A model generated the notes under the pieces. The model was not told where the DNA came from. It saw only the letters and a list, made by a program, of their open reading frames with translations, and searched no databases. 64,000 bases of DNA from Falsirhodobacter halotolerans (GTDB lineage: Bacteria > Pseudomonadota > Alphaproteobacteria > Rhodobacterales > Rhodobacteraceae). The translations under genes and the position numbers were made by a program. This document shows positions 1 through 64,000 of this stretch, one piece after another (the stretch's first letter is position 1; each line of letters begins with the position of its first letter). Location: contig NZ_JALJAZ010000001.1 in the NCBI RefSeq assembly GCF_022899245.1, positions 2,205,001-2,269,000 of the forward strand, in the 5' to 3' direction.

Positions 1-805
1 GGATTTCGCCGCGCAGACGTATCAGGCTGCCCTCCACCTCGGCCAGCCCGGCGATCGGGGTCTGGCACGACCCGTCCAGCGTTGCGAGGAAGGCGCGTTC
101 AGCCAGGATCCGGTCGGCGGTGGGACCATGATGGATCGAATCCAGCAGGCGGGCCACGCGGGCATCGTCCTTCCGCCGCTCGATCCCGATGGCCCCCTGC
201 GCCACGGCGGGCAGCATGTCGTCCACATCCACCGGGGTCTGTCCGACCGCCATCTTCAGCCGGTTCAGGCCCGCCATCGCAAGGAACGTCGCCTGCGCCA
301 CGCCATCCTCCAGCTTGCGCATCCGGGTCTGAAGGTTGCCGCGAAATTCGACCACCGACAGATCGGGCCGCCGCGCCAGAAGCTGCGCCCGCCGCCGCAG
401 GCTGGACGTGCCCACCACCGCGCCCCGGGGCAAATCCCGCAGCCCGCCGGAAACCGGCGACAGGAATGCGTCCCGCACGTCCTCCCGCGCCAGCCAGCAG
501 TTCAGGATCAGCCCGTCGGGCTGCAGCACCGGCATGTCCTTCATCGAATGCACGGCGATGTCGATGCCGCCGCACAAAAGCGCGTCCTCGATTTCCTTGG
601 TGAACAGCCCCTTGCCGCCCAGATCGCGCAGCGCACGGTCCTGCACCCGATCCCCGGTGGTCTTGATGGGAACGATGGCGAAACAGTCGGGCTCCAGCCC
701 CCAAGCGATGGCCAGACGGTCGCGCGTCTCCTCGGCCTGCGCAAGGGCGAGGGGCGATCCGCGGGTGCCGATCTTCAGGGGCGATTGGGGCATGGGCATG
801 GTCAT
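1..805 (-). CDS. hemC: Hydroxymethylbilane synthase (porphobilinogen deaminase), 3' end outside window
   Basis: Cytoplasmic enzyme that polymerises four porphobilinogen molecules into hydroxymethylbilane for haem and tetrapyrrole synthesis. The reading frame runs off the window start, so about 268 codons are visible and roughly the last 45 residues of a usual 310-residue enzyme are missing. The N-terminal KIGTRGSPLALAQ motif is clear, and the dipyrromethane-cofactor cysteine lies in GSCQTP at about residue 247. Three in-frame ATGs (805, 799, 793) precede the conserved start. The candidate -10 at 813-818 would put transcription start close to 806, so the true start may be a leaderless 805 or the downstream 793. 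It is divergent from hemE. Confidence 0.95.
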   Translation of the reverse strand, partial: MTMPMPQSPLKIGTRGSPLALAQAEETRDRLAIAWGLEPDCFAIVPIKTTGDRVQDRALRDLGGKGLFTKEIEDALLCGGIDIAVHSMKDMPVLQPDGLILNCWLAREDVRDAFLSPVSGGLRDLPRGAVVGTSSLRRRAQLLARRPDLSVVEFRGNLQTRMRKLEDGVAQATFLAMAGLNRLKMAVGQTPVDVDDMLPAVAQGAIGIERRKDDARVARLLDSIHHGPTADRILAERAFLATLDGSCQTPIAGLAEVEGSLIRLRGEI

Positions 806-812
806 GCCCGAA

Positions 813-864
813 GGTCTAGCTGTCCGCGCGCGGGTTGACAATCACCCGCCCCGCCCGACATGAA
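813..864. promoter_or_regulatory. Candidate overlapping divergent promoters for hemC and hemE
   Basis: TTGACAA at 835-841 can be read both ways. On the plus strand TTGACA (835-840) is followed after 18 bases by a weak CATGAA. On the minus strand TTGTCA (841-836) is followed after exactly 17 bases by TAGACC (818-813). The two -35 elements therefore share five bases. hemE also has a GGAGG ribosome site at 880-884, six bases before its ATG. Assignment is by eye only. Confidence 0.4.
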
Positions 865-890
865 CGCGGGTTCGAAAGCGGAGGCCCGAC

Positions 891-1916
891 ATGACCGACA
901 AGACCATCCTGCGCGCCCTGCGCGGCGAAACGCTGCCCGTGCCCCCGGTGTGGATGATGCGGCAGGCCGGCCGCTACCTGCCAGAATATCGCGCGACGCG
1001 GGCCAAGGCGGGGGATTTCCTGTCGCTGTGCTACACCCCCGATCTGGCGGCGGAAGTGACGTTGCAGCCGATCCGCCGCTATGGCTTCGACGCGGCGATC
1101 CTGTTTGCCGATATCCTGCTGATCCCGCAGGCTTTGGGTCTGGATCTGCGCTTCGTTCAGGGCGAAGGCCCGCGCCTGTCCACCGTGACCACGGCGGCGG
1201 AGGTGGCGGCCCTGCGCCCCGTGGGCGACATTCACGATACGCTTTCCCCCATCTATGAAACCGTCCGCATCCTGTCGCGCGCCCTGCCGCGCGAAACGAC
1301 GTTGATCGGTTTCGCCGGTGCGCCCTGGACCGTCGCCACCTATATGGTGGCCGGGCGCGGCACCCCGGATCAGGCGCCGGCGCATCGGTTCAAGGACACC
1401 GACCGCGCCGCCTTCTCCACCCTGATCGACCGGATCGCCGAGGCGACGATCGACTACCTTTCCGCCCAGATCGATGCCGGGGCCGAGGTGGTGAAGCTGT
1501 TCGACAGCTGGGCCGGATCCTTGAAGGGTCGCGATTTCGACGATTTCGCCCTCGCCCCCGCCGCCCGCATCATTGCCGAACTGAAACGCCGCCATCCCGG
1601 CATTCCCGTCATCGCCTTCCCGCGTGAGGCGAAGGAGCGGTATGTCGGCTTTGCCAAGGCGGTCGGGGCGGATGCCGTCGCACTGGACAACTCGGTCGAT
1701 GCCGATTGGGCGGCGGCCAATGTGCAGACGGCGGGCTGCGTGCAGGGCAACCTCGCCCCGCATCATCTGGTCGATCCCGCAAATCTGGAAGGCCAGACGC
1801 GCCGCATCGTCCGGGCATTTTCGGGGGGGCCGCATATCTTCAACCTCGGCCATGGCATCACCCCCGATGCCGATCCCGACAATGTGCACCGGATGCTGGC
1901 GGCGATCCGCGGCTGA
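891..1916 (+). CDS. hemE: Uroporphyrinogen decarboxylase
   Basis: Removes the four acetate carboxyls of uroporphyrinogen III to give coproporphyrinogen III, the step before HemF in this window. At 341 residues it has the usual family length. The first URO-D signature, with the substrate-binding arginines in [13 protein letters not shown], is at residues 21-33, and the second signature [12 protein letters not shown] is near residue 140. The start is set by a GGAGG ribosome site six bases upstream. It is divergent from hemC and ends before a nested hairpin shared with the convergent purU. Confidence 0.97.
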
Positions 1917-1929
1917 CACCGTCCGCGGC

Positions 1930-1978
1930 AGCGGCGCGCGGCGACGGTCCCCGATGGGACCACGAGCCGCGCGCCGCT
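1930..1978. terminator. Nested inverted repeats between hemE and purU, probable bidirectional terminator
   Basis: A perfect 13-bp outer stem (1930-1942 with 1966-1978) encloses a second perfect 6-bp stem, GGTCCC (1946-1951) and GGGACC (1956-1961). Both convergent genes end at it, and the right arm covers two bases of the purU stop codon. There is no T-run on either side, so it may work as an mRNA 3'-end protector or with Rho rather than as a classical intrinsic terminator. Confidence 0.6.
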
Positions 1979-2858
1979 ACCCCATCCGTTCCGAGGCATA
2001 CCCGCCGGGCGAGGCGGGAAACACCACCGTCTTGCCCCCGCACATGAACACGCGGTGATGGATGTGCGCATGGACCGCGCGCGCCAGCACCGACGCCTCC
2101 ACCTCCCGCCCCAGACTGACGTAATCCTCGGGGCTTTGGGCATGGGTCACGCGCACCGTGTCCTGTTCGATGATCGGTCCTTCGTCCAGATCGGCGGTGA
2201 CGTAGTGGCTGGTCGCCCCGATCAGCTTCACCCCCCGCTCGAACGCCTGTTTATAGGGGTTGGCCCCCTTGAAGGACGGCAGGAAGGAATGGTGGATGTT
2301 GATGATCCGCCCCGACATCCGGGCGCAGAAGTCATCCGACAGCACCTGCATATACCGCGCCAGCACCACCAGTTCGGCCCCGGTCTCTTCCACCAGCGCC
2401 TCAAGACGGGCCTCCGCCTCGGCCTTGGTTGCGCGGGTCACGGGGATGTGGTGAAAGGGCAGATCGTGGTTCACCACCACCTTCTGATAGGTCAGATGGT
2501 TCGACACCACGCCCACGATTTCCACCGGCAGGGCCCCGATGCGCCAGCGATACAGAAGATCGTTCAGGCAATGGCCGAAATTTGACACCATCAGCAGAAC
2601 CTTCATGCGGGCGCGGCCATCGTGGATCGCCCAGGCCATCCCGAAAATCTCGGCCACCGGGGCGAAACCGTCACGCAGGCCATCGGCGGTGGCGCCCGTC
2701 TCCGGCTCGAACGTGACGCGGCAGAAGAACATGCCCGTCAGCGCATCGTCGAACTGCGACAGATCGGTGATGTTGCACCCCTGATCGGCCAGAAACCCCG
2801 ACAGGGCGGCCACGATCCCGCGACGCGAGGGGCATTGGACGGTCAGGACGTGGCGCAT
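1977..2858 (-). CDS. purU: Formyltetrahydrofolate deformylase
   Basis: Hydrolyses 10-formyltetrahydrofolate to tetrahydrofolate and formate, supplying formate for PurT and balancing one-carbon pools. The 293-residue protein has an N-terminal ACT domain (residues about 1-80, beginning MRHVLTVQCPSRRGIVAALS) and a C-terminal formyltransferase fold with the catalytic INIHHSFLPSFKG stretch near residue 185 and the aspartate in DLDEGPII. It is convergent with hemE. The upstream 60 bases separating it from glpK hold a 16-bp perfect palindrome that could be an operator. Confidence 0.95.
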   Translation of the reverse strand: MRHVLTVQCPSRRGIVAALSGFLADQGCNITDLSQFDDALTGMFFCRVTFEPETGATADGLRDGFAPVAEIFGMAWAIHDGRARMKVLLMVSNFGHCLNDLLYRWRIGALPVEIVGVVSNHLTYQKVVVNHDLPFHHIPVTRATKAEAEARLEALVEETGAELVVLARYMQVLSDDFCARMSGRIINIHHSFLPSFKGANPYKQAFERGVKLIGATSHYVTADLDEGPIIEQDTVRVTHAQSPEDYVSLGREVEASVLARAVHAHIHHRVFMCGGKTVVFPASPGGYASERMG

Positions 2859-2902
2859 GGGAAACTCCGGGGCAAGGTTGCCCGGACGATGCCCGCGGGG
2901 CG

Positions 2903-2918
2903 CGGATTGCGCAATCCG
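2903..2918. promoter_or_regulatory. 16-bp perfect palindrome upstream of purU
   Basis: CGGATTGCGCAATCCG reads identically on both strands with no spacer. It sits 45-60 bases upstream of the purU start and directly after the glpK stop codon. The lack of a loop argues for a protein-binding site rather than a terminator. The cognate regulator is unknown. Confidence 0.35.
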
Positions 2919-4373
2919 TCAAACGCCGATCGTGGCTTTCACGGCACGGGTCCAATGGGCATAGCGACGATCGCGCTCCGCCTCCTCCATCCCCGGATCG
3001 AACCGGCGGTCCAGCGCCCAGCGCGCGGCGAAATCGTCCATCCCGCCGCAGATCCCCGCCTGCCACCCGGCCAGCCAGGCCACGCCCAGCGCCGTGGTTT
3101 CCGTCACGCGGGGCCGATCCACGGGCGCGCCGATGATGTCGGCCAGAAATTGCATCGTCCAGTCCGACCGCGCCATGCCGCCATCCACCCGCAGCACGTC
3201 GGGCGTGCCGGACCAGTCGGCGCGCATCGCCTCCAACAGATCGCGGGTCTGAAACCCGACGCTTTGCAGCGCGGCGCGGGCGAATTCCTGCGGCCCCGTA
3301 TTGCGCGTCAGGCCGAAGATCGCGCCCCGGCTGTCGGGTTGCCACCACGGCGCGCCAAGGCCGGTGAAGGCGGGCACCAGAACCACGTCCTGTTCGTCAT
3401 CGGCCCGTTCGGCCATTCCTTGCGTGTCGGGGGCGGCGGCCACCACCCCCATCGCGTCGCGCAGCCATTGCACCACCGCCCCCGCGATGAAGATCGACCC
3501 TTCCAGCGCATAGGTCGCCTGCCCGTCCAGCCGCCAAGCGATGGTGGTCAGCAGGCGGTGCTGGCTTGCCACCCGCTCGCCCCCCGTATTCAACAGGGCG
3601 AAACAGCCGGTGCCGTAGGTGGACTTCATCATCCCCGGCGCGAAGCAGGCCTGCCCCATCGTCGCCGCCTGCTGATCACCCGCCATGCCAAGGATCGGCA
3701 CGGGATAGCCCAGGATCTCCGTCACCCCGAACTCGGTCGCGTTGTCGCGCACCTCGGGCAGCAGGGACATGGGAATGTCCAGCATCGCGCAGATCTCCGC
3801 GTCCCAATCGCCGGTGGTGATGTTGAACAGCATCGTCCGGCAGGCGTTGGTCGCGTCCGTCACATGCGCGCCGCCGGTCAGGTGCCAGACAAGGAAGCTG
3901 TCCACCGTGCCGAAGGCCAGCTCCCCCCGTTCGGCGCGGGCGCGGGCGTCCGGCACCTCGTCCAGCAGCCATTTCAGCTTGGTGGCCGAGAAATAGGGGT
4001 CGATCAGCAACCCCGTGCGATCCGTGATGGTCTGCTCGTGCCCCGCGTCGCGCAGCGTGTCGCAGAACCGCGCGGTGCGGCGGTCCTGCCAGACGATGGC
4101 GTTTGCCACGGCCTCGCCCGTCTTGCGATCCCACAGCACCACCGTCTCGCGCTGGTTGGTAATGCCGATGGCGGCGATCCTGTGATCCTTGGCCGCCTCC
4201 GTCACCACGGCCTGCGTCGTCGCCCACAGGTCCGCCGGATCGTGCTCCACCCAGCCGGAGCGGGGGAAATGCTGCGGAAACTCGCGCTGCGCGGTGGTCA
4301 ACGGGCGCAAGCCGTCGTCGAACACGATCGCGCGGGTGGAGGTGGTTCCCTGGTCGATGGCAAGAATGGTCAT
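2919..4373 (-). CDS. glpK: Glycerol kinase
   Basis: Phosphorylates glycerol to glycerol 3-phosphate with ATP. The 484-residue FGGY-family protein starts [19 protein letters not shown], the usual family N-terminus with the ATP-binding DQGTTSTR. The frame is open further upstream, but that part lies inside glpD. The chosen ATG overlaps the glpD stop as ATGA and has GAAGG upstream, so translation is probably coupled. glpD and glpK form a catabolic pair; no glpF transporter or glpR repressor is visible next to them. Confidence 0.96.
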
Positions 4374-5905
4374 CGTCTGGCCTTCATTGAACGGTCGATC
4401 TCGGACATTTGGTCGGGCGTCAGGCGCAGGCCCAGCTTGCTGCGCCGCCAGACGACATCCTCGGCCGTCCGGGCGAATTCGCGTTCGGCCAGCCAGACCA
4501 GTTCGGCATGATGCAGCGTGGCCCCGTAATCGCGGCCCAGATCGTCCACGGTCTGCGCGGGTCCCAGCACGTCCCACGCCTCGGTGCCATAGGCGCGGAT
4601 CAGGCGGGTGGCCCAGGCCTCGGTCAGGAACGGGTATCGTTGCGTCAACGCGGCCGTCAGCGCCCCCACCCCGTCATGGGCGAAATCGCCCCCCGGCAGG
4701 GCCACGCGCGCGGTCCACGCCCCCGTGGCCTGCGGAAAGAACGGCGCCAGCTTGGCCAGCGCCCCTTCGGCCAGTTTGCGATAGGTGGTGATCTTGCCGC
4801 CGAACACGCTCAGGATCGGGGGGCCGTCGGCATCCAGGCTCAGGACATATTCGCGCGTCGCCGCCTGCGCCGCCTGCGCCCCGTCATTATAAAGTGGTCG
4901 CACCCCGGAATAGGTCCAGACGACCTGATCCCGCGTCACCGGCACCTTGAAATAGCGGGACGCGAACGCGCACAGATAATCCTGCTCCTCCGGCGTGCAG
5001 ACGGGATGGGCCGGACCGCCGTGATGATCCTGATCCGTGGTGCCGATCAGGGTGAAATCCTGTTCATAGGGGATGGCGAAGATGATGCGCCCGTCCTCGC
5101 CCTGAAAGAAATAGGCCCGGTCGTGATCGGTCAGGCGCGGCACGACGATATGGCTGCCGCGCACCAGACGGATGCCTTCGCGCGTGGCGACATGGGCGGT
5201 GTCCTTCACCACATGCTCCACCCACGGGCCGCCGGCATTCACCAAGGCCCGGGCGTGGAACGTGCCGGCGGTCGTCTCGATCCGCCAGACGTCCCCTTCC
5301 CGCCGCGCATCGGTCACGCGGGTGCGGGTCAGGATTCTCGCCCCCCGCGCCTCGGCGTCGCGGGCGTTCAGGACGACCAGACGCGCATCGTCCACCCAAC
5401 AGTCGGAATATTCGTAGGCCAGCCGGAATTTCGGGTCCAGCGCCCGCCCCGCCGGATCGGTCGCAAGGTCCAGCTTGCGCGTGCCGGGCAGGATTTTCCG
5501 CCCGCCCAGATTGTCATAGAGAAACAGCCCCAGGCGGATCAGCCACGCCGGACGCCGCCCGCGCATCCACGGCATGACGGTGGACAGAAGGCGCGAGGTC
5601 GGCGTCTCCCCCGCAAACCGCATGTCGCCATGCCATGGCAGCACGAAGCGCATGGGCCAGCTGATATGCGGCATGGCCACCAGAAGCGTCTCCCGCTCGC
5701 GCAGGGCCTCGCGCACCAGATGGATGTCGAAATACTCCAGATAGCGCAGCCCGCCGTGAAACAGCTTGGTCGAGGCCGAGGAGGTCGCCTGCGCCAGATC
5801 CCCTTGTTCGGCCAGCACCACGCGCAGGCCGCGCCCCGCCGCGTCCCGCGCGATGCCCGTCCCGTTGACGCCGCCGCCGATGATGAAGATGTCTGTCGTG
5901 TCCAT
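4370..5905 (-). CDS. glpD: FAD-dependent glycerol-3-phosphate dehydrogenase
   Basis: Membrane-associated flavoenzyme that oxidises glycerol 3-phosphate to dihydroxyacetone phosphate and passes electrons to quinone. The 511-residue protein has the N-terminal dinucleotide-binding [17 protein letters not shown] at residues 10-26 and the [17 protein letters not shown] segment typical of GlpD. It is the first gene of the glpDK pair and overlaps glpK by four bases. Its 107-base upstream region, shared with a divergent small zincin gene, contains no promoter I can assign with confidence. Confidence 0.96.
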
Positions 5906-6012
5906 GCGCCCGCCCTTTGTGTCCCACCTAGGTCAACAGGAGGTCTGCGACAACCATCGGACGGGCATAGGACGGGCTTGGCGGCGCGCGCACGCCCGCG
6001 TATGACGGGGGC

Positions 6013-6408
6013 ATGGACCAGACCGCCCCCGACCTCGACACCGTGGAAACCATCGCCCGCGACGCGATCGAGGCGTTGCCCGCGCATTGGCGCACCCCCG
6101 CCCGCGCCGTGGTTCTGATCGTGGAGGATTTCCCGTCCCCCGACCTGCTGGACGCGATGGAAATGGACGACCCCTACGAGCTGACGGGCCTGTATGAGGG
6201 TATCCCGCTGACCGAGAAATCGGTGATGGACCAGCCGATGGGGCCGGACATGATCCGCCTGTTCCGCCGCCCGATCCTGGACGAATGGTGCGACCGGGGG
6301 AATGTCACGCTGACCGAACTGGTCACCCATGTGCTGATCCACGAACTGGCCCATCATTTCGGGTGGTCCGACGACGATATCGCCGCCATCGACCCGTGGT
6401 GGGAATGA
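6013..6408 (+). CDS. Small zincin-like metallopeptidase-family protein
   Basis: A 131-residue protein with a zinc-protease motif near its C-terminus: HELAHHFGWSDDD at residues 110-122, with H110, E111 and H114 as expected for HExxH and a downstream aspartate as a possible third ligand. There is no signal peptide, so it should be cytoplasmic. Small proteins of this type are widespread in alphaproteobacteria and are annotated only as a metallopeptidase family; substrate and role are unknown. It is divergent from glpD and 32 bases upstream of an exported metallo-beta-lactamase-fold protein. Confidence 0.85.
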   Translation: MDQTAPDLDTVETIARDAIEALPAHWRTPARAVVLIVEDFPSPDLLDAMEMDDPYELTGLYEGIPLTEKSVMDQPMGPDMIRLFRRPILDEWCDRGNVTLTELVTHVLIHELAHHFGWSDDDIAAIDPWWE

Positions 6409-6440
6409 CCTATCTGCCCCTCCACACACAGGAGGACACC

Positions 6441-7394
6441 ATGACCTTGACCCGACGTATGGCCCTGGCCTCGGGCGCTGCCCTGCCGCTGGCCACCCTG
6501 CCCGCCTTCGCCCAGGCCCCCAGCCAATCCGCCAAACCCCCGACCCGCCCCGAGGTGCAGCCGATGACCGACCCGCGCGCCCACCGCATCCCCTTCGGGT
6601 CGATGACCGTGATCGTGCTTCTGGCCGGTCAGCAGCAGGGCACCAACCCGCACGAAACCTTCGGCCTGAACGCAAGCGCCGAAGATTTCACCGCCCTGTC
6701 GCAGGCCAACTTCATTCCCGACGATCGCAGCCTGTCCAGCTACAGCCCCGTCGTGGTCCGGTCGGGGGATGAGGTCGTGCTGTTCGACACGGGCCTTGCC
6801 CCCGAGGGTATCCTTGGTCCGCTGGCCGATGCGGGGCTTGCGCCCGCCGACATCACCACGGTCGTGCTGACCCATATGCACGGCGACCATATCGGCGGAT
6901 TTTCCGACGGCACGACCGCCACCTTCCCCAATGCGCGCTTCGTGGCGGGACGGGTGGAGATGGAGCATTGGATGGGCGCGGGGAACGAGACGTTCGACAC
7001 CAAGATCCGCCCCTTCGCCGATCAGTTCGACCTGATCGCGGGCGGGGATGAGGTCATCCCCGGCATCACCGCGCGCGAGGCGTTCGGCCACACGCCGGGG
7101 CACATGGCCTTCCTGCTGACCAACGATGCCAACGACCGGATGATGCTGACCGCCGACACGACGAACCATTACGTCTGGTCGCTGGCCCGCCCGGACTGGG
7201 AGGTGCGGTTCGACATGGACAAGGCCGCCGCCGCCACGACACGGCGCGAGATCCTGTCGATGCTGGCCGAGGAGCGTCTTCCCTTCATCGGCTATCACAT
7301 GCCGTTTCCGGCAGTGGGATTCGTGGCCGAAACCGATGACGGCTTCCGCTTCATGCCCGCGACCTATCAGTTCTCGTTCGACGAGGAAGGCTGA
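6441..7394 (+). CDS. Exported MBL-fold metallohydrolase
   Basis: A 317-residue protein with an N-terminal Tat-like signal (TRRMALASGAA, cleavage after about residue 24) and a metallo-beta-lactamase fold. Zinc ligands are visible: HMHGDH at 145-150, H217 or H221 in GHTPGH, D239 and H286. The start is fixed by GGAGGA at 6431-6436. An in-frame extension upstream overlaps the zincin gene and is not needed. The substrate is unknown; relatives include quorum-signal lactonases and general hydrolases. The last 28 bases overlap the convergent YcjF-like gene. Confidence 0.88.
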   Translation: MTLTRRMALASGAALPLATLPAFAQAPSQSAKPPTRPEVQPMTDPRAHRIPFGSMTVIVLLAGQQQGTNPHETFGLNASAEDFTALSQANFIPDDRSLSSYSPVVVRSGDEVVLFDTGLAPEGILGPLADAGLAPADITTVVLTHMHGDHIGGFSDGTTATFPNARFVAGRVEMEHWMGAGNETFDTKIRPFADQFDLIAGGDEVIPGITAREAFGHTPGHMAFLLTNDANDRMMLTADTTNHYVWSLARPDWEVRFDMDKAAAATTRREILSMLAEERLPFIGYHMPFPAVGFVAETDDGFRFMPATYQFSFDEEG

Positions 7395-8374
7395 GAAGGG
7401 GAAGGCTGATCGGCCTTCTCCCACAGTCCCGTCAGCGCGCGGGACAGAAGGTTCGGGATGCGGGGTTTCGGGGCGGCGTGGAACGGCATGGGGCGGCTCA
7501 GCTCCATCGCCGCCACCCCGATCCGCGCGGTCAGGGCGGCGTTGATCATCCCCTCGCCGAACCGGCGCGACACGCGGGCGAGCAGCCCGCCCCCCGCCAC
7601 CGAATGAACCAGATCGTCGGTCACGGCCAGCGCGCCGGTGGCCGCGAGGTAGGAGAACACCCGCCCCATCAGCTTCAGGCTGCCGACATGGCCCGCCCGC
7701 CCGCCATAAATCTCGGCGATCCGCCGCACCATCCGCAGGTTGGCATAGAGCGCCGTGGCCACATCGGCCAGCGCCAGCGGGATCAGCGCGGTGGCGATGG
7801 CCACCTGACGCGAGGCGCCCTCGATCTCGCGCCGCGCAGCCTGATCCAAGGGGGCGAGCAGTTCGGTCTCCGTCATCTCCAGCAGGGCATCGGCATCGAA
7901 GGTCTCCTCCTGCCGTTCCTTCAGGCGCGCGACGGCCCAGGCTTGGTCGGGACGGTGGGCATAGAGCGCCTCCACCCCCGCCGCGACTTTGCGCGCGGCC
8001 TTCACGTCATCGCGCGCGGCCACGGTGTCCGCCCGCAGATGATCCAGCTTGCCCAGACGCAGATAGGCCAGCGCCTCCCGCCCCGCCAGAAGGAACGCCG
8101 CCAGCGCCGCGAGCCCGATCAGCGCGAAGGCGATCGACCCCAGCACCGTGTTCCGGTCCAGCAGCGACGCCACGAAATCATAGGCCACGACCGACAGGAC
8201 AAAGCCCGCCGCCGCGCCGAAGGCCCAGACCGCGAACCGCCACAGGCGCGACCGGGGCCGTGCGCCGATGCGGATGGCGGCGGCCATCGCCCCTTCGCGC
8301 GGCAGGTCGGGCACGGGCGGGGCGGCGGCGGGATCGGCCTGATCCTCCCACTCCATCAGAACGGGTTTCTTCAT
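7367..8374 (-). CDS. YcjF/TIGR01620-type inner membrane protein
   Basis: A 335-residue protein with a short acidic/proline-rich N-terminus, two hydrophobic segments at roughly residues 45-65 and 75-95, and a C-terminal DUF697-like region. In E. coli the homologue ycjF sits beside ycjX in the phage-shock regulon; the same pairing occurs here, with this ATG overlapping the ycjX-like stop as ATGA. It probably has an envelope role. The start is MKKPVLMEW; the longer frame upstream lies inside ycjX. The 3' end overlaps the MBL gene by 28 bases. Confidence 0.85.
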   Translation of the reverse strand: MKKPVLMEWEDQADPAAAPPVPDLPREGAMAAAIRIGARPRSRLWRFAVWAFGAAAGFVLSVVAYDFVASLLDRNTVLGSIAFALIGLAALAAFLLAGREALAYLRLGKLDHLRADTVAARDDVKAARKVAAGVEALYAHRPDQAWAVARLKERQEETFDADALLEMTETELLAPLDQAARREIEGASRQVAIATALIPLALADVATALYANLRMVRRIAEIYGGRAGHVGSLKLMGRVFSYLAATGALAVTDDLVHSVAGGGLLARVSRRFGEGMINAALTARIGVAAMELSRPMPFHAAPKPRIPNLLSRALTGLWEKADQPSPSQPSSSNEN

Positions 8375-9795
8375 AGCCGGTCTCCGATCAGAAACTCCGC
8401 CGCGCGGTCGAGGCGGATGTGCGGCGGCCCTTCGCCGGGGCGCAGGGTGGTGCGGGCGGGGGCAAAGGACATGAGCGCGAATTCGGCATCGAGCCACCCT
8501 TCCGCCCCTTCGCGCGCGGGGGAAAGAAGGCGCGCGGGGTCGGCGGGCAGTTCGCCGGGATAGAGCGCGACCTGCCGCCCGTCCATCAGCCGCCCGCGCA
8601 CCGCCTCCACCGTCTCGCCATGACGCGTCACGGTTTCCTCCACCGTGGCGCGCAGGGACGCCAGCGACATGGCTTCGGTCCGTGCGCCCGCGAAATTCGC
8701 GCGGTCGCGGGCATCGCGCAACAACGCCTCCATGATCGCGGTCAGGCGCGGATGCTGGGTGTGGTGGATGTGGTCGGCCTTGGTGGCGGCGAACAGAATG
8801 CGCTCCACCCGCTTGCCCATCAGGATCTGGCTGAGGAAGCTGTTGGCGCCGGGGCGAAAGGCGATCAGGATGTCGGCCATGGTGCGGCGCAGATCCTCCA
8901 GCGCCTGCGGGCCCGCATGGATCGCGCCCAGCGCGTCCACCAGCACGACCTGCCGGTCGATCCGCGCGAAATGGTTGCGGAAGAAGGGGCGGACGACCTT
9001 GGATTTGTAGCCCTCATACCGCCGGGCCATCTCGTGCCACAGGCTGCCCTTGGGCGCATCGCCCGGTTTCGGCAGGGGCGCGAAGGTCAGCACGGGCGAT
9101 CCCGCCAGATCGCCCGGCAGCAGGAACCGCCCCGGTGTGCAGTCGGAATACCCATCCTCGCGCGCGGCGTTCAGATAGGCGGTGAAACTGTCGGCCAGCG
9201 CCTGCGCGCGGGATTCGTCCAAGGGGCGCGATCCATCCTCGGCCCGCGCGGTCGCCAGATAATCGCGGGCCTGCGGGCGCCGCGCGATGCGGGCGAAGGT
9301 GGCGTCGGACCACGCCTCGTAACTCTGACCCAGAAGCGACAAGTCCAGAAGCCATTCGCCGGGATAGTCGATGATGTCGAGATGCACCGTCCGCACCCCC
9401 TGCACGCCCGCGAACATCCCCGTGGGCCGCACGCGGAACGACAGGCGCAGTTCCGACACCGCGCGGGTGGAGGCGGGCCAGCGCGGCGTATCGCCGGTCA
9501 GCGCGGCCAGATGCTCCTCATAGGCGAAGCGCGGAAGGGTCATGTCGGGCTGGGGCTGAAGCCACACCGCCTCGATCCGGCCCGCCGCATGGGCCTTCAG
9601 TTGCGGCATCCGGCCCCGGTCCAGCAGGTTCGCGACCAGCCCCGTGATGAACACCGTCTTGCCCGCCCGCGACAGGCCCGTGACGCCCAGCCGGATCACC
9701 GGATCGGCCATCAGCCCGGTCATGCTGGCCATCGTGCCCTCGATCCGGCGGGTGACAGAGTCGGTCAGGGAGGACAGGGGCACGCGCATCTCCAT
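8371..9795 (-). CDS. ycjX: YcjX-family P-loop NTPase
   Basis: A 474-residue GTPase-like protein of the YcjX/DUF463 family. The Walker A motif GLSRAGKT is at residues 40-47, and IDYPGEWLLDL looks like the family's switch region. No transmembrane segment is apparent. The function is not well defined; the E. coli orthologue is induced by membrane stress as part of the Psp regulon. It is translationally coupled to the membrane protein downstream, suggesting a two-component membrane module. No pspABC genes are visible in the window. The 72-base upstream gap is shared with divergent truA. Confidence 0.88.
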   Translation of the reverse strand: MEMRVPLSSLTDSVTRRIEGTMASMTGLMADPVIRLGVTGLSRAGKTVFITGLVANLLDRGRMPQLKAHAAGRIEAVWLQPQPDMTLPRFAYEEHLAALTGDTPRWPASTRAVSELRLSFRVRPTGMFAGVQGVRTVHLDIIDYPGEWLLDLSLLGQSYEAWSDATFARIARRPQARDYLATARAEDGSRPLDESRAQALADSFTAYLNAAREDGYSDCTPGRFLLPGDLAGSPVLTFAPLPKPGDAPKGSLWHEMARRYEGYKSKVVRPFFRNHFARIDRQVVLVDALGAIHAGPQALEDLRRTMADILIAFRPGANSFLSQILMGKRVERILFAATKADHIHHTQHPRLTAIMEALLRDARDRANFAGARTEAMSLASLRATVEETVTRHGETVEAVRGRLMDGRQVALYPGELPADPARLLSPAREGAEGWLDAEFALMSFAPARTTLRPGEGPPHIRLDRAAEFLIGDRL

Positions 9796-9867
9796 CAGGC
9801 TTGCCCCCTGATGTAGGCCAAAGGTGCGGGCTTGTGTAGGGCATGGCCCCGGTGGTAATCCCCGCCC

Positions 9868-10638
9868 ATGCCCAGATATGCGATGATGATCGATTACGAC
9901 GGCGGCCCGTTTCAGGGTTGGCAGCGGCAGGCGCAGGGCCAGCCTTCGGTTCAGGGCGCGATCGAGGATGCGCTGGCCCGGCTGGAACCCCGCGCCCACA
10001 CCATCGCCGCCGCCGGACGCACCGATGCCGGTGTGCACGGCACGGGGCAAGTCGCCCATTGCGACATGGACAAGGTCTGGGACCCCTATCGCCTGAGCCA
10101 GGCGCTGAACCACCACCTGCGCCCCCTGCCCGTGGCGGTCGTGGCCTGCGCCGCTGTGCCGGACGAGTTTCATGCCCGGTTTTCGGCCGTGGAACGCCGC
10201 TATCTGTTCCGGCTGATCGCCCGGCGCGCGCCCCTGACCCATGATCGCGGGCTGGCGTGGCGGATCGGCCATCCGCTGTCGGTGTCGGCCATGCGGGCGG
10301 GGGCGGCGCATCTGATCGGGCTGCATGATTTCACCACCTTCCGCAGCACGATGTGTCAGGCGAAATCGCCGGTGAAGACCATTGACGAGATCACCATCGA
10401 CGAGGTGCCTTTGCCCACCGGCACCGAATACCGCTTCCGCCTGCGCGCGCGCAGCTTTCTGCACAATCAGGTGCGGTCGATCGTGGGAACCTTGGAACGT
10501 GTGGGGGCGGGGGCGTGGGATCCCGCGCGGGTGGGTGACGCCTTGGCGGCGACGGATCGCGCGGCCTGCGGGCCGGTCTGCCCGCCGCAGGGCCTGTATC
10601 TGACGGGTGTCGGCTATCCCGACGACCCGTTCGCATAG
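9868..10638 (+). CDS. truA: tRNA pseudouridine(38-40) synthase
   Basis: Converts uridines 38-40 in the tRNA anticodon arm to pseudouridine. The 256-residue protein carries the catalytic aspartate in [18 protein letters not shown] near residue 52 and the family N-terminus [21 protein letters not shown]. It is a single gene divergent from ycjX and is followed by a clear intrinsic terminator. Confidence 0.97.
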
Positions 10639-10669
10639 GGGCCGGAGGTTTCCCCCCGGCCCTTTTGTT
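10639..10669 (+). terminator. Intrinsic terminator after truA
   Basis: GGGCCGG (10639-10645) pairs with CCGGCCC (10656-10662), followed by TTTTGTT (10663-10669). It begins one base after the truA stop codon and fills the 30-base gap to the convergent transporter gene. Confidence 0.8.
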
Positions 10670-12477
10670 CAGACCTTCGGCGGCAGATTGTCGTCCGCGA
10701 AGATGTCCTTCTTGTGCGTTCCGTTCGGCACGAAGATCGCCCCGATGATCACCGTCATCACCGCGATGGTGATCGCATACCACAGACCGGCATAGATGTT
10801 GCCCGTCTGGGCCGAGATGGCGAAGGCCGTCGCCGGCAGCAGCCCCCCGAACCAGCCGTTGCCGATGTGATAGGGCAAGGACAGGCCGGAATAGCGGATG
10901 CGCGTCGGAAACAGCTCCACCAACGCCGCCGCGATGGGGCCATAGACCATCGTCACCAGCAGGATCAGATAGGTCAGGATGATGATCAGCGTCAGCTTCT
11001 GGCCGGTGAAGATGTCGAAGAAGTTGTTGGCCTTGGCAATCGTCGGGTTGGCCGCCGGATTGGCGGGATAGCCCGCATCGGCCAGCGCCGCCGCCAGTTC
11101 GCTGTCGAACCGCGCCTTTTCCGCCGCCAGATCCGCGCCGGTGAAGGCGCCGGCATCATAGGACGCGATCTGCGTATCCCCGACCGAGATCGTGGTCGGC
11201 GTGCCCGCCGCCCCTTCGGCGCTGTCGTAATTTACCGAGGCGCGGGCCAGCGCGGCCTTGGCAATGTCGCAGGACGAGGTGAACTTGGCCGTGCCCGTCG
11301 GGTTGAACTGGAACGAACAGTCGTCGGGCGCATGTGTCACCGTCACCGGAACCTGTTGCGCGGCATGAAGCGCGGGGTTCGCGACATGGGTGATCGCCTT
11401 GAACACCGGAAAGTAGGTCAGCGCCGCCAGCAGGCAGCCCGCAAGGATGATCGGTTTGCGCCCGATCCGGTCGGACAGCGCGCCGAAGAACAGGAACCCG
11501 CCGGTGCCGAGGATCAGCGACCACGCGACGAAGACGTTCGCGCTGAAGCTGTCCACCCGCACCACGTTCTGCACGAAGAACAGCGCGTAGAACTGGCCCG
11601 AATACCAGACCACCGCCTGCCCCGCCGTCAGGCCGAACAGCGCGATCAGCGCGATGCGCCCGTTCTTCCAATTGCCGAACGCCTCGCGCATCGGGGCCTT
11701 TGAAGCGCGACCCTCTTCCTTCATCTTTTTGAAGGCGGGCGACTCCTCCATCTGCAAGCGGATATAGAGCGAGATCGCCAGCAACACGACCGACCCGAGG
11801 AACGGAATCCGCCAGCCCCAGGCGTTGAACGCGGTGATCATCTGCGGCGTGCCGTCGGCCAGAAGGACCGGATTGCCCGCCAGATCCACCACCGGCTGCA
11901 TCGGGAAGTTGGCGTTGACATAGCCCTGCACCGACAGGATCACGATCAGCGACAGAAGAAGCCCCAGCGTGGCCGTCGTCTGGATGAACGCGGTGTAGAA
12001 CCCCCGCCGGTTGCGCGGGGCATGTTCGGCGACATAGACCGCCGCCCCCCCGTATTCCCCGCCCAGCGCCAGACCCTGCAGCATCCGCAGCGCGATCAGG
12101 ATGATCGGGGCCACGATGCCCCAGCTGGCATATCCGGGCAGCAGACCCACAAGGAAGGTCGAAAAGCCCATGATCAGGATGGTCATCAGGAACGTGTATT
12201 TCCGCCCGATCAGATCGCCCAGCGACCCGAAGACCAGCGCCCCGAAGGGCCGGACGATGAAGCCCGCCGCAAAGGCCAGAAGCGCGAAGACGTTGCGCGT
12301 GGCTTCGGGGAAGGCGGTAAAGAACTGCGCCCCGATGATCGCGGCCAGCGAGCCATAGAGGTAGAAGTCATACCATTCGAAGATCGTCCCGGCGGAGGAG
12401 GCGAGAATGACCTTCTTCTCCTCCCGCGTCATCGGACGGGAGCGGGGTGCGCCCGCATCCATTGTGTTGTCGGCCAT
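10669..12477 (-). CDS. MHS-type major facilitator transporter with large periplasmic insertion
   Basis: A 602-residue permease of the metabolite:H+ symporter branch of the MFS, which takes up organic acids and related solutes. Typical motifs are GTIFEWYDFYLYGSLA (residues 30-45), SLGDLIGRKY (85-94) and SDRIGRKP (335-342). Twelve helices can be placed, but about 125 residues (366-490) are inserted between helices 9 and 10 on the periplasmic side, with two cysteines (C387, C403) that could form a disulphide. The helix 5-6 loop is also long. It lies directly downstream of acs on the same strand, so uptake of acetate, propionate or a related acid is a reasonable inference. Confidence 0.85.
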   Translation of the reverse strand: MADNTMDAGAPRSRPMTREEKKVILASSAGTIFEWYDFYLYGSLAAIIGAQFFTAFPEATRNVFALLAFAAGFIVRPFGALVFGSLGDLIGRKYTFLMTILIMGFSTFLVGLLPGYASWGIVAPIILIALRMLQGLALGGEYGGAAVYVAEHAPRNRRGFYTAFIQTTATLGLLLSLIVILSVQGYVNANFPMQPVVDLAGNPVLLADGTPQMITAFNAWGWRIPFLGSVVLLAISLYIRLQMEESPAFKKMKEEGRASKAPMREAFGNWKNGRIALIALFGLTAGQAVVWYSGQFYALFFVQNVVRVDSFSANVFVAWSLILGTGGFLFFGALSDRIGRKPIILAGCLLAALTYFPVFKAITHVANPALHAAQQVPVTVTHAPDDCSFQFNPTGTAKFTSSCDIAKAALARASVNYDSAEGAAGTPTTISVGDTQIASYDAGAFTGADLAAEKARFDSELAAALADAGYPANPAANPTIAKANNFFDIFTGQKLTLIIILTYLILLVTMVYGPIAAALVELFPTRIRYSGLSLPYHIGNGWFGGLLPATAFAISAQTGNIYAGLWYAITIAVMTVIIGAIFVPNGTHKKDIFADDNLPPKV

Positions 12478-12496
12478 TCGGCGTATCCTCCCTTGC

Positions 12497-12534
12497 CGGG
12501 GGTGTCCGTCGTCCCTGCGACGGTAAGACCCCCG
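12497..12534 (-). other. Nested hairpin in the acs-transporter intergenic region
   Basis: CGGGGGT (12497-12503) pairs with ACCCCCG (12528-12534), and inside it CCGTCG (12506-12511) pairs with CGACGG (12518-12523). Read on the minus strand it lies between the acs stop and the transporter start, just before the GGGAGG ribosome site. There is no T-run, so it looks like an mRNA processing or stability element rather than a terminator. Confidence 0.4.
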
Positions 12535-12606
12535 TGATGCCCCTCTTTCGGCCCCCCCGCGGCGATCCCTCCCAAGATCACATGCCGCGCGGGGCCGGTC
12601 GTTCCG

Positions 12607-14574
12607 TCAGGCGGTGCCTTTCCCCTTGTTCATGCGGTTGTCGATCAGATCCTCCACCACCGCCGGATCGGCGAGGGTGGAGATGTCGCCAAGGCTGCCG
12701 AAATCGTCCTCGGCGATCTTGCGCAGGATGCGGCGCATGATCTTGCCCGAACGGGTCTTGGGCAGGCCCGGCGCCCATTGAAGATGATCGGGCGAGGCGA
12801 TGGGCCCGATCTCGCGCCGGACCCAGGCGACCAGATCGGCGCGGCGCGCGTCCGTCGCCTCCACCCCGTTCATCAGCGTGACATAGGCGTAGATGCCCTG
12901 CCCCTTCACATCATGCGGGAAACCGACCACCGCCGCCTCGGCCACGTCGGGATGCGCGACAAGGGCCGATTCGATCTCGGCCGTGCCCATGCGGTGGCCG
13001 GACACGTTCAGCACGTCGTCCACCCGGCCCGTAATCCAGTAATACCCGTCGGCATCGCGGCGGCACCCGTCGCCGGTGAAATAATAGCCGGGATATTGGC
13101 TGAAATACGCCTCCTCGAACCGCTCGTGGTCGCCCCACAGCGTCCGCATCTGGCCGGGCCAGCTGTCGGCGATGGCCAGCACCCCTTCCGTCGCCCCGTC
13201 AAGCGGCGTGCCCGAGGTGGGGTCGAGAAGGACCGGCTTCACCCCGAAGAACGGCTTCGTCGCCGATCCGGGCTTGGTCGCGATGGCGCCCGGCAGCGGC
13301 GTGATCATGTGCCCGCCGGTTTCCGTCTGCCAGAACGTGTCCACGATCGGGCATTTTCCGTGGCCGACATGGGTGTTGACCCAGTTCCACGCCTCGGGGT
13401 TGATGGGTTCGCCCACCGACCCCAGAACCTTCAGGCTGGACAGGTCGTATTTCGCGGGCCATTCCTCGCCCTGCCCCATCAGGGCGCGGATCGCGGTGGG
13501 CGCGGTGTAGAACTGGTTGACCTTGTGCTTGTCCACCACGTCCCAGAACCGGCCCGCATCGGGAAAGGTGGGCGTGCCTTCGAACATCAGCGTCGTCGCC
13601 CCGTTCGCGAGCGGACCATAGACGATGTAGCTGTGCCCCGTGACCCAGCCCACATCCGCCGTGCACCAATAGACGTCGCCGTCGTGGTAATCGAAGACCA
13701 GCCGATGCGTCATCGCGGCATAAAGCAGATAGCCGCCCGTGGTGTGCACCACCCCCTTGGGCCGTCCGGTGGACCCGGAGGTGTAGAGGATGAACAGCGG
13801 ATCCTCCGCCCCCATCGGGCGGGGCGGGCATTCGGGCGCGGCCGTCTTCATCAGCGCCTTCACGTCCACGTCGCGCCCCTCGATCCAGGTGATCTGGTCG
13901 CCCGTGTGCTTGACCACCAGACAGCGCACCTTGTCCGAACAGCGCAGAAGCGCCGCATCGGCATTGGATTTCAGCGGCGTCCGCTTGCCCCCGCGCGGCG
14001 CGCTGTCGGCGGTGATGACCAGCTTGGCCCCGCTGTCGTTGATGCGGTTGGCCAGACTGTCGGGCGAAAACCCGGCAAAGACCACCGAATGCACGGCACC
14101 GATGCGCGCGCAGGCCAGCATGGCATAGGCGGCCTCGGGGATCATGGGCATATAGATGACCACGCGGTCGCCGCGCATGATCCCCTGGCTCAGCAGCACG
14201 TTGGCGAAGCGGTTCACCTGATCGGACAGTTCGGCATAGGTGACGTGGCGGGCGGGGTCCTTCGGATCGTCCGGTTCCCAGATGATCGCCGTCTGATCCG
14301 CCCGCTGCGGCAGATGCCGGTCGATGCAGTTGACCGAGGCGTTCAGCACCCCGTCCTCGAACCAGCGGATCGACACGCGACCGTTCATCAGGTCGGTGTT
14401 CTTGACCTTGGTATAAGGTGTGATCCAGTTCAGCGCGCGCCCTTCGCGGCCCCAGAACCCTTCGGGGTCCGAGATCGATTCGGCATACATCCGGTCGTAA
14501 TCGGCGGGTTTCACATGGGCATTCGCCGTGAAATCGTCAGCGGGGGCGAAAGTCGCCCGTCCGTGGTCCAGCAT
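12607..14574 (-). CDS. acs: Acetyl-CoA synthetase
   Basis: Activates acetate to acetyl-CoA through acetyl-AMP. The 655-residue ANL-family protein has the ATP-binding [18 protein letters not shown] near residue 260, WQTETGG in the middle, and the C-terminal [11 protein letters not shown], where K611 is the lysine inactivated by acetylation in this family. The start MLDHGRATF is preceded by GAAGGAGG; the frame upstream of it is not conserved. The MHS-type transporter gene follows 129 bases downstream, a possible acetate-uptake partner. Confidence 0.96.
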
Positions 14575-14669
14575 CGTCGTCCTCCTTCGAAGCACCGGGG
14601 CGTTCACTCCCCCGCACCGGCGCCTTGGAAAAAGCGTAGCGCAGCCGAATCTGTCTGGCGACTTAAATT

Positions 14670-15362
14670 TTAGGACAGGTGGCGGGTCAGAAAGTCCGGC
14701 AACTGGCCGATATCGTCCAGCACCGCATCCGCCCATGGCGCCAGCGTGGCGGCGCGGGCGGGTCCGGTCAGAACCCCCACCGCCACCATGCCCGCCGCAT
14801 GGGCCGCCTCCAGATCGTGCAGGCTGTCGCCCACCATCGCCACCTGATCCGGGGCAAGGCCGGTCGCGGCGCAGAAGGCCAGAAGCGGGGCGGCATCAGG
14901 CTTGGCCCCGTGACCGCTGTCGGAGCCTGCGATGAAATCGAACGCCATCGTGATGCCGCAGCGGTCCAGATGCTCGCGGGCCGGGGCTTCGGCGTCGTTC
15001 GTCACCACGCCCAACCGCAGACCGCGCGCCGCCAGATCGGCCATGAGGGGAGCCAGCGGCACCGCCTCGGCCATCGGGGCGCTGGCGGCCAGCGCGTTCA
15101 TGCGGGCCAGAAGACGGGGCAGATCCCACCCCGGCAGATGCGGCAGCAGGGTGGCGGCGATCACCGGCGGCGTCTCGGCGATGACCGGGCTGTCCGGCGC
15201 GAACCGCCCCGCGGCGGGGTCGTAGCCGATGGCCCGCGCGGCCTGCGCCCGCATCACGGGGTCGGGGGCCACATCGGCCAGAAACGCCGCCGCCCACCCG
15301 CCCCAACTGCGCTGGAAATCGAACAGGGTGCCGTCCTTGTCGAACAGGATGCCGCGAATCAT
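14670..15362 (-). CDS. HAD-family phosphatase, phosphoglycolate-phosphatase-like
   Basis: A 230-residue haloacid dehalogenase-type phosphatase. The nucleophile motif DKDGTLFDF is at the N-terminus; motif [11 protein letters not shown], the motif III lysine in GAKPDAAPL and motif [14 protein letters not shown] are all present, with a helical cap between them. It resembles phosphoglycolate phosphatase (Gph), but the substrate cannot be told from sequence. Only two bases separate it from the upstream DUF3572 gene, so the two are probably co-transcribed. Confidence 0.88.
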
Positions 15363-15364
15363 CG

Positions 15365-15670
15365 TCAGGTCCAGTGGGGCAGATCGCCCCCCGGCAGCAC
15401 CGCCCGCGCCCGCCCCGGCTGGGTATAGGGGATGGAATGGGCATCGCAGAACGCGATCACCCGGTCATCCTCGGCCAGAATGAAATCCAGCACCGCCCCC
15501 AGAAAGTTCGGATCCTGCGCCGCGCGGCGCAGATCATCCCCCGCGGCCCCCGTCATCGCCAAGAACTGGGGCATCAGGTCGTCTTGCGCGGCCAGCCAGA
15601 CCAAGGCCTGGATCGCAAGGGTTTCGCCCGCATCGCGGGAAGGCAGGTCGGGATGTGTCATGGGCGGCAT
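15365..15670 (-). CDS. DUF3572 family protein
   Basis: A 101-residue soluble protein matching the alphaproteobacterial DUF3572 family through its core AGETLAIQALVWLAAQDDLMPQFL and LGAVLDFILAEDDRVIAFC. Its function is unknown. An alternative start three codons in (ATG at 15661) is equally plausible. It is the first gene of a probable operon with the HAD phosphatase and is divergent from the PleD-like gene across a 113-base, relatively AT-rich gap containing ACTTTTTTAACCAATTAG. Confidence 0.8.
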   Translation of the reverse strand: MPPMTHPDLPSRDAGETLAIQALVWLAAQDDLMPQFLAMTGAAGDDLRRAAQDPNFLGAVLDFILAEDDRVIAFCDAHSIPYTQPGRARAVLPGGDLPHWT

Positions 15671-15783
15671 CGTGCCGACTTGCGTCGCGGATGCAAGAGG
15701 TGGGTGGAGCGCAAGACTTTTTTAACCAATTAGTCGCCATTGTCGACGCAGGACGGCAACCAGATATCGGGGAGGGGGAGATC

Positions 15784-17124
15784 ATGACCGGACGCATTCT
15801 TGTCATCGACCCCGTGCCCACAAGCCGCATCGTGACCAAACTGCGCCTGACCTCGGGCTGCTATCTCCCCACCATCGTCGATTCGGTGGAGGAGGCGATT
15901 CCCGTCGCCCGCCGCGACCGGCCCGGCGCGATCCTGATCGAATCGTCCCAACCGCTGAGCGATCTGGAACGGATGCGCCGCGATCCGCGCCTGCGCGACA
16001 TTCCGATGATCGTGTTCAGCCCGATCGACCGGCCCGCCGTGCGCCTGACCGCGCTGAAGGGTGGGGCGGTGGACGTGATGACCAAACCCGTGGACGACCG
16101 GCTGATGCTGGCCCGCCTGCGCGCCGTCCTGCGCCGCAGCGCCGAGGTGGACGAGCTGGGCACCGATGCCGGTCTGGCCGAGGACGGGACCGGGTTCGAA
16201 CATCCCCCCGCCATCGCACTGGTCGCGGCCCGGCCGGAAGGCATGGCCCGCCTGCGCGCCGATCTGGCCCCCCGTCTGGGCGGCCACCTGTCCGTCATCA
16301 CCCGGGAAGAGGCGCTGAACGATGCGGGCCGCGTGCCGGACCTCTATATCATCGAGGCGGATCTGAACGGGATGGGCGGCGGCCTGCGCCTCATGTCCGA
16401 CCTGCGCGCGCGGTCGGCCACGCGGCATGTGCCCGTGTGCATCGTGAACGCGGCCCCGCGCCCCGAAACCGCCGCGATGGCCTGGGATCTGGGCGCGGAT
16501 GAGGTGATGGCCGTTCCCACCGACCCTGCCGAGCTGGCTTTGCGGTTGCAGGCACTGCTGCGCGGCAAACGCGTGCTGGACCGGCGCCGCGCCTCGGTCG
16601 CGAACGGGCTGCGGATGGCGATGGTCGATCCGCTGACGGGCCTGCACAACCGCCGCTTCGCCCTGCCCCGGATGGCGGCGATGGCCCAGGGCGACATGGC
16701 GGTGATGCTGATCGACCTGGACCATTTCAAATCGGTCAACGACCGCTTCGGCCATGCGGCGGGCGACACCGTCCTGGCCGAGGTGGCGCGCCGCCTGACC
16801 ACGCGCCTGCGCCCCGGCGATCTGGCCGCCCGCATCGGCGGCGAGGAATTTCTGATCGCCCTGCCCGACACCAAGCTGGCCACCGCCCGCGACATCGCCG
16901 ACCGCCTGTGCGCCGATATCGGGACCACGCCGGTCCATCTTCCCTCCGGCCAGACGCTGCGGGTGACGGTGTCGGTCGGCATCGCCACGCGGCGGCGGTA
17001 TGAACCGGAAACGGTGACGGACACGATGGACCGGGCCGACCGCGCCTTGCTGCAATCGAAGGCGGCGGGGCGCAATCAGGTCACGGTCGGGTCCTGCCTT
17101 TGGGGCACGGCCCGCACCGCCTGA
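15784..17124 (+). CDS. pleD: PleD-like diguanylate cyclase with degenerate receiver domain
   Basis: A 446-residue REC-REC-GGDEF protein that should make cyclic di-GMP. The C-terminal domain has an intact active site GGEEF (352-356) and the inhibitory I-site RPGD (343-346), nine residues upstream as in Caulobacter PleD. Receiver 1 (1-118) keeps D9 and K101, but the phospho-acceptor position is glutamate (E53, in ILIESSQP). Receiver 2 (about 140-260) also lacks a standard acceptor, as in PleD. The start MTGRILVID follows a GGGGAGGGGGAG ribosome site. The cyclase may be constitutively on or controlled by something other than phosphorylation. Confidence 0.9.
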   Translation: MTGRILVIDPVPTSRIVTKLRLTSGCYLPTIVDSVEEAIPVARRDRPGAILIESSQPLSDLERMRRDPRLRDIPMIVFSPIDRPAVRLTALKGGAVDVMTKPVDDRLMLARLRAVLRRSAEVDELGTDAGLAEDGTGFEHPPAIALVAARPEGMARLRADLAPRLGGHLSVITREEALNDAGRVPDLYIIEADLNGMGGGLRLMSDLRARSATRHVPVCIVNAAPRPETAAMAWDLGADEVMAVPTDPAELALRLQALLRGKRVLDRRRASVANGLRMAMVDPLTGLHNRRFALPRMAAMAQGDMAVMLIDLDHFKSVNDRFGHAAGDTVLAEVARRLTTRLRPGDLAARIGGEEFLIALPDTKLATARDIADRLCADIGTTPVHLPSGQTLRVTVSVGIATRRRYEPETVTDTMDRADRALLQSKAAGRNQVTVGSCLWGTARTA

Positions 17125-17130
17125 AGGGGG

Positions 17131-17595
17131 TCAGCCGCCGTCTTTCGACGGGCGTTTCATCTGCCCCTCCAGCCGATCGGCGAACCCCTGGCGTTGATCG
17201 GGCGTCATTCCGGCCAGATGGTCCGCGACCAGCGCCTGACCCAGGGCCATGATCCGAATCCCCCGCTCGCGCTGCGCGTTCAGGATCAATTCCACCGCCG
17301 CCGGGTCATAGGGTTCGGCACGCAACAGCGCCACGATCCGGTCCACCTCGGCGCGCATGTCGCGCCAGTCGATGTCGAAATCCCGCGCGCGGGCGCGGAA
17401 GGCGTGGCGGATCTCACGCCGGTCCTCGGGCGACAGCGCGCCTTCGATCGGGCTGAAGGCAAACCCCCGATCGCGCGGCGGCGGGGGCGGATCGCGCAGG
17501 ATCGCCCCGGCGACGATCCCCAGAACCAGCAGGTTCAATGCGACCGACAGGCCAAGGGCGATGCGCAGCGCGCGCGGCGACAGACGGGTGATCAT
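17131..17595 (-). CDS. Periplasmic CnrX/Spy-type sensor protein
   Basis: A 154-residue protein with one N-terminal membrane anchor (about residues 10-33) and a charged, alpha-helical periplasmic domain of the heavy-metal sensor / CpxP-Spy type, ending MTPDQRQGFADRL. Possible metal ligands are H64, H126 and M130. The H126-x3-M130 spacing resembles the His-Met pair of the CnrX nickel site, but this is suggestive only. It is the third gene of an overlapping sigma / anti-sigma-like / sensor set and overlaps the preceding gene as ATGA. Confidence 0.75.
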   Translation of the reverse strand: MITRLSPRALRIALGLSVALNLLVLGIVAGAILRDPPPPPRDRGFAFSPIEGALSPEDRREIRHAFRARARDFDIDWRDMRAEVDRIVALLRAEPYDPAAVELILNAQRERGIRIMALGQALVADHLAGMTPDQRQGFADRLEGQMKRPSKDGG

Positions 17596-17924
17596 GGGCG
17601 CATTTCCTCAAGCACGGCATCGAAGGCGGGATAGGGGTCGAGGACCGCACCGGTCACAAGGTTTCCGGTGATGAGGCCGAGCGCCTCTGGCTGGGCAAAG
17701 CCGATCCACACCCCGGCCAGCGCCGCGCTGGCAAGGCCCGCCATCGCCCCGGCCCCGCCCGCCATAAGGCCGAACACCCGCCACCACGGGCGGCGCGGGG
17801 CGGGCGGCGCAGGGCGGGCCCGTGCCGCGTCCGCATCGGCCAGGATGCGGGCCATGAGGTCGGCCGACGGCGCCTGCGTCCGGTGCCGGGCCCTGGCAAA
17901 AAGATCGTCCAGATCGTCGTGCAT
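17592..17924 (-). CDS. Small single-pass membrane protein, candidate anti-sigma factor
   Basis: A 110-residue protein with a cytoplasmic N-terminal 48 residues beginning MHDDLDDLFARARHR, one glycine/alanine-rich transmembrane segment (about 49-77) and a short periplasmic tail. It has no zinc-binding HxxxCxxC motif. A GAGGAGGG ribosome site lies at the end of the sigma gene, and the ATG is one base after the sigma stop. Position and topology match a CnrY-type anti-sigma factor. Similar proteins are, to my knowledge, sometimes mislabelled in databases as dihydroorotate dehydrogenase; nothing here supports that. The function is inferred from context. Confidence 0.65.
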   Translation of the reverse strand: MHDDLDDLFARARHRTQAPSADLMARILADADAARARPAPPAPRRPWWRVFGLMAGGAGAMAGLASAALAGVWIGFAQPEALGLITGNLVTGAVLDPYPAFDAVLEEMRP

Positions 17925-17925
17925 C

Positions 17926-18510
17926 TCAGCCCTCCTCATATCCCAGTTCGGCACGCCTGTCGCCCAGCATCGCGGCCAGCGCGCGCTTGCCCCGCGCGGT
18001 CAGGCTTTCCACCGCCTCCACCCCGATCCCCAGAATCGCGGCGATCTCGGGGTTGGGCAGCCCTTCGATGTGACGCAGGACCACGGCCTGCCGCTGGCGA
18101 TCCGGCAGGCGGGCCAAGGCCGCCTCCAGTGCTGCGACGCGGTCGCGGTCCATCATCCGCCCCTCGACCGAGGGGGCGTCGTCCTCCACCTCCGGCGCAT
18201 CTTCCAGCGCCACACCGCGCCGGCGGCGCAGACGGTCGGTGCACAGGTTGACGGTGACGCGATAAAGCCAGGTCGTCACCTTCGCCTCGCCCTGACGCCA
18301 ATCGGGGGCGATGCGCCACAAGCGCAGCATCGCCTCCTGCGTCACGTCCTCGGCCTCCGTCCGATCGGACAGAAGGCGGGCGGCGACCGACAACACGCGC
18401 GGCGCAAGGCGCAGGGCCAGCATCCGCGCCGCCGCCGCATCCCCGTTGGCAAACAGGATCAGCAGCGCGTCATCGGTCACGTCCGTCATCAGGTCGAAGG
18501 GCATCGTCAT
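17926..18510 (-). CDS. ECF-family RNA polymerase sigma factor
   Basis: A 194-residue group 4 sigma factor. Region 2 spans about residues 20-95, with DVTQEAMLRLWR and the -10 recognition helix WLYRVTVNLCTDRLRRR. Region 4 spans about 130-185, with LPDRQRQAVVLRHIEGLPNPEIAAILG. It directs polymerase to a small regulon, probably released by the membrane protein encoded one base downstream. The start could be the ATG at 18510 or 18504; the second has the better spacing from TGAAGG. The EF-hand gene lies 51 bases upstream on the same strand. Confidence 0.92.
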   Translation of the reverse strand: MTMPFDLMTDVTDDALLILFANGDAAAARMLALRLAPRVLSVAARLLSDRTEAEDVTQEAMLRLWRIAPDWRQGEAKVTTWLYRVTVNLCTDRLRRRRGVALEDAPEVEDDAPSVEGRMMDRDRVAALEAALARLPDRQRQAVVLRHIEGLPNPEIAAILGIGVEAVESLTARGKRALAAMLGDRRAELGYEEG

Positions 18511-18561
18511 CGGCCTTCAGGTAGCCGCCCGCCCGGTGTTCGACAACGGGCGGCGCGACGC

Positions 18562-18957
18562 TCAATTGGCCGGACGCGGCGGCATGCGATCACGCATCCG
18601 CTGGACCGCCGCGTCGTATTCCTCCTGGCTGACGGCCCCGTCCTTGTCGGTGTCCACGCGTTCGATCATGCGGTCGGCATGGCCTTCGGGGGCCTTGGAC
18701 AGCTCCTCGATCGACAGAAGGCCGTCGCCGTTGGTGTCCAGCTTTTCCATCATCTTCTCCGCACGGTCCTGCGCGCGGGCGGTGGCATGGGCGGTCAGTT
18801 CCTCGGGCGTGATGCGGCCATCGCCGTTCGTATCCAGTTCGGAAAACGGCGGAAGGCGCGGGCCGTGCCCCCCGGGTCCGGGAGGGGCGGCCAGCGCGCC
18901 CGACAGCCCGGCGGCGGTCACGGAGATGAAGGTCAGTCCGGCAAGAAAACGGTTCAT
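18562..18957 (-). CDS. Secreted EF-hand calcium-binding protein
   Basis: A 131-residue protein with a signal peptide (residues 1-23, cut after LAA) and three canonical EF-hand loops: DTNGDGRITPEE (42-53), DTNGDGLLSIEE (74-85) and DTDKDGAVSQEE (102-113). All carry the expected D-x-N/D-x-D-G ligands and terminal glutamate, so calcium binding is likely. It is probably periplasmic. GGAGC stands six bases before the ATG. It may be a target or accessory of the sigma factor operon immediately downstream; that link is inference. Confidence 0.88.
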   Translation of the reverse strand: MNRFLAGLTFISVTAAGLSGALAAPPGPGGHGPRLPPFSELDTNGDGRITPEELTAHATARAQDRAEKMMEKLDTNGDGLLSIEELSKAPEGHADRMIERVDTDKDGAVSQEEYDAAVQRMRDRMPPRPAN

Positions 18958-19038
18958 TCGTCTGCTCCTGTGTGGAAGGGCGTCTGCCGCCCTTCACCCG
19001 ATCAAACGCAGACCCCGCCCGCTTCCGTCGCAAAAAAA

Positions 19039-19521
19039 TCAGAAGGCGCGCAGGCGGGCGGTGTCATAGCCGTTCCAGTCGAAAATCTCGCGCGCGGCGG
19101 TCAGGCGGTCGGGGGAAATCGCGCCCGTGCGGTCCAGCACGAACCCGAACCGGCCCGAAGGCGTGCCGATGGCCATGCTGCGCTGGTTGATGTCGATCCA
19201 CAGGATCCACCACGGCTCCCCCTCGCCCGCGGGCAGCAACCGCGCGGGCCCGGTGACGGCGAAGGGGCCGGAGATGCGCCGCATCTGCCCGTTCACGCAC
19301 AGGCTGCCCTCCACCCGTCCGGGGGTGAAGGTCAGCCCCCCACCCCCGCAGGCCGCGCCAAAGCCCGCGACCTGCCGCCACGTGCCGCTCAGCGATGCCG
19401 GGTCGAACCCGGCGTTCGACCAGATCGGGGCCGAGACGTTGCGGAACGTCTCGGGCGGTGCGGGTTCGGGCGCGCGCGCGCAGGCCGCAAGCGCCAGAAG
19501 CACCAGAGCGAGGCGGCGCAT
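19039..19521 (-). CDS. Lipocalin-type (Blc-like) lipoprotein
   Basis: A 160-residue protein with a lipobox LALAAC (cysteine at residue 14) and lipocalin features: the [11 protein letters not shown]-x-W motif near residue 45, then [27 protein letters not shown] and a C-terminal GYDTARL, as in the bacterial lipocalin Blc. It is probably membrane-anchored and binds a lipid or other small hydrophobic molecule. Its ATG overlaps the aldo-keto reductase stop by one base, so the two are translationally coupled. A longer open frame upstream lies within the reductase gene and was discarded. Confidence 0.8.
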
Positions 19522-20558
19522 CAGAAGGGCGCCGGCCAGGCGCGGTGGGCCTGATCCAGATCGGCCAGAACCTCCTCGTTCAACGTCAGGTTCACGGAAT
19601 CGAGGCAGGTCTTCAGCTGGTCCAGCCGCGTGGCCCCGATGATCGGCAGGCAGGGGAACGGCCGCGTGCGATAGAAGGCCAGCGCCATCTGCGTCGGATC
19701 CAGCCCGTGCGTCTTGGCGATGCCCAGATAGGCGGCCACCGCTTCGAACACGAAGGGCGAGATGCGGCCCCCAAGGTTCGGCGTGCGTTCGCGCCGCGAC
19801 CCGGCGGGGATGACATCGCCCGCGTATTTGCCGGTCAGAAGCCCCGTCGCCAGCGGGGAATAGCCCAGAAGCGGCATGTTCTCCAACGCGGCGAATTCGG
19901 CCCAGTCGCTGTCGAACTGGCGGCACAGCAGCGAATATTCGTTCTGCACCGTCGCCATGCGCGGCAATCCGTGCTGATCGGCCAACCGCAGCCAGGCCGC
20001 CGCCCCCCATACGGTGTCGTTCGACAGGGCGATGTGGCGGATCTTGCCTTCGTCCTTCAGGCGCTGCGCCTCCTGCAGGATGTCCAGCATTTCCGCCTCG
20101 ATCGCGGCCTTGTCGGTCGGCGGGACGTATTCCCAGATCTTGCGGAAGTGATACGAGCCGCGATTGGGCCAGTGCATCTGATAGATGTCGATGTAATCGG
20201 TCTGAAGCCGGCCCAGCGACGCCTCCACCGCCTGCCGCATCCGGGCGGGGGTGATCGGCGCGCCGCCGGTGGCCGCACTGCCCTCGCCCGTGACCTTGGT
20301 GGCGAGGATCATCCGGTCCCGCCCGCCCTTGGCCGCAAGCCATGTGCCGATGACCCGCTCCGTATCGCCCACCGTTTCGGCGGACACGGGGTTGGTCGGA
20401 TACATCTCGGCCGTGTCGAGGAAGTTGACCCCGTGATCCAGCGCCATTGCGATCTGGTCGTGGCCTTCGCCTTCGGAATTCTGCGTGCCCCAGGTCATCG
20501 TGCCCAGACACAGTTCGGACACCATCAGTCCGGTGGTTCCCAGAGGAATCTGTTTCAT
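19521..20558 (-). CDS. Aldo/keto reductase (Tas-like)
   Basis: A 345-residue NADPH-dependent oxidoreductase of the AKR TIM-barrel family, close in layout to E. coli Tas. The catalytic tetrad is recognisable: D48 and Y53 in FLDTAEMYP, the lysine in LATKV and the histidine in YQMHWPNRG. The C-terminal segment [12 protein letters not shown] is the cofactor-binding end of the fold. The substrate is unknown. It is the first gene of a coupled pair with the lipocalin and is divergent from metG. Confidence 0.92.
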
Positions 20559-20615
20559 GCCGCCCTCACTTTCGCGGCTGACCCTAGCGGCCCGCCGATG
20601 AATGGCAAGCCCCGC

Positions 20616-20644
20616 TTGAGGCTGGACGCGTCACCCGCTACACC
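20616..20644 (+). promoter_or_regulatory. metG: Candidate sigma-70 promoter of metG
   Basis: TTGAGG (20616-20621) and TACACC (20639-20644) are separated by exactly 17 bases and end 31 bases before the metG ATG. The -10 match is weak, so this is a candidate by position and spacing. Confidence 0.35.
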
Positions 20645-20675
20645 CCTGATCGACAAGCGGACAAAAGGCGCGGGA

Positions 20676-22394
20676 ATGGCACGTTATCTGATCACCTCGG
20701 CACTTCCCTACATCAACGGGATCAAGCACCTCGGCAACCTTGTGGGCAGCCAGCTTCCCGCCGACCTGATCGCCCGCTACCACCGCGCGCGGGGGCATGA
20801 GGTGCTGTTTCTGTGCGCCACCGACGAACATGGCACGCCCGCCGAACTGGCCGCGGCCAAGGCGGGCCAGCGCGTGGATGTGTATTGCGAGGAGATGCAC
20901 GACGTGCAGGCCCGCATCGCCCGCGGCTTCGGGCTGTCCTTCGATCATTTCGGCCGGTCCTCCAGCCGCCAGAACCGCGACCTGACGCAGCATTTCGCGG
21001 GCGTTCTGGCCAAGAACGGCCTGATCGAGGAAGTGTCGGAGAAACAGGTCTATTCCCTGGATGACGGGCGCTTCCTGCCGGACCGGTATATCGAGGGGAC
21101 CTGCCCCAATTGCGGATACGACAAGGCGCGGGGGGATCAGTGCGAAAACTGCACCAAGCAGTTGGACCCGACCGACCTGATCGACCCGCGTTCGGCCATT
21201 TCCGGCTCCACCCGGTTGGAGGTGCGCGAGACCAAGCACCTCTATCTGCGTCAGTCCACCCTGCGAGGGGAGTTGTCGGACTGGATCGCGTCCAAGACCG
21301 ACTGGCCGATCCTGACCACCTCCATCGCCAAGAAATGGCTGAACGACGGCGACGGGTTGCAGGATCGCGGCATCACGCGCGACCTGAACTGGGGCGTGCC
21401 GGTGAAAAAGGGCACCGAGGATTGGCCGGGGATGGAGGGCAAGGTCTTCTATGTCTGGTTCGACGCGCCCATCGAATATATCGCCTGCGCCGCCGAATGG
21501 GCCGTGGCGAACGGCAAGACCGATGCCGACTGGGAACGCTGGTGGCGCACCGACAAGGGCGCGGGCGACGTGACCTATCTGCAGTTCATGGGCAAGGACA
21601 ACGTGCCGTTCCACACCCTGTCCTTCCCCGCCACGATCATGGGATCGGGCGAGCCGTGGAAGACGGTCGATTACATCAAATCCTTCAACTACCTCAACTA
21701 TGACGGCGGGCAGTTCTCCACCAGTCAGGGGCGCGGAATCTTCATGGATCAGGCGCTGTCGATTCTGCCCAGCGATTACTGGCGCTGGTGGCTGCTGAGC
21801 CATGCGCCGGAATCCTCGGACAGCGAATTCACGTGGGAGAACTTCCAAGGCTCGGTCAACAAGGATCTGGCGGATGTTCTGGGCAACCTTGTCAGCCGTG
21901 TCACCAAGTTCTGCCGGTCGAAATTCGGCGAGGTGGTGCCCGAGGGCGGCACCCTGGGCGAGCGGGAGGCGCAGCTGGTCGCCGACCTGAACGCCCGCCT
22001 GCGATCCTATGAGGCGAACCTTCAGGCGATGGAGGTGCGCAAGACCGCGACCGATCTGCGGGCGCTGTGGGTTTTGGGCAACGAATACCTGCAATCGGCG
22101 GCCCCTTGGACCGCGTTCAAGACCGACCCCGAAGGGGCGGCGGCGATGGTGCGCCTCGCGCTGAACCTCATCCGCTTCTATGCCGTCATCTCGGCCCCGT
22201 TCATCCCCGACGCGGCCGACCGGATGCTGGAGGCGATGGGCACGACCGACCGCAGCTGGCCCGAGGATGTCGCGTCCGCACTGGGCGTTCTGCCCGCGGG
22301 CCATGCCTTCACCGTGCCCGACGTGCTGTTCGCCAAGATCAGCGACGAGGATCGGGCCGATTGGCAGACCCGGTTCGCGGGCATCCGCCCCTAA
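20676..22394 (+). CDS. metG: Methionyl-tRNA synthetase
   Basis: Charges tRNA-Met with methionine. At 572 residues it is the class I enzyme without the C-terminal tRNA-binding domain, as is usual in alphaproteobacteria. The HIGH-type motif is HLGN (18-21), and a zinc-knuckle segment [17 protein letters not shown] is near residue 143. The KMSKS-equivalent reads QFSTSQGRG at about 346-354, without the usual lysines. The start follows the conserved [15 protein letters not shown]; open frame before it is not conserved. The 3' end shares the tetranucleotide CTAA with the convergent ModE-like gene. Confidence 0.96.
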
Positions 22395-22720
22395 CGCAAC
22401 CGACGGGCGATGGCCGAGATGTCCGCCTCCGCCGCATGGGCGACCGCGCGGCGATAGGCGTCCAGCACCGCCACCCCATCCGGTGTCAATTCGGCCCCGC
22501 CCCGCCCCGCGCCCCCACGGCTGGCGCTGACCAGGGGCGCGGCGAAGGCGGTATTCATCTCCTCCACCAGCGCCCAGGCGCGGCGATAGCTCATTCCCAT
22601 CGCCCGCCCCGCCGCCGAAATCGACCCGTGATCGCGGATGGCCGTCAGCAGGTCGGCCTTGCCCGGCCCGAAGCGCAGCGTGGGAAATTGCAACCGCACG
22701 TAGATATCGACCCCGGACAT
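22391..22720 (-). CDS. Stand-alone ModE-type winged-helix DNA-binding protein
   Basis: A 109-residue protein matching only the N-terminal DNA-binding domain of Mod[41 protein letters not shown] is the helix-turn-helix region (LysR-like). The molybdate-binding MOP domain is absent. A strong GGGGGGAGGG ribosome site precedes the ATG. No molybdate transport or cofactor genes are nearby, so its targets are unknown. The frame stays open well upstream, but only this part is conserved. Confidence 0.82.
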
Positions 22721-22786
22721 TCTTCCCTCCCCCCGGAACCTGCCGCCCGTTCGCCCGTTCTCGCGGGACTCCCAAGGGCTGTATCC

Positions 22787-23791
22787 ATGAAACGCTTTCT
22801 CTGTCCGGTCTGCCACCAGCCCGCCTATTTCCGCAACACCCTGTGTCTGAATTGCGGAACGGAACTGGTGCACAATCCCCATACCGGCGACATGGTCACC
22901 TTGCAGGACACGGCCCCCTGCGCCAACCGGCCCCGCATCGCCTGCAACTGGATGGCCGAGGCGAACGGCCTGTGCGAAAGCTGCACCACGACGGTGATCA
23001 TCCCCGATCTGGACGTGGCGGGGAATCTGGCCCGCTGGATCCGGGTGGAGACGGCGAAACGGCACCTGTTCCATTCGCTGGACGCCCTGGGCCTGCCCCA
23101 CGCCTCGCCCTCGGGCAAACGGTTGCGGTTTCACTTCGTGGGCGACCAGTTCGCCCCCGACGGCACCATCGTCAAACGCATGTTGACCGGGCATGAGGAG
23201 GGTCTGATCACCCTCAACATCGCCGAGGCGGACGACGACGAACGCGAACGCCGGCGGCTGGCGATGGGGGAGCCGTATCGCACCCTTCTGGGCCATCTGC
23301 GGCACGAGATCGGGCATTTCTATTGGGAAGTTCTGGTGCGCGAGGCGGGGCGGGAGGACGAGTGCGCCCTTATCTTCGGCGATGCGCGGCAGGATTACAG
23401 CGCCGCCCTTCAGCGGCATTACGCCGAAGGCCCGCCCGAGGATTGGCAGACATCGCACGTCTCCCCCTATGCCACCGCCCATCCATGGGAGGATTGGGCC
23501 GAGACCTGGGCGCATCTCCTGCACATTCTTGACGGGTTGGACACGGCGCAGGATTACGGGCTGGACCCGTCGGGCCTGAATTACGAAAATCCCTATGATA
23601 TCGGGACGGCGGGGCCGATGCTGGCGGCGTGGGGCCCGCTGTCCACCGCGATGAACGCGATGAACCGATCGCTGGGGCATAACGACTTCTACCCCTTCTC
23701 CATCGCGCCGCCCGTCGTGGCGAAACTGGATTACATGCTTCACCTCATCCGGGATCGCGCTACCTTGGATCGGACCACCGACCGGGGTTGA
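22787..23791 (+). CDS. Zinc-ribbon putative metallopeptidase (DUF2248-like)
   Basis: A 334-residue cytoplasmic protein with an N-terminal zinc ribbon (C6, C9, C20, C23) and a second cysteine cluster near residues 47-67. A zinc-protease motif LRHEIGHFYWE follows at about residues 171-181, and WEDWAETWAHLLH further on probably supplies the third ligand. The family is annotated as putative zinc-binding metallopeptidase, with no known substrate. The ATG at 22787 is chosen because the ribbon begins right after it. A palindrome spans its stop codon, and the MscS gene starts 57 bases later. Confidence 0.85.
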   Translation: MKRFLCPVCHQPAYFRNTLCLNCGTELVHNPHTGDMVTLQDTAPCANRPRIACNWMAEANGLCESCTTTVIIPDLDVAGNLARWIRVETAKRHLFHSLDALGLPHASPSGKRLRFHFVGDQFAPDGTIVKRMLTGHEEGLITLNIAEADDDERERRRLAMGEPYRTLLGHLRHEIGHFYWEVLVREAGREDECALIFGDARQDYSAALQRHYAEGPPEDWQTSHVSPYATAHPWEDWAETWAHLLHILDGLDTAQDYGLDPSGLNYENPYDIGTAGPMLAAWGPLSTAMNAMNRSLGHNDFYPFSIAPPVVAKLDYMLHLIRDRATLDRTTDRG

Positions 23792-23841
23792 ACCCCGGGT
23801 GCGATCCGGGCCATCACCGCAGGGTCGCGCAAAGTCCAAGG
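23763..23841 (+). other. Long-range inverted repeat that could mask the mscS ribosome site
   Basis: CCTTGGA (23763-23769), inside the end of the metallopeptidase gene, is the exact complement of TCCAAGG (23835-23841), which contains the ribosome site of the downstream channel gene. Between them lie an 8-bp palindrome with a one-base centre (23782-23798) over the stop codon and a smaller CCCGG/CCGGG stem. Ribosomes finishing the upstream gene would open this structure, so translational coupling is possible. Confidence 0.35.
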
Positions 23842-23848
23842 ATGATAC

Positions 23849-26074
23849 ATGACGCCGTTTCGCAGCCTGATTGCCGCCCTGCTTATTTTTCTTGCGCCGT
23901 TGGGGGCCATGGCCCAGACACCCTCCACCGCCGCGCCGGGGTCCGAGGCATCGGCCATTTCGTCGGGCGAGGCGGTGCAGCGCCTTCTGGACGTGCTGCA
24001 GGACGATCAGGCCCGCACCGCCCTGATCGAGCGGTTGCAGGCCGATGAAGCGGCCACCCCCGACACCCAGACCAACGCCGCGGCGCCGCCCCCCGCGCTG
24101 GCGCAGCAGGTCGCCGAAAGCACGGCGGTGGCGGGCCGCCAGTTCCTGACCGAAATGCAGCGCGTGGCGGGTCAGCTGGTCAGCAGCTTCGGCGTTCTGG
24201 TGAACCTCAACACCAGCGATTCCTTTAAGGACGAGGCGCTGCGGCTGGTGATGACGATCTTCACCACCATCGTCATCGGCCTTGTCCTGATGCGGGTGGC
24301 GAAGGTGCTGACCGGGCGCCATGCCCCGCCCCCCACCGCCGGATTCTGGCGGCGCGCGCGCTCGACGCTGATCGTGTCGCTGCTGCGGCTGGTGTCGGTG
24401 GCGGTGGCCTGGGCCACCGGCTACGCGCTGGCGACCTTTGTCTTTTCGGATACCGGCGCGCCCAGCACGGCCCAGTCGCTTTATCTGAACGCCTATCTCG
24501 TCTATGGCGTCGTGCGTGTCATCCTGCGCGCGATCAACAGCCCCAATGCCGACGAAGAACCCGCGTTGAGCGTTCTGGCCCCCCGCGCGCAGGAGATCAT
24601 CTATCGCAATCAGGTGCTGGTCGCGGGCATCGTGACGCAGGGGCTGCTGTTTCTGGTGCCGCTGGCCCGGGCCTGGCTTGGCTTTGCCGCGGTGCATCCG
24701 GTGCGGGTTCTGGTGGCCACGGTGGCCGTGGGCATGGCGCTGCGGGCGATCCGTCAGATCCGCAACGCCCTTATCCTTGCGAAAGATGACCGCGTGACCG
24801 GGGAGAAGACGGCCAGTTCGACCGTGGCCGCCGGGGCGCAGCACATGTGGCAGGGGCTGTGGCCGATCCTCGCCCTCGCCTATGTCGGATATGCCTGGTT
24901 CATCGCCGTCACCCGCCCCGCCCTGATCGAAAGCGTGATCCTGCGCGGCACGCTGTTCACCTTCGGCGCGCTGGTGATGGTGCTGGTGGGGATGCGCATC
25001 CTGCGGTCGATCGGGCAAACGCAGGTTCGCCTGCCGTCGGCGGCGCTGAGTGTCATGCCGTCACTGGCCGGGCGGATCACTGTCGTCGTGATGATCCTGG
25101 CGTGGCTGAGCGCGATCTTCCTGCTGCTGTTCGCGGTCTCGGTCGCCGTCTGGGGCTGGGGCTGGATCGACACCAGCTTCTGGACCAATGCGGCGGTGCA
25201 GGGCGTGATGTGGCGGCTGATGTCGGCGGTTCTGATGGCGCTGATCGCCACGATGATCTGGGCCCTTGTGGATGGCTGGATCGAGTATCGGCTGACGCAG
25301 ACGGTGGGCGGAACGGTGCCCACCAACCGCACGCGCACGCTGCTGTCGCTGTTCCGCAACGGCTTCACCATCGCGCTGGTCATTCTGGCGACGATGATCA
25401 CCCTGGCGCAGCTGGGCATCAACATCGCGCCGCTTCTGGCGGGTGCGGGTGTGATCGGTCTGGCCATCGGTTTCGGCGCGCAAAAGCTGGTGCAGGACGT
25501 GATCACCGGCGTGTTCATCCAGTTGGAGAACGCGATCAACGTCGGCGACGTGGTCATGGCGGGCGGCGTGTCTGGCGGGGTGGAACGGGTGAACATCCGC
25601 ACCGTGCGGATGCGTGCGCTGGATGGGTCGGTGCACATCGTCCCCTTCTCGTCCGTGGATGTGGTCACCAACATGACCCGCGATTTCGGTGCGCATCTGA
25701 TGGAGATGGGTGTCGCCTATGGCACCGACATCGCCTATGCCAAGGCCGCCTTGTTCGAGGCCTATGACCGCCTGATGCAGGAACCGGAACACGCCGAATT
25801 CGTCACCCAACCGTTGGAAATGCAGGGGGTCACCGCCTTTGGCGACAACTCCATCACCATCCGGTGCCGCGTGCTGACGGTGGCGGGCAAGCATTGGGGC
25901 GTGGGGCGTCGTTACAACGAACTGGTGAAGGTGGTGTTCGACGAACGCGGCATCGACATTCCGTTCCCGCAGCGGACGCTGCATTTCCCCGCGGGGATGG
26001 AACAGGCGTTGGTCCTTCCCGCACCCAAGGGCGATGTCGTGGACGGCACGGCCAAGCCGACCGACAAGGACTAG
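23849..26074 (+). CDS. Large MscS-family mechanosensitive channel
   Basis: A 741-residue inner membrane channel that releases solutes on hypo-osmotic shock. It has a signal peptide (residues 1-23), a periplasmic coiled/helical region to about residue 125, many transmembrane segments, and the MscS pore helix LAGAGVIGLAIGFGAQKLVQDVITG near residues 529-553. This is followed by the beta domain with NAINVGDVV and the cytoplasmic cage. It belongs to the larger MscK/YbdG-like class rather than the 286-residue MscS. It ends one base before the convergent UdgX gene. Confidence 0.9.
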   Translation: MTPFRSLIAALLIFLAPLGAMAQTPSTAAPGSEASAISSGEAVQRLLDVLQDDQARTALIERLQADEAATPDTQTNAAAPPPALAQQVAESTAVAGRQFLTEMQRVAGQLVSSFGVLVNLNTSDSFKDEALRLVMTIFTTIVIGLVLMRVAKVLTGRHAPPPTAGFWRRARSTLIVSLLRLVSVAVAWATGYALATFVFSDTGAPSTAQSLYLNAYLVYGVVRVILRAINSPNADEEPALSVLAPRAQEIIYRNQVLVAGIVTQGLLFLVPLARAWLGFAAVHPVRVLVATVAVGMALRAIRQIRNALILAKDDRVTGEKTASSTVAAGAQHMWQGLWPILALAYVGYAWFIAVTRPALIESVILRGTLFTFGALVMVLVGMRILRSIGQTQVRLPSAALSVMPSLAGRITVVVMILAWLSAIFLLLFAVSVAVWGWGWIDTSFWTNAAVQGVMWRLMSAVLMALIATMIWALVDGWIEYRLTQTVGGTVPTNRTRTLLSLFRNGFTIALVILATMITLAQLGINIAPLLAGAGVIGLAIGFGAQKLVQDVITGVFIQLENAINVGDVVMAGGVSGGVERVNIRTVRMRALDGSVHIVPFSSVDVVTNMTRDFGAHLMEMGVAYGTDIAYAKAALFEAYDRLMQEPEHAEFVTQPLEMQGVTAFGDNSITIRCRVLTVAGKHWGVGRRYNELVKVVFDERGIDIPFPQRTLHFPAGMEQALVLPAPKGDVVDGTAKPTDKD

Positions 26075-26075
26075 G

Positions 26076-27488
26076 TCACAGCCAGCGGGCGGCCTGCGCC
26101 AGATCGTCCCGGAACAGCGCGGTTTCCCGCCGCGCAAGCTCCGCATCCGGCAGCCGCAGAAGATAGGACGGGTGCACGGTGATCAGGACCGGCGTCCCGT
26201 CCGCCCGCGCCTCGATCCCGCCGCGACGTTTCAAAAGGCCCGCCCCCGTCCCGGTCAGCGCCGCCAGCGCCGTGGCCCCCATCGCCACGATCAACCGGGG
26301 CCGGATCAGCTCCAACTCCTGCTCCAACCAGGGGGCGCAGGCGCGCACCTCGCCTGCGTCGGGCTTCTGGTGGATGCGCCGCTTGCCGCGCGGGGCGAAC
26401 TTGAAGTGTTTGACCGCGTTGGTGATGTAAAGACGCGCGCGGTCCAGCCCCGCCTCGGCGGCGGCGGTATCGAACATCTGCCCCGCGGGGCCGACGAAAG
26501 GGGTGCCCGCCAGATCCTCCTGATCGCCCGGCTGTTCACCCACCATCACGATGGGCGCGTCGGACGGGCCGATGCCGAACACGGTCTGCGTGGCGGGTCC
26601 GTGCAGGGGGCAGCGGGTGCACTGGGCCGCCCTCGCGCGCAGCGCGTCCAGCGTGCCGGCCTGCGGCACGGGACGTTCGGGCACCGCCATCGTGCGTGCG
26701 ACCGCACGGCGGCGGGCGGGGGCCTCCTCGGCCTCGCGCGCGTGCATGTCGCGCACGCGGGTTTCGGCGCTGCGGATCAGGCCGGGGATCAGGTCGGCCT
26801 CGGGCAGGTTCTTCCAGTATTTCTTCGGCATTTCGGCCTGCATCGCCTTCACCATGACGCGGGCGGGATTGAAGATGCTGGCGTAATAGGTGCGCCACAA
26901 CGCCTCGGTCGCGTCGGGCGGCGGCGGGGTGCGGTCGTCGGTTTCCACGAAACGCAACGTGCCGTCGAACCGGGCGGTGATCTCGGGCGTGGCGATCACC
27001 CAATCCATGTCGCCGAACCGCTTGGCAAAGAACGGAGTGCCGCGTTCGACGATCCGGTGATCCGGTTCGAACCAGGCGGCGAAGGCGCGGCGGGCGCCAT
27101 CGGTCCCCACATCGCGGAACCGGACGAAGGCGTGCATCTTGTGGATGTCGCGGCGCACGGCTTTGGCCTGCTCCATCACCGTGCGCACGCCCGCATCGCT
27201 GCGATCGCCCCAGACCAGCCCATCGTTCAGGCGCAGAACCAGATCATGGGCGCGATTGAACCGTTCGGGGTCGGAATGGCACAGGGCGGTCTCGATCTCG
27301 GCCAGCGCCTCACGCGGGATCTTCAACCGGCGGGGCGCATCGGTGGGGGCATCGTCGAAATCCAGTGTCGGGGCCGCCGGTCCCACATGCCAGCGCACCT
27401 GATCCGGGCGGACGCCCCGTGCGGCCAGATCGCGCACCGCGTCCCGCCACGCCGCCACCGTTCCAAGGACCGGCAGCGCGATGTCCAT
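26076..27488 (-). CDS. udgX: DUF4130 (SAM_7-linked) - UdgX uracil-DNA glycosylase fusion
   Basis: A 470-residue two-domain protein. Residues 1-235 are DUF4130, with AVRRDIHKMHAFVRFRDV and WRTYYASIFNPARVMVKAMQ. Residues about 275-470 are a UdgX-type family 4-like uracil-DNA glycosylase: GEQPGDQEDLAG (317-328), the loop KRRIH (369-373) and HPSYLLR (439-445). In mycobacterial UdgX the KRRIH histidine, here H373, forms a covalent bond with the abasic sugar after uracil removal. Iron-sulphur ligands appear to be C290, C293 and C384, with H360 where family 4 enzymes have cysteine. Its start overlaps the radical SAM gene stop by one base, so the pair is an operon. Confidence 0.92.
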   Translation of the reverse strand: MDIALPVLGTVAAWRDAVRDLAARGVRPDQVRWHVGPAAPTLDFDDAPTDAPRRLKIPREALAEIETALCHSDPERFNRAHDLVLRLNDGLVWGDRSDAGVRTVMEQAKAVRRDIHKMHAFVRFRDVGTDGARRAFAAWFEPDHRIVERGTPFFAKRFGDMDWVIATPEITARFDGTLRFVETDDRTPPPPDATEALWRTYYASIFNPARVMVKAMQAEMPKKYWKNLPEADLIPGLIRSAETRVRDMHAREAEEAPARRRAVARTMAVPERPVPQAGTLDALRARAAQCTRCPLHGPATQTVFGIGPSDAPIVMVGEQPGDQEDLAGTPFVGPAGQMFDTAAAEAGLDRARLYITNAVKHFKFAPRGKRRIHQKPDAGEVRACAPWLEQELELIRPRLIVAMGATALAALTGTGAGLLKRRGGIEARADGTPVLITVHPSYLLRLPDAELARRETALFRDDLAQAARWL

Positions 27489-28711
27489 CAGAACAGACTC
27501 AGCTGTTCGGGCGGGGCGGCGAACCGCGCCCGCAGATGCGCATCGTCAAGGCCACGCGCGCTCCATCCCGGCATGGTGATGAACGGCTTGGCCTTTTTCA
27601 GCACCGCGCCCATCGCCGCCAGATCCTCGTATCGGAGGGTGCGATGGCGGCGGGTGGCCAGCACCCGGTCCACCGTCCGCGTGCCAAATCCCGGCACGCG
27701 CAGCAGCGTCTCGCGCGGGGCGCGGTTGATGTCCACGGGAAACGCCTCCCGATGCGCGATGGCCCAGGCGGTCTTGGGATCGAGATCCAGATCGAGCATT
27801 CCTTTCGACGCGATCTCCTCCACCTCGAACCCATAAAAGCGCAACAGCCAGTCCGCCTGATAGAGGCGGTGTTCGCGCAAAAGCGGGGGCGTCTTCAACG
27901 GCAGTATCTTCGACGCGTCCGGAATGGGTGAAAAGGCGGAATAATAGACCCGGCTGAGGCCGTAATTGGCATAGAGATTGGACGATTGCCCCAGCACCGC
28001 CCGATCGTCCGCCGCATCCGCGCCCACGATCATCTGCGTCGATTGCCCCGCGGGGGCGAACCGCGCCTTCTTGCGGCCCGTATGCGTCACCTCGCGCGAT
28101 TCCTCGCGCTTCAGGCGGACGGCCCCCATGGCGCGGCGAATGTCGCGGGCGTTCTTTTCCGGGGCCAGCGCGCTCAGCCCCTGCTCGGTCGGCATCTCGA
28201 TATTGATCGACAGCCGGTCGGCGTAACGCCCCGCCTCGTCGATCAGTTCGGGCGAGGCGTCGGGGATCGTCTTCAAATGGATGTAGCCGCGAAAATTCTC
28301 CCGCTCGCGCAGGGTTTTTGCGATCCGCACCATGTCGCCCATCGTTTCATCGGGCGACTTGATGATGCCCGAGGACAAAAACAACCCTTCGATATAGTTC
28401 CGACGATAGAATTCGATGGTCAGGCGCACCACCTCATCCACGGAAAAGCGCGCCCGCTCCACCTTCGAGGACACGCGATTGATGCAATAGGCGCAGTCAT
28501 AGATGCAGAAATTCGTCATCAGGATTTTCAGCAGACTGATGCAGCGCCCGTCGGGGGCATAGGCGTGGCAGATGCCGGACCCGCCCGAACTGCCCACGCC
28601 CTTCCCATCGCGGGAATCGCGTTTCTGCCCCCCGCTGCTGGCGCAGGAGGCGTCATATTTCGCGGCATCCGACAGGAGCGCGAGCTTGTCCATCAACGTT
28701 CTTTGCGCCAT
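27488..28711 (-). CDS. UDG-linked radical SAM protein with HhH segment and clamp-binding-like tail
   Basis: A 407-residue radical SAM protein of the type named putative DNA modification/repair (linked to UDG). The cluster motif is CIYDCAYC (C69, C73, C76); extra cysteines at 23, 48 and 57 could bind a second cluster. Residues about 330-355 form a helix-hairpin-helix (RAPRETLLRVPGFGTRTVDRVL), a DNA-binding fold. The last five residues are QLSLF, matching the sliding-clamp-binding consensus QLxLF. The reaction is unknown. A LexA box lies directly upstream. The ATG at 28711 may be read from a leaderless transcript; an alternative start is M7 (28693). It is the first gene of the operon with udgX. 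Confidence 0.92.
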   Translation of the reverse strand: MAQRTLMDKLALLSDAAKYDASCASSGGQKRDSRDGKGVGSSGGSGICHAYAPDGRCISLLKILMTNFCIYDCAYCINRVSSKVERARFSVDEVVRLTIEFYRRNYIEGLFLSSGIIKSPDETMGDMVRIAKTLRERENFRGYIHLKTIPDASPELIDEAGRYADRLSINIEMPTEQGLSALAPEKNARDIRRAMGAVRLKREESREVTHTGRKKARFAPAGQSTQMIVGADAADDRAVLGQSSNLYANYGLSRVYYSAFSPIPDASKILPLKTPPLLREHRLYQADWLLRFYGFEVEEIASKGMLDLDLDPKTAWAIAHREAFPVDINRAPRETLLRVPGFGTRTVDRVLATRRHRTLRYEDLAAMGAVLKKAKPFITMPGWSARGLDDAHLRARFAAPPEQLSLF

Positions 28712-28713
28712 GG

Positions 28714-28746
28714 GTTCAGTATATGTTCACGGGGAACGTTAAGCAA
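28714..28746 (-). promoter_or_regulatory. LexA (SOS) box overlapping the promoter of the radical SAM-udgX operon
   Basis: GTTCAGTATATGTTC at 28714-28728 is a perfect GTTC-N7-GTTC, the established LexA operator of alphaproteobacteria such as Rhodobacter. On the minus strand the promoter reads TTGCTT (28746-28741), 17 bases, then TATACT (28723-28718), so the box covers the -10. The ATG begins at 28711, about where transcription should start. The box is by direct reading; LexA binding is inferred. Confidence 0.75.
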
Positions 28747-28774
28747 ACAAAAAGGCCCGCATGACGCGGGCCTT
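28747..28774 (-). terminator. Intrinsic terminator of the PRC-barrel gene
   Basis: On the minus strand a perfect 9-bp stem, AAGGCCCGC (28774-28766) with GCGGGCCTT (28760-28752), has a 5-base loop and runs into TTTTTG. It lies 20 bases after the PRC-barrel gene stop and just upstream of the SOS promoter, insulating the repair operon. Confidence 0.85.
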
Positions 28775-28794
28775 CCTGTCGCAATCCTGAAAGA

Positions 28795-29475
28795 TCACAT
28801 TTCGTATTCGGGAAGCGCCTTCAGTTCGTCTTCCGTCATCGTGGTGTAGGCGCGAACCGTGTCACCATCGGTTTCCTGGAAGAACGACAGCTCGGACACG
28901 GTCAGGGCCACCGATTTCGCGCCGATCCCGAGGAAACCACCCACATCGACGATCACCTGCTGCGGCGCACCTTCGGCCGGCACGACTTCGGAGATCTTGC
29001 CGATGTTGTCGTCTTCGGTCGCGTCGTCGTCGTCGCGGCCATAGACGGTGGCACCGTCAAGAACCTCACCCGTCAGCGTGCTCGCCTCGACCATGGCATA
29101 GCCTTCGGGGGGCGTCATCATCGGTGCGGTTGCGGTGTCACCCGGCATGGTTTCGGTCGCGGTGTCGGCCGGCATGGTGTTTGCAGGCGCCGCGTCCGAT
29201 GCGGGCGGCATCGTTTCCGTCGTGCCGGGCGTGGTTTCCATCGCCGGTGCGCCACCCTCGTTGCCGGTGTCTTTCGGCGCGGCCTCGGGCGAGGCGTCGT
29301 TGCCGGTCAGCGGGGCCGGGGTCATGCCCGTGCCGGTGGTCGGCTCGGCGCCCGTGCCGGTGGTCGGCGCGGTATCCGTGGCCGTGCCCGAGCCGGTGGC
29401 CGGGGGCGTGGTCTGAGCAAAGGCGGCGCCGGAAACAAGGGCCAGAACAGCCGTCGAAAGTGCGAGCTTATTCAT
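28795..29475 (-). CDS. Exported PRC-barrel domain protein with low-complexity linker
   Basis: A 226-residue envelope protein: signal peptide (1-22, cut at AFA-QTT), a linker of about 110 residues made almost only of T, G, P, A, E and M with repeats such as TGTGAEPTTGTG, and a C-terminal PRC-barrel (about 135-226: VEASTLTGEVLDGATVYG through LSFFQETDG). The ATG at 29475 is preferred over the one at 29481 because AGGAG is seven bases before it. PRC-barrel proteins of this kind in alphaproteobacteria are often stress or envelope proteins of unknown function. It is divergent from treY and has its own terminator. Confidence 0.85.
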   Translation of the reverse strand: MNKLALSTAVLALVSGAAFAQTTPPATGSGTATDTAPTTGTGAEPTTGTGMTPAPLTGNDASPEAAPKDTGNEGGAPAMETTPGTTETMPPASDAAPANTMPADTATETMPGDTATAPMMTPPEGYAMVEASTLTGEVLDGATVYGRDDDDATEDDNIGKISEVVPAEGAPQQVIVDVGGFLGIGAKSVALTVSELSFFQETDGDTVRAYTTMTEDELKALPEYEM

Positions 29476-29629
29476 AGTCATACTCCTGTCATTTCGTGGC
29501 ACGCTGTGCGCGCTCTGCCTACCCAACACCCGCTTCGCCCAATGGTTCCGCAAAATGCGAACGGCGTGGCGGGGAACCGCAAGCATCCGCCCGCGCTTGC
29601 CCATCCGTCATCCAGCCCCGAGGACTTCC

Positions 29630-31819
29630 ATGACCCCCCTGCCCACCGCCCTGTATCACCTGCTGCTGCGCGACGGCCGCACATTTCAGACCGGCATCGA
29701 CCTTATCCCCCATCTGACGGCCAGCGGGATCACGCATCTGTATCTGTCGCCGATCTTTCAGGCGACGACCGGGTCCACCCACGGGTATGACGTGACCGAC
29801 CCCACCCGCATCGATGACAGCCTTGGCGGTCAGGAGGGGTTCGACGCGCTGGCCCGCGCCGCGCGGGCGGCCAGCATCGACATCGTGCTGGACATCGTGC
29901 CGAACCACACGGCGTTCAATCTGGAAAACCCTTGGCTGGTGGATGTGCTGACCCATGGCGAGGACAGCCGTTATGCCCTTCATTTCGATATCGACTGGGG
30001 CAAGGGACGGCTGGTCGTGCCCTTCCTGACCGCCCCCGCGGCCCAGGCGGATCTGCGGGTGGAGGACGGCAAGCTGACCGATGGCAGCATCCACATGCCG
30101 CTGCGCCCCGGCACCGAAACGATGGAATACGCGCATGACGCGCAGGCCTATCGCCTGACCTTCTGGGAATACGAACGCGACGGGATCACCCATCGGCGCT
30201 TTTTCAACGTGACGGGCCTGATCGGGATGCGGGTGGAAGACGATCAGGTCTTTGCCGACACCCATGCGCTGATCTTCGATCTGGTGCGTTCGGGCAAGGT
30301 GCAGGGGCTGCGGGTGGACCATATCGACGGGCTGTCCGATCCGAAACAATATCTGGACCGGATGGCCGAGGCGCTGCCGGACACCCCGATCTGGGTGGAG
30401 AAGATCCTGACGGGGGACGAGGCGCTGCCCGCCGACTGGAAGACCCTTGGCACCACCGGCTACGAATCCGGGCGGGCGCTGGCGCGGGTGCTGACGGATG
30501 CGGACGGGCTGGCCCGGATCGACGGCGCATGGCGCGCGGCCACCGGGATCGAGGGCGATTTCGAGGATGCGCTGGCCATCGCCAAGGATGAGGTGGCGCA
30601 GGGCGACCTGGCCGCCGAACTGCGGCAACTGGTGGATCTGGGACAGGCGGCCCTCGGCCCCGAGGCGGAGGCGGGGCCGGAATGGGTGCGCGAGGCGGTG
30701 CTGGCCTTGCTGCGGCACTTCCCCCGCTATCGCACCTATTTCAGCGACACGGACGCGCGCGACGAGGATCGCGCGGTGATGCAGGCCACCGCCGACCACG
30801 CGGCGGCGGATGTGCGCACCGACCGCGTGCTGCGCCTTCTTGCCCATGCCATCACCGAAGGGGCCACGCCCGAGGCGCGCGCCTTCCGCATGAGATTCCA
30901 GCAGGTGACCGGCGCCCTTCTGGCCAAATCGCACGAGGACACGACCGCCTTCCGCTTCAACCGCTATCTGGCCGCGAACGAGGTGGGTGGCCTGCCGGAC
31001 GAGGCGACGATGACCGCCGAGGCGTTCGACGACTGGCTTCAGACCTTGGGCCCGGGGCATGTGCACCTGACCTCCTCGCATGACACCAAACGGTCCGAGG
31101 ATGCGCGGATGCGGCTGGTGGCCATGACCCACCGCCCCAAGCGGGCGCTGGCGCTGTGGAAGGCGGCGGCCAAGCTGCCGCAGGCGCGGGGCATCGCCCC
31201 CAACACCGTGTGGTATGTCGTGCAGACCGTGCTGGCCATGTGGGAATCGGACCGCGAGGATCTGGCCGACCGGCTGTCCACCCATCTGGAAAAGGCCCTG
31301 CGCGAGGCGAAGGAGATCACCAACTGGACGCATCCGGACACCAAGGCCGAAGGGGCCGTGATCGCCTTCGGACGGGCGCTGTGCGATGTCTGGGCCGAGG
31401 ACCTGCCCCGGTCTGCGCGGGCGATCATGAAGCGGGCGGATCAGCTGTCCCTGGCGCAGGTGGCGTTGAAATGCGCGCTGCCGGGCATCCCCTATATCTT
31501 TCAGGGGACCGAGGTCATGGTGCACACGCTGACCGACCCCGACAACCGCCTTGCGGTCGATTACCGCGCCGTGTCGCAGGCCGACACCGACAAGGCCCGC
31601 CTGACCCGCGCGATGCTGACCTTGCGCAAAGACCATCCGGATTTCTTCAAAAACGCCTCGGCCCACGCCACCCATAATGGCAATGTCCTGCATCTGCGCC
31701 GCAAATCCGGGGGGCAGGTTCTGGACATCGCCATATCGTTGTCGGGCAAACCGATCCCCGCCGGAAACATCTGGCCGCCCAAAAAAGATGCGCCCTTGTC
31801 GGTCAACTGGGAGGGGTGA
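29630..31819 (+). CDS. treY: Malto-oligosyltrehalose synthase
   Basis: Converts the reducing-end alpha-1,4 bond of a malto-oligosaccharide to an alpha,alpha-1,1 bond, making maltooligosyltrehalose. The 729-residue GH13 protein has the conserved regions LDIVPNHTAF, the nucleophile segment GLRVDHIDGLSDP near 227, WVEKIL near 255 and SSHDTKRSEDAR near 481. The ATG at 29630 is chosen because the family N-terminus starts there; earlier frame is unconserved. The partner treZ, which releases trehalose, is not in the window. glgC and glgX follow on the same strand. The 154-base gap to the divergent PRC-barrel gene must hold both promoters, but I could not assign them. Confidence 0.94.
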   Translation: MTPLPTALYHLLLRDGRTFQTGIDLIPHLTASGITHLYLSPIFQATTGSTHGYDVTDPTRIDDSLGGQEGFDALARAARAASIDIVLDIVPNHTAFNLENPWLVDVLTHGEDSRYALHFDIDWGKGRLVVPFLTAPAAQADLRVEDGKLTDGSIHMPLRPGTETMEYAHDAQAYRLTFWEYERDGITHRRFFNVTGLIGMRVEDDQVFADTHALIFDLVRSGKVQGLRVDHIDGLSDPKQYLDRMAEALPDTPIWVEKILTGDEALPADWKTLGTTGYESGRALARVLTDADGLARIDGAWRAATGIEGDFEDALAIAKDEVAQGDLAAELRQLVDLGQAALGPEAEAGPEWVREAVLALLRHFPRYRTYFSDTDARDEDRAVMQATADHAAADVRTDRVLRLLAHAITEGATPEARAFRMRFQQVTGALLAKSHEDTTAFRFNRYLAANEVGGLPDEATMTAEAFDDWLQTLGPGHVHLTSSHDTKRSEDARMRLVAMTHRPKRALALWKAAAKLPQARGIAPNTVWYVVQTVLAMWESDREDLADRLSTHLEKALREAKEITNWTHPDTKAEGAVIAFGRALCDVWAEDLPRSARAIMKRADQLSLAQVALKCALPGIPYIFQGTEVMVHTLTDPDNRLAVDYRAVSQADTDKARLTRAMLTLRKDHPDFFKNASAHATHNGNVLHLRRKSGGQVLDIAISLSGKPIPAGNIWPPKKDAPLSVNWEG

Positions 31820-31855
31820 ACGCTCCCGACGGAACGGCGGCGGAAATATGCGCAT

Positions 31856-31910
31856 GGGGCCGGAACCGTTCGGCCCCGCGAACGCTTGCCCCACAGATCA
31901 TATATGGGGC
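31856..31910 (+). other. Tandem hairpins in the treY-glgC gap
   Basis: GGGGCCG (31856-31862) pairs with CGGCCCC (31871-31877), and GCCCCA (31888-31893) pairs with TGGGGC (31905-31910), the latter covering the purine-rich region where the glgC ribosome site should lie. No T-run follows the first stem. It could tune glgC translation relative to treY. Confidence 0.35.
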
Positions 31911-31916
31911 GGGCGC

Positions 31917-33140
31917 ATGACGGCGGAAACGACACTTGACCTTTCGAAGACCTTGGCGGTTCTTCTGGCAGGGGGGCAAGGGTCCCGCCTTCACGAACTG
32001 ACCCATGGCGAATGCAAGCCCGCCCTTCTGTTCGGCGACCGTCGACGCATCGTCGATTTCACGGTGGCGGGCGCGGTGCGGTCCGGCATCCGCCAGATGA
32101 TCGTCGCCACCCAATACGAACCCGCCACGCTGAACAGCCACATGGTGTCCCGCTGGGGGCGCGCCTTCTCCATGATGGCGCTGCGCCATGGGCCGACCGT
32201 GACCGGACGGCCCGAAGGCTATGCCGGGACGGCCGCCGTGGTGGCCGCCAACATGGCCGAGATCGACGCCAGCGGCGCCGAGGAGATCGTCGTGCTGGCC
32301 GGCGACCACATCTATGACATGAACCTGACGGCGATGATCGCCGATCACCGCATGACCGGCGCGGATGTGACCGTGGCCGTCGATGCGGTGCCGCTGGCCG
32401 ATGCGACCGCCTTCGGCGTGATGGGCACCGATGCCGACGGGCGCATCCGCATGTTCGTGGAAAAACCGGCCCATCCGCCGCACATGCCGGGCGACCCGTC
32501 GCGGGCGCTGGCCAGCATGGGCATCTATGTCTTCAAATGGGCCTGGCTGCGCGCCGCGCTGGTGAAGGAGATGGCGGCCGACCGCGCCGAGCATGATTTC
32601 GGCAAGCACATCCTGCCGCTGGCCGTGGCGAACGGCCACGCCTATGCCCACACCCGCATGTTGGACGATGAAGGCCGCGCCCCCTATTGGCGCGATGTCG
32701 GCACGCTGGACGCCTTTCGCAAAAGCTGGATCGACCTGCGCGACGGGCTGGTCCGTTGCCGCCTGCCCGACACGGTGAACGCCGGGCGGCGCATGTTGGA
32801 TCCCGGCCATGACGGCTGGACCGGATACAACCTGCGCGCGGGCGGTCTGTCGCTGGCGCCGCCTTCCTCGATGACACGCCGCTGGACCCTGCTGGACGAC
32901 ACGGTGGTGATGCCCGGCGCGCGGATCGAACCCGGCGCACGTCTGACCCGCGCCATCGTCGCCCCCGGCGCGATCATCCCCGCCGACCTGACGGTGGGCG
33001 AGGATGCGATGGAGGACGCGCGCTGGTTCCGCGTGTCCACCGGCGGCACCACCCTCATCACGCCCGAGATGCTGTCGCGTCGCGCCTCGGCCCGGGCGCC
33101 CATCTATTCCACGGCCTCCCTCAGCACGGAACGCATCTGA
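31917..33140 (+). CDS. glgC: Divergent glucose-1-phosphate adenylyltransferase (GlgC-like)
   Basis: Probable ADP-glucose pyrophosphorylase, 407 residues against about 420-430 for classical GlgC. Retained: GGQGSRL (21-27), the KPA lysine, AGDHIY, FGVM, FVEKPA near residue 180, ASMGIYVF and YWRDVGT. Changed: the first arginine of GGRGTRL is Q, and the usual Y-x-GTADAV is YAGTAAVV, losing a near-invariant aspartate. The C-terminal left-handed helix is shortened and lacks the usual SLVSGGC segment. It may be a catalytically weakened or regulatory paralogue, with a classical glgC elsewhere. The stop is followed without gap by glgX. Confidence 0.82.
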   Translation: MTAETTLDLSKTLAVLLAGGQGSRLHELTHGECKPALLFGDRRRIVDFTVAGAVRSGIRQMIVATQYEPATLNSHMVSRWGRAFSMMALRHGPTVTGRPEGYAGTAAVVAANMAEIDASGAEEIVVLAGDHIYDMNLTAMIADHRMTGADVTVAVDAVPLADATAFGVMGTDADGRIRMFVEKPAHPPHMPGDPSRALASMGIYVFKWAWLRAALVKEMAADRAEHDFGKHILPLAVANGHAYAHTRMLDDEGRAPYWRDVGTLDAFRKSWIDLRDGLVRCRLPDTVNAGRRMLDPGHDGWTGYNLRAGGLSLAPPSSMTRRWTLLDDTVVMPGARIEPGARLTRAIVAPGAIIPADLTVGEDAMEDARWFRVSTGGTTLITPEMLSRRASARAPIYSTASLSTERI

Positions 33141-35183
33141 ATGACCTATCGTTTTGACCGCGCACGCTCTCGTTCGGACGTTCTGGGCGCGGAGGTGGAT
33201 GCCGATGGCACGAACTTCGCCATCTTCTCCGACAACGCCATCCGGATCGAACTGTGCCTGTTCGATGAAAAAGGCGAGACCGAGATCCAGCGGATGGACA
33301 TGCCCATCATGGAGGGCGGGATCTGGCACGGCTATGTCCCCGGCATCCGCCCCGGTCAACCCTATGGATACCGCGTCCACGGCCCCTACGAGCCGGAGAA
33401 CGGCCATCGCTTCAACCCCAACAAGCTGCTCCTTGACCCCTATGCCCGCGAGGTGATCGGCCATACCGAATGGGACGACGCGCTGTTCGGCTATGCCCTG
33501 CCCGGCGACGACACGACCTTCGACGAACGCGACAGCGCGCCCTTCATGCCCAAGGCCGTGGTCACCGACCCCGATTTCGACTGGGACGCCGACCGCGCGC
33601 TCTATCACCGCTGGTGCGACAGCCTGATCGTCGAGGCGCATGTGAAGGGCCTGACCCAGCTGAACCCCAACGTGGCCGAAGAGGATCGCGGCTATTTCGC
33701 AGGTCTGGGGTCGGATGCGGTGATCGACCATCTGCACCGCATCGGTGCGACGGCGATCGAACTGCTGCCGATCCACGGCTTCCTGCATGACCGGCATCTG
33801 CAGGAAAAGGGGCTGAGCAACTATTGGGGTTACAACTCCATCGCCTTCTTCGCCCCCCATCGCGGATATCTGAAAACCGGCCGCCCGCGCGAGATGAAGG
33901 AGGCGATCCGCAAGCTGCACAAGGCGGGGATCGAGGTCATTCTCGACGTGGTCTACAACCACACCGCCGAAGGGAACGAGAAGGGGCCGACCCTGTCCTT
34001 CAAGGGGATCGACAACGCCTCCTATTACCTGCTGTCCCCCGAGAACAAGCGCCATCACTTCGACACGACCGGCACCGGCAACACACTGAACGTGGCGCAT
34101 CCGATGGTGCTGCGGATGGTCTTGGATTCCCTGCGCTACTGGGTGCAGGTGATGCATGTGGACGGGTTCCGCTTCGATCTCGCCTCCACCCTCGGGCGCG
34201 AGCCGCAGGGGTTCGAGCGGGAGGGGTCGTTCTTTGCGGCCATCCGTCAGGACCCTGTCCTGTCCAAGGTCAAACTGATCGCCGAACCGTGGGATGTGGG
34301 CGCGGGCGGCTATCAGGTCGGCGGTTTCCCCTGGCCCTTCCGCGAATGGAACGACAAGGCGCGCGACGATCTGCGGGCGTTCTGGAAACGCGATCAGGGC
34401 ATGGTGCCCGCCGTCAGCGAACGGCTGTCGGGATCGCCGGTGCAGTTCAACCATTCGCACCGCCCGGCCACCAGCTCCATCAACTTTCTGGCCGCGCATG
34501 ACGGCTTCACCCTGTGGGACACCGTCTCCTATAACGACAAGCACAACGAGGCGAATGGCGAGGATGGGCGCGATGGTCACGACCACAACCTGTCCGACAA
34601 TATGGGCATCGAGGGCGAGACGGAGGATGCGGGCGTCAACGGATCGCGCGAACGCCGGGTGAAGGCGATGCTGGCCTCCTTGCTGTTCAGCCAGGGCGTG
34701 CCGATGATCCTGGCCGGGGACGAATTGGGCCAGAGCCAATACGGCAACAACAACGCCTATTGTCAGGACAGCGAGATCGCGTGGATTCATTGGGACAAGG
34801 CGCGTGGCGCCCTGACCGACGCGGTGGCGGCGCTGATGGCCTTCCGCACGGAAACCGCGCTGTCGCAGATCCAGTGGGCCACGGCGCCGGGCGACGAAGG
34901 ACGCGGCGGGCCGACGGTCACATGGCACCACCCCGCGGGGCATGAGATGACCGAAGGCGACTGGGGCGATGCCGGCCTGTCGGTGGTCGCGATGCGGGTC
35001 ATCACCCCCAAGGCCGACGTGCTTTTGATCCTGAACGCGGGCGATGAGGGCGATTTCACCCTGCCCGAGGGATCATGGACCAAGCGCATCGACACCGCGC
35101 TGGACCCCGTGGCCTGCGATGAGATCGTGCAGGGGACGCAGCGCCTGAACTGGCAATCGGCCAGCGCCTATATCCGGGCCTGA
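33141..35183 (+). CDS. glgX: Glycogen debranching enzyme, isoamylase type
   Basis: Hydrolyses alpha-1,6 branch points, releasing malto-oligosaccharides that TreY could use. The 680-residue protein has an N-terminal CBM48 beta domain (about 10-110, with DGTNFAIFSDNA) and a GH13 catalytic barrel: DVVYNHTAEG, the nucleophile DGFRFDLAS near 339, LIAEPWDVG near 380 and AAHDGFTLWD near 450. It begins on the base after the glgC stop, so the two are certainly one transcript. The last 16 bases overlap the convergent EamA gene. Confidence 0.95.
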   Translation: MTYRFDRARSRSDVLGAEVDADGTNFAIFSDNAIRIELCLFDEKGETEIQRMDMPIMEGGIWHGYVPGIRPGQPYGYRVHGPYEPENGHRFNPNKLLLDPYAREVIGHTEWDDALFGYALPGDDTTFDERDSAPFMPKAVVTDPDFDWDADRALYHRWCDSLIVEAHVKGLTQLNPNVAEEDRGYFAGLGSDAVIDHLHRIGATAIELLPIHGFLHDRHLQEKGLSNYWGYNSIAFFAPHRGYLKTGRPREMKEAIRKLHKAGIEVILDVVYNHTAEGNEKGPTLSFKGIDNASYYLLSPENKRHHFDTTGTGNTLNVAHPMVLRMVLDSLRYWVQVMHVDGFRFDLASTLGREPQGFEREGSFFAAIRQDPVLSKVKLIAEPWDVGAGGYQVGGFPWPFREWNDKARDDLRAFWKRDQGMVPAVSERLSGSPVQFNHSHRPATSSINFLAAHDGFTLWDTVSYNDKHNEANGEDGRDGHDHNLSDNMGIEGETEDAGVNGSRERRVKAMLASLLFSQGVPMILAGDELGQSQYGNNNAYCQDSEIAWIHWDKARGALTDAVAALMAFRTETALSQIQWATAPGDEGRGGPTVTWHHPAGHEMTEGDWGDAGLSVVAMRVITPKADVLLILNAGDEGDFTLPEGSWTKRIDTALDPVACDEIVQGTQRLNWQSASAYIRA

Positions 35184-36049
35184 GGCGCCATCTGGCGGGC
35201 GCGCACCGCGTCCCGCCAGGTGATATAAGCGATGGCGGCGATGATCATCCCACCGCCCAGCAGGACGAACGGGTCCACCGCCTCGCCAAACACGAGGACG
35301 CCCAGAAGGGTGGCCCAGATCAGTTGCAGGAACGTCACCGGCTGTGTCGTCGTCAAGGGCGCGCAGCCGAAGGACCGCGTCATGCAGTAATGGCCCGATG
35401 TGGCAAAGACCGCCGCCATCGCAAACCACGCAAGATCGCCCATCGACGGGGGCACCCAGACCATCATCGCCGGAACGGCCAGCACCACGGCCACGCTGAT
35501 CGACATCATCGCCACCACCAGCGCGGGCGGCACCTCACGGCTGAGACGTTTGGCGATCAGGTAGCTGACGGCAAACATCAGCGCCGCGAAAAGCTGCGAC
35601 AGGTGGCCAAGCTCCACCTCGCGCAGTCCGGGGCGCAGGACGATCAACGTGCCCAGAATCGCCACCCCGATGGCGGCGGCACGGCGGAGGGAAAACCGCT
35701 CGCCAAAGATCAGCGCGCCGCCGGCCACCACGGCAATGGGGGTCAGGTATCCGATGGCCGACACCTCGGCGATGGGGATATGCACCATGGCATAGAACCA
35801 ACCGACCACGGCGGCCGAATGAAACGCCCCTCGCAAGGTGAAAAGCCACCAGATATGTGACGGAAACCGTGCCCGGATCAGCGTGGGCAACAGGGGTGCC
35901 AGAAACACGATCCCGAAGGCATAGCGCAGGAACGCCGCCTGGATGGACGGCACGTCGCTGCCCGCCGCGCGCACCGCGCCATTCACCGCCACGAAGGACA
36001 GGCCCGAGACCAACATCCACAAGACACCCTGAACCGGCCGGTCACGCAT
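35168..36049 (-). CDS. EamA/DMT-family transporter
   Basis: A 293-residue inner membrane protein with ten predicted helices in two EamA repeats (about 5-135 and 150-280), each ending in the pattern of a GERF/GEAV helix boundary (ALIFGERFSL; LLGVLVFGEAV). Drug/metabolite transporters of this type usually export amino acids, nucleosides or vitamins; the substrate cannot be told. The start overlaps the ArgO-like exporter stop by eight bases, so the two exporters form an operon. Confidence 0.9.
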   Translation of the reverse strand: MRDRPVQGVLWMLVSGLSFVAVNGAVRAAGSDVPSIQAAFLRYAFGIVFLAPLLPTLIRARFPSHIWWLFTLRGAFHSAAVVGWFYAMVHIPIAEVSAIGYLTPIAVVAGGALIFGERFSLRRAAAIGVAILGTLIVLRPGLREVELGHLSQLFAALMFAVSYLIAKRLSREVPPALVVAMMSISVAVVLAVPAMMVWVPPSMGDLAWFAMAAVFATSGHYCMTRSFGCAPLTTTQPVTFLQLIWATLLGVLVFGEAVDPFVLLGGGMIIAAIAYITWRDAVRARQMAPQARI

Positions 36050-36647
36050 TCCACACCAGCCCCGCCGCCAAAGTCCACATCAACACGCCCATCGCCACCT
36101 CCAGCACCACCCATGCGGTGGCGCGGCGCAACAGCGGGGCCAACCCACGGGCACCGTAACCAAGGGCCACGAAGAAAACCAGCGACGCCAGAACCGCCCC
36201 CACGCCGAACGCCGTTTCATTCGGGGCATGACGGGTGGAGACCGAGCCGATCAGCATCAGCGTGTCCAGATAGACATGCGGGTTGGCCCATGTGAGCAGA
36301 AGGCAGGCCATCGCCACCTGACGGCGGGGGGCGGCGGGGGCGGATGTCGGGACCAATGCCGCGCCCCCCTGCCACGCGGCGCGAAACCGCAGCGCGCCAT
36401 AAACGAACAGGAACGCCGCCCCGGCCAACCGCATCACCGTCCCGATCCACGGCGCCGCCTCTGCCGCCGCGCCAAAGCCCGCCACCCCCACCGCGATCAG
36501 AAGGGCATCCGACAGCGCGCAGATCGCGACCACCGTGCCCACATGCTCACGCCGCAACCCTTGCCGCAGAACCAGCGCATTCTGCGCCCCTATGGCAAAG
36601 ATCAGGCTGAGCGAGACGAAAAATCCAGAAAACGCCGCCGTGATCAT
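36042..36647 (-). CDS. argO: LysE/ArgO-family amino acid exporter
   Basis: A 201-residue inner membrane protein with six helices and the LysE-family N-terminus SLSLIFAIGAQNALVLRQGLRREH and central TWANPHVYLDTLMLIG, both typical of ArgO. It probably exports arginine or other basic amino acids. No lysG/argP regulator is adjacent. The upstream 73 bases are AT-rich and hold a candidate promoter. Confidence 0.88.
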   Translation of the reverse strand: MITAAFSGFFVSLSLIFAIGAQNALVLRQGLRREHVGTVVAICALSDALLIAVGVAGFGAAAEAAPWIGTVMRLAGAAFLFVYGALRFRAAWQGGAALVPTSAPAAPRRQVAMACLLLTWANPHVYLDTLMLIGSVSTRHAPNETAFGVGAVLASLVFFVALGYGARGLAPLLRRATAWVVLEVAMGVLMWTLAAGLVWNA

Positions 36648-36664
36648 CCGGTTCCATTCAGAAT

Positions 36665-36694
36665 TACGTAAACATTTGCACGCTATGTGATCAA
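36665..36694 (-). promoter_or_regulatory. Candidate promoter of the argO-EamA operon
   Basis: On the minus strand TTGATC (36694-36689) and TACGTA (36670-36665) are 18 bases apart in an unusually AT-rich gap, ending 18 bases before the ATG. It is assigned by spacing and base composition only. Confidence 0.3.
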
Positions 36695-36720
36695 AGGTTC
36701 ACCAATGGGGGAGAGGCAGA

Positions 36721-36951
36721 ATGCCTGACACCGAAGCTTATGCGACAGACGGCCCGAAACCCGAAACACCGTGGTCGCCCCTGACGACATCCTGGATCAA
36801 CGCCGAATGGTGCACGCCGGCGGCGGACACCTTCCTGTTTCAGGACAGCGCACGCGGCACCTTCCCCGCGCTGACCTATCTTCCCGAAACGGTCGCCCTT
36901 GTCGGCGCGGGCGACCAGCCGATCTTCGTGCCGCTGGACTTCCTGATCTAG
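36721..36951 (+). CDS. Small hypothetical protein
   Basis: A 76-residue acidic protein beginning [20 protein letters not shown] and ending in [17 protein letters not shown], with no signal, membrane segment or recognisable domain. Support for it being real: a GGGGGAGAGG ribosome site just before the ATG, an AT-rich upstream gap, and a stop that shares CTAG with the convergent yebC stop, a pattern seen at other convergent real genes here. I do not recognise the family. Confidence 0.5.
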
Positions 36952-37691
36952 TCCAGCTGCGCCGCCACATCCTCGGGGATGTCGAAATTGGCGGTGACGT
37001 TCTGCACGTCATCGTCCTCTTCCAGCGTATCGATCAGCTTCATCAGCTTCTGCGCGGTTTCCAGATCGACCTCGGTCCGCGTCTGCGGCTTCCAGATCAG
37101 CTTGGCCTCGGTCGCCTCGCCCAGACTTTTTTCCAGCGCGTCGGCCACGGAGGCCAGATCGTCCATGGGGCAATAAATCCAGTGCCCTTCGGCATCGGAT
37201 TCGACATCCTCGGCCCCCGCCTCCAGCGCGGCCATCATCACGGTGTCGGCGTCGCCCGCCTCGGCCGGATAGGTGATCTCCCCCATGCGGTCGAACATGA
37301 AGGCCACCGATCCGGTGGTGCCCAGATTGCCGCCGTTCTTGGTGAAATAGCTGCGGACGTTGGACGCGGTGCGGTTCACGTTGTCGGTCATCGTTTCCAC
37401 GATCACCGCGATGCCGTTGGGGCCATAGCCCTCATAGCGCAGTTCGGTGTAATCCTCGGCGTCGCCGCCTTGCGATTTCTTGATCGCGCGGTCGATCACG
37501 TCCTTGGGCATGGAGACGGACTTCGCCGCCTTCACCGCCAGCCGCAGGCGCGGGTTCTTTTCGGGATCGGGGTCGCCCATCTTGGCCGCGACGGTGATCT
37601 CCTTCGACAGCTTGGAAAACGCCTTGGCGCGCAGCTTGTCCTGCTTGCCCTTCCGGTGCTGGATGTTCGCCCATTTGGAATGGCCTGCCAT
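36948..37691 (-). CDS. yebC: YebC/PmpR-family protein
   Basis: A 247-residue cytoplasmic protein with the family signature [18 protein letters not shown] at the N-terminus and [21 protein letters not shown] in the centre. Members act as DNA-binding regulators, and some relieve ribosome stalling at proline stretches. The length is standard. It is a single gene; the 44 bases before it separate it from the SLC13 transporter on the same strand. Confidence 0.96.
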
Positions 37692-37735
37692 GGACCCCTC
37701 TCCCGTTCTTATGAATCCTGCGTTCTATACAAGTG

Positions 37736-39511
37736 TCAAAGACCGTATATCAAGGGGATGATGGCCGCCGCCACGATCCCCATCAGCACGTTCAACGGCA
37801 CGCCCACGCGCAGGAAATCCCCGAACGTGTATCCGCCGGGGCCATAGACCAGCAGGTTGCACTGATACCCGATGGGCGTGGCGAACCCGAAGGACGCGCC
37901 CAGCATGACGGCGATCAGGATGGGGCGCGGGTCCACGCCCAGACCCAGCGCCAGCGCGATGGCGACCGGCGTCACCACCACGGCCACCGCGTTGTTCGAC
38001 AGCAGTTCCGTCAGAAGCGAGGTCAGGGCATAGACGAAAAAGATCAGCGCCCAACCCGGCAGCCCCACCATATAGGGCTGGGCGTAGCCGACGATCAGCT
38101 CCACCGCGCCCGAATGTTCCAACCCCGCGCCGACCGCGATCATGCCGAACAGCATCCCCAAGAGGCGCCCGTCGATGGAGGCAAACGCCTCGTCTGCGTC
38201 GATGCAGCGGGTGACAAGGACGATGGCCACGCCGATCAGGGCGAGGATCTCGATCGGGGCGACGTTGAAGGTCGACAGGGTCACGATCCCCGCCAAAACC
38301 CCGATGACGATGGGCGCGCGCTTGCGCCGGAAGGGGCGTTCGGTCGGGTGGCTGATCTCCGCCATCTCCATATCCGCCGCCAGACGCTGGATGTCGCCGA
38401 TCGGCCCTTCCAGCAGCAGCGTGTCGCCCACGGCCACGACCAGATCGTCCAGCGCGCGGCCGATGTTCTGGTTGCGGCGATGCGCGGCCAGGACATAGAC
38501 GCCATAGCGGCGGCGCAACCGCATCTCGCCCAGACGCCGCCCGATCATGCGGCAGCCGGGGGTGATCAGCACCTCCACCGTCTCGGTGCGGACCGAACTC
38601 AGCTTGTCGACCGAGCGGAGGTCCTTGTGGTCCTGCAGGCTCAGCAACTCCTGCATCGGGGTGCGCAGCACCACGCGGTCGCCCGCCTCAAGGATCGCCG
38701 CCCCCATGTCGCGGCGCAGCGAGATGTCGCCCCGCAGCACATCCACCGTGCGCACGCCGCCCCGCTTGAACAGGTCGATCTCGGTCACCTTCTGCCCCAC
38801 CAGGGCGGAATCGTCGGGGATCGCCACTTCGGTGAAGAACTTCATCTTCGTCCGGTTGCCCAGAAGCGCGCTCATGGACTCGCGGCGCGGCAGAAGCCAG
38901 CGGCCCACGGTGGCCAGATAGATCAGCCCCGCGATGGCGATGGGCAGGCCGACGGGCGTGATCTCGAACATGCCGAAGGGGGCCAGCCCCGCCTGCCGGG
39001 CCACGCCGTCCACCACAAGGTTCGTCGAGGTGCCGACCAGCGTCATCGTGCCGCCCAGGATGGACAGATAGGACAGCGGGATCAGCAGCTTCGACGGCGC
39101 GGTGCCCATTGTGTGGGCCAGTTGGATGAACACCGGCAGGAAGACGACGACCACCGGCGTGTTGTTGACGAAGGCCGACAGCAGCACCACCCCCACCGCC
39201 AGAACCGCCACCGTGTGCGTGGGATGGGTCCGCACCCAATGGTCGGCCATGCGGGTGATGCTGTCCAGGGTGCCGGTCCGCACCAGCGCCCCCACCACGA
39301 TGAACATCAGCGCGATGGTCCAGGGCGCGTTGTTGGACAGGATGTCGCGCGCGGCGGTGATGGGCAGGATGCCCAGCACCAGCATGACCGCCGCCCCGGC
39401 GATGGCCGTCACCTCGACCGGGAAGGTCTCGGTCACGAACAGCACCAGCATCACAAGCAGGATCGCAAGCGCGGCCCAAGGCATGACATCCGCCGACATT
39501 TCAAAGATCAC
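37736..39511 (-). CDS. SLC13-family permease with two TrkA-C domains
   Basis: A 591-residue transporter of the divalent anion:Na+ symporter group. The N-terminal helices include SAFVNNTPVVVVFLPV and GTSTNLVVDG, the paired SNT-type motifs; the C-terminal half repeats them as LLSNNAVAVVVTPVA and FATPIGYQCN. Between the halves (about residues 210-385) lie two TrkA-C domains, which in this family sense ligands. The likely substrate is sulphate, phosphate or a dicarboxylate. Its start overlaps the YmdB-like gene stop by 11 bases. Confidence 0.92.
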   Translation of the reverse strand: MIFEMSADVMPWAALAILLVMLVLFVTETFPVEVTAIAGAAVMLVLGILPITAARDILSNNAPWTIALMFIVVGALVRTGTLDSITRMADHWVRTHPTHTVAVLAVGVVLLSAFVNNTPVVVVFLPVFIQLAHTMGTAPSKLLIPLSYLSILGGTMTLVGTSTNLVVDGVARQAGLAPFGMFEITPVGLPIAIAGLIYLATVGRWLLPRRESMSALLGNRTKMKFFTEVAIPDDSALVGQKVTEIDLFKRGGVRTVDVLRGDISLRRDMGAAILEAGDRVVLRTPMQELLSLQDHKDLRSVDKLSSVRTETVEVLITPGCRMIGRRLGEMRLRRRYGVYVLAAHRRNQNIGRALDDLVVAVGDTLLLEGPIGDIQRLAADMEMAEISHPTERPFRRKRAPIVIGVLAGIVTLSTFNVAPIEILALIGVAIVLVTRCIDADEAFASIDGRLLGMLFGMIAVGAGLEHSGAVELIVGYAQPYMVGLPGWALIFFVYALTSLLTELLSNNAVAVVVTPVAIALALGLGVDPRPILIAVMLGASFGFATPIGYQCNLLVYGPGGYTFGDFLRVGVPLNVLMGIVAAAIIPLIYGL

Positions 39512-40313
39512 GATGCGTCTCCTGCAAACGCCCGCCGTGGCGGAAAGGGGTGACGGAGATGGCCTTGCCGGTGCGGTCGTCCGTTTCCACCACGACGCCC
39601 GACAGCGTGGCGGGACCGGCGGCGGGTTCGAACTTCTCCTTCGGCATCCCGGTCACGAAGCGGCGGATCGGTTCCAGCTTGTGCATGCCGATGACGCTGT
39701 CGTAATCGCCGCACATGCCCGCATCGGTCATATAGGCGGTGCCGCCGGGCAGAATCTGCGCGTCGCCCGTGGGAATGTGGGTGTGGGTGCCGACGACAAG
39801 GCTGGCCCGCCCGTCGCACCAGTGGCCGATGGCCATCTTCTCACTCGTGGCTTCGCAATGGATGTCCACCACCGCCGCCTGCACCGCCCCGCCATGGGTC
39901 TTCAGCGCGGTGTCGATGGCCGAGAACGGGTCGTCATAGGCGCGCTTCATGAACACCTGCCCCAGAACCTGAGCGACCAGCACCTTCCGCCCGCCCGTGG
40001 CCGTCAGAACGCGCGCGCCCTTGCCCGGCGCGGTCTTGGCGAAGTTCAGGGGCCGCACGATGCGCGGTTCGCTTTCGGCGAATTGCAGCATGTCCTTTTG
40101 ATCGAACGCATGATCGCCCAGCGTGATCGCATCGGCCCCGGCCTCAAGGAACAGGCGGGCATGTCCCGCGGTCAGGCCGCGCCCGCCGCTGGCATTCTCG
40201 CCGTTCACGACGACGAAATCGAGGGACAGCGCGCGGCGCAGACCCGGCAGTTTATCGGTGATGGCCTGCCGTCCGGCCCGCCCCATCACATCGCCCAGAA
40301 ACAGTATTTTCAT
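39501..40313 (-). CDS. YmdB/TIGR00282-family metallophosphoesterase
   Basis: A 270-residue phosphodiesterase. In Bacillus the family hydrolyses 2',3'-cyclic nucleotides. Metal-binding motifs are GDVMGRAGR (7-15), NGENASGG, GDHAFD, DIHCEATSEK and GTHTHIPT. MKILFLGDV is the family N-terminus; 14 upstream codons in frame are not conserved. It is co-transcribed with the SLC13 permease by an 11-base overlap and is divergent from the helicase gene. Confidence 0.92.
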   Translation of the reverse strand: MKILFLGDVMGRAGRQAITDKLPGLRRALSLDFVVVNGENASGGRGLTAGHARLFLEAGADAITLGDHAFDQKDMLQFAESEPRIVRPLNFAKTAPGKGARVLTATGGRKVLVAQVLGQVFMKRAYDDPFSAIDTALKTHGGAVQAAVVDIHCEATSEKMAIGHWCDGRASLVVGTHTHIPTGDAQILPGGTAYMTDAGMCGDYDSVIGMHKLEPIRRFVTGMPKEKFEPAAGPATLSGVVVETDDRTGKAISVTPFRHGGRLQETHRDL

Positions 40314-40402
40314 CGGCCAAGGGTTAGGGGCGGCACGGGGGGCAGGCAAGAACAATCTTCTCCGCTCTGGCCGTGGGCTGCGGCATCGCTATCTGTGCAA
40401 CA

Positions 40403-42796
40403 ATGGACCTGCCCGCCCCCCTTTCCCAATGGTTCGCCGCGCGCGGCTGGACGCTGCATCCGCACCAGCGCGCGATGCTGGCGGCGGCGGACGCCCCCGC
40501 CACGCTGTTGATCGCGCCCACGGGCGGCGGCAAGACGCTGGCGGGGTTCCTGCCGACGCTGGCCGAACTGGCGGGGGGGTATCAGGGGCTGCACACCCTC
40601 TATATCTCGCCCCTGAAGGCGCTGGCATCCGACATCCGGCGCAACCTGATGATGCCGATCGAAGGGGCGGGCCTGCCCATCCGGGTGGAGGATCGGACCG
40701 GCGACACCAGCCCGCACAAACGTCGCCGCCAGCGGGCCGATCCGCCCCACATCCTGCTGACCACGCCCGAAAGCCTTGCCCTGATGCTGAGCTATGAGGA
40801 CGCGCCCCGCATCTTTGCGGGCGTGCGGCGGGTGGTGGTGGACGAAATTCACGCGCTGGCCGAAAGCAAGCGCGGCGATCAGCTGATGCTGGGCCTGTCC
40901 CGCCTGCAGGCGCTGGCGCCCGATATGCGGCGCGTGGGCCTGTCGGCCACGGTGGAGGATCCGCCTGCGCTGGCCCGCTTTCTCGCCCCCACGGGATGCG
41001 AGATCCTGATGGCCGATCCCGGCCCCGATCCCGACATCTCCATGCTGGAGACCGACCGCGCCCCCCCATGGGCGGGCGAAGGCGGGCGCTATGCCATTCC
41101 GGCGGTTCTGGATCAGGTGCGCCGCCACAAGACGACGCTGATTTTTCACAACACCCGCGCGCAGGCCGAACTGTTCTTCCGCGACCTGTGGCTGGCGAAC
41201 GAGGAGGACCTGCCCATCGGCATCCACCACGGATCGCTGTCGCGCGAACAACGCCAAAGGGTGGAAGCCGCGATGGCGGCGGGGGAGTTGCGGGCCATCG
41301 TCTGCACCGGCAGCCTCGATCTGGGGATCGACTGGGGGGACGTCGATCTGGTGATCCAGGTGGGCGCGCCCAAGAACGTCAAGCGGCTGGTGCAGCGGAT
41401 CGGACGGGCGAACCACCGCTACAACGCGCCGTCGAAGGCGCTGCTGATTCCCGCCAACCGGTTCGAGGTGGTGGAATGCGTGGCCGCCCTTCAGGCCGTG
41501 ACGGCGCATGATCTGGACGGCACGCCCCGCGGCCCCGGACCCCGCGACGTGCTGTGCCAGCACATTCTTGCCACCGCCTGCGCGGGCCCGTTCGACGCGA
41601 CCGTCCTGTTTCACGAGGTGCGGACCGCCGGCCCCTATGCCGATCTGACGCGGGCCGCGTTCGACGCCTGTCTGGAGTTCTGCGCCACGGGCGGCTATGC
41701 GCTGGCCGCTTATGACCGCTGGCGGCGGCTGATGGAACGGAACGGGTTGTGGCAGTTGCGCGACCCCCGCTCGGCGCTGGTGATCCGCCAGAACCTTGGC
41801 ACCATCATCGACACCGAAACGCTGAAGGTCCGCTTCAAGGGGCGCGGCGGCGTGCCGTTGGGAGAGGTGGAGGAAGGCTTCGCCGCCACCCTGACCCATG
41901 GCGACACCTTCCTGCTGGCCGGTCAGATCGTGCGCTATGAAGGGCTGAACGAACTGACGGTGGAGGTCACGCGCTCTCCCTCCAAGGACCCGCGCATTGC
42001 CACCTATGGCGGGGTGAAGGCCGCGACCTCGGTCCTGCTGACCCACCGCATCCTGCAGATGTTCGAGGGGGGCGATTTCTCCGCCCTGCCCCGCCACACC
42101 GCCGAATGGCTGGCCTTGCAGGTCGAAATCTCGCGCCTGCCCGCCGAACACCGCCTGCTGATCGAAACCTTCCCCGATGCGGGACGGGATTACATGTGCG
42201 TCTATGGCTTTGCCGGGCGCAACGCGATGCAGACGCTGGGCCTGTTGCTGACGCGGCGGATGGAGGTGGCGGGGCTGGACCCGCTGGGCTTTGTCGCCAC
42301 CGATTACGCCGTGCTGATCTGGTCCTTGCGTGAGGTGACGGACCCCGCCCCCCTGCTGGACCCCACCGACCTGCGCGAGGGGCTGGAGACGTGGTTGCAG
42401 GGCAATGCCGTGATGAAACGCACCTTCCGCAACTCCGCCATCATCGCCGGGCTGATCGAACGCAGCCATCAGGGGCGGCGCAAATCGGGGCGGCAGGCGA
42501 CGTTTTCCTCGGACATCCTTTATGACACGCTGCGCCGCCACGACCCCGGCCACCTGATGCTGGACATCACGCGGCAGGAGGCGGAGCGCGGTCTGGTCGA
42601 TTTCGGGCGGATCGAAGAGATGCTGACCCGCGTGCACGGCCAGATCGACCTGGTCCGCCGCCCGCGCGTCACCCCCCTGGCCGCGCCCCTGATGCTGGAA
42701 CGGGGCCGCGTGCCGGTCGCGGGCGCGGGGCGCGAACGGCTGATGGAGGCGGAGGCCGAGCGGCTGATGGCCGCCTCAGGCCTCGCGACGCTTTAA
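40403..42796 (+). CDS. Lhr-type (ligase-associated) DEXH-box DNA helicase
   Basis: A 797-residue superfamily 2 helicase, the length of the ligase-associated class rather than full-length 1500-residue Lhr. It has Walker A APTGGGKT (38-45), DEIH (147-150), SAT in GLSATVED, motif V TGSLDLGIDWGDVD and motif VI QRIGRANHR, followed by winged-helix and Lhr-core domains. Such helicases usually neighbour a DNA ligase, exonuclease and the phosphoesterase PdeM in a damage-response cluster. None is visible here: the gene abuts hemF, sharing TTAA as reciprocal stop codons. Confidence 0.92.
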   Translation: MDLPAPLSQWFAARGWTLHPHQRAMLAAADAPATLLIAPTGGGKTLAGFLPTLAELAGGYQGLHTLYISPLKALASDIRRNLMMPIEGAGLPIRVEDRTGDTSPHKRRRQRADPPHILLTTPESLALMLSYEDAPRIFAGVRRVVVDEIHALAESKRGDQLMLGLSRLQALAPDMRRVGLSATVEDPPALARFLAPTGCEILMADPGPDPDISMLETDRAPPWAGEGGRYAIPAVLDQVRRHKTTLIFHNTRAQAELFFRDLWLANEEDLPIGIHHGSLSREQRQRVEAAMAAGELRAIVCTGSLDLGIDWGDVDLVIQVGAPKNVKRLVQRIGRANHRYNAPSKALLIPANRFEVVECVAALQAVTAHDLDGTPRGPGPRDVLCQHILATACAGPFDATVLFHEVRTAGPYADLTRAAFDACLEFCATGGYALAAYDRWRRLMERNGLWQLRDPRSALVIRQNLGTIIDTETLKVRFKGRGGVPLGEVEEGFAATLTHGDTFLLAGQIVRYEGLNELTVEVTRSPSKDPRIATYGGVKAATSVLLTHRILQMFEGGDFSALPRHTAEWLALQVEISRLPAEHRLLIETFPDAGRDYMCVYGFAGRNAMQTLGLLLTRRMEVAGLDPLGFVATDYAVLIWSLREVTDPAPLLDPTDLREGLETWLQGNAVMKRTFRNSAIIAGLIERSHQGRRKSGRQATFSSDILYDTLRRHDPGHLMLDITRQEAERGLVDFGRIEEMLTRVHGQIDLVRRPRVTPLAAPLMLERGRVPVAGAGRERLMEAEAERLMAASGLATL

Positions 42797-43647
42797 ACCC
42801 ACTTGGCCAGCGGCGGCAGGCTCATCAGAACCGCATTCGCGTCATGGCCCGATTCCAGCCCGAATTTCGTTCCGCGGTCATAGACGAGGTTGTATTCGGC
42901 ATAGAGCCCGCGATGGACCAGTTGCGTCTCGCGGTCGGCCTCGGTGAACGCGGTGTCGCGGCGGCGGTCGGTCAGGGGCAGGAACGCAGGCAGGAAGGCC
43001 CGCCCCACGGCTTGGGTGAAGGCGAAATCCGCCTCCCAGTCGCCGGTGTTCAGATCGTCGAAGAAGATGCCGCCCACCCCCCGCGCGCGGCCCCGGTGGG
43101 GGATGAAGAAATACTCGTCCGCCCAGGCCTTGAACCGGGGATAATAGGTCGGATCGTGATCGTCGCAGGCCCCGCGCAGCGTGTCGTGGAACTGCGCGGT
43201 GTCCTGGTCGTATTCGATGCAGGGGTTGAGGTCGGCCCCACCCCCGAACCACCATGCGCCGGGCGTCCAGAACATGCGGGTGTTCATGTGGACGGCGGGG
43301 CAATGCGGGTTCTGCATATGCGCGACCAGACTGACACCCGAGGCCCAGAAGCGCGGATCTTCCGTCACGCCCGGCACCCCGCGCGACGCCATGGCCCGCG
43401 CCGCCCCTTCGGACAGGGTGCCATGCACCGCGGACACGTTGACGCCCACCTTCTCGAACAGGCGGCCGCCGCGCATCACGCTCATCCGGCCGCCGCCGCC
43501 ATCCGCGCCCCGGCGGGTCGGCGTCACCTCGAACCGGCCCGGCGGGCGGTCGGAGGCGGTGGTGTCCTCCGCCGCCTCGAACGCGGCGACGATCGTGTCG
43601 CGCAGGGTGTTGAACCAATCGGCGGCGCGGGATTTCTCGGCGTCCAT
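42793..43647 (-). CDS. hemF: Oxygen-dependent coproporphyrinogen III oxidase
   Basis: Oxidatively decarboxylates coproporphyrinogen III to protoporphyrinogen IX using O2. The 284-residue protein has the family core HMNTRMFWTPGAWWFGGGAD (around 119-138) followed by LNPCIEYDQD, and RGVGGIFFDDL. It is the third haem gene in the window, 40 kb from hemC/hemE. No FnrL-like TTGAT-N4-ATCAA site is visible upstream. Confidence 0.97.
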   Translation of the reverse strand: MDAEKSRAADWFNTLRDTIVAAFEAAEDTTASDRPPGRFEVTPTRRGADGGGGRMSVMRGGRLFEKVGVNVSAVHGTLSEGAARAMASRGVPGVTEDPRFWASGVSLVAHMQNPHCPAVHMNTRMFWTPGAWWFGGGADLNPCIEYDQDTAQFHDTLRGACDDHDPTYYPRFKAWADEYFFIPHRGRARGVGGIFFDDLNTGDWEADFAFTQAVGRAFLPAFLPLTDRRRDTAFTEADRETQLVHRGLYAEYNLVYDRGTKFGLESGHDANAVLMSLPPLAKWV

Positions 43648-43724
43648 GAAGCCCTCTCTTTCCGGCCCACCTTAGCATCCCGGTCCGGTGGGGGATATTG
43701 GACAGATCGCCCGCATCACGGGGC

Positions 43725-43753
43725 TTGGACGCCGAAGGGCCGCACGCTATAAT
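43725..43753 (+). promoter_or_regulatory. Promoter of the small lipoprotein gene
   Basis: TTGGAC (43725-43730), a 17-base spacer and a perfect TATAAT (43748-43753) end 23 bases before the lipoprotein ATG, which has GGAGGA seven bases upstream. This is the best -10 element seen in the window. Confidence 0.55.
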
Positions 43754-43776
43754 CACCGCCAGCGGAGGATGCCCCC

Positions 43777-44187
43777 ATGAAAGCCCTGTTCCTGTTGCCT
43801 GCCCTTGCCCTGCTGGCCGCCTGCGCCACGCCCCGCGAACAATGCGTGTCCCGCGCGACGCAGGATCTGCGCATCGTGGATCGCCTGATCGCCGAGGGGC
43901 AGACGACGCTGGCCCGCGGCTATGGCACCGAACGCTATCAGACGACACGGCCCACCTGGCGGCAATGCGGCTGGTATCCGGCCCGCACGCGCGACGGGCG
44001 CATCGTGGCGGGCGCGCCGCGCATGTGCTGGGACGATGAGGTGATCACCCGCACCCGCCCCGTCGCGGTGGACCTGCAACAGGAATCGCGCACCGTGGGG
44101 CAGTTGCAGGCGAAACGGGCGCAACTGGCCCGCGCCTCCAATGCCGCCGTCGCGCAATGCGTGGCCGCCTATCCCGCCGCGCGCTGA
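43777..44187 (+). CDS. Small cysteine-containing lipoprotein, function unknown
   Basis: A 136-residue protein with a lipobox LLAAC (cysteine 16). The mature part has four further cysteines (23, 64, 86 and 129) in two possible disulphides, a central basic/aromatic region RYQTTRPTWRQCGWYPARTRDG and a helical C-terminus. I recognise no family. It is driven by a strong-looking promoter of its own. The 3' end overlaps rsmC on the other strand by 19 bases. Confidence 0.82.
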   Translation: MKALFLLPALALLAACATPREQCVSRATQDLRIVDRLIAEGQTTLARGYGTERYQTTRPTWRQCGWYPARTRDGRIVAGAPRMCWDDEVITRTRPVAVDLQQESRTVGQLQAKRAQLARASNAAVAQCVAAYPAAR

Positions 44188-45125
44188 CGCACCGGCCCCT
44201 TGGCGCATAGGACGCGGAAGGCGCTGTCGCCGCCCACCTCCTCCACCTGACGGAAGGTTTCGGCCAGCACCTCGCGATAGGGCAGATGGCGGTTAGCCAC
44301 CATCCAGAACGCCCCGTCCGGCACCAGCATCCGCGCCGCCGCGCGGATGAACGCCGCCCCCAGCGCCGGGTCGGCCTCGCGCCCCGTGTGGAAGGGCGGG
44401 TTCGAGATCACGTGATGAGCGGGGCGTTCGGGTTTGAACGTCGTGGCGTCCGCCCAATGAAAGCGCCCTTCCGGCACGTTCCGGCGCGCGCATTCCAGCG
44501 CGTCGGCCTCCGCCTCCACCAGATCGACCTCGGCCGCGCCCTTGTCGAAGGCCGCGCGGGACAAATAGCCCCAGCCCGCCCCCAGATCGACCACGCGCCC
44601 CTTCAGCGCGGGCAGGGCCTGCGCCAGAAGGACCGATCCGCGATCCGGCCCATCGGCGGAAAAGACGGCCGGTGCCACGTGAAACCCGTCCACCACCCGA
44701 TCCTGCGCCGTCCAGTCCGACAGATCGGCGCGGAACCACGCCAGCTTGCCATGGGCCTTGATGATCGGCGCCGACACCTCGCCCCGCTTGCGCAGATCGC
44801 GCAGCGCGCTTTCGATGCCGTCGGTCTTCTGCCCGTCCACGATCGCCAGGTCGGCCAGCGCCGCGCGGGCCAGCAGCGCCTGCCCATGGGCCCGGGCGCG
44901 CGGCAGGCACACGATCACCGTCGCCGCATCCGCCGGCACATCCCGCGCCACGGTCCAGCCCTGCGCCGCGAAATGGTCGTGATCGGGCCGAAAGCCGGTC
45001 ACCACGACCGTCCGGTCCTTGGGCAGGGCCGACAGGTCGTCGCCCATCCGGGGGCGCAGCACGGACACCCCTCCCTCGGGCAGCGTCAGGCTGTCCAGGG
45101 CCAGTTCAAATCGGGCAGAGCGCAT
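44169..45125 (-). CDS. rsmC: RsmC-like 16S rRNA guanine-N2 methyltransferase
   Basis: A 318-residue class I SAM-dependent methyltransferase with the two-domain layout of RsmC: a degenerate N-terminal domain (about 1-150) and a catalytic domain with VVDLGAGWGYLSRAAF near 183 and the base-flipping motif SNPPFH near 240. It probably methylates G1207 of 16S rRNA or an equivalent site. It starts on the base after the clpS stop, so they form one transcript. Confidence 0.88.
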   Translation of the reverse strand: MRSARFELALDSLTLPEGGVSVLRPRMGDDLSALPKDRTVVVTGFRPDHDHFAAQGWTVARDVPADAATVIVCLPRARAHGQALLARAALADLAIVDGQKTDGIESALRDLRKRGEVSAPIIKAHGKLAWFRADLSDWTAQDRVVDGFHVAPAVFSADGPDRGSVLLAQALPALKGRVVDLGAGWGYLSRAAFDKGAAEVDLVEAEADALECARRNVPEGRFHWADATTFKPERPAHHVISNPPFHTGREADPALGAAFIRAAARMLVPDGAFWMVANRHLPYREVLAETFRQVEEVGGDSAFRVLCAKGPVRQRAAG

Positions 45126-45485
45126 CTATTCTTCTTTTTCCATCGTGCATTGTAGCGGATGCTGGTGGCGGCGGGCGAAATCCATCACCTGCGCCACCTT
45201 GGTCTCCGCCACCTCATGGCTGAACACGCCCACCACGGCGAGGCCCTTCTTGTGCACGGTCAGCATGATCTCGAACGCCTGGGCGTGGGTCAGGCCGAAG
45301 AAACGTTCCAGCACATGGACCACAAACTCCATCGGGGTGTAGTCGTCGTTCAGGATCAGAACCTTGTAAAGCGGGGGGCGCTGGGTCTTGGGCTTGGTCT
45401 TCGTCAGGATGGAGCTGTCGTCATTGGGCTGATCCGGGCCGGAACGGTCGCGCGATCCGGTCATGACGGGGTGCATCAATGCCAT
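45126..45485 (-). CDS. clpS: ClpS adaptor protein
   Basis: A 119-residue adaptor that delivers N-degron substrates to ClpAP. The conserved core [25 protein letters not shown] (about 39-63), with substrate-pocket residues NDDYTPM, and the later [15 protein letters not shown] are intact. The first 38 residues are a longer, flexible tail than in E. coli. clpA is not adjacent; rsmC follows without gap. Confidence 0.95.
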
Positions 45486-45564
45486 AACAAAGGGCCTTTG
45501 GGAGGTTCACGGGCGGGAATGGCCGTAATATATACGATTTTCGCTCAAGGAAAAGGGGGCCGCC

Positions 45565-46275
45565 ATGCTGACGACGATCGGGTTCGACGCCGATGACACG
45601 CTTTGGGCGAACGAGGCCTATTTCCGCCTGACCGAAGACCGCTTCACCGACCTCCTGGCCGATTACACCGAGGCCCCGCATCTGAAGGAACGTCTGCTGG
45701 AGGCCGAGCGGCGCAACCTAGCCCGCTATGGCTTCGGCGTGAAGGGGTTCACCCTGTCGATGATCGAAACCGCGATCGAGGTGACGGAGGCGCGGGTTCC
45801 GGCCTCGGTCCTGGCCGAGATCCTGGCGGCGGGGCGCGACATTCTGGACCATCCCGTGGATCTTCTGCCCCATGCGCGCGCCACGGTGGAGACGCTGTCG
45901 GCCACCCACCGCGTTCTGCTGATCACCAAGGGCGATCTTCTGGATCAGGAACGCAAGCTCGCCGCCTCGGGCCTTGGCGATCTGTTCCACGGGGTGGAGA
46001 TCGTGTCGGACAAGACGCCCGCGGTCTATGCCCGCATCTTCGCCCGCCACGGGCAGGGCGCGGCGCAGGGCATGATGGTGGGCAATTCGATGAAATCCGA
46101 TGTGCTGCCGATTCTTTCGGCCGGGGGCTGGGGCGTGCATGTCCCGCATGGCGAAATCTGGGCGCTGGAACATGCCGATCCCCCGGACGGGCACGCGCGC
46201 TTTCACACCCTGCCCGACCTCGGTACCCTGCCCCAGCTTGTTGCGTCCATCGCGGCGGGCGGCACTGCATCTTGA
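45565..46275 (+). CDS. HAD-family hydrolase
   Basis: A 236-residue haloacid dehalogenase-type phosphatase with motif I FDADDTLW (7-14), motif II LLITKGD, the motif III lysine in VSDKTPAVYARI and motif IV MVGNSMKSDVLP. The DDTLW and GNS variants place it with the YjjG/PhnX-like HAD proteins rather than phosphoglycolate phosphatase. The substrate is unknown. It is divergent from clpS over a 79-base gap. Confidence 0.88.
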   Translation: MLTTIGFDADDTLWANEAYFRLTEDRFTDLLADYTEAPHLKERLLEAERRNLARYGFGVKGFTLSMIETAIEVTEARVPASVLAEILAAGRDILDHPVDLLPHARATVETLSATHRVLLITKGDLLDQERKLAASGLGDLFHGVEIVSDKTPAVYARIFARHGQGAAQGMMVGNSMKSDVLPILSAGGWGVHVPHGEIWALEHADPPDGHARFHTLPDLGTLPQLVASIAAGGTAS

Positions 46276-46367
46276 CCCTGCCCGCCCCCATGCCCCCCCT
46301 CCGCCCACGGGGCCACAAGGGGGTTTCGGCAAGGGGGATGCTGTGCTAGCCTTAATGGATTGATAAA

Positions 46368-46392
46368 GTCCCTTCGCCATAAAGAAAGGGAC
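46368..46392 (+). other. Hairpin in the leader of the D,D-carboxypeptidase gene
   Basis: GTCCCTT (46368-46374) pairs with AAGGGAC (46386-46392) across an 11-base loop, ending 22 bases before the ATG at 46415. There is no T-run. It may be an mRNA stabiliser, or the end of the upstream HAD transcript. Confidence 0.35.
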
Positions 46393-46414
46393 CATCTCCG
46401 AGGCGGGAACACAT

Positions 46415-47875
46415 ATGGGACAGGCGATCGCATCGCTGCTTGGGCAGTATGTCCGTTTTTTGCTGCTGGCCGTCATACTGGCGTCAGGGGTGGGGGCCGC
46501 GCAGGCCGCACCCTATGCCGCCTATGTCATGGACGCGCGAACGGGCGAAACCTTGTATTCGACAAACGCGGACACGCGGCTGCATCCGGCCTCGCTGACC
46601 AAGATGATGACGCTGTATATCGCGTTCCAGCACATCAAGGAAGGCAAGGTGTCGCTGGACACGATGATCACCGTGTCGCGCAACGCCGCGTCGCAGCCGC
46701 CGTCGCGGCTGGGGCTGCGGGCCGGGCAGAAGATCGCCCTGCGCTATCTGATCCGGGCGGCGGCGGTGAAATCGGGCAACGACGCGGCCTCGGCCATCGG
46801 CGATGCCCTGGGCGGGGATGAGGCGACCTTCGCCGCGATGATGAACCGCACCGCCAAGGCGCTGGGGATGAACAACTCCACCTTCGTCAACGCCAACGGG
46901 CTGACGCGGACGGGCCACATGTCCACCGCGCATGACATGTCCATCCTGGGCCGTCACCTGCTGTTCGATTTCCCGGAATACTACAACCTCTTCTCGCGCC
47001 GCAGCACGGATGCGGGCATGGCGACGGTGGCCAACACCAACCGCCGCTTCCTTGACGCCTATGAAGGCGCGGACGGGATCAAGACCGGCTACACCTCCGC
47101 CGCCGGGTTCAACCTGACCGCCTCGGCACTGCGGGGCAATTCGCGGATCATCGCGACGGTGTTCGGCGGCACGTCCACGGCCGACCGCAACGCGCGGATG
47201 GCCAAGCTTCTGGACATGGGGTTCGAGCGTGCGCCGCGCAACGCCCCCATCATCGCGCCCACCGCGCCGGGATCGGCGGCCCCCGTGCCGCAGGCCCCGG
47301 TTCAGCAGGCCCCCGCGCTGGTCGCATCCGCCGGGGCGGCGCCGTCGGTGGTCGCAAGCTCGCTCCGCCCGCAGGCGCGGCCCGGATCGGCCCCCGCCTC
47401 GACCCAACTCGCCTCGGCGGTGGAGGGGATGGAGAGCGGCATCGCCAGCGCGCTGCAATCGGCCTCCACCTCCGGCCTCGAGGCCTCGCCCGCGCCGGCC
47501 GCGCGGGCGGGGGCGGATGCCGCCTCCATCAACGTGGCGGTGGCGTCGGCCTCCAGCCAGCCCCTGCCCTTCGAACTGATCGAGGAAAAGGTCGCCCAGC
47601 CCCAGCAGCAAGAGATGGTGGCGACGCTCTCCACCTCCGGCGGGCGGCATTGGGGGGTGAATGTCGGGCGGTTCAACTCCAGCTATGCCGCCGACCGCGC
47701 GATGACGCAGATCGCCTTGGCCGAAAGCGCCACGCTGAACGACGGGCTGCGCAAGATCGTGCAGCGCGCCAGCGGCTATGACGCCAACATCATGGGGCTG
47801 ACGCAGGATCAGGCCAGCCTCGCCTGCCGCCGCCTGCGCGCCAAATCCGAGGAATGTTTCGAGATCGGGCCGTAA
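46415..47875 (+). CDS. D-alanyl-D-alanine carboxypeptidase with C-terminal SPOR domain
   Basis: A 486-residue class A low-molecular-mass penicillin-binding protein that trims peptidoglycan pentapeptides. It has a signal peptide (1-32), SxxK at 60-63 (SLTK), SGN at 120-122 and KTG at 223-225, so the active site is intact. A proline/alanine-rich linker of about 120 residues leads to a SPOR domain (about 410-486, WGVNVGRFNSSYAADRAM), which binds denuded septal glycan and should target the enzyme to the division site. It ends flush against the convergent glycosyltransferase. Confidence 0.93.
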   Translation: MGQAIASLLGQYVRFLLLAVILASGVGAAQAAPYAAYVMDARTGETLYSTNADTRLHPASLTKMMTLYIAFQHIKEGKVSLDTMITVSRNAASQPPSRLGLRAGQKIALRYLIRAAAVKSGNDAASAIGDALGGDEATFAAMMNRTAKALGMNNSTFVNANGLTRTGHMSTAHDMSILGRHLLFDFPEYYNLFSRRSTDAGMATVANTNRRFLDAYEGADGIKTGYTSAAGFNLTASALRGNSRIIATVFGGTSTADRNARMAKLLDMGFERAPRNAPIIAPTAPGSAAPVPQAPVQQAPALVASAGAAPSVVASSLRPQARPGSAPASTQLASAVEGMESGIASALQSASTSGLEASPAPAARAGADAASINVAVASASSQPLPFELIEEKVAQPQQQEMVATLSTSGGRHWGVNVGRFNSSYAADRAMTQIALAESATLNDGLRKIVQRASGYDANIMGLTQDQASLACRRLRAKSEECFEIGP

Positions 47876-49080
47876 TCAGGCCCGGTTTTCGACAAAGGCG
47901 ATCATGCGCGGCAGGCAGTGCGCGCGCAGATCATACCGATCCAGAATCGTCTGCCGCCCCGCCGCGCGCACCCCGTCATGCCGGGCGGGGTCGGCCAGCG
48001 CCCCCGTCAGCGCCGCCGACCACCCCGCCACATCGAAGAAGTCCACCAGCAGCCCGTTGGTCCCGTGCCGGATCACCTCGCGCACTGGGGGGGTGTCGGA
48101 TCCCACGACCAGCGCGCCCGCCGACATCGCCTCCAGCATCGACCAGGACAGGACGAACGGATAGGTGAGGTAGGCATGGACCCGCGTCACCTGCATCAAT
48201 GACCGGAACACGCCGTAAGGCACGTTCCCCAGAAAATGCACGCGCGACCGGTCCAGGCGGTCGCCCATCTCGGTCAGGAAACGGTCCTTCCACGACCCTT
48301 CGGGGGGCGCGCGGCCATAGCTGACGCCGTCCCCCCCCACAATCACCACCTGCGCGCGGGGCCGTGCCGCCAGAACGTCTGGCAAGGCCCGCAGGAAGAT
48401 GTGATACCCGCGATAAGGTTCGAGATTGCGGTTCACGAAGGTCAGCACCTCGTCCCCCGCGCGCAGGGTGGGACCGTTCGGCACGGCCACCTGCGCATGG
48501 GGGTCGGGGGCCATGCGGGCGGTGTCCACCCCGTCATGGATCACCCGGATCATCGGGCGCAGGGTCGCGGGGTGGCTGTCCGCCTGCCACTGCGTGGGCG
48601 AAATCCCGGCATCGGCATGGACCAGCGCCTGCGACAGATGCGCCCCCCGCGCCTGCGCGCGCACCCCCGCATCCGGCCCCACCGCGCTGAACTCGGGGTC
48701 GAACCCCGTATCCTGCCCCTGCCCGCGATAGAAGAACTCGGCATAGATCAGCAGCCGCGCCTCGGGCCAGATGTCCTTCAGAAACAACGTCTCGCCCCAG
48801 CCGGAATGGCCGAGGATCACATCCGGCACATAGCCGTCGGCCCGCAGACGATAGGCGGCGCGCGCCACGGCCAGCCCCCGGTCGGTCATCCGCGCGTAAT
48901 CGCCCGCAAGCCCGATGCCGTCGCGGTCGCTGGGGCTGAAGCGATAGCGCAGGGTGCGGATGTCGGACGGACGGGTGTTCCCCTCCACCGTCAGGGCCAG
49001 ACAGTCGTGGCCCCGCGCCTTCAACGCCGGGGCAAGATGCAGGAACTGTCCGGGAAAGTTCTGATGCAGGAACAGGATTT

Positions 49081-49084
<4 letters not shown>
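47876..49084 (-). CDS. Group 1 / GT4-like glycosyltransferase
   Basis: A 402-residue GT-B glycosyltransferase: N-terminal acceptor domain starting MKILFLHQNFPGQFLHLAPALKARGHD, and a C-terminal donor domain with VIVGGDGVSYG, VHFLGNVPYGVFRSLMQ and the E-x7-E-type segment SWSMLEAMSAGALVVGSDT. The acceptor is unknown; similar proteins build surface polysaccharide. The ATG overlaps the yejF stop (ATGA), so it is translated as the last gene of the yej operon, an odd partner for a peptide importer. Confidence 0.87.
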
Positions 49085-50660
<1,576 letters not shown>

Positions 50661-50664
<4 letters not shown>

Positions 50665-51764
50665 CGAAAGGTCTTTCTGGGGTCGAAGGCATCGCGCACC
50701 CCCTCGAACATGAAGACGAGGAGGGAGAGCATGATGGCGAAGGTAAAGAAGGCGGTGAAGCCCAGCCACGGGGCCTGAAGGTTGTTCTTGGCCTGCAATG
50801 TCAGTTCGCCCAGGGAAGGGGCTGAGGACGGCAGGCCGAAACCCAGAAAGTCCAGCGCCGCCAGGCTGCCGATCGCGCCCGCGGTGATGAAGGGCAGCAT
50901 GGTCAGCGTGGCGACCATGGCGTTGGGCAGCACATGGCGAAGCATGATCCGCCCGTCCGACACGCCCAGCGCCCGCGCCGCCCGCACATATTCGAAGTTC
51001 CGCGCGCGCAGGAATTCGGCCCGCACCACGCCCACCAGCGCCGTCCACCCGAACAAGACCGACAGCACAACCAGCGACCAGAAATCCAGCCGATAGAGCG
51101 CGCCGACGATGATGATGACATAAAGCATGGGCGTCGCCGACCACAGCTCGATCACCCGCTGGAAGGTGAGGTCGGTCCAGCCGCCGAAATACCCCTGCAC
51201 CGCCCCCGCCGCGATGCCGATGACCGAGGTGAGCGCCGTCACGATCAGCGCGAAGGTCACCGACAGGCGGAAGCCGTAGATGACGCGGGCCAGAACATCC
51301 CGCGCGGTGTTGTCCGTCCCCAGCCAATGGTTCGCATCGGGGGGCGAGGGCGCGGCGCGGCCCAGATTGTTCACGGTGTCATAGCTGTAGGGGATGGGCG
51401 GCCAGAGGATCCAGCCGGTCTGCACCACCTCGCCCGCCACGGTGCCACGATCCTCGGCTTCGGTGATGGTGCCTTCGGGATCGTCGAAACACCCCTCCGC
51501 GCCCCCCGCGATGATCAGGCACTGCACCTCGGGCGCAGTATAATCGGCCTCGGTCCGGAAATCCCCGCCGAAGGCCGTTTCGGGATAGAAGGTCATGATG
51601 GGCGACCGCCATTCCCCCTGATAGCGGACGAGGATTGGCTTGTCGTTGGCGATCACCTCGGCCATCAGCGACAGGCCGAACAGCACGGCAAAGATCCAGA
51701 GCGACCAGAAGGCGCGGCGGTTGGCCTTGAAGTTGCGCCAGCGGCGCGCGTTGAGGGGGGTCAT
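50661..51764 (-). CDS. yejE: Peptide ABC transporter permease (YejE)
   Basis: A 367-residue inner membrane permease with the BPD_transp_1 domain in its C-terminal half (EAA loop EYVRAARALGVSDGRIMLRHVLPN) and the YejE-specific extracytoplasmic insertion of about 100 residues after helix 1 (GEWRSPIMTFYPETAFGGDF). It pairs with YejB to form the pore. It overlaps both neighbours by four bases. Confidence 0.95.
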
Positions 51765-52855
51765 CCGCGGCTCCCGAAATCGATGCGGGGGTCGATCCAG
51801 ACATACATCAGGTCCGAGATCAGCCCGACGATCAGCCCGATCAGGCTGAACACGAACAGCGTGCCGAAAACGACCGGATAATCGCGGCTGACCGCCGCCT
51901 CAAAGGCCAGCCGCCCCAGACCGTCCAGCGAGAAGATCGTCTCAATGATCAGGCTGCCGCCGAAGAACACCGCCACGAACACCGCCGGAAAGCCCGCCAC
52001 CACGATCAGCATCGCGTTGCGGAAGACGTGGCCGTAAAGCACGCGGTTTTCGGTCAGCCCCTTGGCGCGGGCGGTCATGACGTATTGCTTCTTGATCTCG
52101 TCCAGAAAGCTGTTCTTCGTCAGCAGGGTCAGGGTCGCGAAACTGGCGATGGTGGAGGCCGTGACCGGCAGGGCGATGTGCCAGAAGTAATCCGCGATCT
52201 TGGCGAATGGCCCCAGCTGCGCCCAGTTGTCCGAGGTCAGCCCCCGGATTGGGAACCATTGGAGATAGCTGCCCCCCGCGAACAGGACCAGGAGCAGAAT
52301 GGCGAACAGAAAGCCCGGAATGGCATAGGCGACGATGATCAGGGCCGAGGTCAGCGTGTCGAACCGCGTCCCGTCCCGCGTGGCCTTGGCAATGCCCAAG
52401 GGGATGGAGATCAGATAGGCGATCAGCGTGGACCAGAGGCCGAGCGAGATCGACACCGGCATCTTCTCCACCACCAGATCGACGACCGAGATGGACCGAA
52501 AGTAACTCTCGCCGAAATCGAACCGCAGGTAATTGCCGATCATCAGCAGGAACCGTTCCAGCGGCGGCTTGTCGAAGCCGAACTGCCGTTCCAGATCGGC
52601 GATGAATTCCGGCGGCAGACCGCGCGATCCGACATAGGTGGTGCCCGTCGCGCCCGAGGTCACGTCGCGCTGCGCCCCCGCATCGCCCGCGCCCCCCGTC
52701 ACGCCTTCCAGCGCATCGCCCTGGCCCTGCATGTTGGCGATGACCTGTTCGATCGGGCCGCCCGGCACGAATTGCACCAGCACGAAGTTGATCACCATGA
52801 TCCCGAACAGCACCGGCACCATCAGCAAAAGCCGGCGAAGGATATACGCGCCCAT
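51761..52855 (-). CDS. yejB: Peptide ABC transporter permease (YejB)
   Basis: A 364-residue DppB-type permease with six helices and the EAA loop YVMTARAKGLTENRVLYGHVFRN near residues 268-290. A periplasmic insert after helix 1 includes a Gly/Ala-rich stretch (GVTGGAGDAGAQRD). MGAYILRRLLLMVPV is the family N-terminus, and its ATG overlaps the yejA stop by one base (TGATG); six upstream codons were rejected for this reason. Confidence 0.95.
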   Translation of the reverse strand: MGAYILRRLLLMVPVLFGIMVINFVLVQFVPGGPIEQVIANMQGQGDALEGVTGGAGDAGAQRDVTSGATGTTYVGSRGLPPEFIADLERQFGFDKPPLERFLLMIGNYLRFDFGESYFRSISVVDLVVEKMPVSISLGLWSTLIAYLISIPLGIAKATRDGTRFDTLTSALIIVAYAIPGFLFAILLLVLFAGGSYLQWFPIRGLTSDNWAQLGPFAKIADYFWHIALPVTASTIASFATLTLLTKNSFLDEIKKQYVMTARAKGLTENRVLYGHVFRNAMLIVVAGFPAVFVAVFFGGSLIIETIFSLDGLGRLAFEAAVSRDYPVVFGTLFVFSLIGLIVGLISDLMYVWIDPRIDFGSRG

Positions 52856-54738
52856 CAGGTCTTGTCCGACCACCAGAAGTCATTCTGGCCCAGCGCATAG
52901 GGCGGGATCGTGTCTGGCCGGCCATAGCCTTGCCAATAGGCGACCCAGTATTTGCCCAGATACCACGTCGGCACCATGATCATCTCGTGCCGCAGCAGAC
53001 GGTCGGCGGCGCGGACGCCCGCCGCCATCTCCTCGCGCGTGGTGGCGTCGATCACGCGGGAAATCAGATGGTCCAGCGCGGGCGAGCCATAGCCTGCGGG
53101 GTTGAACAGATCGTCCTTGTCCGCGCTGCCGAACCGCTGGGCCATGCCGGTCCCCTCCTCGGGGCCGGTGAGATAGCCATCGAGGATCATGTCCCAATCG
53201 TGGTCGCGTTCCCGCAGCGTGTATTGGGCGTAATCCACCCGCCGCATGGTCGCGTCCACGCCCAGCGCCTTCAGATTGTCGGTATAGGGGGTGATGTAGC
53301 GGTCCAGATTCGGATCGCCGATCAGGAATTCCAGCGTGAACGGTTCGCCGTCCCGGTTCAGGCGGCCCGTCGCGTCGGGGGTCCAGCCCGCGTCCTGCAT
53401 CAGGGCCAGCGCCGCGCGCAGGTTGCCGCGATCCAATTGCCGGTCACCCGACACATGGGGCATCGCCACCTCGGCGGTCAGGATCTCGGGCGCGATCTGG
53501 TCCGACACCTCCTGCAGCAATTCCAGCTCGCGCCCTTCGGGGACGCCCTGGGCCTGAAGGTCGGGGCTGTTCTGCCAGAAGCTTACGCGCTGCTGGAAGA
53601 GGCCGTATTGCAGCGTGTTGTTGGTCCAGGTGAAATTATACATCAGCGCAAGCGCGCGGCGGACGCGCAGGTCCTGAAACTTCTCCCGCCGCAGGTTGAA
53701 GACGAAGCCCGTGGCCTGCGGGATGTTGCCGTCGGGCAGCTCCTCTTTCACCACCTCGCCACGGGTCACGGCGGGGAAATCATAGCCGGTGGACCAGGTG
53801 CCGGAGTTCGTCTCTTGCCGGAAGGTGAACTGGCCCGCCTTGAACGCCTCGAACGCGGCGCCGGGATCGGCGAAATATTCCACGCGGATCGTGTCGAAAT
53901 TCGCGCGCCCCTGCATGATCGGCAGATCGCGGCCCCAATAGTCGGGGTTCCGGCGCAGGGTGATGCGGCGGTTGATGTCATAGCTGTCGATGACATAGGG
54001 GCCGGACCCGGGCGACGTCTCAAGCCGGCTTTCGTCCAGCCGCGCGCCGGTCGCCTCATACCACGCCCGCGACCAGATCGGCGTGCCGCCCGCCTGCCCG
54101 ATCAGGCTTTTGCGCGGCACCCCGTCGGCAAAGACGAAGCGCACGGTCGAATCGTCGATCGCCTCCACCGTGGGGATGGAGGCCTTGACCGACTGGGCAT
54201 AGGAGGGCAGCCCCTGTTCCAAGAGCAGGTTGTGGCTGAAGGCCACATCATGGGCGGTGACGGGCGTTCCGTCCGAGAACATCGCCTCGGGCCGCATGTG
54301 GAAGACGACCCAATCCTGCGTTTCGGGATATTCAAGGCTGTGGGCCACCAGCCCGTAATAGGCCGTGTCGTCCGCGACGTCGCCCAGCAGGCTTTCATAG
54401 GGCATCACCGACAGGGCCGAGGCGCGCCCCTTGCGGGAATAGGGGTTGAAGCTGTCGAAGGTGCCCAAGGCCCAGCTCGACATCTCGCCCCCCTTGGGCG
54501 CGTCGGGGTTCACATAGTCCAGATGGGCGAACCCCGCCGGGTATTTCAGCGCGCCGAAGGTGGAGAACCCGTGCGAGGTCAGGATGCGGTTCGGATCGCC
54601 CGCCGGTTCCTGCGCCCCCGCGGGGGCCGGGATAAGACCGGGATAGGCGGCGGCGAAGGCCGAGACGCCGATCCCGCCCAACACGCCCCGCCGCGAGATC
54701 CCGACCCCTTTGCCGATCATGCCCATACCCCTGTTCAT
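52855..54738 (-). CDS. yejA: Peptide ABC transporter substrate-binding protein (YejA)
   Basis: A 627-residue periplasmic binding protein of the SBP_bac_5 family. A Tat-type signal with SRRGVLGGIG at residues 15-24 ends near residue 43; the first few ATGs (MNRGMGMIGKG) make the exact start uncertain. The core has the family's LDYVNPDAPKGG and WVVFHMRPEAMFSDGTPVTAHDV. It captures oligopeptides for YejBEF. It is the first gene of yejABEF-glycosyltransferase, with a candidate promoter 20 bases upstream. Confidence 0.94.
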   Translation of the reverse strand: MNRGMGMIGKGVGISRRGVLGGIGVSAFAAAYPGLIPAPAGAQEPAGDPNRILTSHGFSTFGALKYPAGFAHLDYVNPDAPKGGEMSSWALGTFDSFNPYSRKGRASALSVMPYESLLGDVADDTAYYGLVAHSLEYPETQDWVVFHMRPEAMFSDGTPVTAHDVAFSHNLLLEQGLPSYAQSVKASIPTVEAIDDSTVRFVFADGVPRKSLIGQAGGTPIWSRAWYEATGARLDESRLETSPGSGPYVIDSYDINRRITLRRNPDYWGRDLPIMQGRANFDTIRVEYFADPGAAFEAFKAGQFTFRQETNSGTWSTGYDFPAVTRGEVVKEELPDGNIPQATGFVFNLRREKFQDLRVRRALALMYNFTWTNNTLQYGLFQQRVSFWQNSPDLQAQGVPEGRELELLQEVSDQIAPEILTAEVAMPHVSGDRQLDRGNLRAALALMQDAGWTPDATGRLNRDGEPFTLEFLIGDPNLDRYITPYTDNLKALGVDATMRRVDYAQYTLRERDHDWDMILDGYLTGPEEGTGMAQRFGSADKDDLFNPAGYGSPALDHLISRVIDATTREEMAAGVRAADRLLRHEMIMVPTWYLGKYWVAYWQGYGRPDTIPPYALGQNDFWWSDKT

Positions 54739-54757
54739 CCGTTATCTCTGGCCCGCA

Positions 54758-54786
54758 ATGCTAGACGGCGCAGCCCCGGCCCTCAA
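54758..54786 (-). promoter_or_regulatory. Candidate promoter of the yej operon
   Basis: On the minus strand TTGAGG (54786-54781), exactly 17 bases, then TAGCAT (54763-54758), 19 bases before the first yejA ATG. This suggests yejABEF is transcribed separately from the cytochrome gene upstream. Confidence 0.4.
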
Positions 54787-54819
54787 GTTGCGATTGCGTG
54801 AGAGGCGGCCGCGCGAAAA

Positions 54820-55338
54820 TCACGGCGCCGATTGAAGATAGGCGATCAGGTCGGCCCGATCCTGCGCGCTGGCGATGCCGGCAAAGGCCATCTTGGTCCC
54901 CGGCGCGTATCCGCGCACGTTGCGCAGGAAGGCATCCAGCGCCTCCGGCGTCCAGACCTGCCCCGCCATGGCCCGCAGCGCGGGGGAATAGGCGAAATCG
55001 GGCACAGAGGCCTTTTCACGCCCCACCACCCCGTCCAGATGCGGGCCGATGCGGTTCGGCCCGTCGATGGCGTGGCAGGCGGCGCAGCGGTTGAACACCA
55101 CGCGCCCCGCCGCCGCATCGCCCGCCGGAAGGTCGGGCGCGCCGGTCGGGGTTGTTTCGGTCGCGGTCGTGTCAGTCGGGGGGGCGGCCCCTGCGGGCGC
55201 AGTGGCGGGGCCCGGATCCTGCGGCGCAGGGTGCGGGGCATAGAGCGCCCCCGCCCCCACCCGCAAAAGGACCAGCACGGCCAGCGCGCCGCCCGTTCCC
55301 GCGATCAGCCCTGCGGGTCTGCCCCACCCCATCGCCAT
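54820..55338 (-). CDS. Membrane-anchored class I c-type cytochrome
   Basis: A 172-residue protein with one N-terminal membrane segment (about 9-33), a T/P/A-rich linker (35-72) and a cytochrome c domain: haem attachment CAACH (85-89) and axial methionine M150 in GTKMAFAG. The layout matches alphaproteobacterial CycM/c552, which carries electrons from the bc1 complex to a terminal oxidase. It should lie in the inner membrane facing the periplasm. It is divergent from pheA and 81 bases from yejA. Confidence 0.93.
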   Translation of the reverse strand: MAMGWGRPAGLIAGTGGALAVLVLLRVGAGALYAPHPAPQDPGPATAPAGAAPPTDTTATETTPTGAPDLPAGDAAAGRVVFNRCAACHAIDGPNRIGPHLDGVVGREKASVPDFAYSPALRAMAGQVWTPEALDAFLRNVRGYAPGTKMAFAGIASAQDRADLIAYLQSAP

Positions 55339-55440
55339 TCCCCCTGTTGCCCGATCACCTACGCGCTTCCCCCACGCGGGGGCAAGGTATAGTCATGTCG
55401 CAGCCAGACCAGAACGATCACAGAGGCAGGGGGGACGGAC

Positions 55441-56265
55441 ATGACCGGACGCATTTCATTCCAGGGGGAGCTTGGGGCCTATTCCCACGCCGCCTGCCGC
55501 GCCGCCCGCCCCGACATGGACGTCCTGCCCTGCCGCACCTTCGAGGACGCGATCGAGGCGTGCCTGTCGGGCGAGGCGGATCTGGCCATGTTGCCGATCG
55601 AGAACACGACCTATGGCCGCGTGGCCGACATCCATTCGCTGCTGCCCAATTCCGGGCTGAAGATCATCGACGAGGCCTTCGTGCGGGTGGAGATCGCGCT
55701 GATGGGCCTGCCCGGCGCGCCCCTGTCGGGCGTGACCCGCGCCATGAGCCATACGGTCCTTCTGGGACAGGTGCGCCAGTTCCTGCGCGACCGGGGCATC
55801 GGCACGGTCACGGGCGCGGACACCGCCGGTTCGGCCCGCGTGGTGGCCGAAACCGCCGATCCGACGCTGGCCGCCCTCGCCCCGCGCCTGGCCGCCGAAA
55901 TCTATGGGCTGGAGATTCTGGCCGACGGGGTGGAGGATCAGTCCAACAACACCACGCGGTTTCTTTTGTGTTCGCGCAAGGCCGACCCCGACCGGCGGGC
56001 CGAGCGGATGGTCACCACCTTCACCTTCCGCGTCCGCAACATTCCGGCCGCGCTTTACAAGGCGCTGGGCGGGTTCGCGACGAACGGCGTCAACATGACC
56101 AAGCTGGAAAGCTATATGGTCGGGGGCAGTTTCGTCGCCACCGAATTCTATGCCGATATCGAAGGCCACCCGGAGGATCCCCCCGTCAAACGCGCGCTGG
56201 AAGAATTGGGCTATTTCACCAGCCAGATCGCGATCCTTGGCACCTATCCCCGCCGGCGCGCATGA
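55441..56265 (+). CDS. pheA: Prephenate dehydratase
   Basis: Converts prephenate to phenylpyruvate in phenylalanine synthesis. The 274-residue monofunctional enzyme has two PDT subdomains with LPIENTTYGRV (near 52-62) and the catalytic NNTTRFLL (near 178), then an ACT domain (about 195-270) in which the common ESRP is ESYM. No chorismate mutase domain is present. It overlaps the acetyltransferase start as ATGA. Confidence 0.95.
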   Translation: MTGRISFQGELGAYSHAACRAARPDMDVLPCRTFEDAIEACLSGEADLAMLPIENTTYGRVADIHSLLPNSGLKIIDEAFVRVEIALMGLPGAPLSGVTRAMSHTVLLGQVRQFLRDRGIGTVTGADTAGSARVVAETADPTLAALAPRLAAEIYGLEILADGVEDQSNNTTRFLLCSRKADPDRRAERMVTTFTFRVRNIPAALYKALGGFATNGVNMTKLESYMVGGSFVATEFYADIEGHPEDPPVKRALEELGYFTSQIAILGTYPRRRA

Positions 56266-56879
56266 GCGAACTGGACAAGGCCCTGCGGGGCGAGCTTTAT
56301 GACGCCAATTACGACGCCGAGGTGATCGCCCGGCGCAAGGAGACCAAACGTCTTCTGCACCGCATCAACACCCTGTCGCCCGACGAGGAGGACGAGCGCC
56401 GCCGCCTGCTTGGCACCCTGTTCGGGCGCATTGGCGCGCGGTTCGTGTTCGACGGGGCGATCACCTGCGATTACGGCTCCAACATCACCATCGGCGATGA
56501 TTTCTATGCCAATTCCAACCTGACGATCCTGGACGGGGCGCGAGTCACCATCGGCGATCACGTGTTCATCGCGCCGAATGTGGGCCTCTACACCGCCGGG
56601 CATCCCCTGGATGCGGGCCGCCGGAATGCGGGGCTGGAATATGCCCTGCCCATCACCATCGGCCACAATGTCTGGATCGGCGGCGGGGTGACCGTCCTGC
56701 CGGGCGTCACGATCGGCGACGGGGCGGTGATCGGGGCGGGCGCGGTGGTGACGCGGGACGTGCCGCCGGGGGTTGTGGCGGCGGGCAACCCGGCCCGGGT
56801 GATCCGCGCGATCACCCAAGCCGACGCCGCCCGCACCGAGTTCAGCGCGGCGCGGCTGCCCGGCGCAGGCGATCGTTGA
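56262..56879 (+). CDS. Sugar O-acetyltransferase of the NodL/LacA/Maa type
   Basis: A 205-residue left-handed beta-helix acetyltransferase. The N-terminal Mac helix region (KALRGELYDANYDAEVIARR) is followed by hexapeptide repeats from about 75 to 185, with the acetyl-CoA site segment TAGHPLDAGRRNAG and IGHNVWIGGGVTVLPGVTIG. It transfers acetyl from CoA to a sugar hydroxyl. Its coupling to pheA by ATGA overlap has no obvious metabolic reason. The last 38 bases overlap the convergent TsaC gene. Confidence 0.9.
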   Translation: MSELDKALRGELYDANYDAEVIARRKETKRLLHRINTLSPDEEDERRRLLGTLFGRIGARFVFDGAITCDYGSNITIGDDFYANSNLTILDGARVTIGDHVFIAPNVGLYTAGHPLDAGRRNAGLEYALPITIGHNVWIGGGVTVLPGVTIGDGAVIGAGAVVTRDVPPGVVAAGNPARVIRAITQADAARTEFSAARLPGAGDR

Positions 56880-57774
56880 TCGCGCGGCCAAGGCCGGTTT
56901 CGGGAATGGGGGCCACGGCGATGGTCCCTCCCGCGCCCGCGTGATCGTCGGCGGCGCGCAGCATGTGGAAAAGGTTGGCCGCCGCCTCCACCAGATCGGC
57001 GGAGGGGGAGAGGTTCAGCCCCTCCGGCCCCGCGCCGAACCCGATCCCGACCTCATCCCCCGCCGCGCGCGTGTTCAGCCGGACCCGCCCGCGCGGCGCG
57101 TAATGGGAGACAAGCTGGCCAGGGGCCGAGGGCTGCGCCGCATCCCCGCCCGTGGGCAGGGGCCCGAGGATCGCCTCCAACTCCTCGACCGGCACACCGC
57201 CGGGGCGCAAAAGGCGCGGCGCCCCCACCAGCCCCAGAATGGTCGATTCCACCCCAACCGCGCAGGGGCCGCCATCGACCACCGCCTCGATCCGGCCCGA
57301 CAGGCCGTCCAGCACATGATCCGCCCGCGTCGGGCTGATCCGGCCCGACGGGTTGGCCGACGGCCCCGCCAGCGGCCCGCCAAAGGCCCGCAGCAGCGCC
57401 CGCGTGACGGGATGGGCAGGCACCCGCACCGCCACGCTGTCCAGACCCGCCGTGACCAGCGGCGACAGCCCCGACCCCGGACGCACGGGCAGCACAAGGG
57501 TCATCGGGCCGGGCCACAGATGGCCCAGACGCTCCCACCCCGCGGGCAGCACGGCAAAGCGGGCCACGGCCTCGGCATCGGGCAGATGCACGATCAGCGG
57601 GTTGAAGCTGGGGCGGCCCTTGGCCTCGTATATCCGCGCGACGGCACGGTCGTTGCGGGCATCGCCGCCAAGGCCGTACACCGTTTCGGAGGGAAAGGCG
57701 ACCAGACCGCCATCCCGCAACAGGCGGGCGGCTTCATCCAGACCGTCGGCGTCGGGGGCGAGAAGGCGGGTCAT
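56842..57774 (-). CDS. tsaC: L-threonylcarbamoyladenylate synthase, two-domain Sua5 type
   Basis: Makes threonylcarbamoyl-AMP for the t6A modification of ANN-decoding tRNAs. The 310-residue protein has the YrdC domain (1-190: FPSETVYGLGGDARND, KGRPSFNPL, PSANPSGRISPTRADHV) and a C-terminal Sua5 domain absent from the short E. coli TsaC, joined by the SHYAPRG linker. The start MTRLLAPDA is the conserved N-terminus. Confidence 0.93.
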   Translation of the reverse strand: MTRLLAPDADGLDEAARLLRDGGLVAFPSETVYGLGGDARNDRAVARIYEAKGRPSFNPLIVHLPDAEAVARFAVLPAGWERLGHLWPGPMTLVLPVRPGSGLSPLVTAGLDSVAVRVPAHPVTRALLRAFGGPLAGPSANPSGRISPTRADHVLDGLSGRIEAVVDGGPCAVGVESTILGLVGAPRLLRPGGVPVEELEAILGPLPTGGDAAQPSAPGQLVSHYAPRGRVRLNTRAAGDEVGIGFGAGPEGLNLSPSADLVEAAANLFHMLRAADDHAGAGGTIAVAPIPETGLGRAINDRLRRAAAPR

Positions 57775-57839
57775 CGGACGCTCGGGTGACTTTGGAAACA
57801 CATTCGCCTCGCTACCCCCCCCGGGCGGGACGCGCAAGC

Positions 57840-57868
57840 GTGACAGGCTGCGCACAATCGGCTATGGC
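57840..57868 (+). promoter_or_regulatory. Candidate promoter of the papain-like lipoprotein gene
   Basis: GTGACA (57840-57845), exactly 17 bases, then TATGGC (57863-57868), 33 bases before the ATG at 57902. The match is moderate. Confidence 0.4.
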
Positions 57869-57901
57869 ACAAACCGACCCATTCACGGAAAGCCGATCCC
57901 C

Positions 57902-58522
57902 ATGCGCAATATCCTGCTGTGCCTTGCGGCGCTGTTCACCCTTGCCGCCTGCGCCGAACCCCGCTGGGCCCCGACCGAGATGGTCCAGCGCGCCACCTAT
58001 GTCAGCAACGAACCGCCCTCGCTGACGCTGTTCACCGTGATCCGCACGTCGAACGGCAATGGCGGGCATTCGGGCCTGCTGATCAACGGCAGCCAGCGCG
58101 TGCTGTTCGATCCGGCGGGCACCTTCTCGCATCCCCAGCTGCCCGAGCGCAACGACGTCATCTTCGGCATGAACGACAAGATGGTCGATTTCTATATCGA
58201 TTATCACGCGCGTCCCGAATGGAACGTGGTGGAACAGGTCATCCCCGTCACGCGCGAGGTGGCCGATCTGGTCATGCGCCGCGCGCAGGATCGCGGCGCG
58301 GTGGGCAAGGCGCAATGCGCGCGGTCCATCACCGGGATTCTGGCCGGCGTGCCGGGATTTGAAAGCATCGGGCGCACCTGGTATCCCGACACGCTGATGG
58401 AACGGGTCCGGGCCCTGCCGGATGTGCGCGAACGTCTGATCACCGACGCCACGGCGCGCAAGGATTACGGCGTCGAACTGGTGCCGCCCGGCGATCCGCG
58501 CGCGCAAGTCGCCGCCTACTGA
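57902..58522 (+). CDS. Lipoprotein with possible permuted NlpC/P60 (YiiX-like) fold
   Basis: A 206-residue protein with a lipobox LAAC (cysteine 17). The mature part has a histidine in NGNGGHSGLLING (H56) before a cysteine in GKAQCARSITGIL (C139), the order expected of circularly permuted papain-fold proteins such as YiiX/YaeF, where the cysteine starts a helix and histidine lies in the sheet. It may therefore be a periplasmic hydrolase or acyltransferase. This assignment rests on motif layout only. Confidence 0.7.
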   Translation: MRNILLCLAALFTLAACAEPRWAPTEMVQRATYVSNEPPSLTLFTVIRTSNGNGGHSGLLINGSQRVLFDPAGTFSHPQLPERNDVIFGMNDKMVDFYIDYHARPEWNVVEQVIPVTREVADLVMRRAQDRGAVGKAQCARSITGILAGVPGFESIGRTWYPDTLMERVRALPDVRERLITDATARKDYGVELVPPGDPRAQVAAY

Positions 58523-58836
58523 AGCGCCCAAAGCAGCGTGTAGAGGGTGATCCCGCCACCAAGGATTCCCCACAGCACGCTGCGCGTCCAAAGCCCCACG
58601 ACGGCGGTGGCCACCGCCGCCGCCAGCCGCGCGGGGTCCGTCTCGCCCCCCGTCGCCTGGGGCCAGATCACCATCGGCGCGATCAACCCCGGCAGGACCG
58701 CCACGGGGGTATAGCGCAAAAGGCGCAGCGCCCATTCGGGAAAGGCGTCCGCCCGCAGCGCCAGAAACGAAAAGCGGAACAGGAACGTCCCGACGCCCAG
58801 CCCCAGGATCACGGTCCACAAGGTAAGATCGCTCAT
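58516..58836 (-). CDS. azlD: AzlD-family small subunit of branched-chain amino acid exporter
   Basis: A 106-residue protein with three to four hydrophobic helices, matching AzlD (LGVGTFLFRFSFLALRADAFPEWALRLLRYTPVAVLPGLIAP). It works with AzlC to export branched-chain amino acids. It overlaps the azlC stop as ATGA, and its end overlaps the lipoprotein gene by seven bases. Confidence 0.9.
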   Translation of the reverse strand: MSDLTLWTVILGLGVGTFLFRFSFLALRADAFPEWALRLLRYTPVAVLPGLIAPMVIWPQATGGETDPARLAAAVATAVVGLWTRSVLWGILGGGITLYTLLWALQ

Positions 58837-59540
58837 GCCCGCACCCTCCGCCGGGACAGCCAGGCCTCCGTCGCGGCCCCCGTGATCATCGCGGCCCCCG
58901 CCGCCACCAGAACGCCCGTTCCGAAGGGCATGGCGACCAGGGCCAGCGACACCGCCACCGACACCGCGCAGGCCGCGATATGCGGCACGCTGCGCAGCAT
59001 CGGCGCCAGCGTCGCGATGAACGAGATCGGCACCGCGAAATCCAGCGCAAAGGAGTCCGGGATCGTCGCCCCCAGCATCGCGCCGATCAGCGTAAAGCCA
59101 TACCAGAAGCCGACGATGATGATCACCGTGCCGAAAAAGAAGCCGATCCGGTCGGCCACGCTGCGGGGGCGGCGTTCGGCATCGGCCATCACGAGGGCGA
59201 AGCTTTGATCCGTCAGGCCATAGGCGATCATCGCCCGCTGCCGCAACGTGGCCCCCGCCAGAAGCGGGGCCATTCCGGCGGAATACATGATCAGCCGCAG
59301 GTTCACCGCCAGCGCCGTCACCAGGATGACCAGCGTGGGCGCGTTGTCGCGCAGCAGTTCCACCGCCACGATCTGCGATGCCCCGGCCACGACAAGGAAG
59401 GAGAACCCCATGATTTCCAGAAGGTTCAGCCCCGCCTCGGCCCCCACCACGCCGAAGACCAGCGCGAACGGCGTGACCACAAGGATGAAGGGCAGTGCGG
59501 CGCGCACCCCGTCCAGAACGGCCCGTGAAATGGATGTCAT
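58833..59540 (-). CDS. azlC: AzlC-family permease, branched-chain amino acid exporter
   Basis: A 235-residue inner membrane protein of the AzlC family, with ALPFILVVTPFALVFGVVGAEAG near the N-terminus and FLVVAGASQIVAVELL and YSAGMAPLL downstream. The ATG at 59540 is chosen because GGCGGGG precedes it and the upstream in-frame ATG lies close to the divergent GNAT gene. It forms a coupled exporter pair with azlD. Confidence 0.92.
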   Translation of the reverse strand: MTSISRAVLDGVRAALPFILVVTPFALVFGVVGAEAGLNLLEIMGFSFLVVAGASQIVAVELLRDNAPTLVILVTALAVNLRLIMYSAGMAPLLAGATLRQRAMIAYGLTDQSFALVMADAERRPRSVADRIGFFFGTVIIIVGFWYGFTLIGAMLGATIPDSFALDFAVPISFIATLAPMLRSVPHIAACAVSVAVSLALVAMPFGTGVLVAAGAAMITGAATEAWLSRRRVRA

Positions 59541-59601
59541 GACTTTACCCCGCCTCGGCTCTGGCATAGGCGCAGATCAGGTGCATTGCAACGAGGGCCG
59601 G

Positions 59602-60192
59602 ATGGTCACGCTTGAATTCGGCCTGCCCGACGCCCTGCGGGATGCGGCCGCGCGGATGTACTGGGCGGCGTTCGGTCCCAAGCTGGGCCGCGTTCTGGGG
59701 CCAGAGGGCAAGGCCCATCACCTTCTGTCCCGCGCGATGCGGGCCGATCACGCACTGATTGCGGTGGAGGGGGGGCGGCTTGTGGGGCTTTGCGGGTTCA
59801 AGACCGCGCAAGGGGCCTTCGTGGGCGCGACGCCCGACCTGATGCGCGACAGTTATGGCCGCGTGGGGGCGGGGTGGCGGCAGGCGGCGCTGGGCCTGCT
59901 GATCCAGGACACAGACAATGTGCGCTTTCTGATCGACGGGCTGTGCGTGGCCGAAGGGCAGCGCGGGCGCGGGATCGGCACCGCCCTTCTGGACGCCCTC
60001 GGCACGGAGGCGGCGCGGCGCGGATACCCCGCGCTGCGGCTGGATGTGGTGGACACCAATCTGGGCGCGCAGCGGCTTTATCGCCGCCTGGGATTTGCGG
60101 CTGTGGGGCGGCACCCCGCCGGGCTGGCCGGGGCGCTGTTCGGGTTTCAGACCACGATCACGATGGTGCGTCCGTTGGCGCATCCGCGCTGA
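59602..60192 (+). CDS. GNAT-family N-acetyltransferase
   Basis: A 196-residue acetyltransferase with a clear acetyl-CoA motif A, IDGLCVAEGQRGRGIGTALLDAL (about residues 113-135), and motif B LDVVDTNLGAQRLYRRLGF. The substrate is unknown. It is divergent from azlCD with 61 bases between. The last 35 bases overlap the convergent membrane protein gene. Confidence 0.9.
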   Translation: MVTLEFGLPDALRDAAARMYWAAFGPKLGRVLGPEGKAHHLLSRAMRADHALIAVEGGRLVGLCGFKTAQGAFVGATPDLMRDSYGRVGAGWRQAALGLLIQDTDNVRFLIDGLCVAEGQRGRGIGTALLDALGTEAARRGYPALRLDVVDTNLGAQRLYRRLGFAAVGRHPAGLAGALFGFQTTITMVRPLAHPR

Positions 60193-61054
60193 ACGCCCCG
60201 GCCGCCTGCGCCAAGAGCAGAAAGGCGCGCGCGCTGCGGGTCTGGGCCAGCGCCTCCAGCTCTCCATCCGTGGCGAATTGGCCGAAGGCGGGCAGGCTGC
60301 GGTCGAATCCGCGCATGAAATGGTGGGCGGCGTCGCGGAAGATCTGATCCTCACGCATACGGGCGGCGGCGGCGGACAGCGCCGCGCGGTCGCGGATCGT
60401 GCCCACGCCCGCCATGCTGCGCCCGCGTTCCCCATGCGCGAACCGCCGCCACAGATCGGCGCGCGGCGCGTCCGAGGCGACCTCGTCCAGATAGATCCGA
60501 TCCTCGGCCAGCAGCGTCAGCACATCCTGCGCCGCGCGCAGCAGACGGGCGGCGTCGGGGTCGGCCAGAACGCGGCGCAGGGCGTCGATGCCCGCCGCGT
60601 CCTCTTCCGATTCGGGGAAGTTCAGGGCGCGCAGGTAATCGTCCATGGTCAAATCGGGGGCCGGTTCGGGCGCGGGGGGCTCGTCGAACATTTCGGACTG
60701 GTCGGGTTCGGGCGGGCGGGCGGCGGGACGGGCCGTTGCCGGGCGCGGCGCGGTCGTGTGCGCCACGGGCGGGGCGGTCCGCGCGCCGTCAAGCGCCAGG
60801 CGCAGCTCCTCCGCCTCGGCCCGCAGATCGGCCATCGCCCGCAGGGTCGTGACCAGACCCGCGATCAAGGCCAGCGGCACGACCAGAAGCAGCAGCACCA
60901 TCAGAATGCCCGGCCCCTGCCCTTCGGGCCGCGTCAGCCACCAGCCGATCACGGCGCCGCACCACAGCACGCCGCCAAGGATGCCGCCCACTTCCGGCAA
61001 CGGCCCTTCGGACCCCGGGCGCGGCCCGGGGCGGCTTGGATCGGAACGCAACAT
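60158..61054 (-). CDS. Uncharacterised membrane-anchored protein
   Basis: A 298-residue protein with two N-terminal membrane helices (about 22-40 and 48-70), a short coiled segment (71-90), a proline/alanine-rich linker (92-145) and a helical cytoplasmic domain (150-298) with several RDRAALSAAAARMRED-like stretches. I recognise no known family. It lies seven bases downstream of greA and is probably co-transcribed with it. The ATG at 61054 avoids overlap with greA. Confidence 0.78.
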   Translation of the reverse strand: MLRSDPSRPGPRPGSEGPLPEVGGILGGVLWCGAVIGWWLTRPEGQGPGILMVLLLLVVPLALIAGLVTTLRAMADLRAEAEELRLALDGARTAPPVAHTTAPRPATARPAARPPEPDQSEMFDEPPAPEPAPDLTMDDYLRALNFPESEEDAAGIDALRRVLADPDAARLLRAAQDVLTLLAEDRIYLDEVASDAPRADLWRRFAHGERGRSMAGVGTIRDRAALSAAAARMREDQIFRDAAHHFMRGFDRSLPAFGQFATDGELEALAQTRSARAFLLLAQAAGAFSADAPTDAPS

Positions 61055-61061
61055 GCTCGCC

Positions 61062-61532
61062 TCAGACGTAGCGGATGGACAGGATCTCATAGCTGCGATC
61101 GCCGCCGGGGGTCTTCACCTCCACCGAATCGCCCTCGTCCTTGCCGATCAACGCGCGCGCCAGGGGCGAGCGCATGTTCAGAAGACCGCGCTCGATATCG
61201 GCCTCGGCCTCGCCCACGATCTGATAGGTCTTCTCTTCGTCCGTATCCTCGTCCACCAGGGTGACGGTGGCCCCGAACTTGACCGCGCCCGACAGTTTCG
61301 TCGGGTCGATCACCTCGGACAGGCCCAGCATCCCCTCCAGTTCCTTGATACGGCCTTCGATGAAGCTCTGCTTTTCGCGGGCCGAGTGGTATTCGGCATT
61401 CTCGGACAGATCGCCCAGCTCCCGCGCCTCGGCGATCGCGCGGATCACCGAAGGGCGTTCGACGGATTTCAACGTCTTCAATTCCTGGTCGAGCGCGTTG
61501 AACCCCGCGCGGGTCATCGGGATTTTGTCCAT
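61062..61532 (-). CDS. greA: Transcription elongation factor GreA
   Basis: Rescues backtracked RNA polymerase by stimulating transcript cleavage. The 156-residue protein has the N-terminal coiled coil (about 1-75: MTRAGFNALDQELKTLKSVERP and ARELGDLSENAEYHSAREKQ), whose acidic tip holds the DLSENAEY catalytic region, and a C-terminal FKBP-like domain. GAAGG stands only three bases before the ATG. A hairpin lies in its leader. Confidence 0.97.
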   Translation of the reverse strand: MDKIPMTRAGFNALDQELKTLKSVERPSVIRAIAEARELGDLSENAEYHSAREKQSFIEGRIKELEGMLGLSEVIDPTKLSGAVKFGATVTLVDEDTDEEKTYQIVGEAEADIERGLLNMRSPLARALIGKDEGDSVEVKTPGGDRSYEILSIRYV

Positions 61533-61556
61533 GGGCCTTCACCGTAAAAGCAAAGC

Positions 61557-61578
61557 CACGGTCCCGTTAAGGGCCGTG
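61557..61578 (-). promoter_or_regulatory. Attenuator-like hairpin in the greA leader
   Basis: On the minus strand CACGGCCC pairs with GGGACCGTG (one bulged base; arms at 61578-61571 and 61565-61557) with a five-base loop, followed by GCTTTGCTTTT at 61556-61546, ending about 14 bases before the ATG. It resembles a weak intrinsic terminator inside the greA 5' region. In E. coli the greA leader yields the small RNA GraL through such a site; the parallel is inference. Confidence 0.45.
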
Positions 61579-61743
61579 ACTTCGACGTCTTGTTCCCCCA
61601 AGACTGTGCAGAGCGGCGCGCGAATTGCAAGCGCCCTGATCGGCGGTCGGCGGAAACGAACGGCCACCGGGCGCGTTGACCATCCGTCACACCCGCGTCA
61701 CAACTGGGCCAGCACGGCATTCCCCCCGCCAAAAGGACCGACG

Positions 61744-63396
61744 ATGACCGATACCCCCACCCGCGAATCGATGGAATACGACGTTGTGATCGTGGGGGCG
61801 GGACCCGCGGGCTTGTCTGCGGCGATCCGGCTGAAGCAGGTGAACCCCGACCTGTCGGTCGTGGTGTTGGAAAAAGGATCGGAGGTGGGGGCGCACATCC
61901 TGTCGGGCGCGGTGCTGGACCCGGTGGGTCTGGACCGGCTGATCCCCGATTGGCGCGACCGCGGCGCGCCCGTGACGGTGGGCGTGGCCGAGGACAATTT
62001 CCATTACCTGACCGAGACCGGCCACAAGCGCCTTCCCAACGCGCCGATGCCGTCGCTGATGTCGAACCACGGCAATTACATCGTCAGCATGGGCAATGTC
62101 TGCCGCTGGCTGGCCGAACAGGCCGAGGCGCTGGAGGTGGAGATATTTCCCGGCATGGCCTGTTCCGCGCTGGTCCATGACGATCATGGCGGGGTCAAGG
62201 GCATCGTGGCGGGCGAATTCGGGCTGGAGGCGGACGGCACGCCCGGCCCGAACTATGAACCGGGGATGGAGCTGCACGGCAAATACGTCCTGCTGGCCGA
62301 AGGCGCGCGGGGCAGCCTGTCGAAACAGGTCATCGCCAACTACGATCTGGCCCACGGGCACGATCCGCAGAAATACGGCCTTGGCATGAAGGAGATCTGG
62401 GAGGTCGATCCCGCGAAACACCGCGAGGGGACCGTGACCCACACGATGGGCTGGCCGCTGAACGACAATGCCGGGGGCGGGTCGTTCATCTATCATGCCG
62501 AAAACAATCAGGTGCTGATCGGCTTTGTCGTCCATCTCGATTACGCCAACCCCTATCTGAACCCGTATCAGGAGTTTCAGCGGTTCAAGCATCACCCGAT
62601 GGTGGCCGACCTGCTGGCGGGCGGCAAACGCGTGTCCTATGGCGCACGGGCGATCACCGAAGGCGGCTGGCAATCCATGCCCAAGCTGGTCGCGCCGGGG
62701 GTGGCGCTTTTGGGGTGTTCGGCGGGGATGGTCAACCTGCCGCGCATCAAGGGCAACCACAACGCCATGCTGTCGGGGATCGCCGCGGCGGATGCGGCGG
62801 CCGAGGCCATCGCCGCAGGCCGCGCGGGCGATGAGCTGACCGCCTATGAAACGGCGGTGCGCGAGGGCGAGATCGGGACCGATCTGAAGCGCGTGCGCAA
62901 CGTCAAACCGCTGTGGTCGCGCTTCGGGCTCTGGGCCTCGCTGACGCTGGGCGGGTTCGACATGTGGACCAACCAGCTGTTCGGCCTGTCGGTCTTTGGC
63001 ACGCGGCATCATGCGAAAACCGATGCGGCGGCGACGGGCAAGGCGGCGGGCCATCAGCCCATCGCTTATCCCAAGCCCGATGGCGTTCTGTCCTTCGACC
63101 GGCTGACCAATGTCGCCTACAGCTTCACCAACCACGAGGAATCCCAGCCCGCGCATCTGAAGCTGAAGGATCCGTCGGTGCCCATCGCGCTGAACCTGCC
63201 CGTCTATGCCGAACCGGCGCAGCGGTATTGCCCGGCCGGCGTGTATGAGGTGGTGGAGGATGCGGACGGCCCGCGTTTCGTCATCAATTTCCAGAACTGC
63301 GTCCACTGTAAGACCTGCGACATCAAGGATCCGACCCAGAACATCGTCTGGACCACCCCGCAGGGCGGCGACGGGCCGAATTATCCGAACATGTGA
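61744..63396 (+). CDS. Electron transfer flavoprotein-ubiquinone oxidoreductase
   Basis: Passes electrons from ETF, fed by fatty- and amino-acid dehydrogenases, to ubiquinone. The 550-residue membrane-associated flavoprotein has the FAD motif GAGPAGLSAAIRL (18-30), the ubiquinone region and four C-terminal cysteines for the 4Fe-4S cluster (C496, C519, C522, C525 in QNCVHCKTCD). etfAB are not in the window. The 211-base gap to divergent greA is the longest in the window; apart from the greA hairpin I saw nothing further in it. Confidence 0.95.
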   Translation: MTDTPTRESMEYDVVIVGAGPAGLSAAIRLKQVNPDLSVVVLEKGSEVGAHILSGAVLDPVGLDRLIPDWRDRGAPVTVGVAEDNFHYLTETGHKRLPNAPMPSLMSNHGNYIVSMGNVCRWLAEQAEALEVEIFPGMACSALVHDDHGGVKGIVAGEFGLEADGTPGPNYEPGMELHGKYVLLAEGARGSLSKQVIANYDLAHGHDPQKYGLGMKEIWEVDPAKHREGTVTHTMGWPLNDNAGGGSFIYHAENNQVLIGFVVHLDYANPYLNPYQEFQRFKHHPMVADLLAGGKRVSYGARAITEGGWQSMPKLVAPGVALLGCSAGMVNLPRIKGNHNAMLSGIAAADAAAEAIAAGRAGDELTAYETAVREGEIGTDLKRVRNVKPLWSRFGLWASLTLGGFDMWTNQLFGLSVFGTRHHAKTDAAATGKAAGHQPIAYPKPDGVLSFDRLTNVAYSFTNHEESQPAHLKLKDPSVPIALNLPVYAEPAQRYCPAGVYEVVEDADGPRFVINFQNCVHCKTCDIKDPTQNIVWTTPQGGDGPNYPNM

Positions 63397-63495
63397 AGGC
63401 GGATCACGCTTGCGGCATCGCGCCGGAATGGGGGTTATGGGTTTGCGGTCCCCCCGAAAGCCCCATATCGTCAACCGGTGACAGCCGGAGGCCCC

Positions 63496-64000
63496 ATGCC
63501 CGACCAGACGATCCTTCGCTCGGCCCTTCTGGCCGCCGCGCTTTTCCTGCCGCAGGCGGCCCCGGCACAGGACGCGGGCGCCTATCTGGCCGCCGTCATC
63601 GCGGCCAATGACAGCGACCACCGCGCGGCGACCCGCTGGTTCGACCGTGCGCTGGAAAGCGATGCGAACAATCCCGCCTTGCTGGAAAGCGCCATCGTCG
63701 CCCATATCGCGGCGGGCGATTTCGAACGGGCGGGGGCCTTGGCCCAGACCATGGGATCGCTGGGGCTGGAGGGGCAGGCGCTGTATATCGCGCTGGTGGA
63801 CCGCGCCACGCGGGAGGAGGATTGGGACACCGTCCTGTCGGCCCAAGGCGATGGCGAGGCGATCAGCCTCATCCTGCAACAATTGGTCCGCGCCTGGGCC
63901 ACGCTGGGCGGCGGCAACGCGCAGGGCGCGCTGGCGGGGTTCGACGCGGTGGCCACGACCGACGGGCTTCAGGCGTTCGGCCTTTACCACAAGGCGCTGG
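63496..64000 (+). CDS. Exported TPR-repeat protein, 3' end outside window
   Basis: The first 168 codons of a larger protein. A signal peptide (residues 1-25, cut after APA-QDA) is followed by helical repeats with tetratricopeptide character: DHRAATRWFDRALESDANNP (about 42-61), LESAIVAHIAAGDFERAGALAQ, and QGALAGFDAVATTDGLQAFGLYHKAL. Similar alphaproteobacterial proteins are periplasmic TPR proteins of unknown function. It lies 99 bases after the ETF dehydrogenase on the same strand. Confidence 0.85.
   Translation, partial: MPDQTILRSALLAAALFLPQAAPAQDAGAYLAAVIAANDSDHRAATRWFDRALESDANNPALLESAIVAHIAAGDFERAGALAQTMGSLGLEGQALYIALVDRATREEDWDTVLSAQGDGEAISLILQQLVRAWATLGGGNAQGALAGFDAVATTDGLQAFGLYHKAL

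Follow-up and report, generated by a model that had tools for sequence, protein, structure and literature searches.

A candidate clamp-binding radical SAM enzyme and its DUF4130-UdgX partner in a probable LexA-controlled operon of Falsirhodobacter halotolerans

The window analysed here, a 64-kb stretch of the Falsirhodobacter halotolerans genome, carries on its reverse strand two genes that overlap by one base, the A common to TGA and ATG, as had been noted in an earlier reading made from the letters alone (hereafter the sequence-only reading). The first gene (27488..28711, minus strand) is an ORF of 407 aa matching the NCBIfam model TIGR03916 (rSAM_link_UDG; 590.8 bits against a cut-off of 343.5). 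The second (26076..27488, minus strand) encodes a 470-aa fusion protein in which a DUF4130 region (TIGR03915; residues 9-231, 26796..27464, minus strand; 172.3 bits, cut-off 112.25) is followed in the same chain by a UdgX domain (TIGR03914; residues 233-465, 26094..26792, minus strand; 322.9 bits, cut-off 189.95). The Pfam matches for the two proteins were Radical_SAM, DUF4130 (122.9 against a cut-off of 27, in the fusion protein) and UDG. The module looks like two genes, since the commonest Pfam family among 50 module-adjacent genes tested at distant loci (59 were called) matched only three of them. A PADLOC search gave no support to an anti-phage defence role: neither protein matched a single defence family (0 hits) with E-values of 0.01 or less allowed.

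Upstream of the operon lies GTTCAGTATATGTTC (28714..28728, plus strand), the perfect GTTC-N7-GTTC site described in the sequence-only reading, present exactly at that position; read along the operon it is in fact GAAC-N7-GAAC, GAACATATACTGAAC, and it ends 2 bp before the ATG at 28711. Taken bare, the pattern occurs in the window at a frequency not far from chance (4 exact boxes observed and 1.54 expected, with 8 of 100 shuffles reaching 4); the whole genome holds 111 copies, compared with 53 of the pattern in reverse. A box has little meaning by itself on these counts, so that position and conservation carry the weight. A scan of orthologous operons for the same box, one of the checks suggested in the sequence-only reading, was positive in 47 of 49 alphaproteobacterial orthologues: 25 of 26 copies in the family sample (own copy included), all six in congeners and 16 of 17 further copies in the class sample, L046 among these 17 being a fragment. 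Boxes were counted if they started no more than 56 bases before the first residue aligning to the family model; a gene in two fragments (L027/L028, with no box at L027) and matches under the family cut-off were dropped beforehand. The two boxless orthologues are L024, which has a copy with one mismatch, and L031, which has none. This conserved promoter position upholds the assignment of the box as the alphaproteobacterial LexA operator.

Comparison of upstream regions sets a putative -10 element, TATACT, within the operator (28718..28723, minus strand) and, by comparison only, a putative -35 element, TTGCTT, 17 bp before it (28741..28746, minus strand). Counted by column, 37 upstream regions in the GAAC orientation show TATxxT within the box spacer and T27, T27 and G21 at the -35 columns; TTGCTT fits three of the six bases of the -35 consensus. 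The comparison comprised 48 regions, nine of them scored as boxless: seven (L006, L012, L014, L018, L019, L021 and L030) were missed by a KYD anchor where they have RYD, and the remaining two, L024 and L031, truly lack an exact box, which leaves the total of 47 in 49 unchanged. In 20 of 39 regions the first in-frame start comes two bases downstream of the box. A generic promoter scan gave no match at the operon promoter. Transcription is predicted to start near the A of the ATG, which would yield a leaderless mRNA.

Other clades carry operators of their own at these loci. Among the 75 loci from Bacillota or unassigned sources, GAAC-N4-GTTC was found in 31 (0.13 expected) and the alphaproteobacterial pattern in one. 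CTAA-N5-TTAG was found in three of eight Bacteroidota loci (0.07 expected), seven of them named as such and one a faecal contig assigned to the phylum in this analysis, and CTGT-N8-ACAG in both betaproteobacteria of a set whose third member, Acinetobacter, lacks it. No exact clade operator was seen at 44 of the 75 Bacillota or unassigned loci, five of the eight Bacteroidota loci and all three from Geobacter and Elusimicrobia. A chance origin of the box, with the operon standing outside the LexA regulon, would agree with the near-chance count in the window; the retention of the box at nearly the same place in 47 of 49 orthologues and the clade-specific LexA operators elsewhere make this highly improbable.

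In the same genome the box also precedes umuDC, a gene pair encoding an ImuA-like protein and an error-prone DnaE, and genes for PcrA/UvrD, RuvB and a DUF3072 protein. A LexA domain was found in all six congeners, in five of which, those read, lexA lies beside comEC, as well as in 56 of 61 family genomes and six of seven genus genomes. We rejected a true loss of lexA from the genome under study: the comEC-adjacent stretch that matches the congener lexA site reads N here, so failures to find LexA in this genome prove nothing. On the sequence evidence, SOS control of the operon through LexA is very likely. The damage switch is largely known, SOS control having been reported previously for this operon type.

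The radical SAM cluster motif CX3CX2C corresponds to C69/C73/C76, in columns invariant across 43 of 43 sequences and across the 136 of 140 orthologues aligned there. Beside it are the extra residues C23, C48, H49 and C57; this C/C/H/C set recurs in 135 of the 136 aligned sequences, the exception, L137, also lacking DUF4130. In column counts over the 140, L004, L005, L008 and L009 are gapped in many columns, probably through trimming by the script. These extra residues probably make up another site for a metal or an iron-sulphur cluster, but the model is poor in the N-terminal cysteine region (pLDDT below 50 at residues 19-48 and 50-53), which makes a second cluster a guess. A helix-hairpin-helix lies at about residues 325-356, with a Pfam HHH_3 match below that family's cut-off.

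The protein ends in QLSLF (residues 403-407; 27491..27505, minus strand), a candidate beta-sliding-clamp-binding motif that matches the consensus QL(S/D)LF (quoted in PMC11139829). The published motif, defined as Q-phi-x-[L/M]-[F/L] or its hexameric form, occurs in 111 of 140 orthologue tails, compared with 5.6 expected in shuffled tails and one of 50 neighbouring proteins; the other 29 tails fall outside the definition. Q403 is kept in 137 of 140 orthologues, and of 48 alphaproteobacterial proteins 47 have a slightly looser motif no more than two residues from the C-terminus. Residues 402-407 of the model have low pLDDT. No report of a clamp motif in the radical SAM family was among the literature matches listed, an absence that does not extend to everything in print. 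Neither this tail nor the extra cysteines and histidine figured in the sequence-only reading.

The enzyme is thus a candidate for binding the beta sliding clamp through QLSLF, and the conserved short motif may instead serve another partner. If the tail binds the clamp, its conservation gives the concrete hypothesis that the enzyme works at the fork. With the damage switch mostly known before, it is the candidate clamp tag that opens a fresh route to probing the enzyme's role. The same motif would suit a translesion accessory that manages polymerase access to the clamp, with radical activity secondary, as would the LexA-type boxes before umuDC and the ImuA-like/error-prone DnaE pair. Against such a role, catalysis seems to be under strong selection, given SAM-cluster cysteines invariant in the 136 aligned of 140 orthologues and extra ones kept in 135; we regard it as quite unlikely.

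DUF4130 is the usual partner, encoded on the same strand as the radical SAM gene in 136 of 140 loci. It was not found at three distant loci (L150, L166 and L173), and at L166 the gene following the radical SAM gene is also without a DUF4130 match. The DUF4130 partner has no UdgX domain at 92 of the 140 loci, which come from Bacillota, Bacteroidota and other groups. They include at least seven alphaproteobacterial loci in four families; six of the seven have an exact LexA box, and one, L030, belongs to the same family as the window. The focus moves away from UdgX and onto DUF4130 as the partner of importance.

The sequence-only reading had proposed that radical chemistry acts on, or frees, the covalent UdgX-DNA adduct. 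In its favour, the partner is fused to UdgX in 26 of 26 family-sample loci and six of six congeners, and the R-loop KRRxH is present in 38 of 44 UdgX-bearing partners. The UdgX domain here scores above its model's cut-off and bears motif A, GEQPGD, at 317, the R-loop KRRIH at 369-373 and motif B, HPSYLLR, at 439, and is predicted to capture abasic sites covalently. Since 92 of 140 partners are DUF4130 proteins without UdgX, and at least seven of these are alphaproteobacterial, adduct chemistry is not supported as the general role of the family, and we consider it very unlikely. No paper joining UdgX with a radical SAM enzyme, or with LexA, was found in the literature searched, in which a single paper mentions DUF4130.

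The DUF4130 model (residues 1-262; pLDDT 80.8) weakly resembles RecJ/Cdc45-type (DHH/DHHA1) proteins. It aligns with a PAP phosphatase at Z 7.6 (rmsd 3.9, 170 residues) and with RecJ at Z 7.3 (rmsd 3.6, 166 residues), both below the tool's trust level. Foldseek gave a best E of 0.04 and none at 0.001, with about 21 of 50 rows being DHH types and the others unrelated. DHH/DHHA1 was absent from the 22 Pfam families matched by 51 DUF4130 members (E up to 10, HMMER filters on), and the DUF4130 profile matched no PDB sequence at E up to 10. A probable role for DUF4130 is to hold DNA, either as a single strand or at an end.

Members of the family come from several phyla, and LexA-type operators accompany them in three or more of these. 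The distribution is patchy: the radical SAM gene occurs in 27 of 149 family genomes and, above the cut-off, in 18 of 289 class genomes. Among laboratory strains, Phaeobacter inhibens has the operon, and the control genome Caulobacter vibrioides gave a match to the family that may lie below the cut-off. A search for viral copies turned up nothing with the fusion protein as query, and two loci with the radical SAM alignment. Ten phage records were matched, of which eight are unannotated faecal contigs and two correspond to a 240 kb Acinetobacter record that, by its genes, looks like host DNA.

The best reading, which we favour tentatively, is that of a clamp-docked, SOS-induced radical DNA-repair enzyme with a DUF4130 partner. 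The operon would belong to the LexA regulon, with LexA sitting over the -10 element; on DNA damage LexA would leave and both genes would be made. The radical SAM enzyme would use its QLSLF tail to dock on the beta sliding clamp and be kept on DNA by the helix-hairpin-helix domain, and SAM-derived radical chemistry, probably aided by the second metal or iron-sulphur site, would act on a base lesion that blocks replication, reversing or processing it. DUF4130 is the enzyme's usual partner, and the fused UdgX of proteobacterial versions would add capture of uracil-derived abasic sites. We infer clamp binding, the second metal site, DNA as the substrate, the part played by DUF4130 and the reaction, beside the operon, the domains, the conservation of operator, motif and cysteines, and the partner statistics observed here. 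The radical repair or modification role put forward in the sequence-only reading is strengthened by the clamp motif, and it survives here shorn of its UdgX-adduct part. A broader proposal, that of a widespread bacterial SOS system in which a clamp-tethered radical SAM enzyme, with a RecJ/Cdc45-like DUF4130 protein holding the DNA, directly reverses base lesions at stalled forks, with UdgX as a lineage add-on, appears possible, if on the unlikely side. Few radical SAM enzymes act on DNA damage, and to our knowledge no other radical enzyme rides the replication clamp, as this one would if the broader proposal is true.

The module might instead deliberately modify bases (e.g. thymine) during SOS, altering mutation or marking DNA, with no repair involved. 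The boxes before error-prone polymerase genes in the same genome would fit, as would the top structural matches of the barrel, lipoyl synthase and HydE, whose chemistries are other than that of a photolyase; LexA control and the clamp motif fit repair equally well and no report of such a modification was found in the literature searched, and we hold this role to be unlikely. Damage-induced modification of RNA or protein, or a regulatory role, may also take the place of DNA repair. No reaction was given for the radical SAM family in the literature searched.

Among known systems, the likeness to TIGR03916, TIGR03915 and TIGR03914 is that the operon proteins exceed the curated cut-offs of all three models, which are titled putative and state no reaction in their names; the literature searched held no paper using these names. 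The operon's radical SAM and helix-hairpin-helix family is, we assume, COG4277. A two-gene SOS operon, COG1573-COG4277, has been described under LexA in Alphaproteobacteria, Verrucomicrobia and Bacteroidetes, and called base-excision repair aimed at ribonucleotide misincorporation (PMC8565304, citing Paes da Rocha 2008 and Erill 2016; accessible portion). That operon seems to be of the type seen here, with LexA controlling a UDG-family gene together with its partner. The Bacteroidota partners found here differ from that account in being DUF4130 proteins without UdgX at eight of eight loci, and its accessible portion does not mention a clamp motif (PMC8565304). Outside Proteobacteria, the uracil-glycosylase label given to the system in print appears to be incomplete. 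UdgX of Mycobacterium smegmatis (PDB 6iod and others) aligns with the operon domain in the KRRIH R-loop and the GEQPG of motif A; in contrast to that protein, as far as the accessible part of the source describes it, the operon domain sits fused behind DUF4130, and motif B reads HPSY in 34 of 44 UdgX-bearing partners rather than HPS(S/A) (PMC10359453).

Lipoyl synthase and HydE, which matched the barrel at Z 16.4 and 16.2, have no NCBIfam family in common with the operon enzyme, and the helix-hairpin-helix and clamp motif belong to the latter. Lipoyl synthase has an N-terminal auxiliary cluster, comparable with the second site proposed here; the cysteine spacing of both enzymes is presumably unlike that seen here. 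Radical SAM proteins linked to DUF4130 have been termed SplB-like (PMC3765255). Neither the family nor the structure of spore photoproduct lyase (SplB) was among the matches listed in our family and structure searches, an absence that is not an exclusion. The operon enzyme resembles SplB as a radical SAM enzyme tied to DNA repair, and is distinguished from it by the extra cysteines, the helix-hairpin-helix and the clamp motif.

The operon lies on the minus strand and consists of a radical SAM gene of 407 residues (28711-27488), whose product matches TIGR03916 with 590.8 bits (cut-off 343.5), and a gene of 470 residues (27488-26076), whose product exceeds the cut-offs of both TIGR03915 (DUF4130) and TIGR03914 (UdgX). 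As the sequence-only reading had described, the stop of the first gene overlaps the start of the second by one base, and a perfect GTTC-N7-GTTC site, GTTCAGTATATGTTC, precedes the pair at 28714-28728; it lies two bases ahead of the radical SAM ATG. Comparison with PDB sequences aligned the UdgX part, including its KRRIH loop, to a solved UdgX structure, presumably that of the Mycobacterium smegmatis protein; by sequence, the radical SAM protein had no close solved relative (best PDB match E 0.087).

The bare box pattern is not rare, with 4 matches in the window against 1.54 expected and 111 genome-wide against 53 for the reversed pattern, so that comparison among orthologues decides. The other three exact matches in the window lie at 18826-18840, 19776-19790 and 37994-38008. 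An even draw of 149 genomes from the family contained the gene in 27, in 26 of them above cut-off; 25 of these 26 copies, our own genome counted, carry the exact box, which starts no more than 51 bases ahead of the residue where alignment with the family model begins, and the last carries a one-mismatch copy. The gene occurs in 7/7 genomes of the genus, with the box in all six congeners, and a class-wide draw of 289 genomes added 17 copies above cut-off (among them a fragment and one copy from the family itself), 16 with the exact box at most 56 bases upstream. The scan of orthologous operons proposed in the earlier reading thus found the exact box in 47 of 49 alphaproteobacterial copies, which share ancestry and are not 49 independent events, although their spacers and flanks vary; the remaining ~100 kb of the family loci hold 4 boxes. 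SOS control of the operon is very likely real, and is mostly already known.

Among 37 regions oriented as GAAC-N7-GAAC, the box spacer resembles a -10 element (T in 35, A in 37, T in 27, A in 18, A in 17, T in 24), and TTG recurs 17 bp upstream of it (27, 27 and 21 of 37); LexA bound at such a box, that of the operon included, would therefore cover the -10 element. A simple promoter scan gave no match at the operon promoter. Of 39 regions read, 20 have their first in-frame start codon two bases past the box, and the operon mRNA could be leaderless.

Upstream regions of distant orthologues were inspected for the LexA operators of their own clades, GAAC-N4-GTTC and CTGT-N8-ACAG among them; COG4277 is presumably the TIGR03916-type radical SAM family. 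GAAC-N4-GTTC was present at 31 of 75 Bacillota or unassigned loci (0.13 expected from the remaining locus sequence), whereas the alphaproteobacterial pattern stood at only one of the 75. CTAA-N5-TTAG preceded the gene in 3/8 Bacteroidota (0.07 expected), and CTGT-N8-ACAG in the two betaproteobacteria of a set of three that also included Acinetobacter. The Geobacter-type site was found at none of three Geobacter/Elusimicrobia loci, GGA-N5-TCC at none of the eight Bacteroidota and without enrichment in the other sets, and the majority of distant loci lacked an exact site. That the same gene is preceded by differing operators argues for selection for SOS control. PMC8565304, our source for GTTC-N7-GTTC, GGTT-N10-AACC, CTAA-N5-TTAG and GGA-N5-TCC, infers that in Bacteroidetes a COG1573-COG4277 operon is under LexA-type regulation, and refers to previous publications for Verrucomicrobia and Alphaproteobacteria.

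Twenty stretches around the 111 genome matches were read, most picked for A+T-rich box spacers and one for umuDC, and hence no random sample of boxes. In six the box stands immediately ahead of a gene: umuDC, an ImuA-like gene (63.9 bits, below the cut-off of 150) followed by error-prone DnaE, PcrA/UvrD, RuvB, a DUF3072 gene and, behind tandem boxes, a reading frame of ~50 residues; several of these genes were read in part only. The other 14 boxes lie mostly within genes or near prophage-like genes. In the five congeners read, lexA adjoins comEC, and the corresponding part of our own genome is masked.

Several box loci on the own-genome contig C1 deserve individual mention. The tandem case comprises two overlapping boxes (C1:1351261-1351286; L090:1492-1517) directly before a frame of 38-50 residues that has no match in Pfam and whose product ends in a hydrophobic stretch, possibly an SOS-induced small membrane protein like SidA, a division inhibitor of Caulobacter. 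The ruvB box (C1:388983-388997; L104:1494-1508) lies 4 bp before the gene, whose family was confirmed; by eye, a membrane metalloprotease-like gene separates ruvA from ruvB. Another box (C1:1580281-1580295; L092:1502-1516) stands 11 bp ahead of the start codon ATG in the case of the DUF3072 gene (Pfam match), perhaps a member of the SOS response that has been overlooked. Boxes at C1:1122211 (L087) and C1:1227735 (L088) are close to similar small-gene sets that, by eye, resemble a prophage or satellite element present twice, and an identical 15-mer, GTTCAGGCATCGTTC, common to boxes at C1:363213, C1:1152190 and C1:1256208 suggests a repeated element.

The operon partner was classified at 140 loci (26 family, own included; 16 class; 6 genus; 12 plasmid or phage records; 80 named distant genomes), with fragments L027, L028 and L046 excluded. 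On the same strand and within ~4 kb, 44 loci have a DUF4130-UdgX fusion, 92 a DUF4130 without UdgX domain and 4 neither; the few loci whose DUF4130 gene is not the immediate neighbour include those of Hymenobacter (L195, L202, L210). Partner type follows lineage: the fusion occurs in 26/26 family and 6/6 genus loci, in 8 of the class sample, whose 8 non-fused genes comprise 7 that end inside the locus and 1 cut off, and in 0/80 of the distant set, a selection drawn up by similarity ranking against a clostridial sequence and made up largely of Clostridia. The earlier suggestion that radical chemistry acts on, or releases, the covalent UdgX-DNA adduct is unlikely in the light of these 92 loci, and within the alphaproteobacteria themselves at least seven loci from four families, six with the exact LexA box, pair the enzyme with a UdgX-less DUF4130. 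UdgX is thus not needed as operon partner of the radical SAM enzyme, which removes the adduct hypothesis as a general explanation. PMC10359453 calls the precise physiological role of UdgX largely unknown and considers resolution of UdgX-DNA complexes by RecA-dependent pathways or proteases possible. Named Bacteroidota with UdgX-less partners are L132, L133, L156, L195, L202, L206 and L210; the uracil-glycosylase label for Bacteroidetes in the literature may stem from grouping with fused proteins.

R123, F124, F154, R157, R210 and E230 are invariant in all 102 DUF4130 sequences compared. The predicted DUF4130 model (pLDDT 80.8) gave weak structural matches, the best Z of 7.6 falling in the range that the comparison tool calls common, and a mixed Foldseek list. 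In a refined comparison the 50 listed rows agree with one another: 34 titles that we assign to DHH/DHHA1 types (RecJ, Cdc45, family II pyrophosphatases, nanoRNases, PAP phosphatase, the alanyl-tRNA synthetase C-Ala domain) and 16 replisome complexes, in which we take the matching chain to be Cdc45. Sequence methods gave no match backing this likeness; a DNA-holding, perhaps non-catalytic, relative is a lead from the model.

The radical SAM protein ends in QLSLF (residues 403-407). PMC11139829 quotes QL(S/D)LF as the consensus motif binding the beta sliding clamp, gives the general form as Q-phi-x-[L/M]-[F/L] or one residue longer, and counts polymerases II, III, IV and V, Hda and the clamp-loader delta subunit among clamp partners. 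With phi set to A, V, L, I or M, the general motif occurred in the last 70 residues of 111/140 orthologues, against 5.6 expected from shuffled tails and 2.2 when windows of that length are taken from the protein body, and in only 1/50 neighbouring proteins and 3/136 DUF4130 partners; the highest-affinity forms, QLxLF and QLxLxF, occurred in 75 tails (0.5 expected after shuffling). Q403 is kept in 137/140 orthologues. A slightly looser motif lies at most two residues from the C-terminus in 47/48 alphaproteobacteria; in the distant set the motif, where found, lies 0 to 43 residues from the end. Residues 402-407 have pLDDT under 50 in the predicted model, as should be expected of a docking peptide.

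We propose that upon DNA damage LexA would leave the operator, the radical SAM enzyme would reach stalled forks on the clamp, DNA would be gripped by DUF4130 and the enzyme's HhH, and radical chemistry would reverse or process a base lesion, while fused UdgX, where present, would trap abasic sites derived from uracil. The data here support only the first step, LexA removal, and the anatomy. Specialists would probably be drawn to test three features: the motif for clamp binding, the additional cysteines and a core that lacks UdgX.

These extra residues, C23, C48, H49 and C57, are invariant in 43/43 aligned sequences; when the set was enlarged to 140, of which 136 align at these positions, 135 have them. 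The sole exception, a diverged relative on a Gemmatirosa kalamazoonensis plasmid (L137; 41% identity), also lacks DUF4130 and may belong to a paralogous family. The obvious guess for the four residues is that they form another metal or iron-sulphur site; their region is mostly at pLDDT under 50 in the predicted model. Structurally, the modelled barrel matches lipoyl synthase (Z 16.4, rmsd 3.1, 232 aligned) and HydE (Z 16.2, rmsd 2.8, 214 aligned) best, the two being tied within 1 in Z; in lipoyl synthase an auxiliary cluster is located in the N-terminal part.
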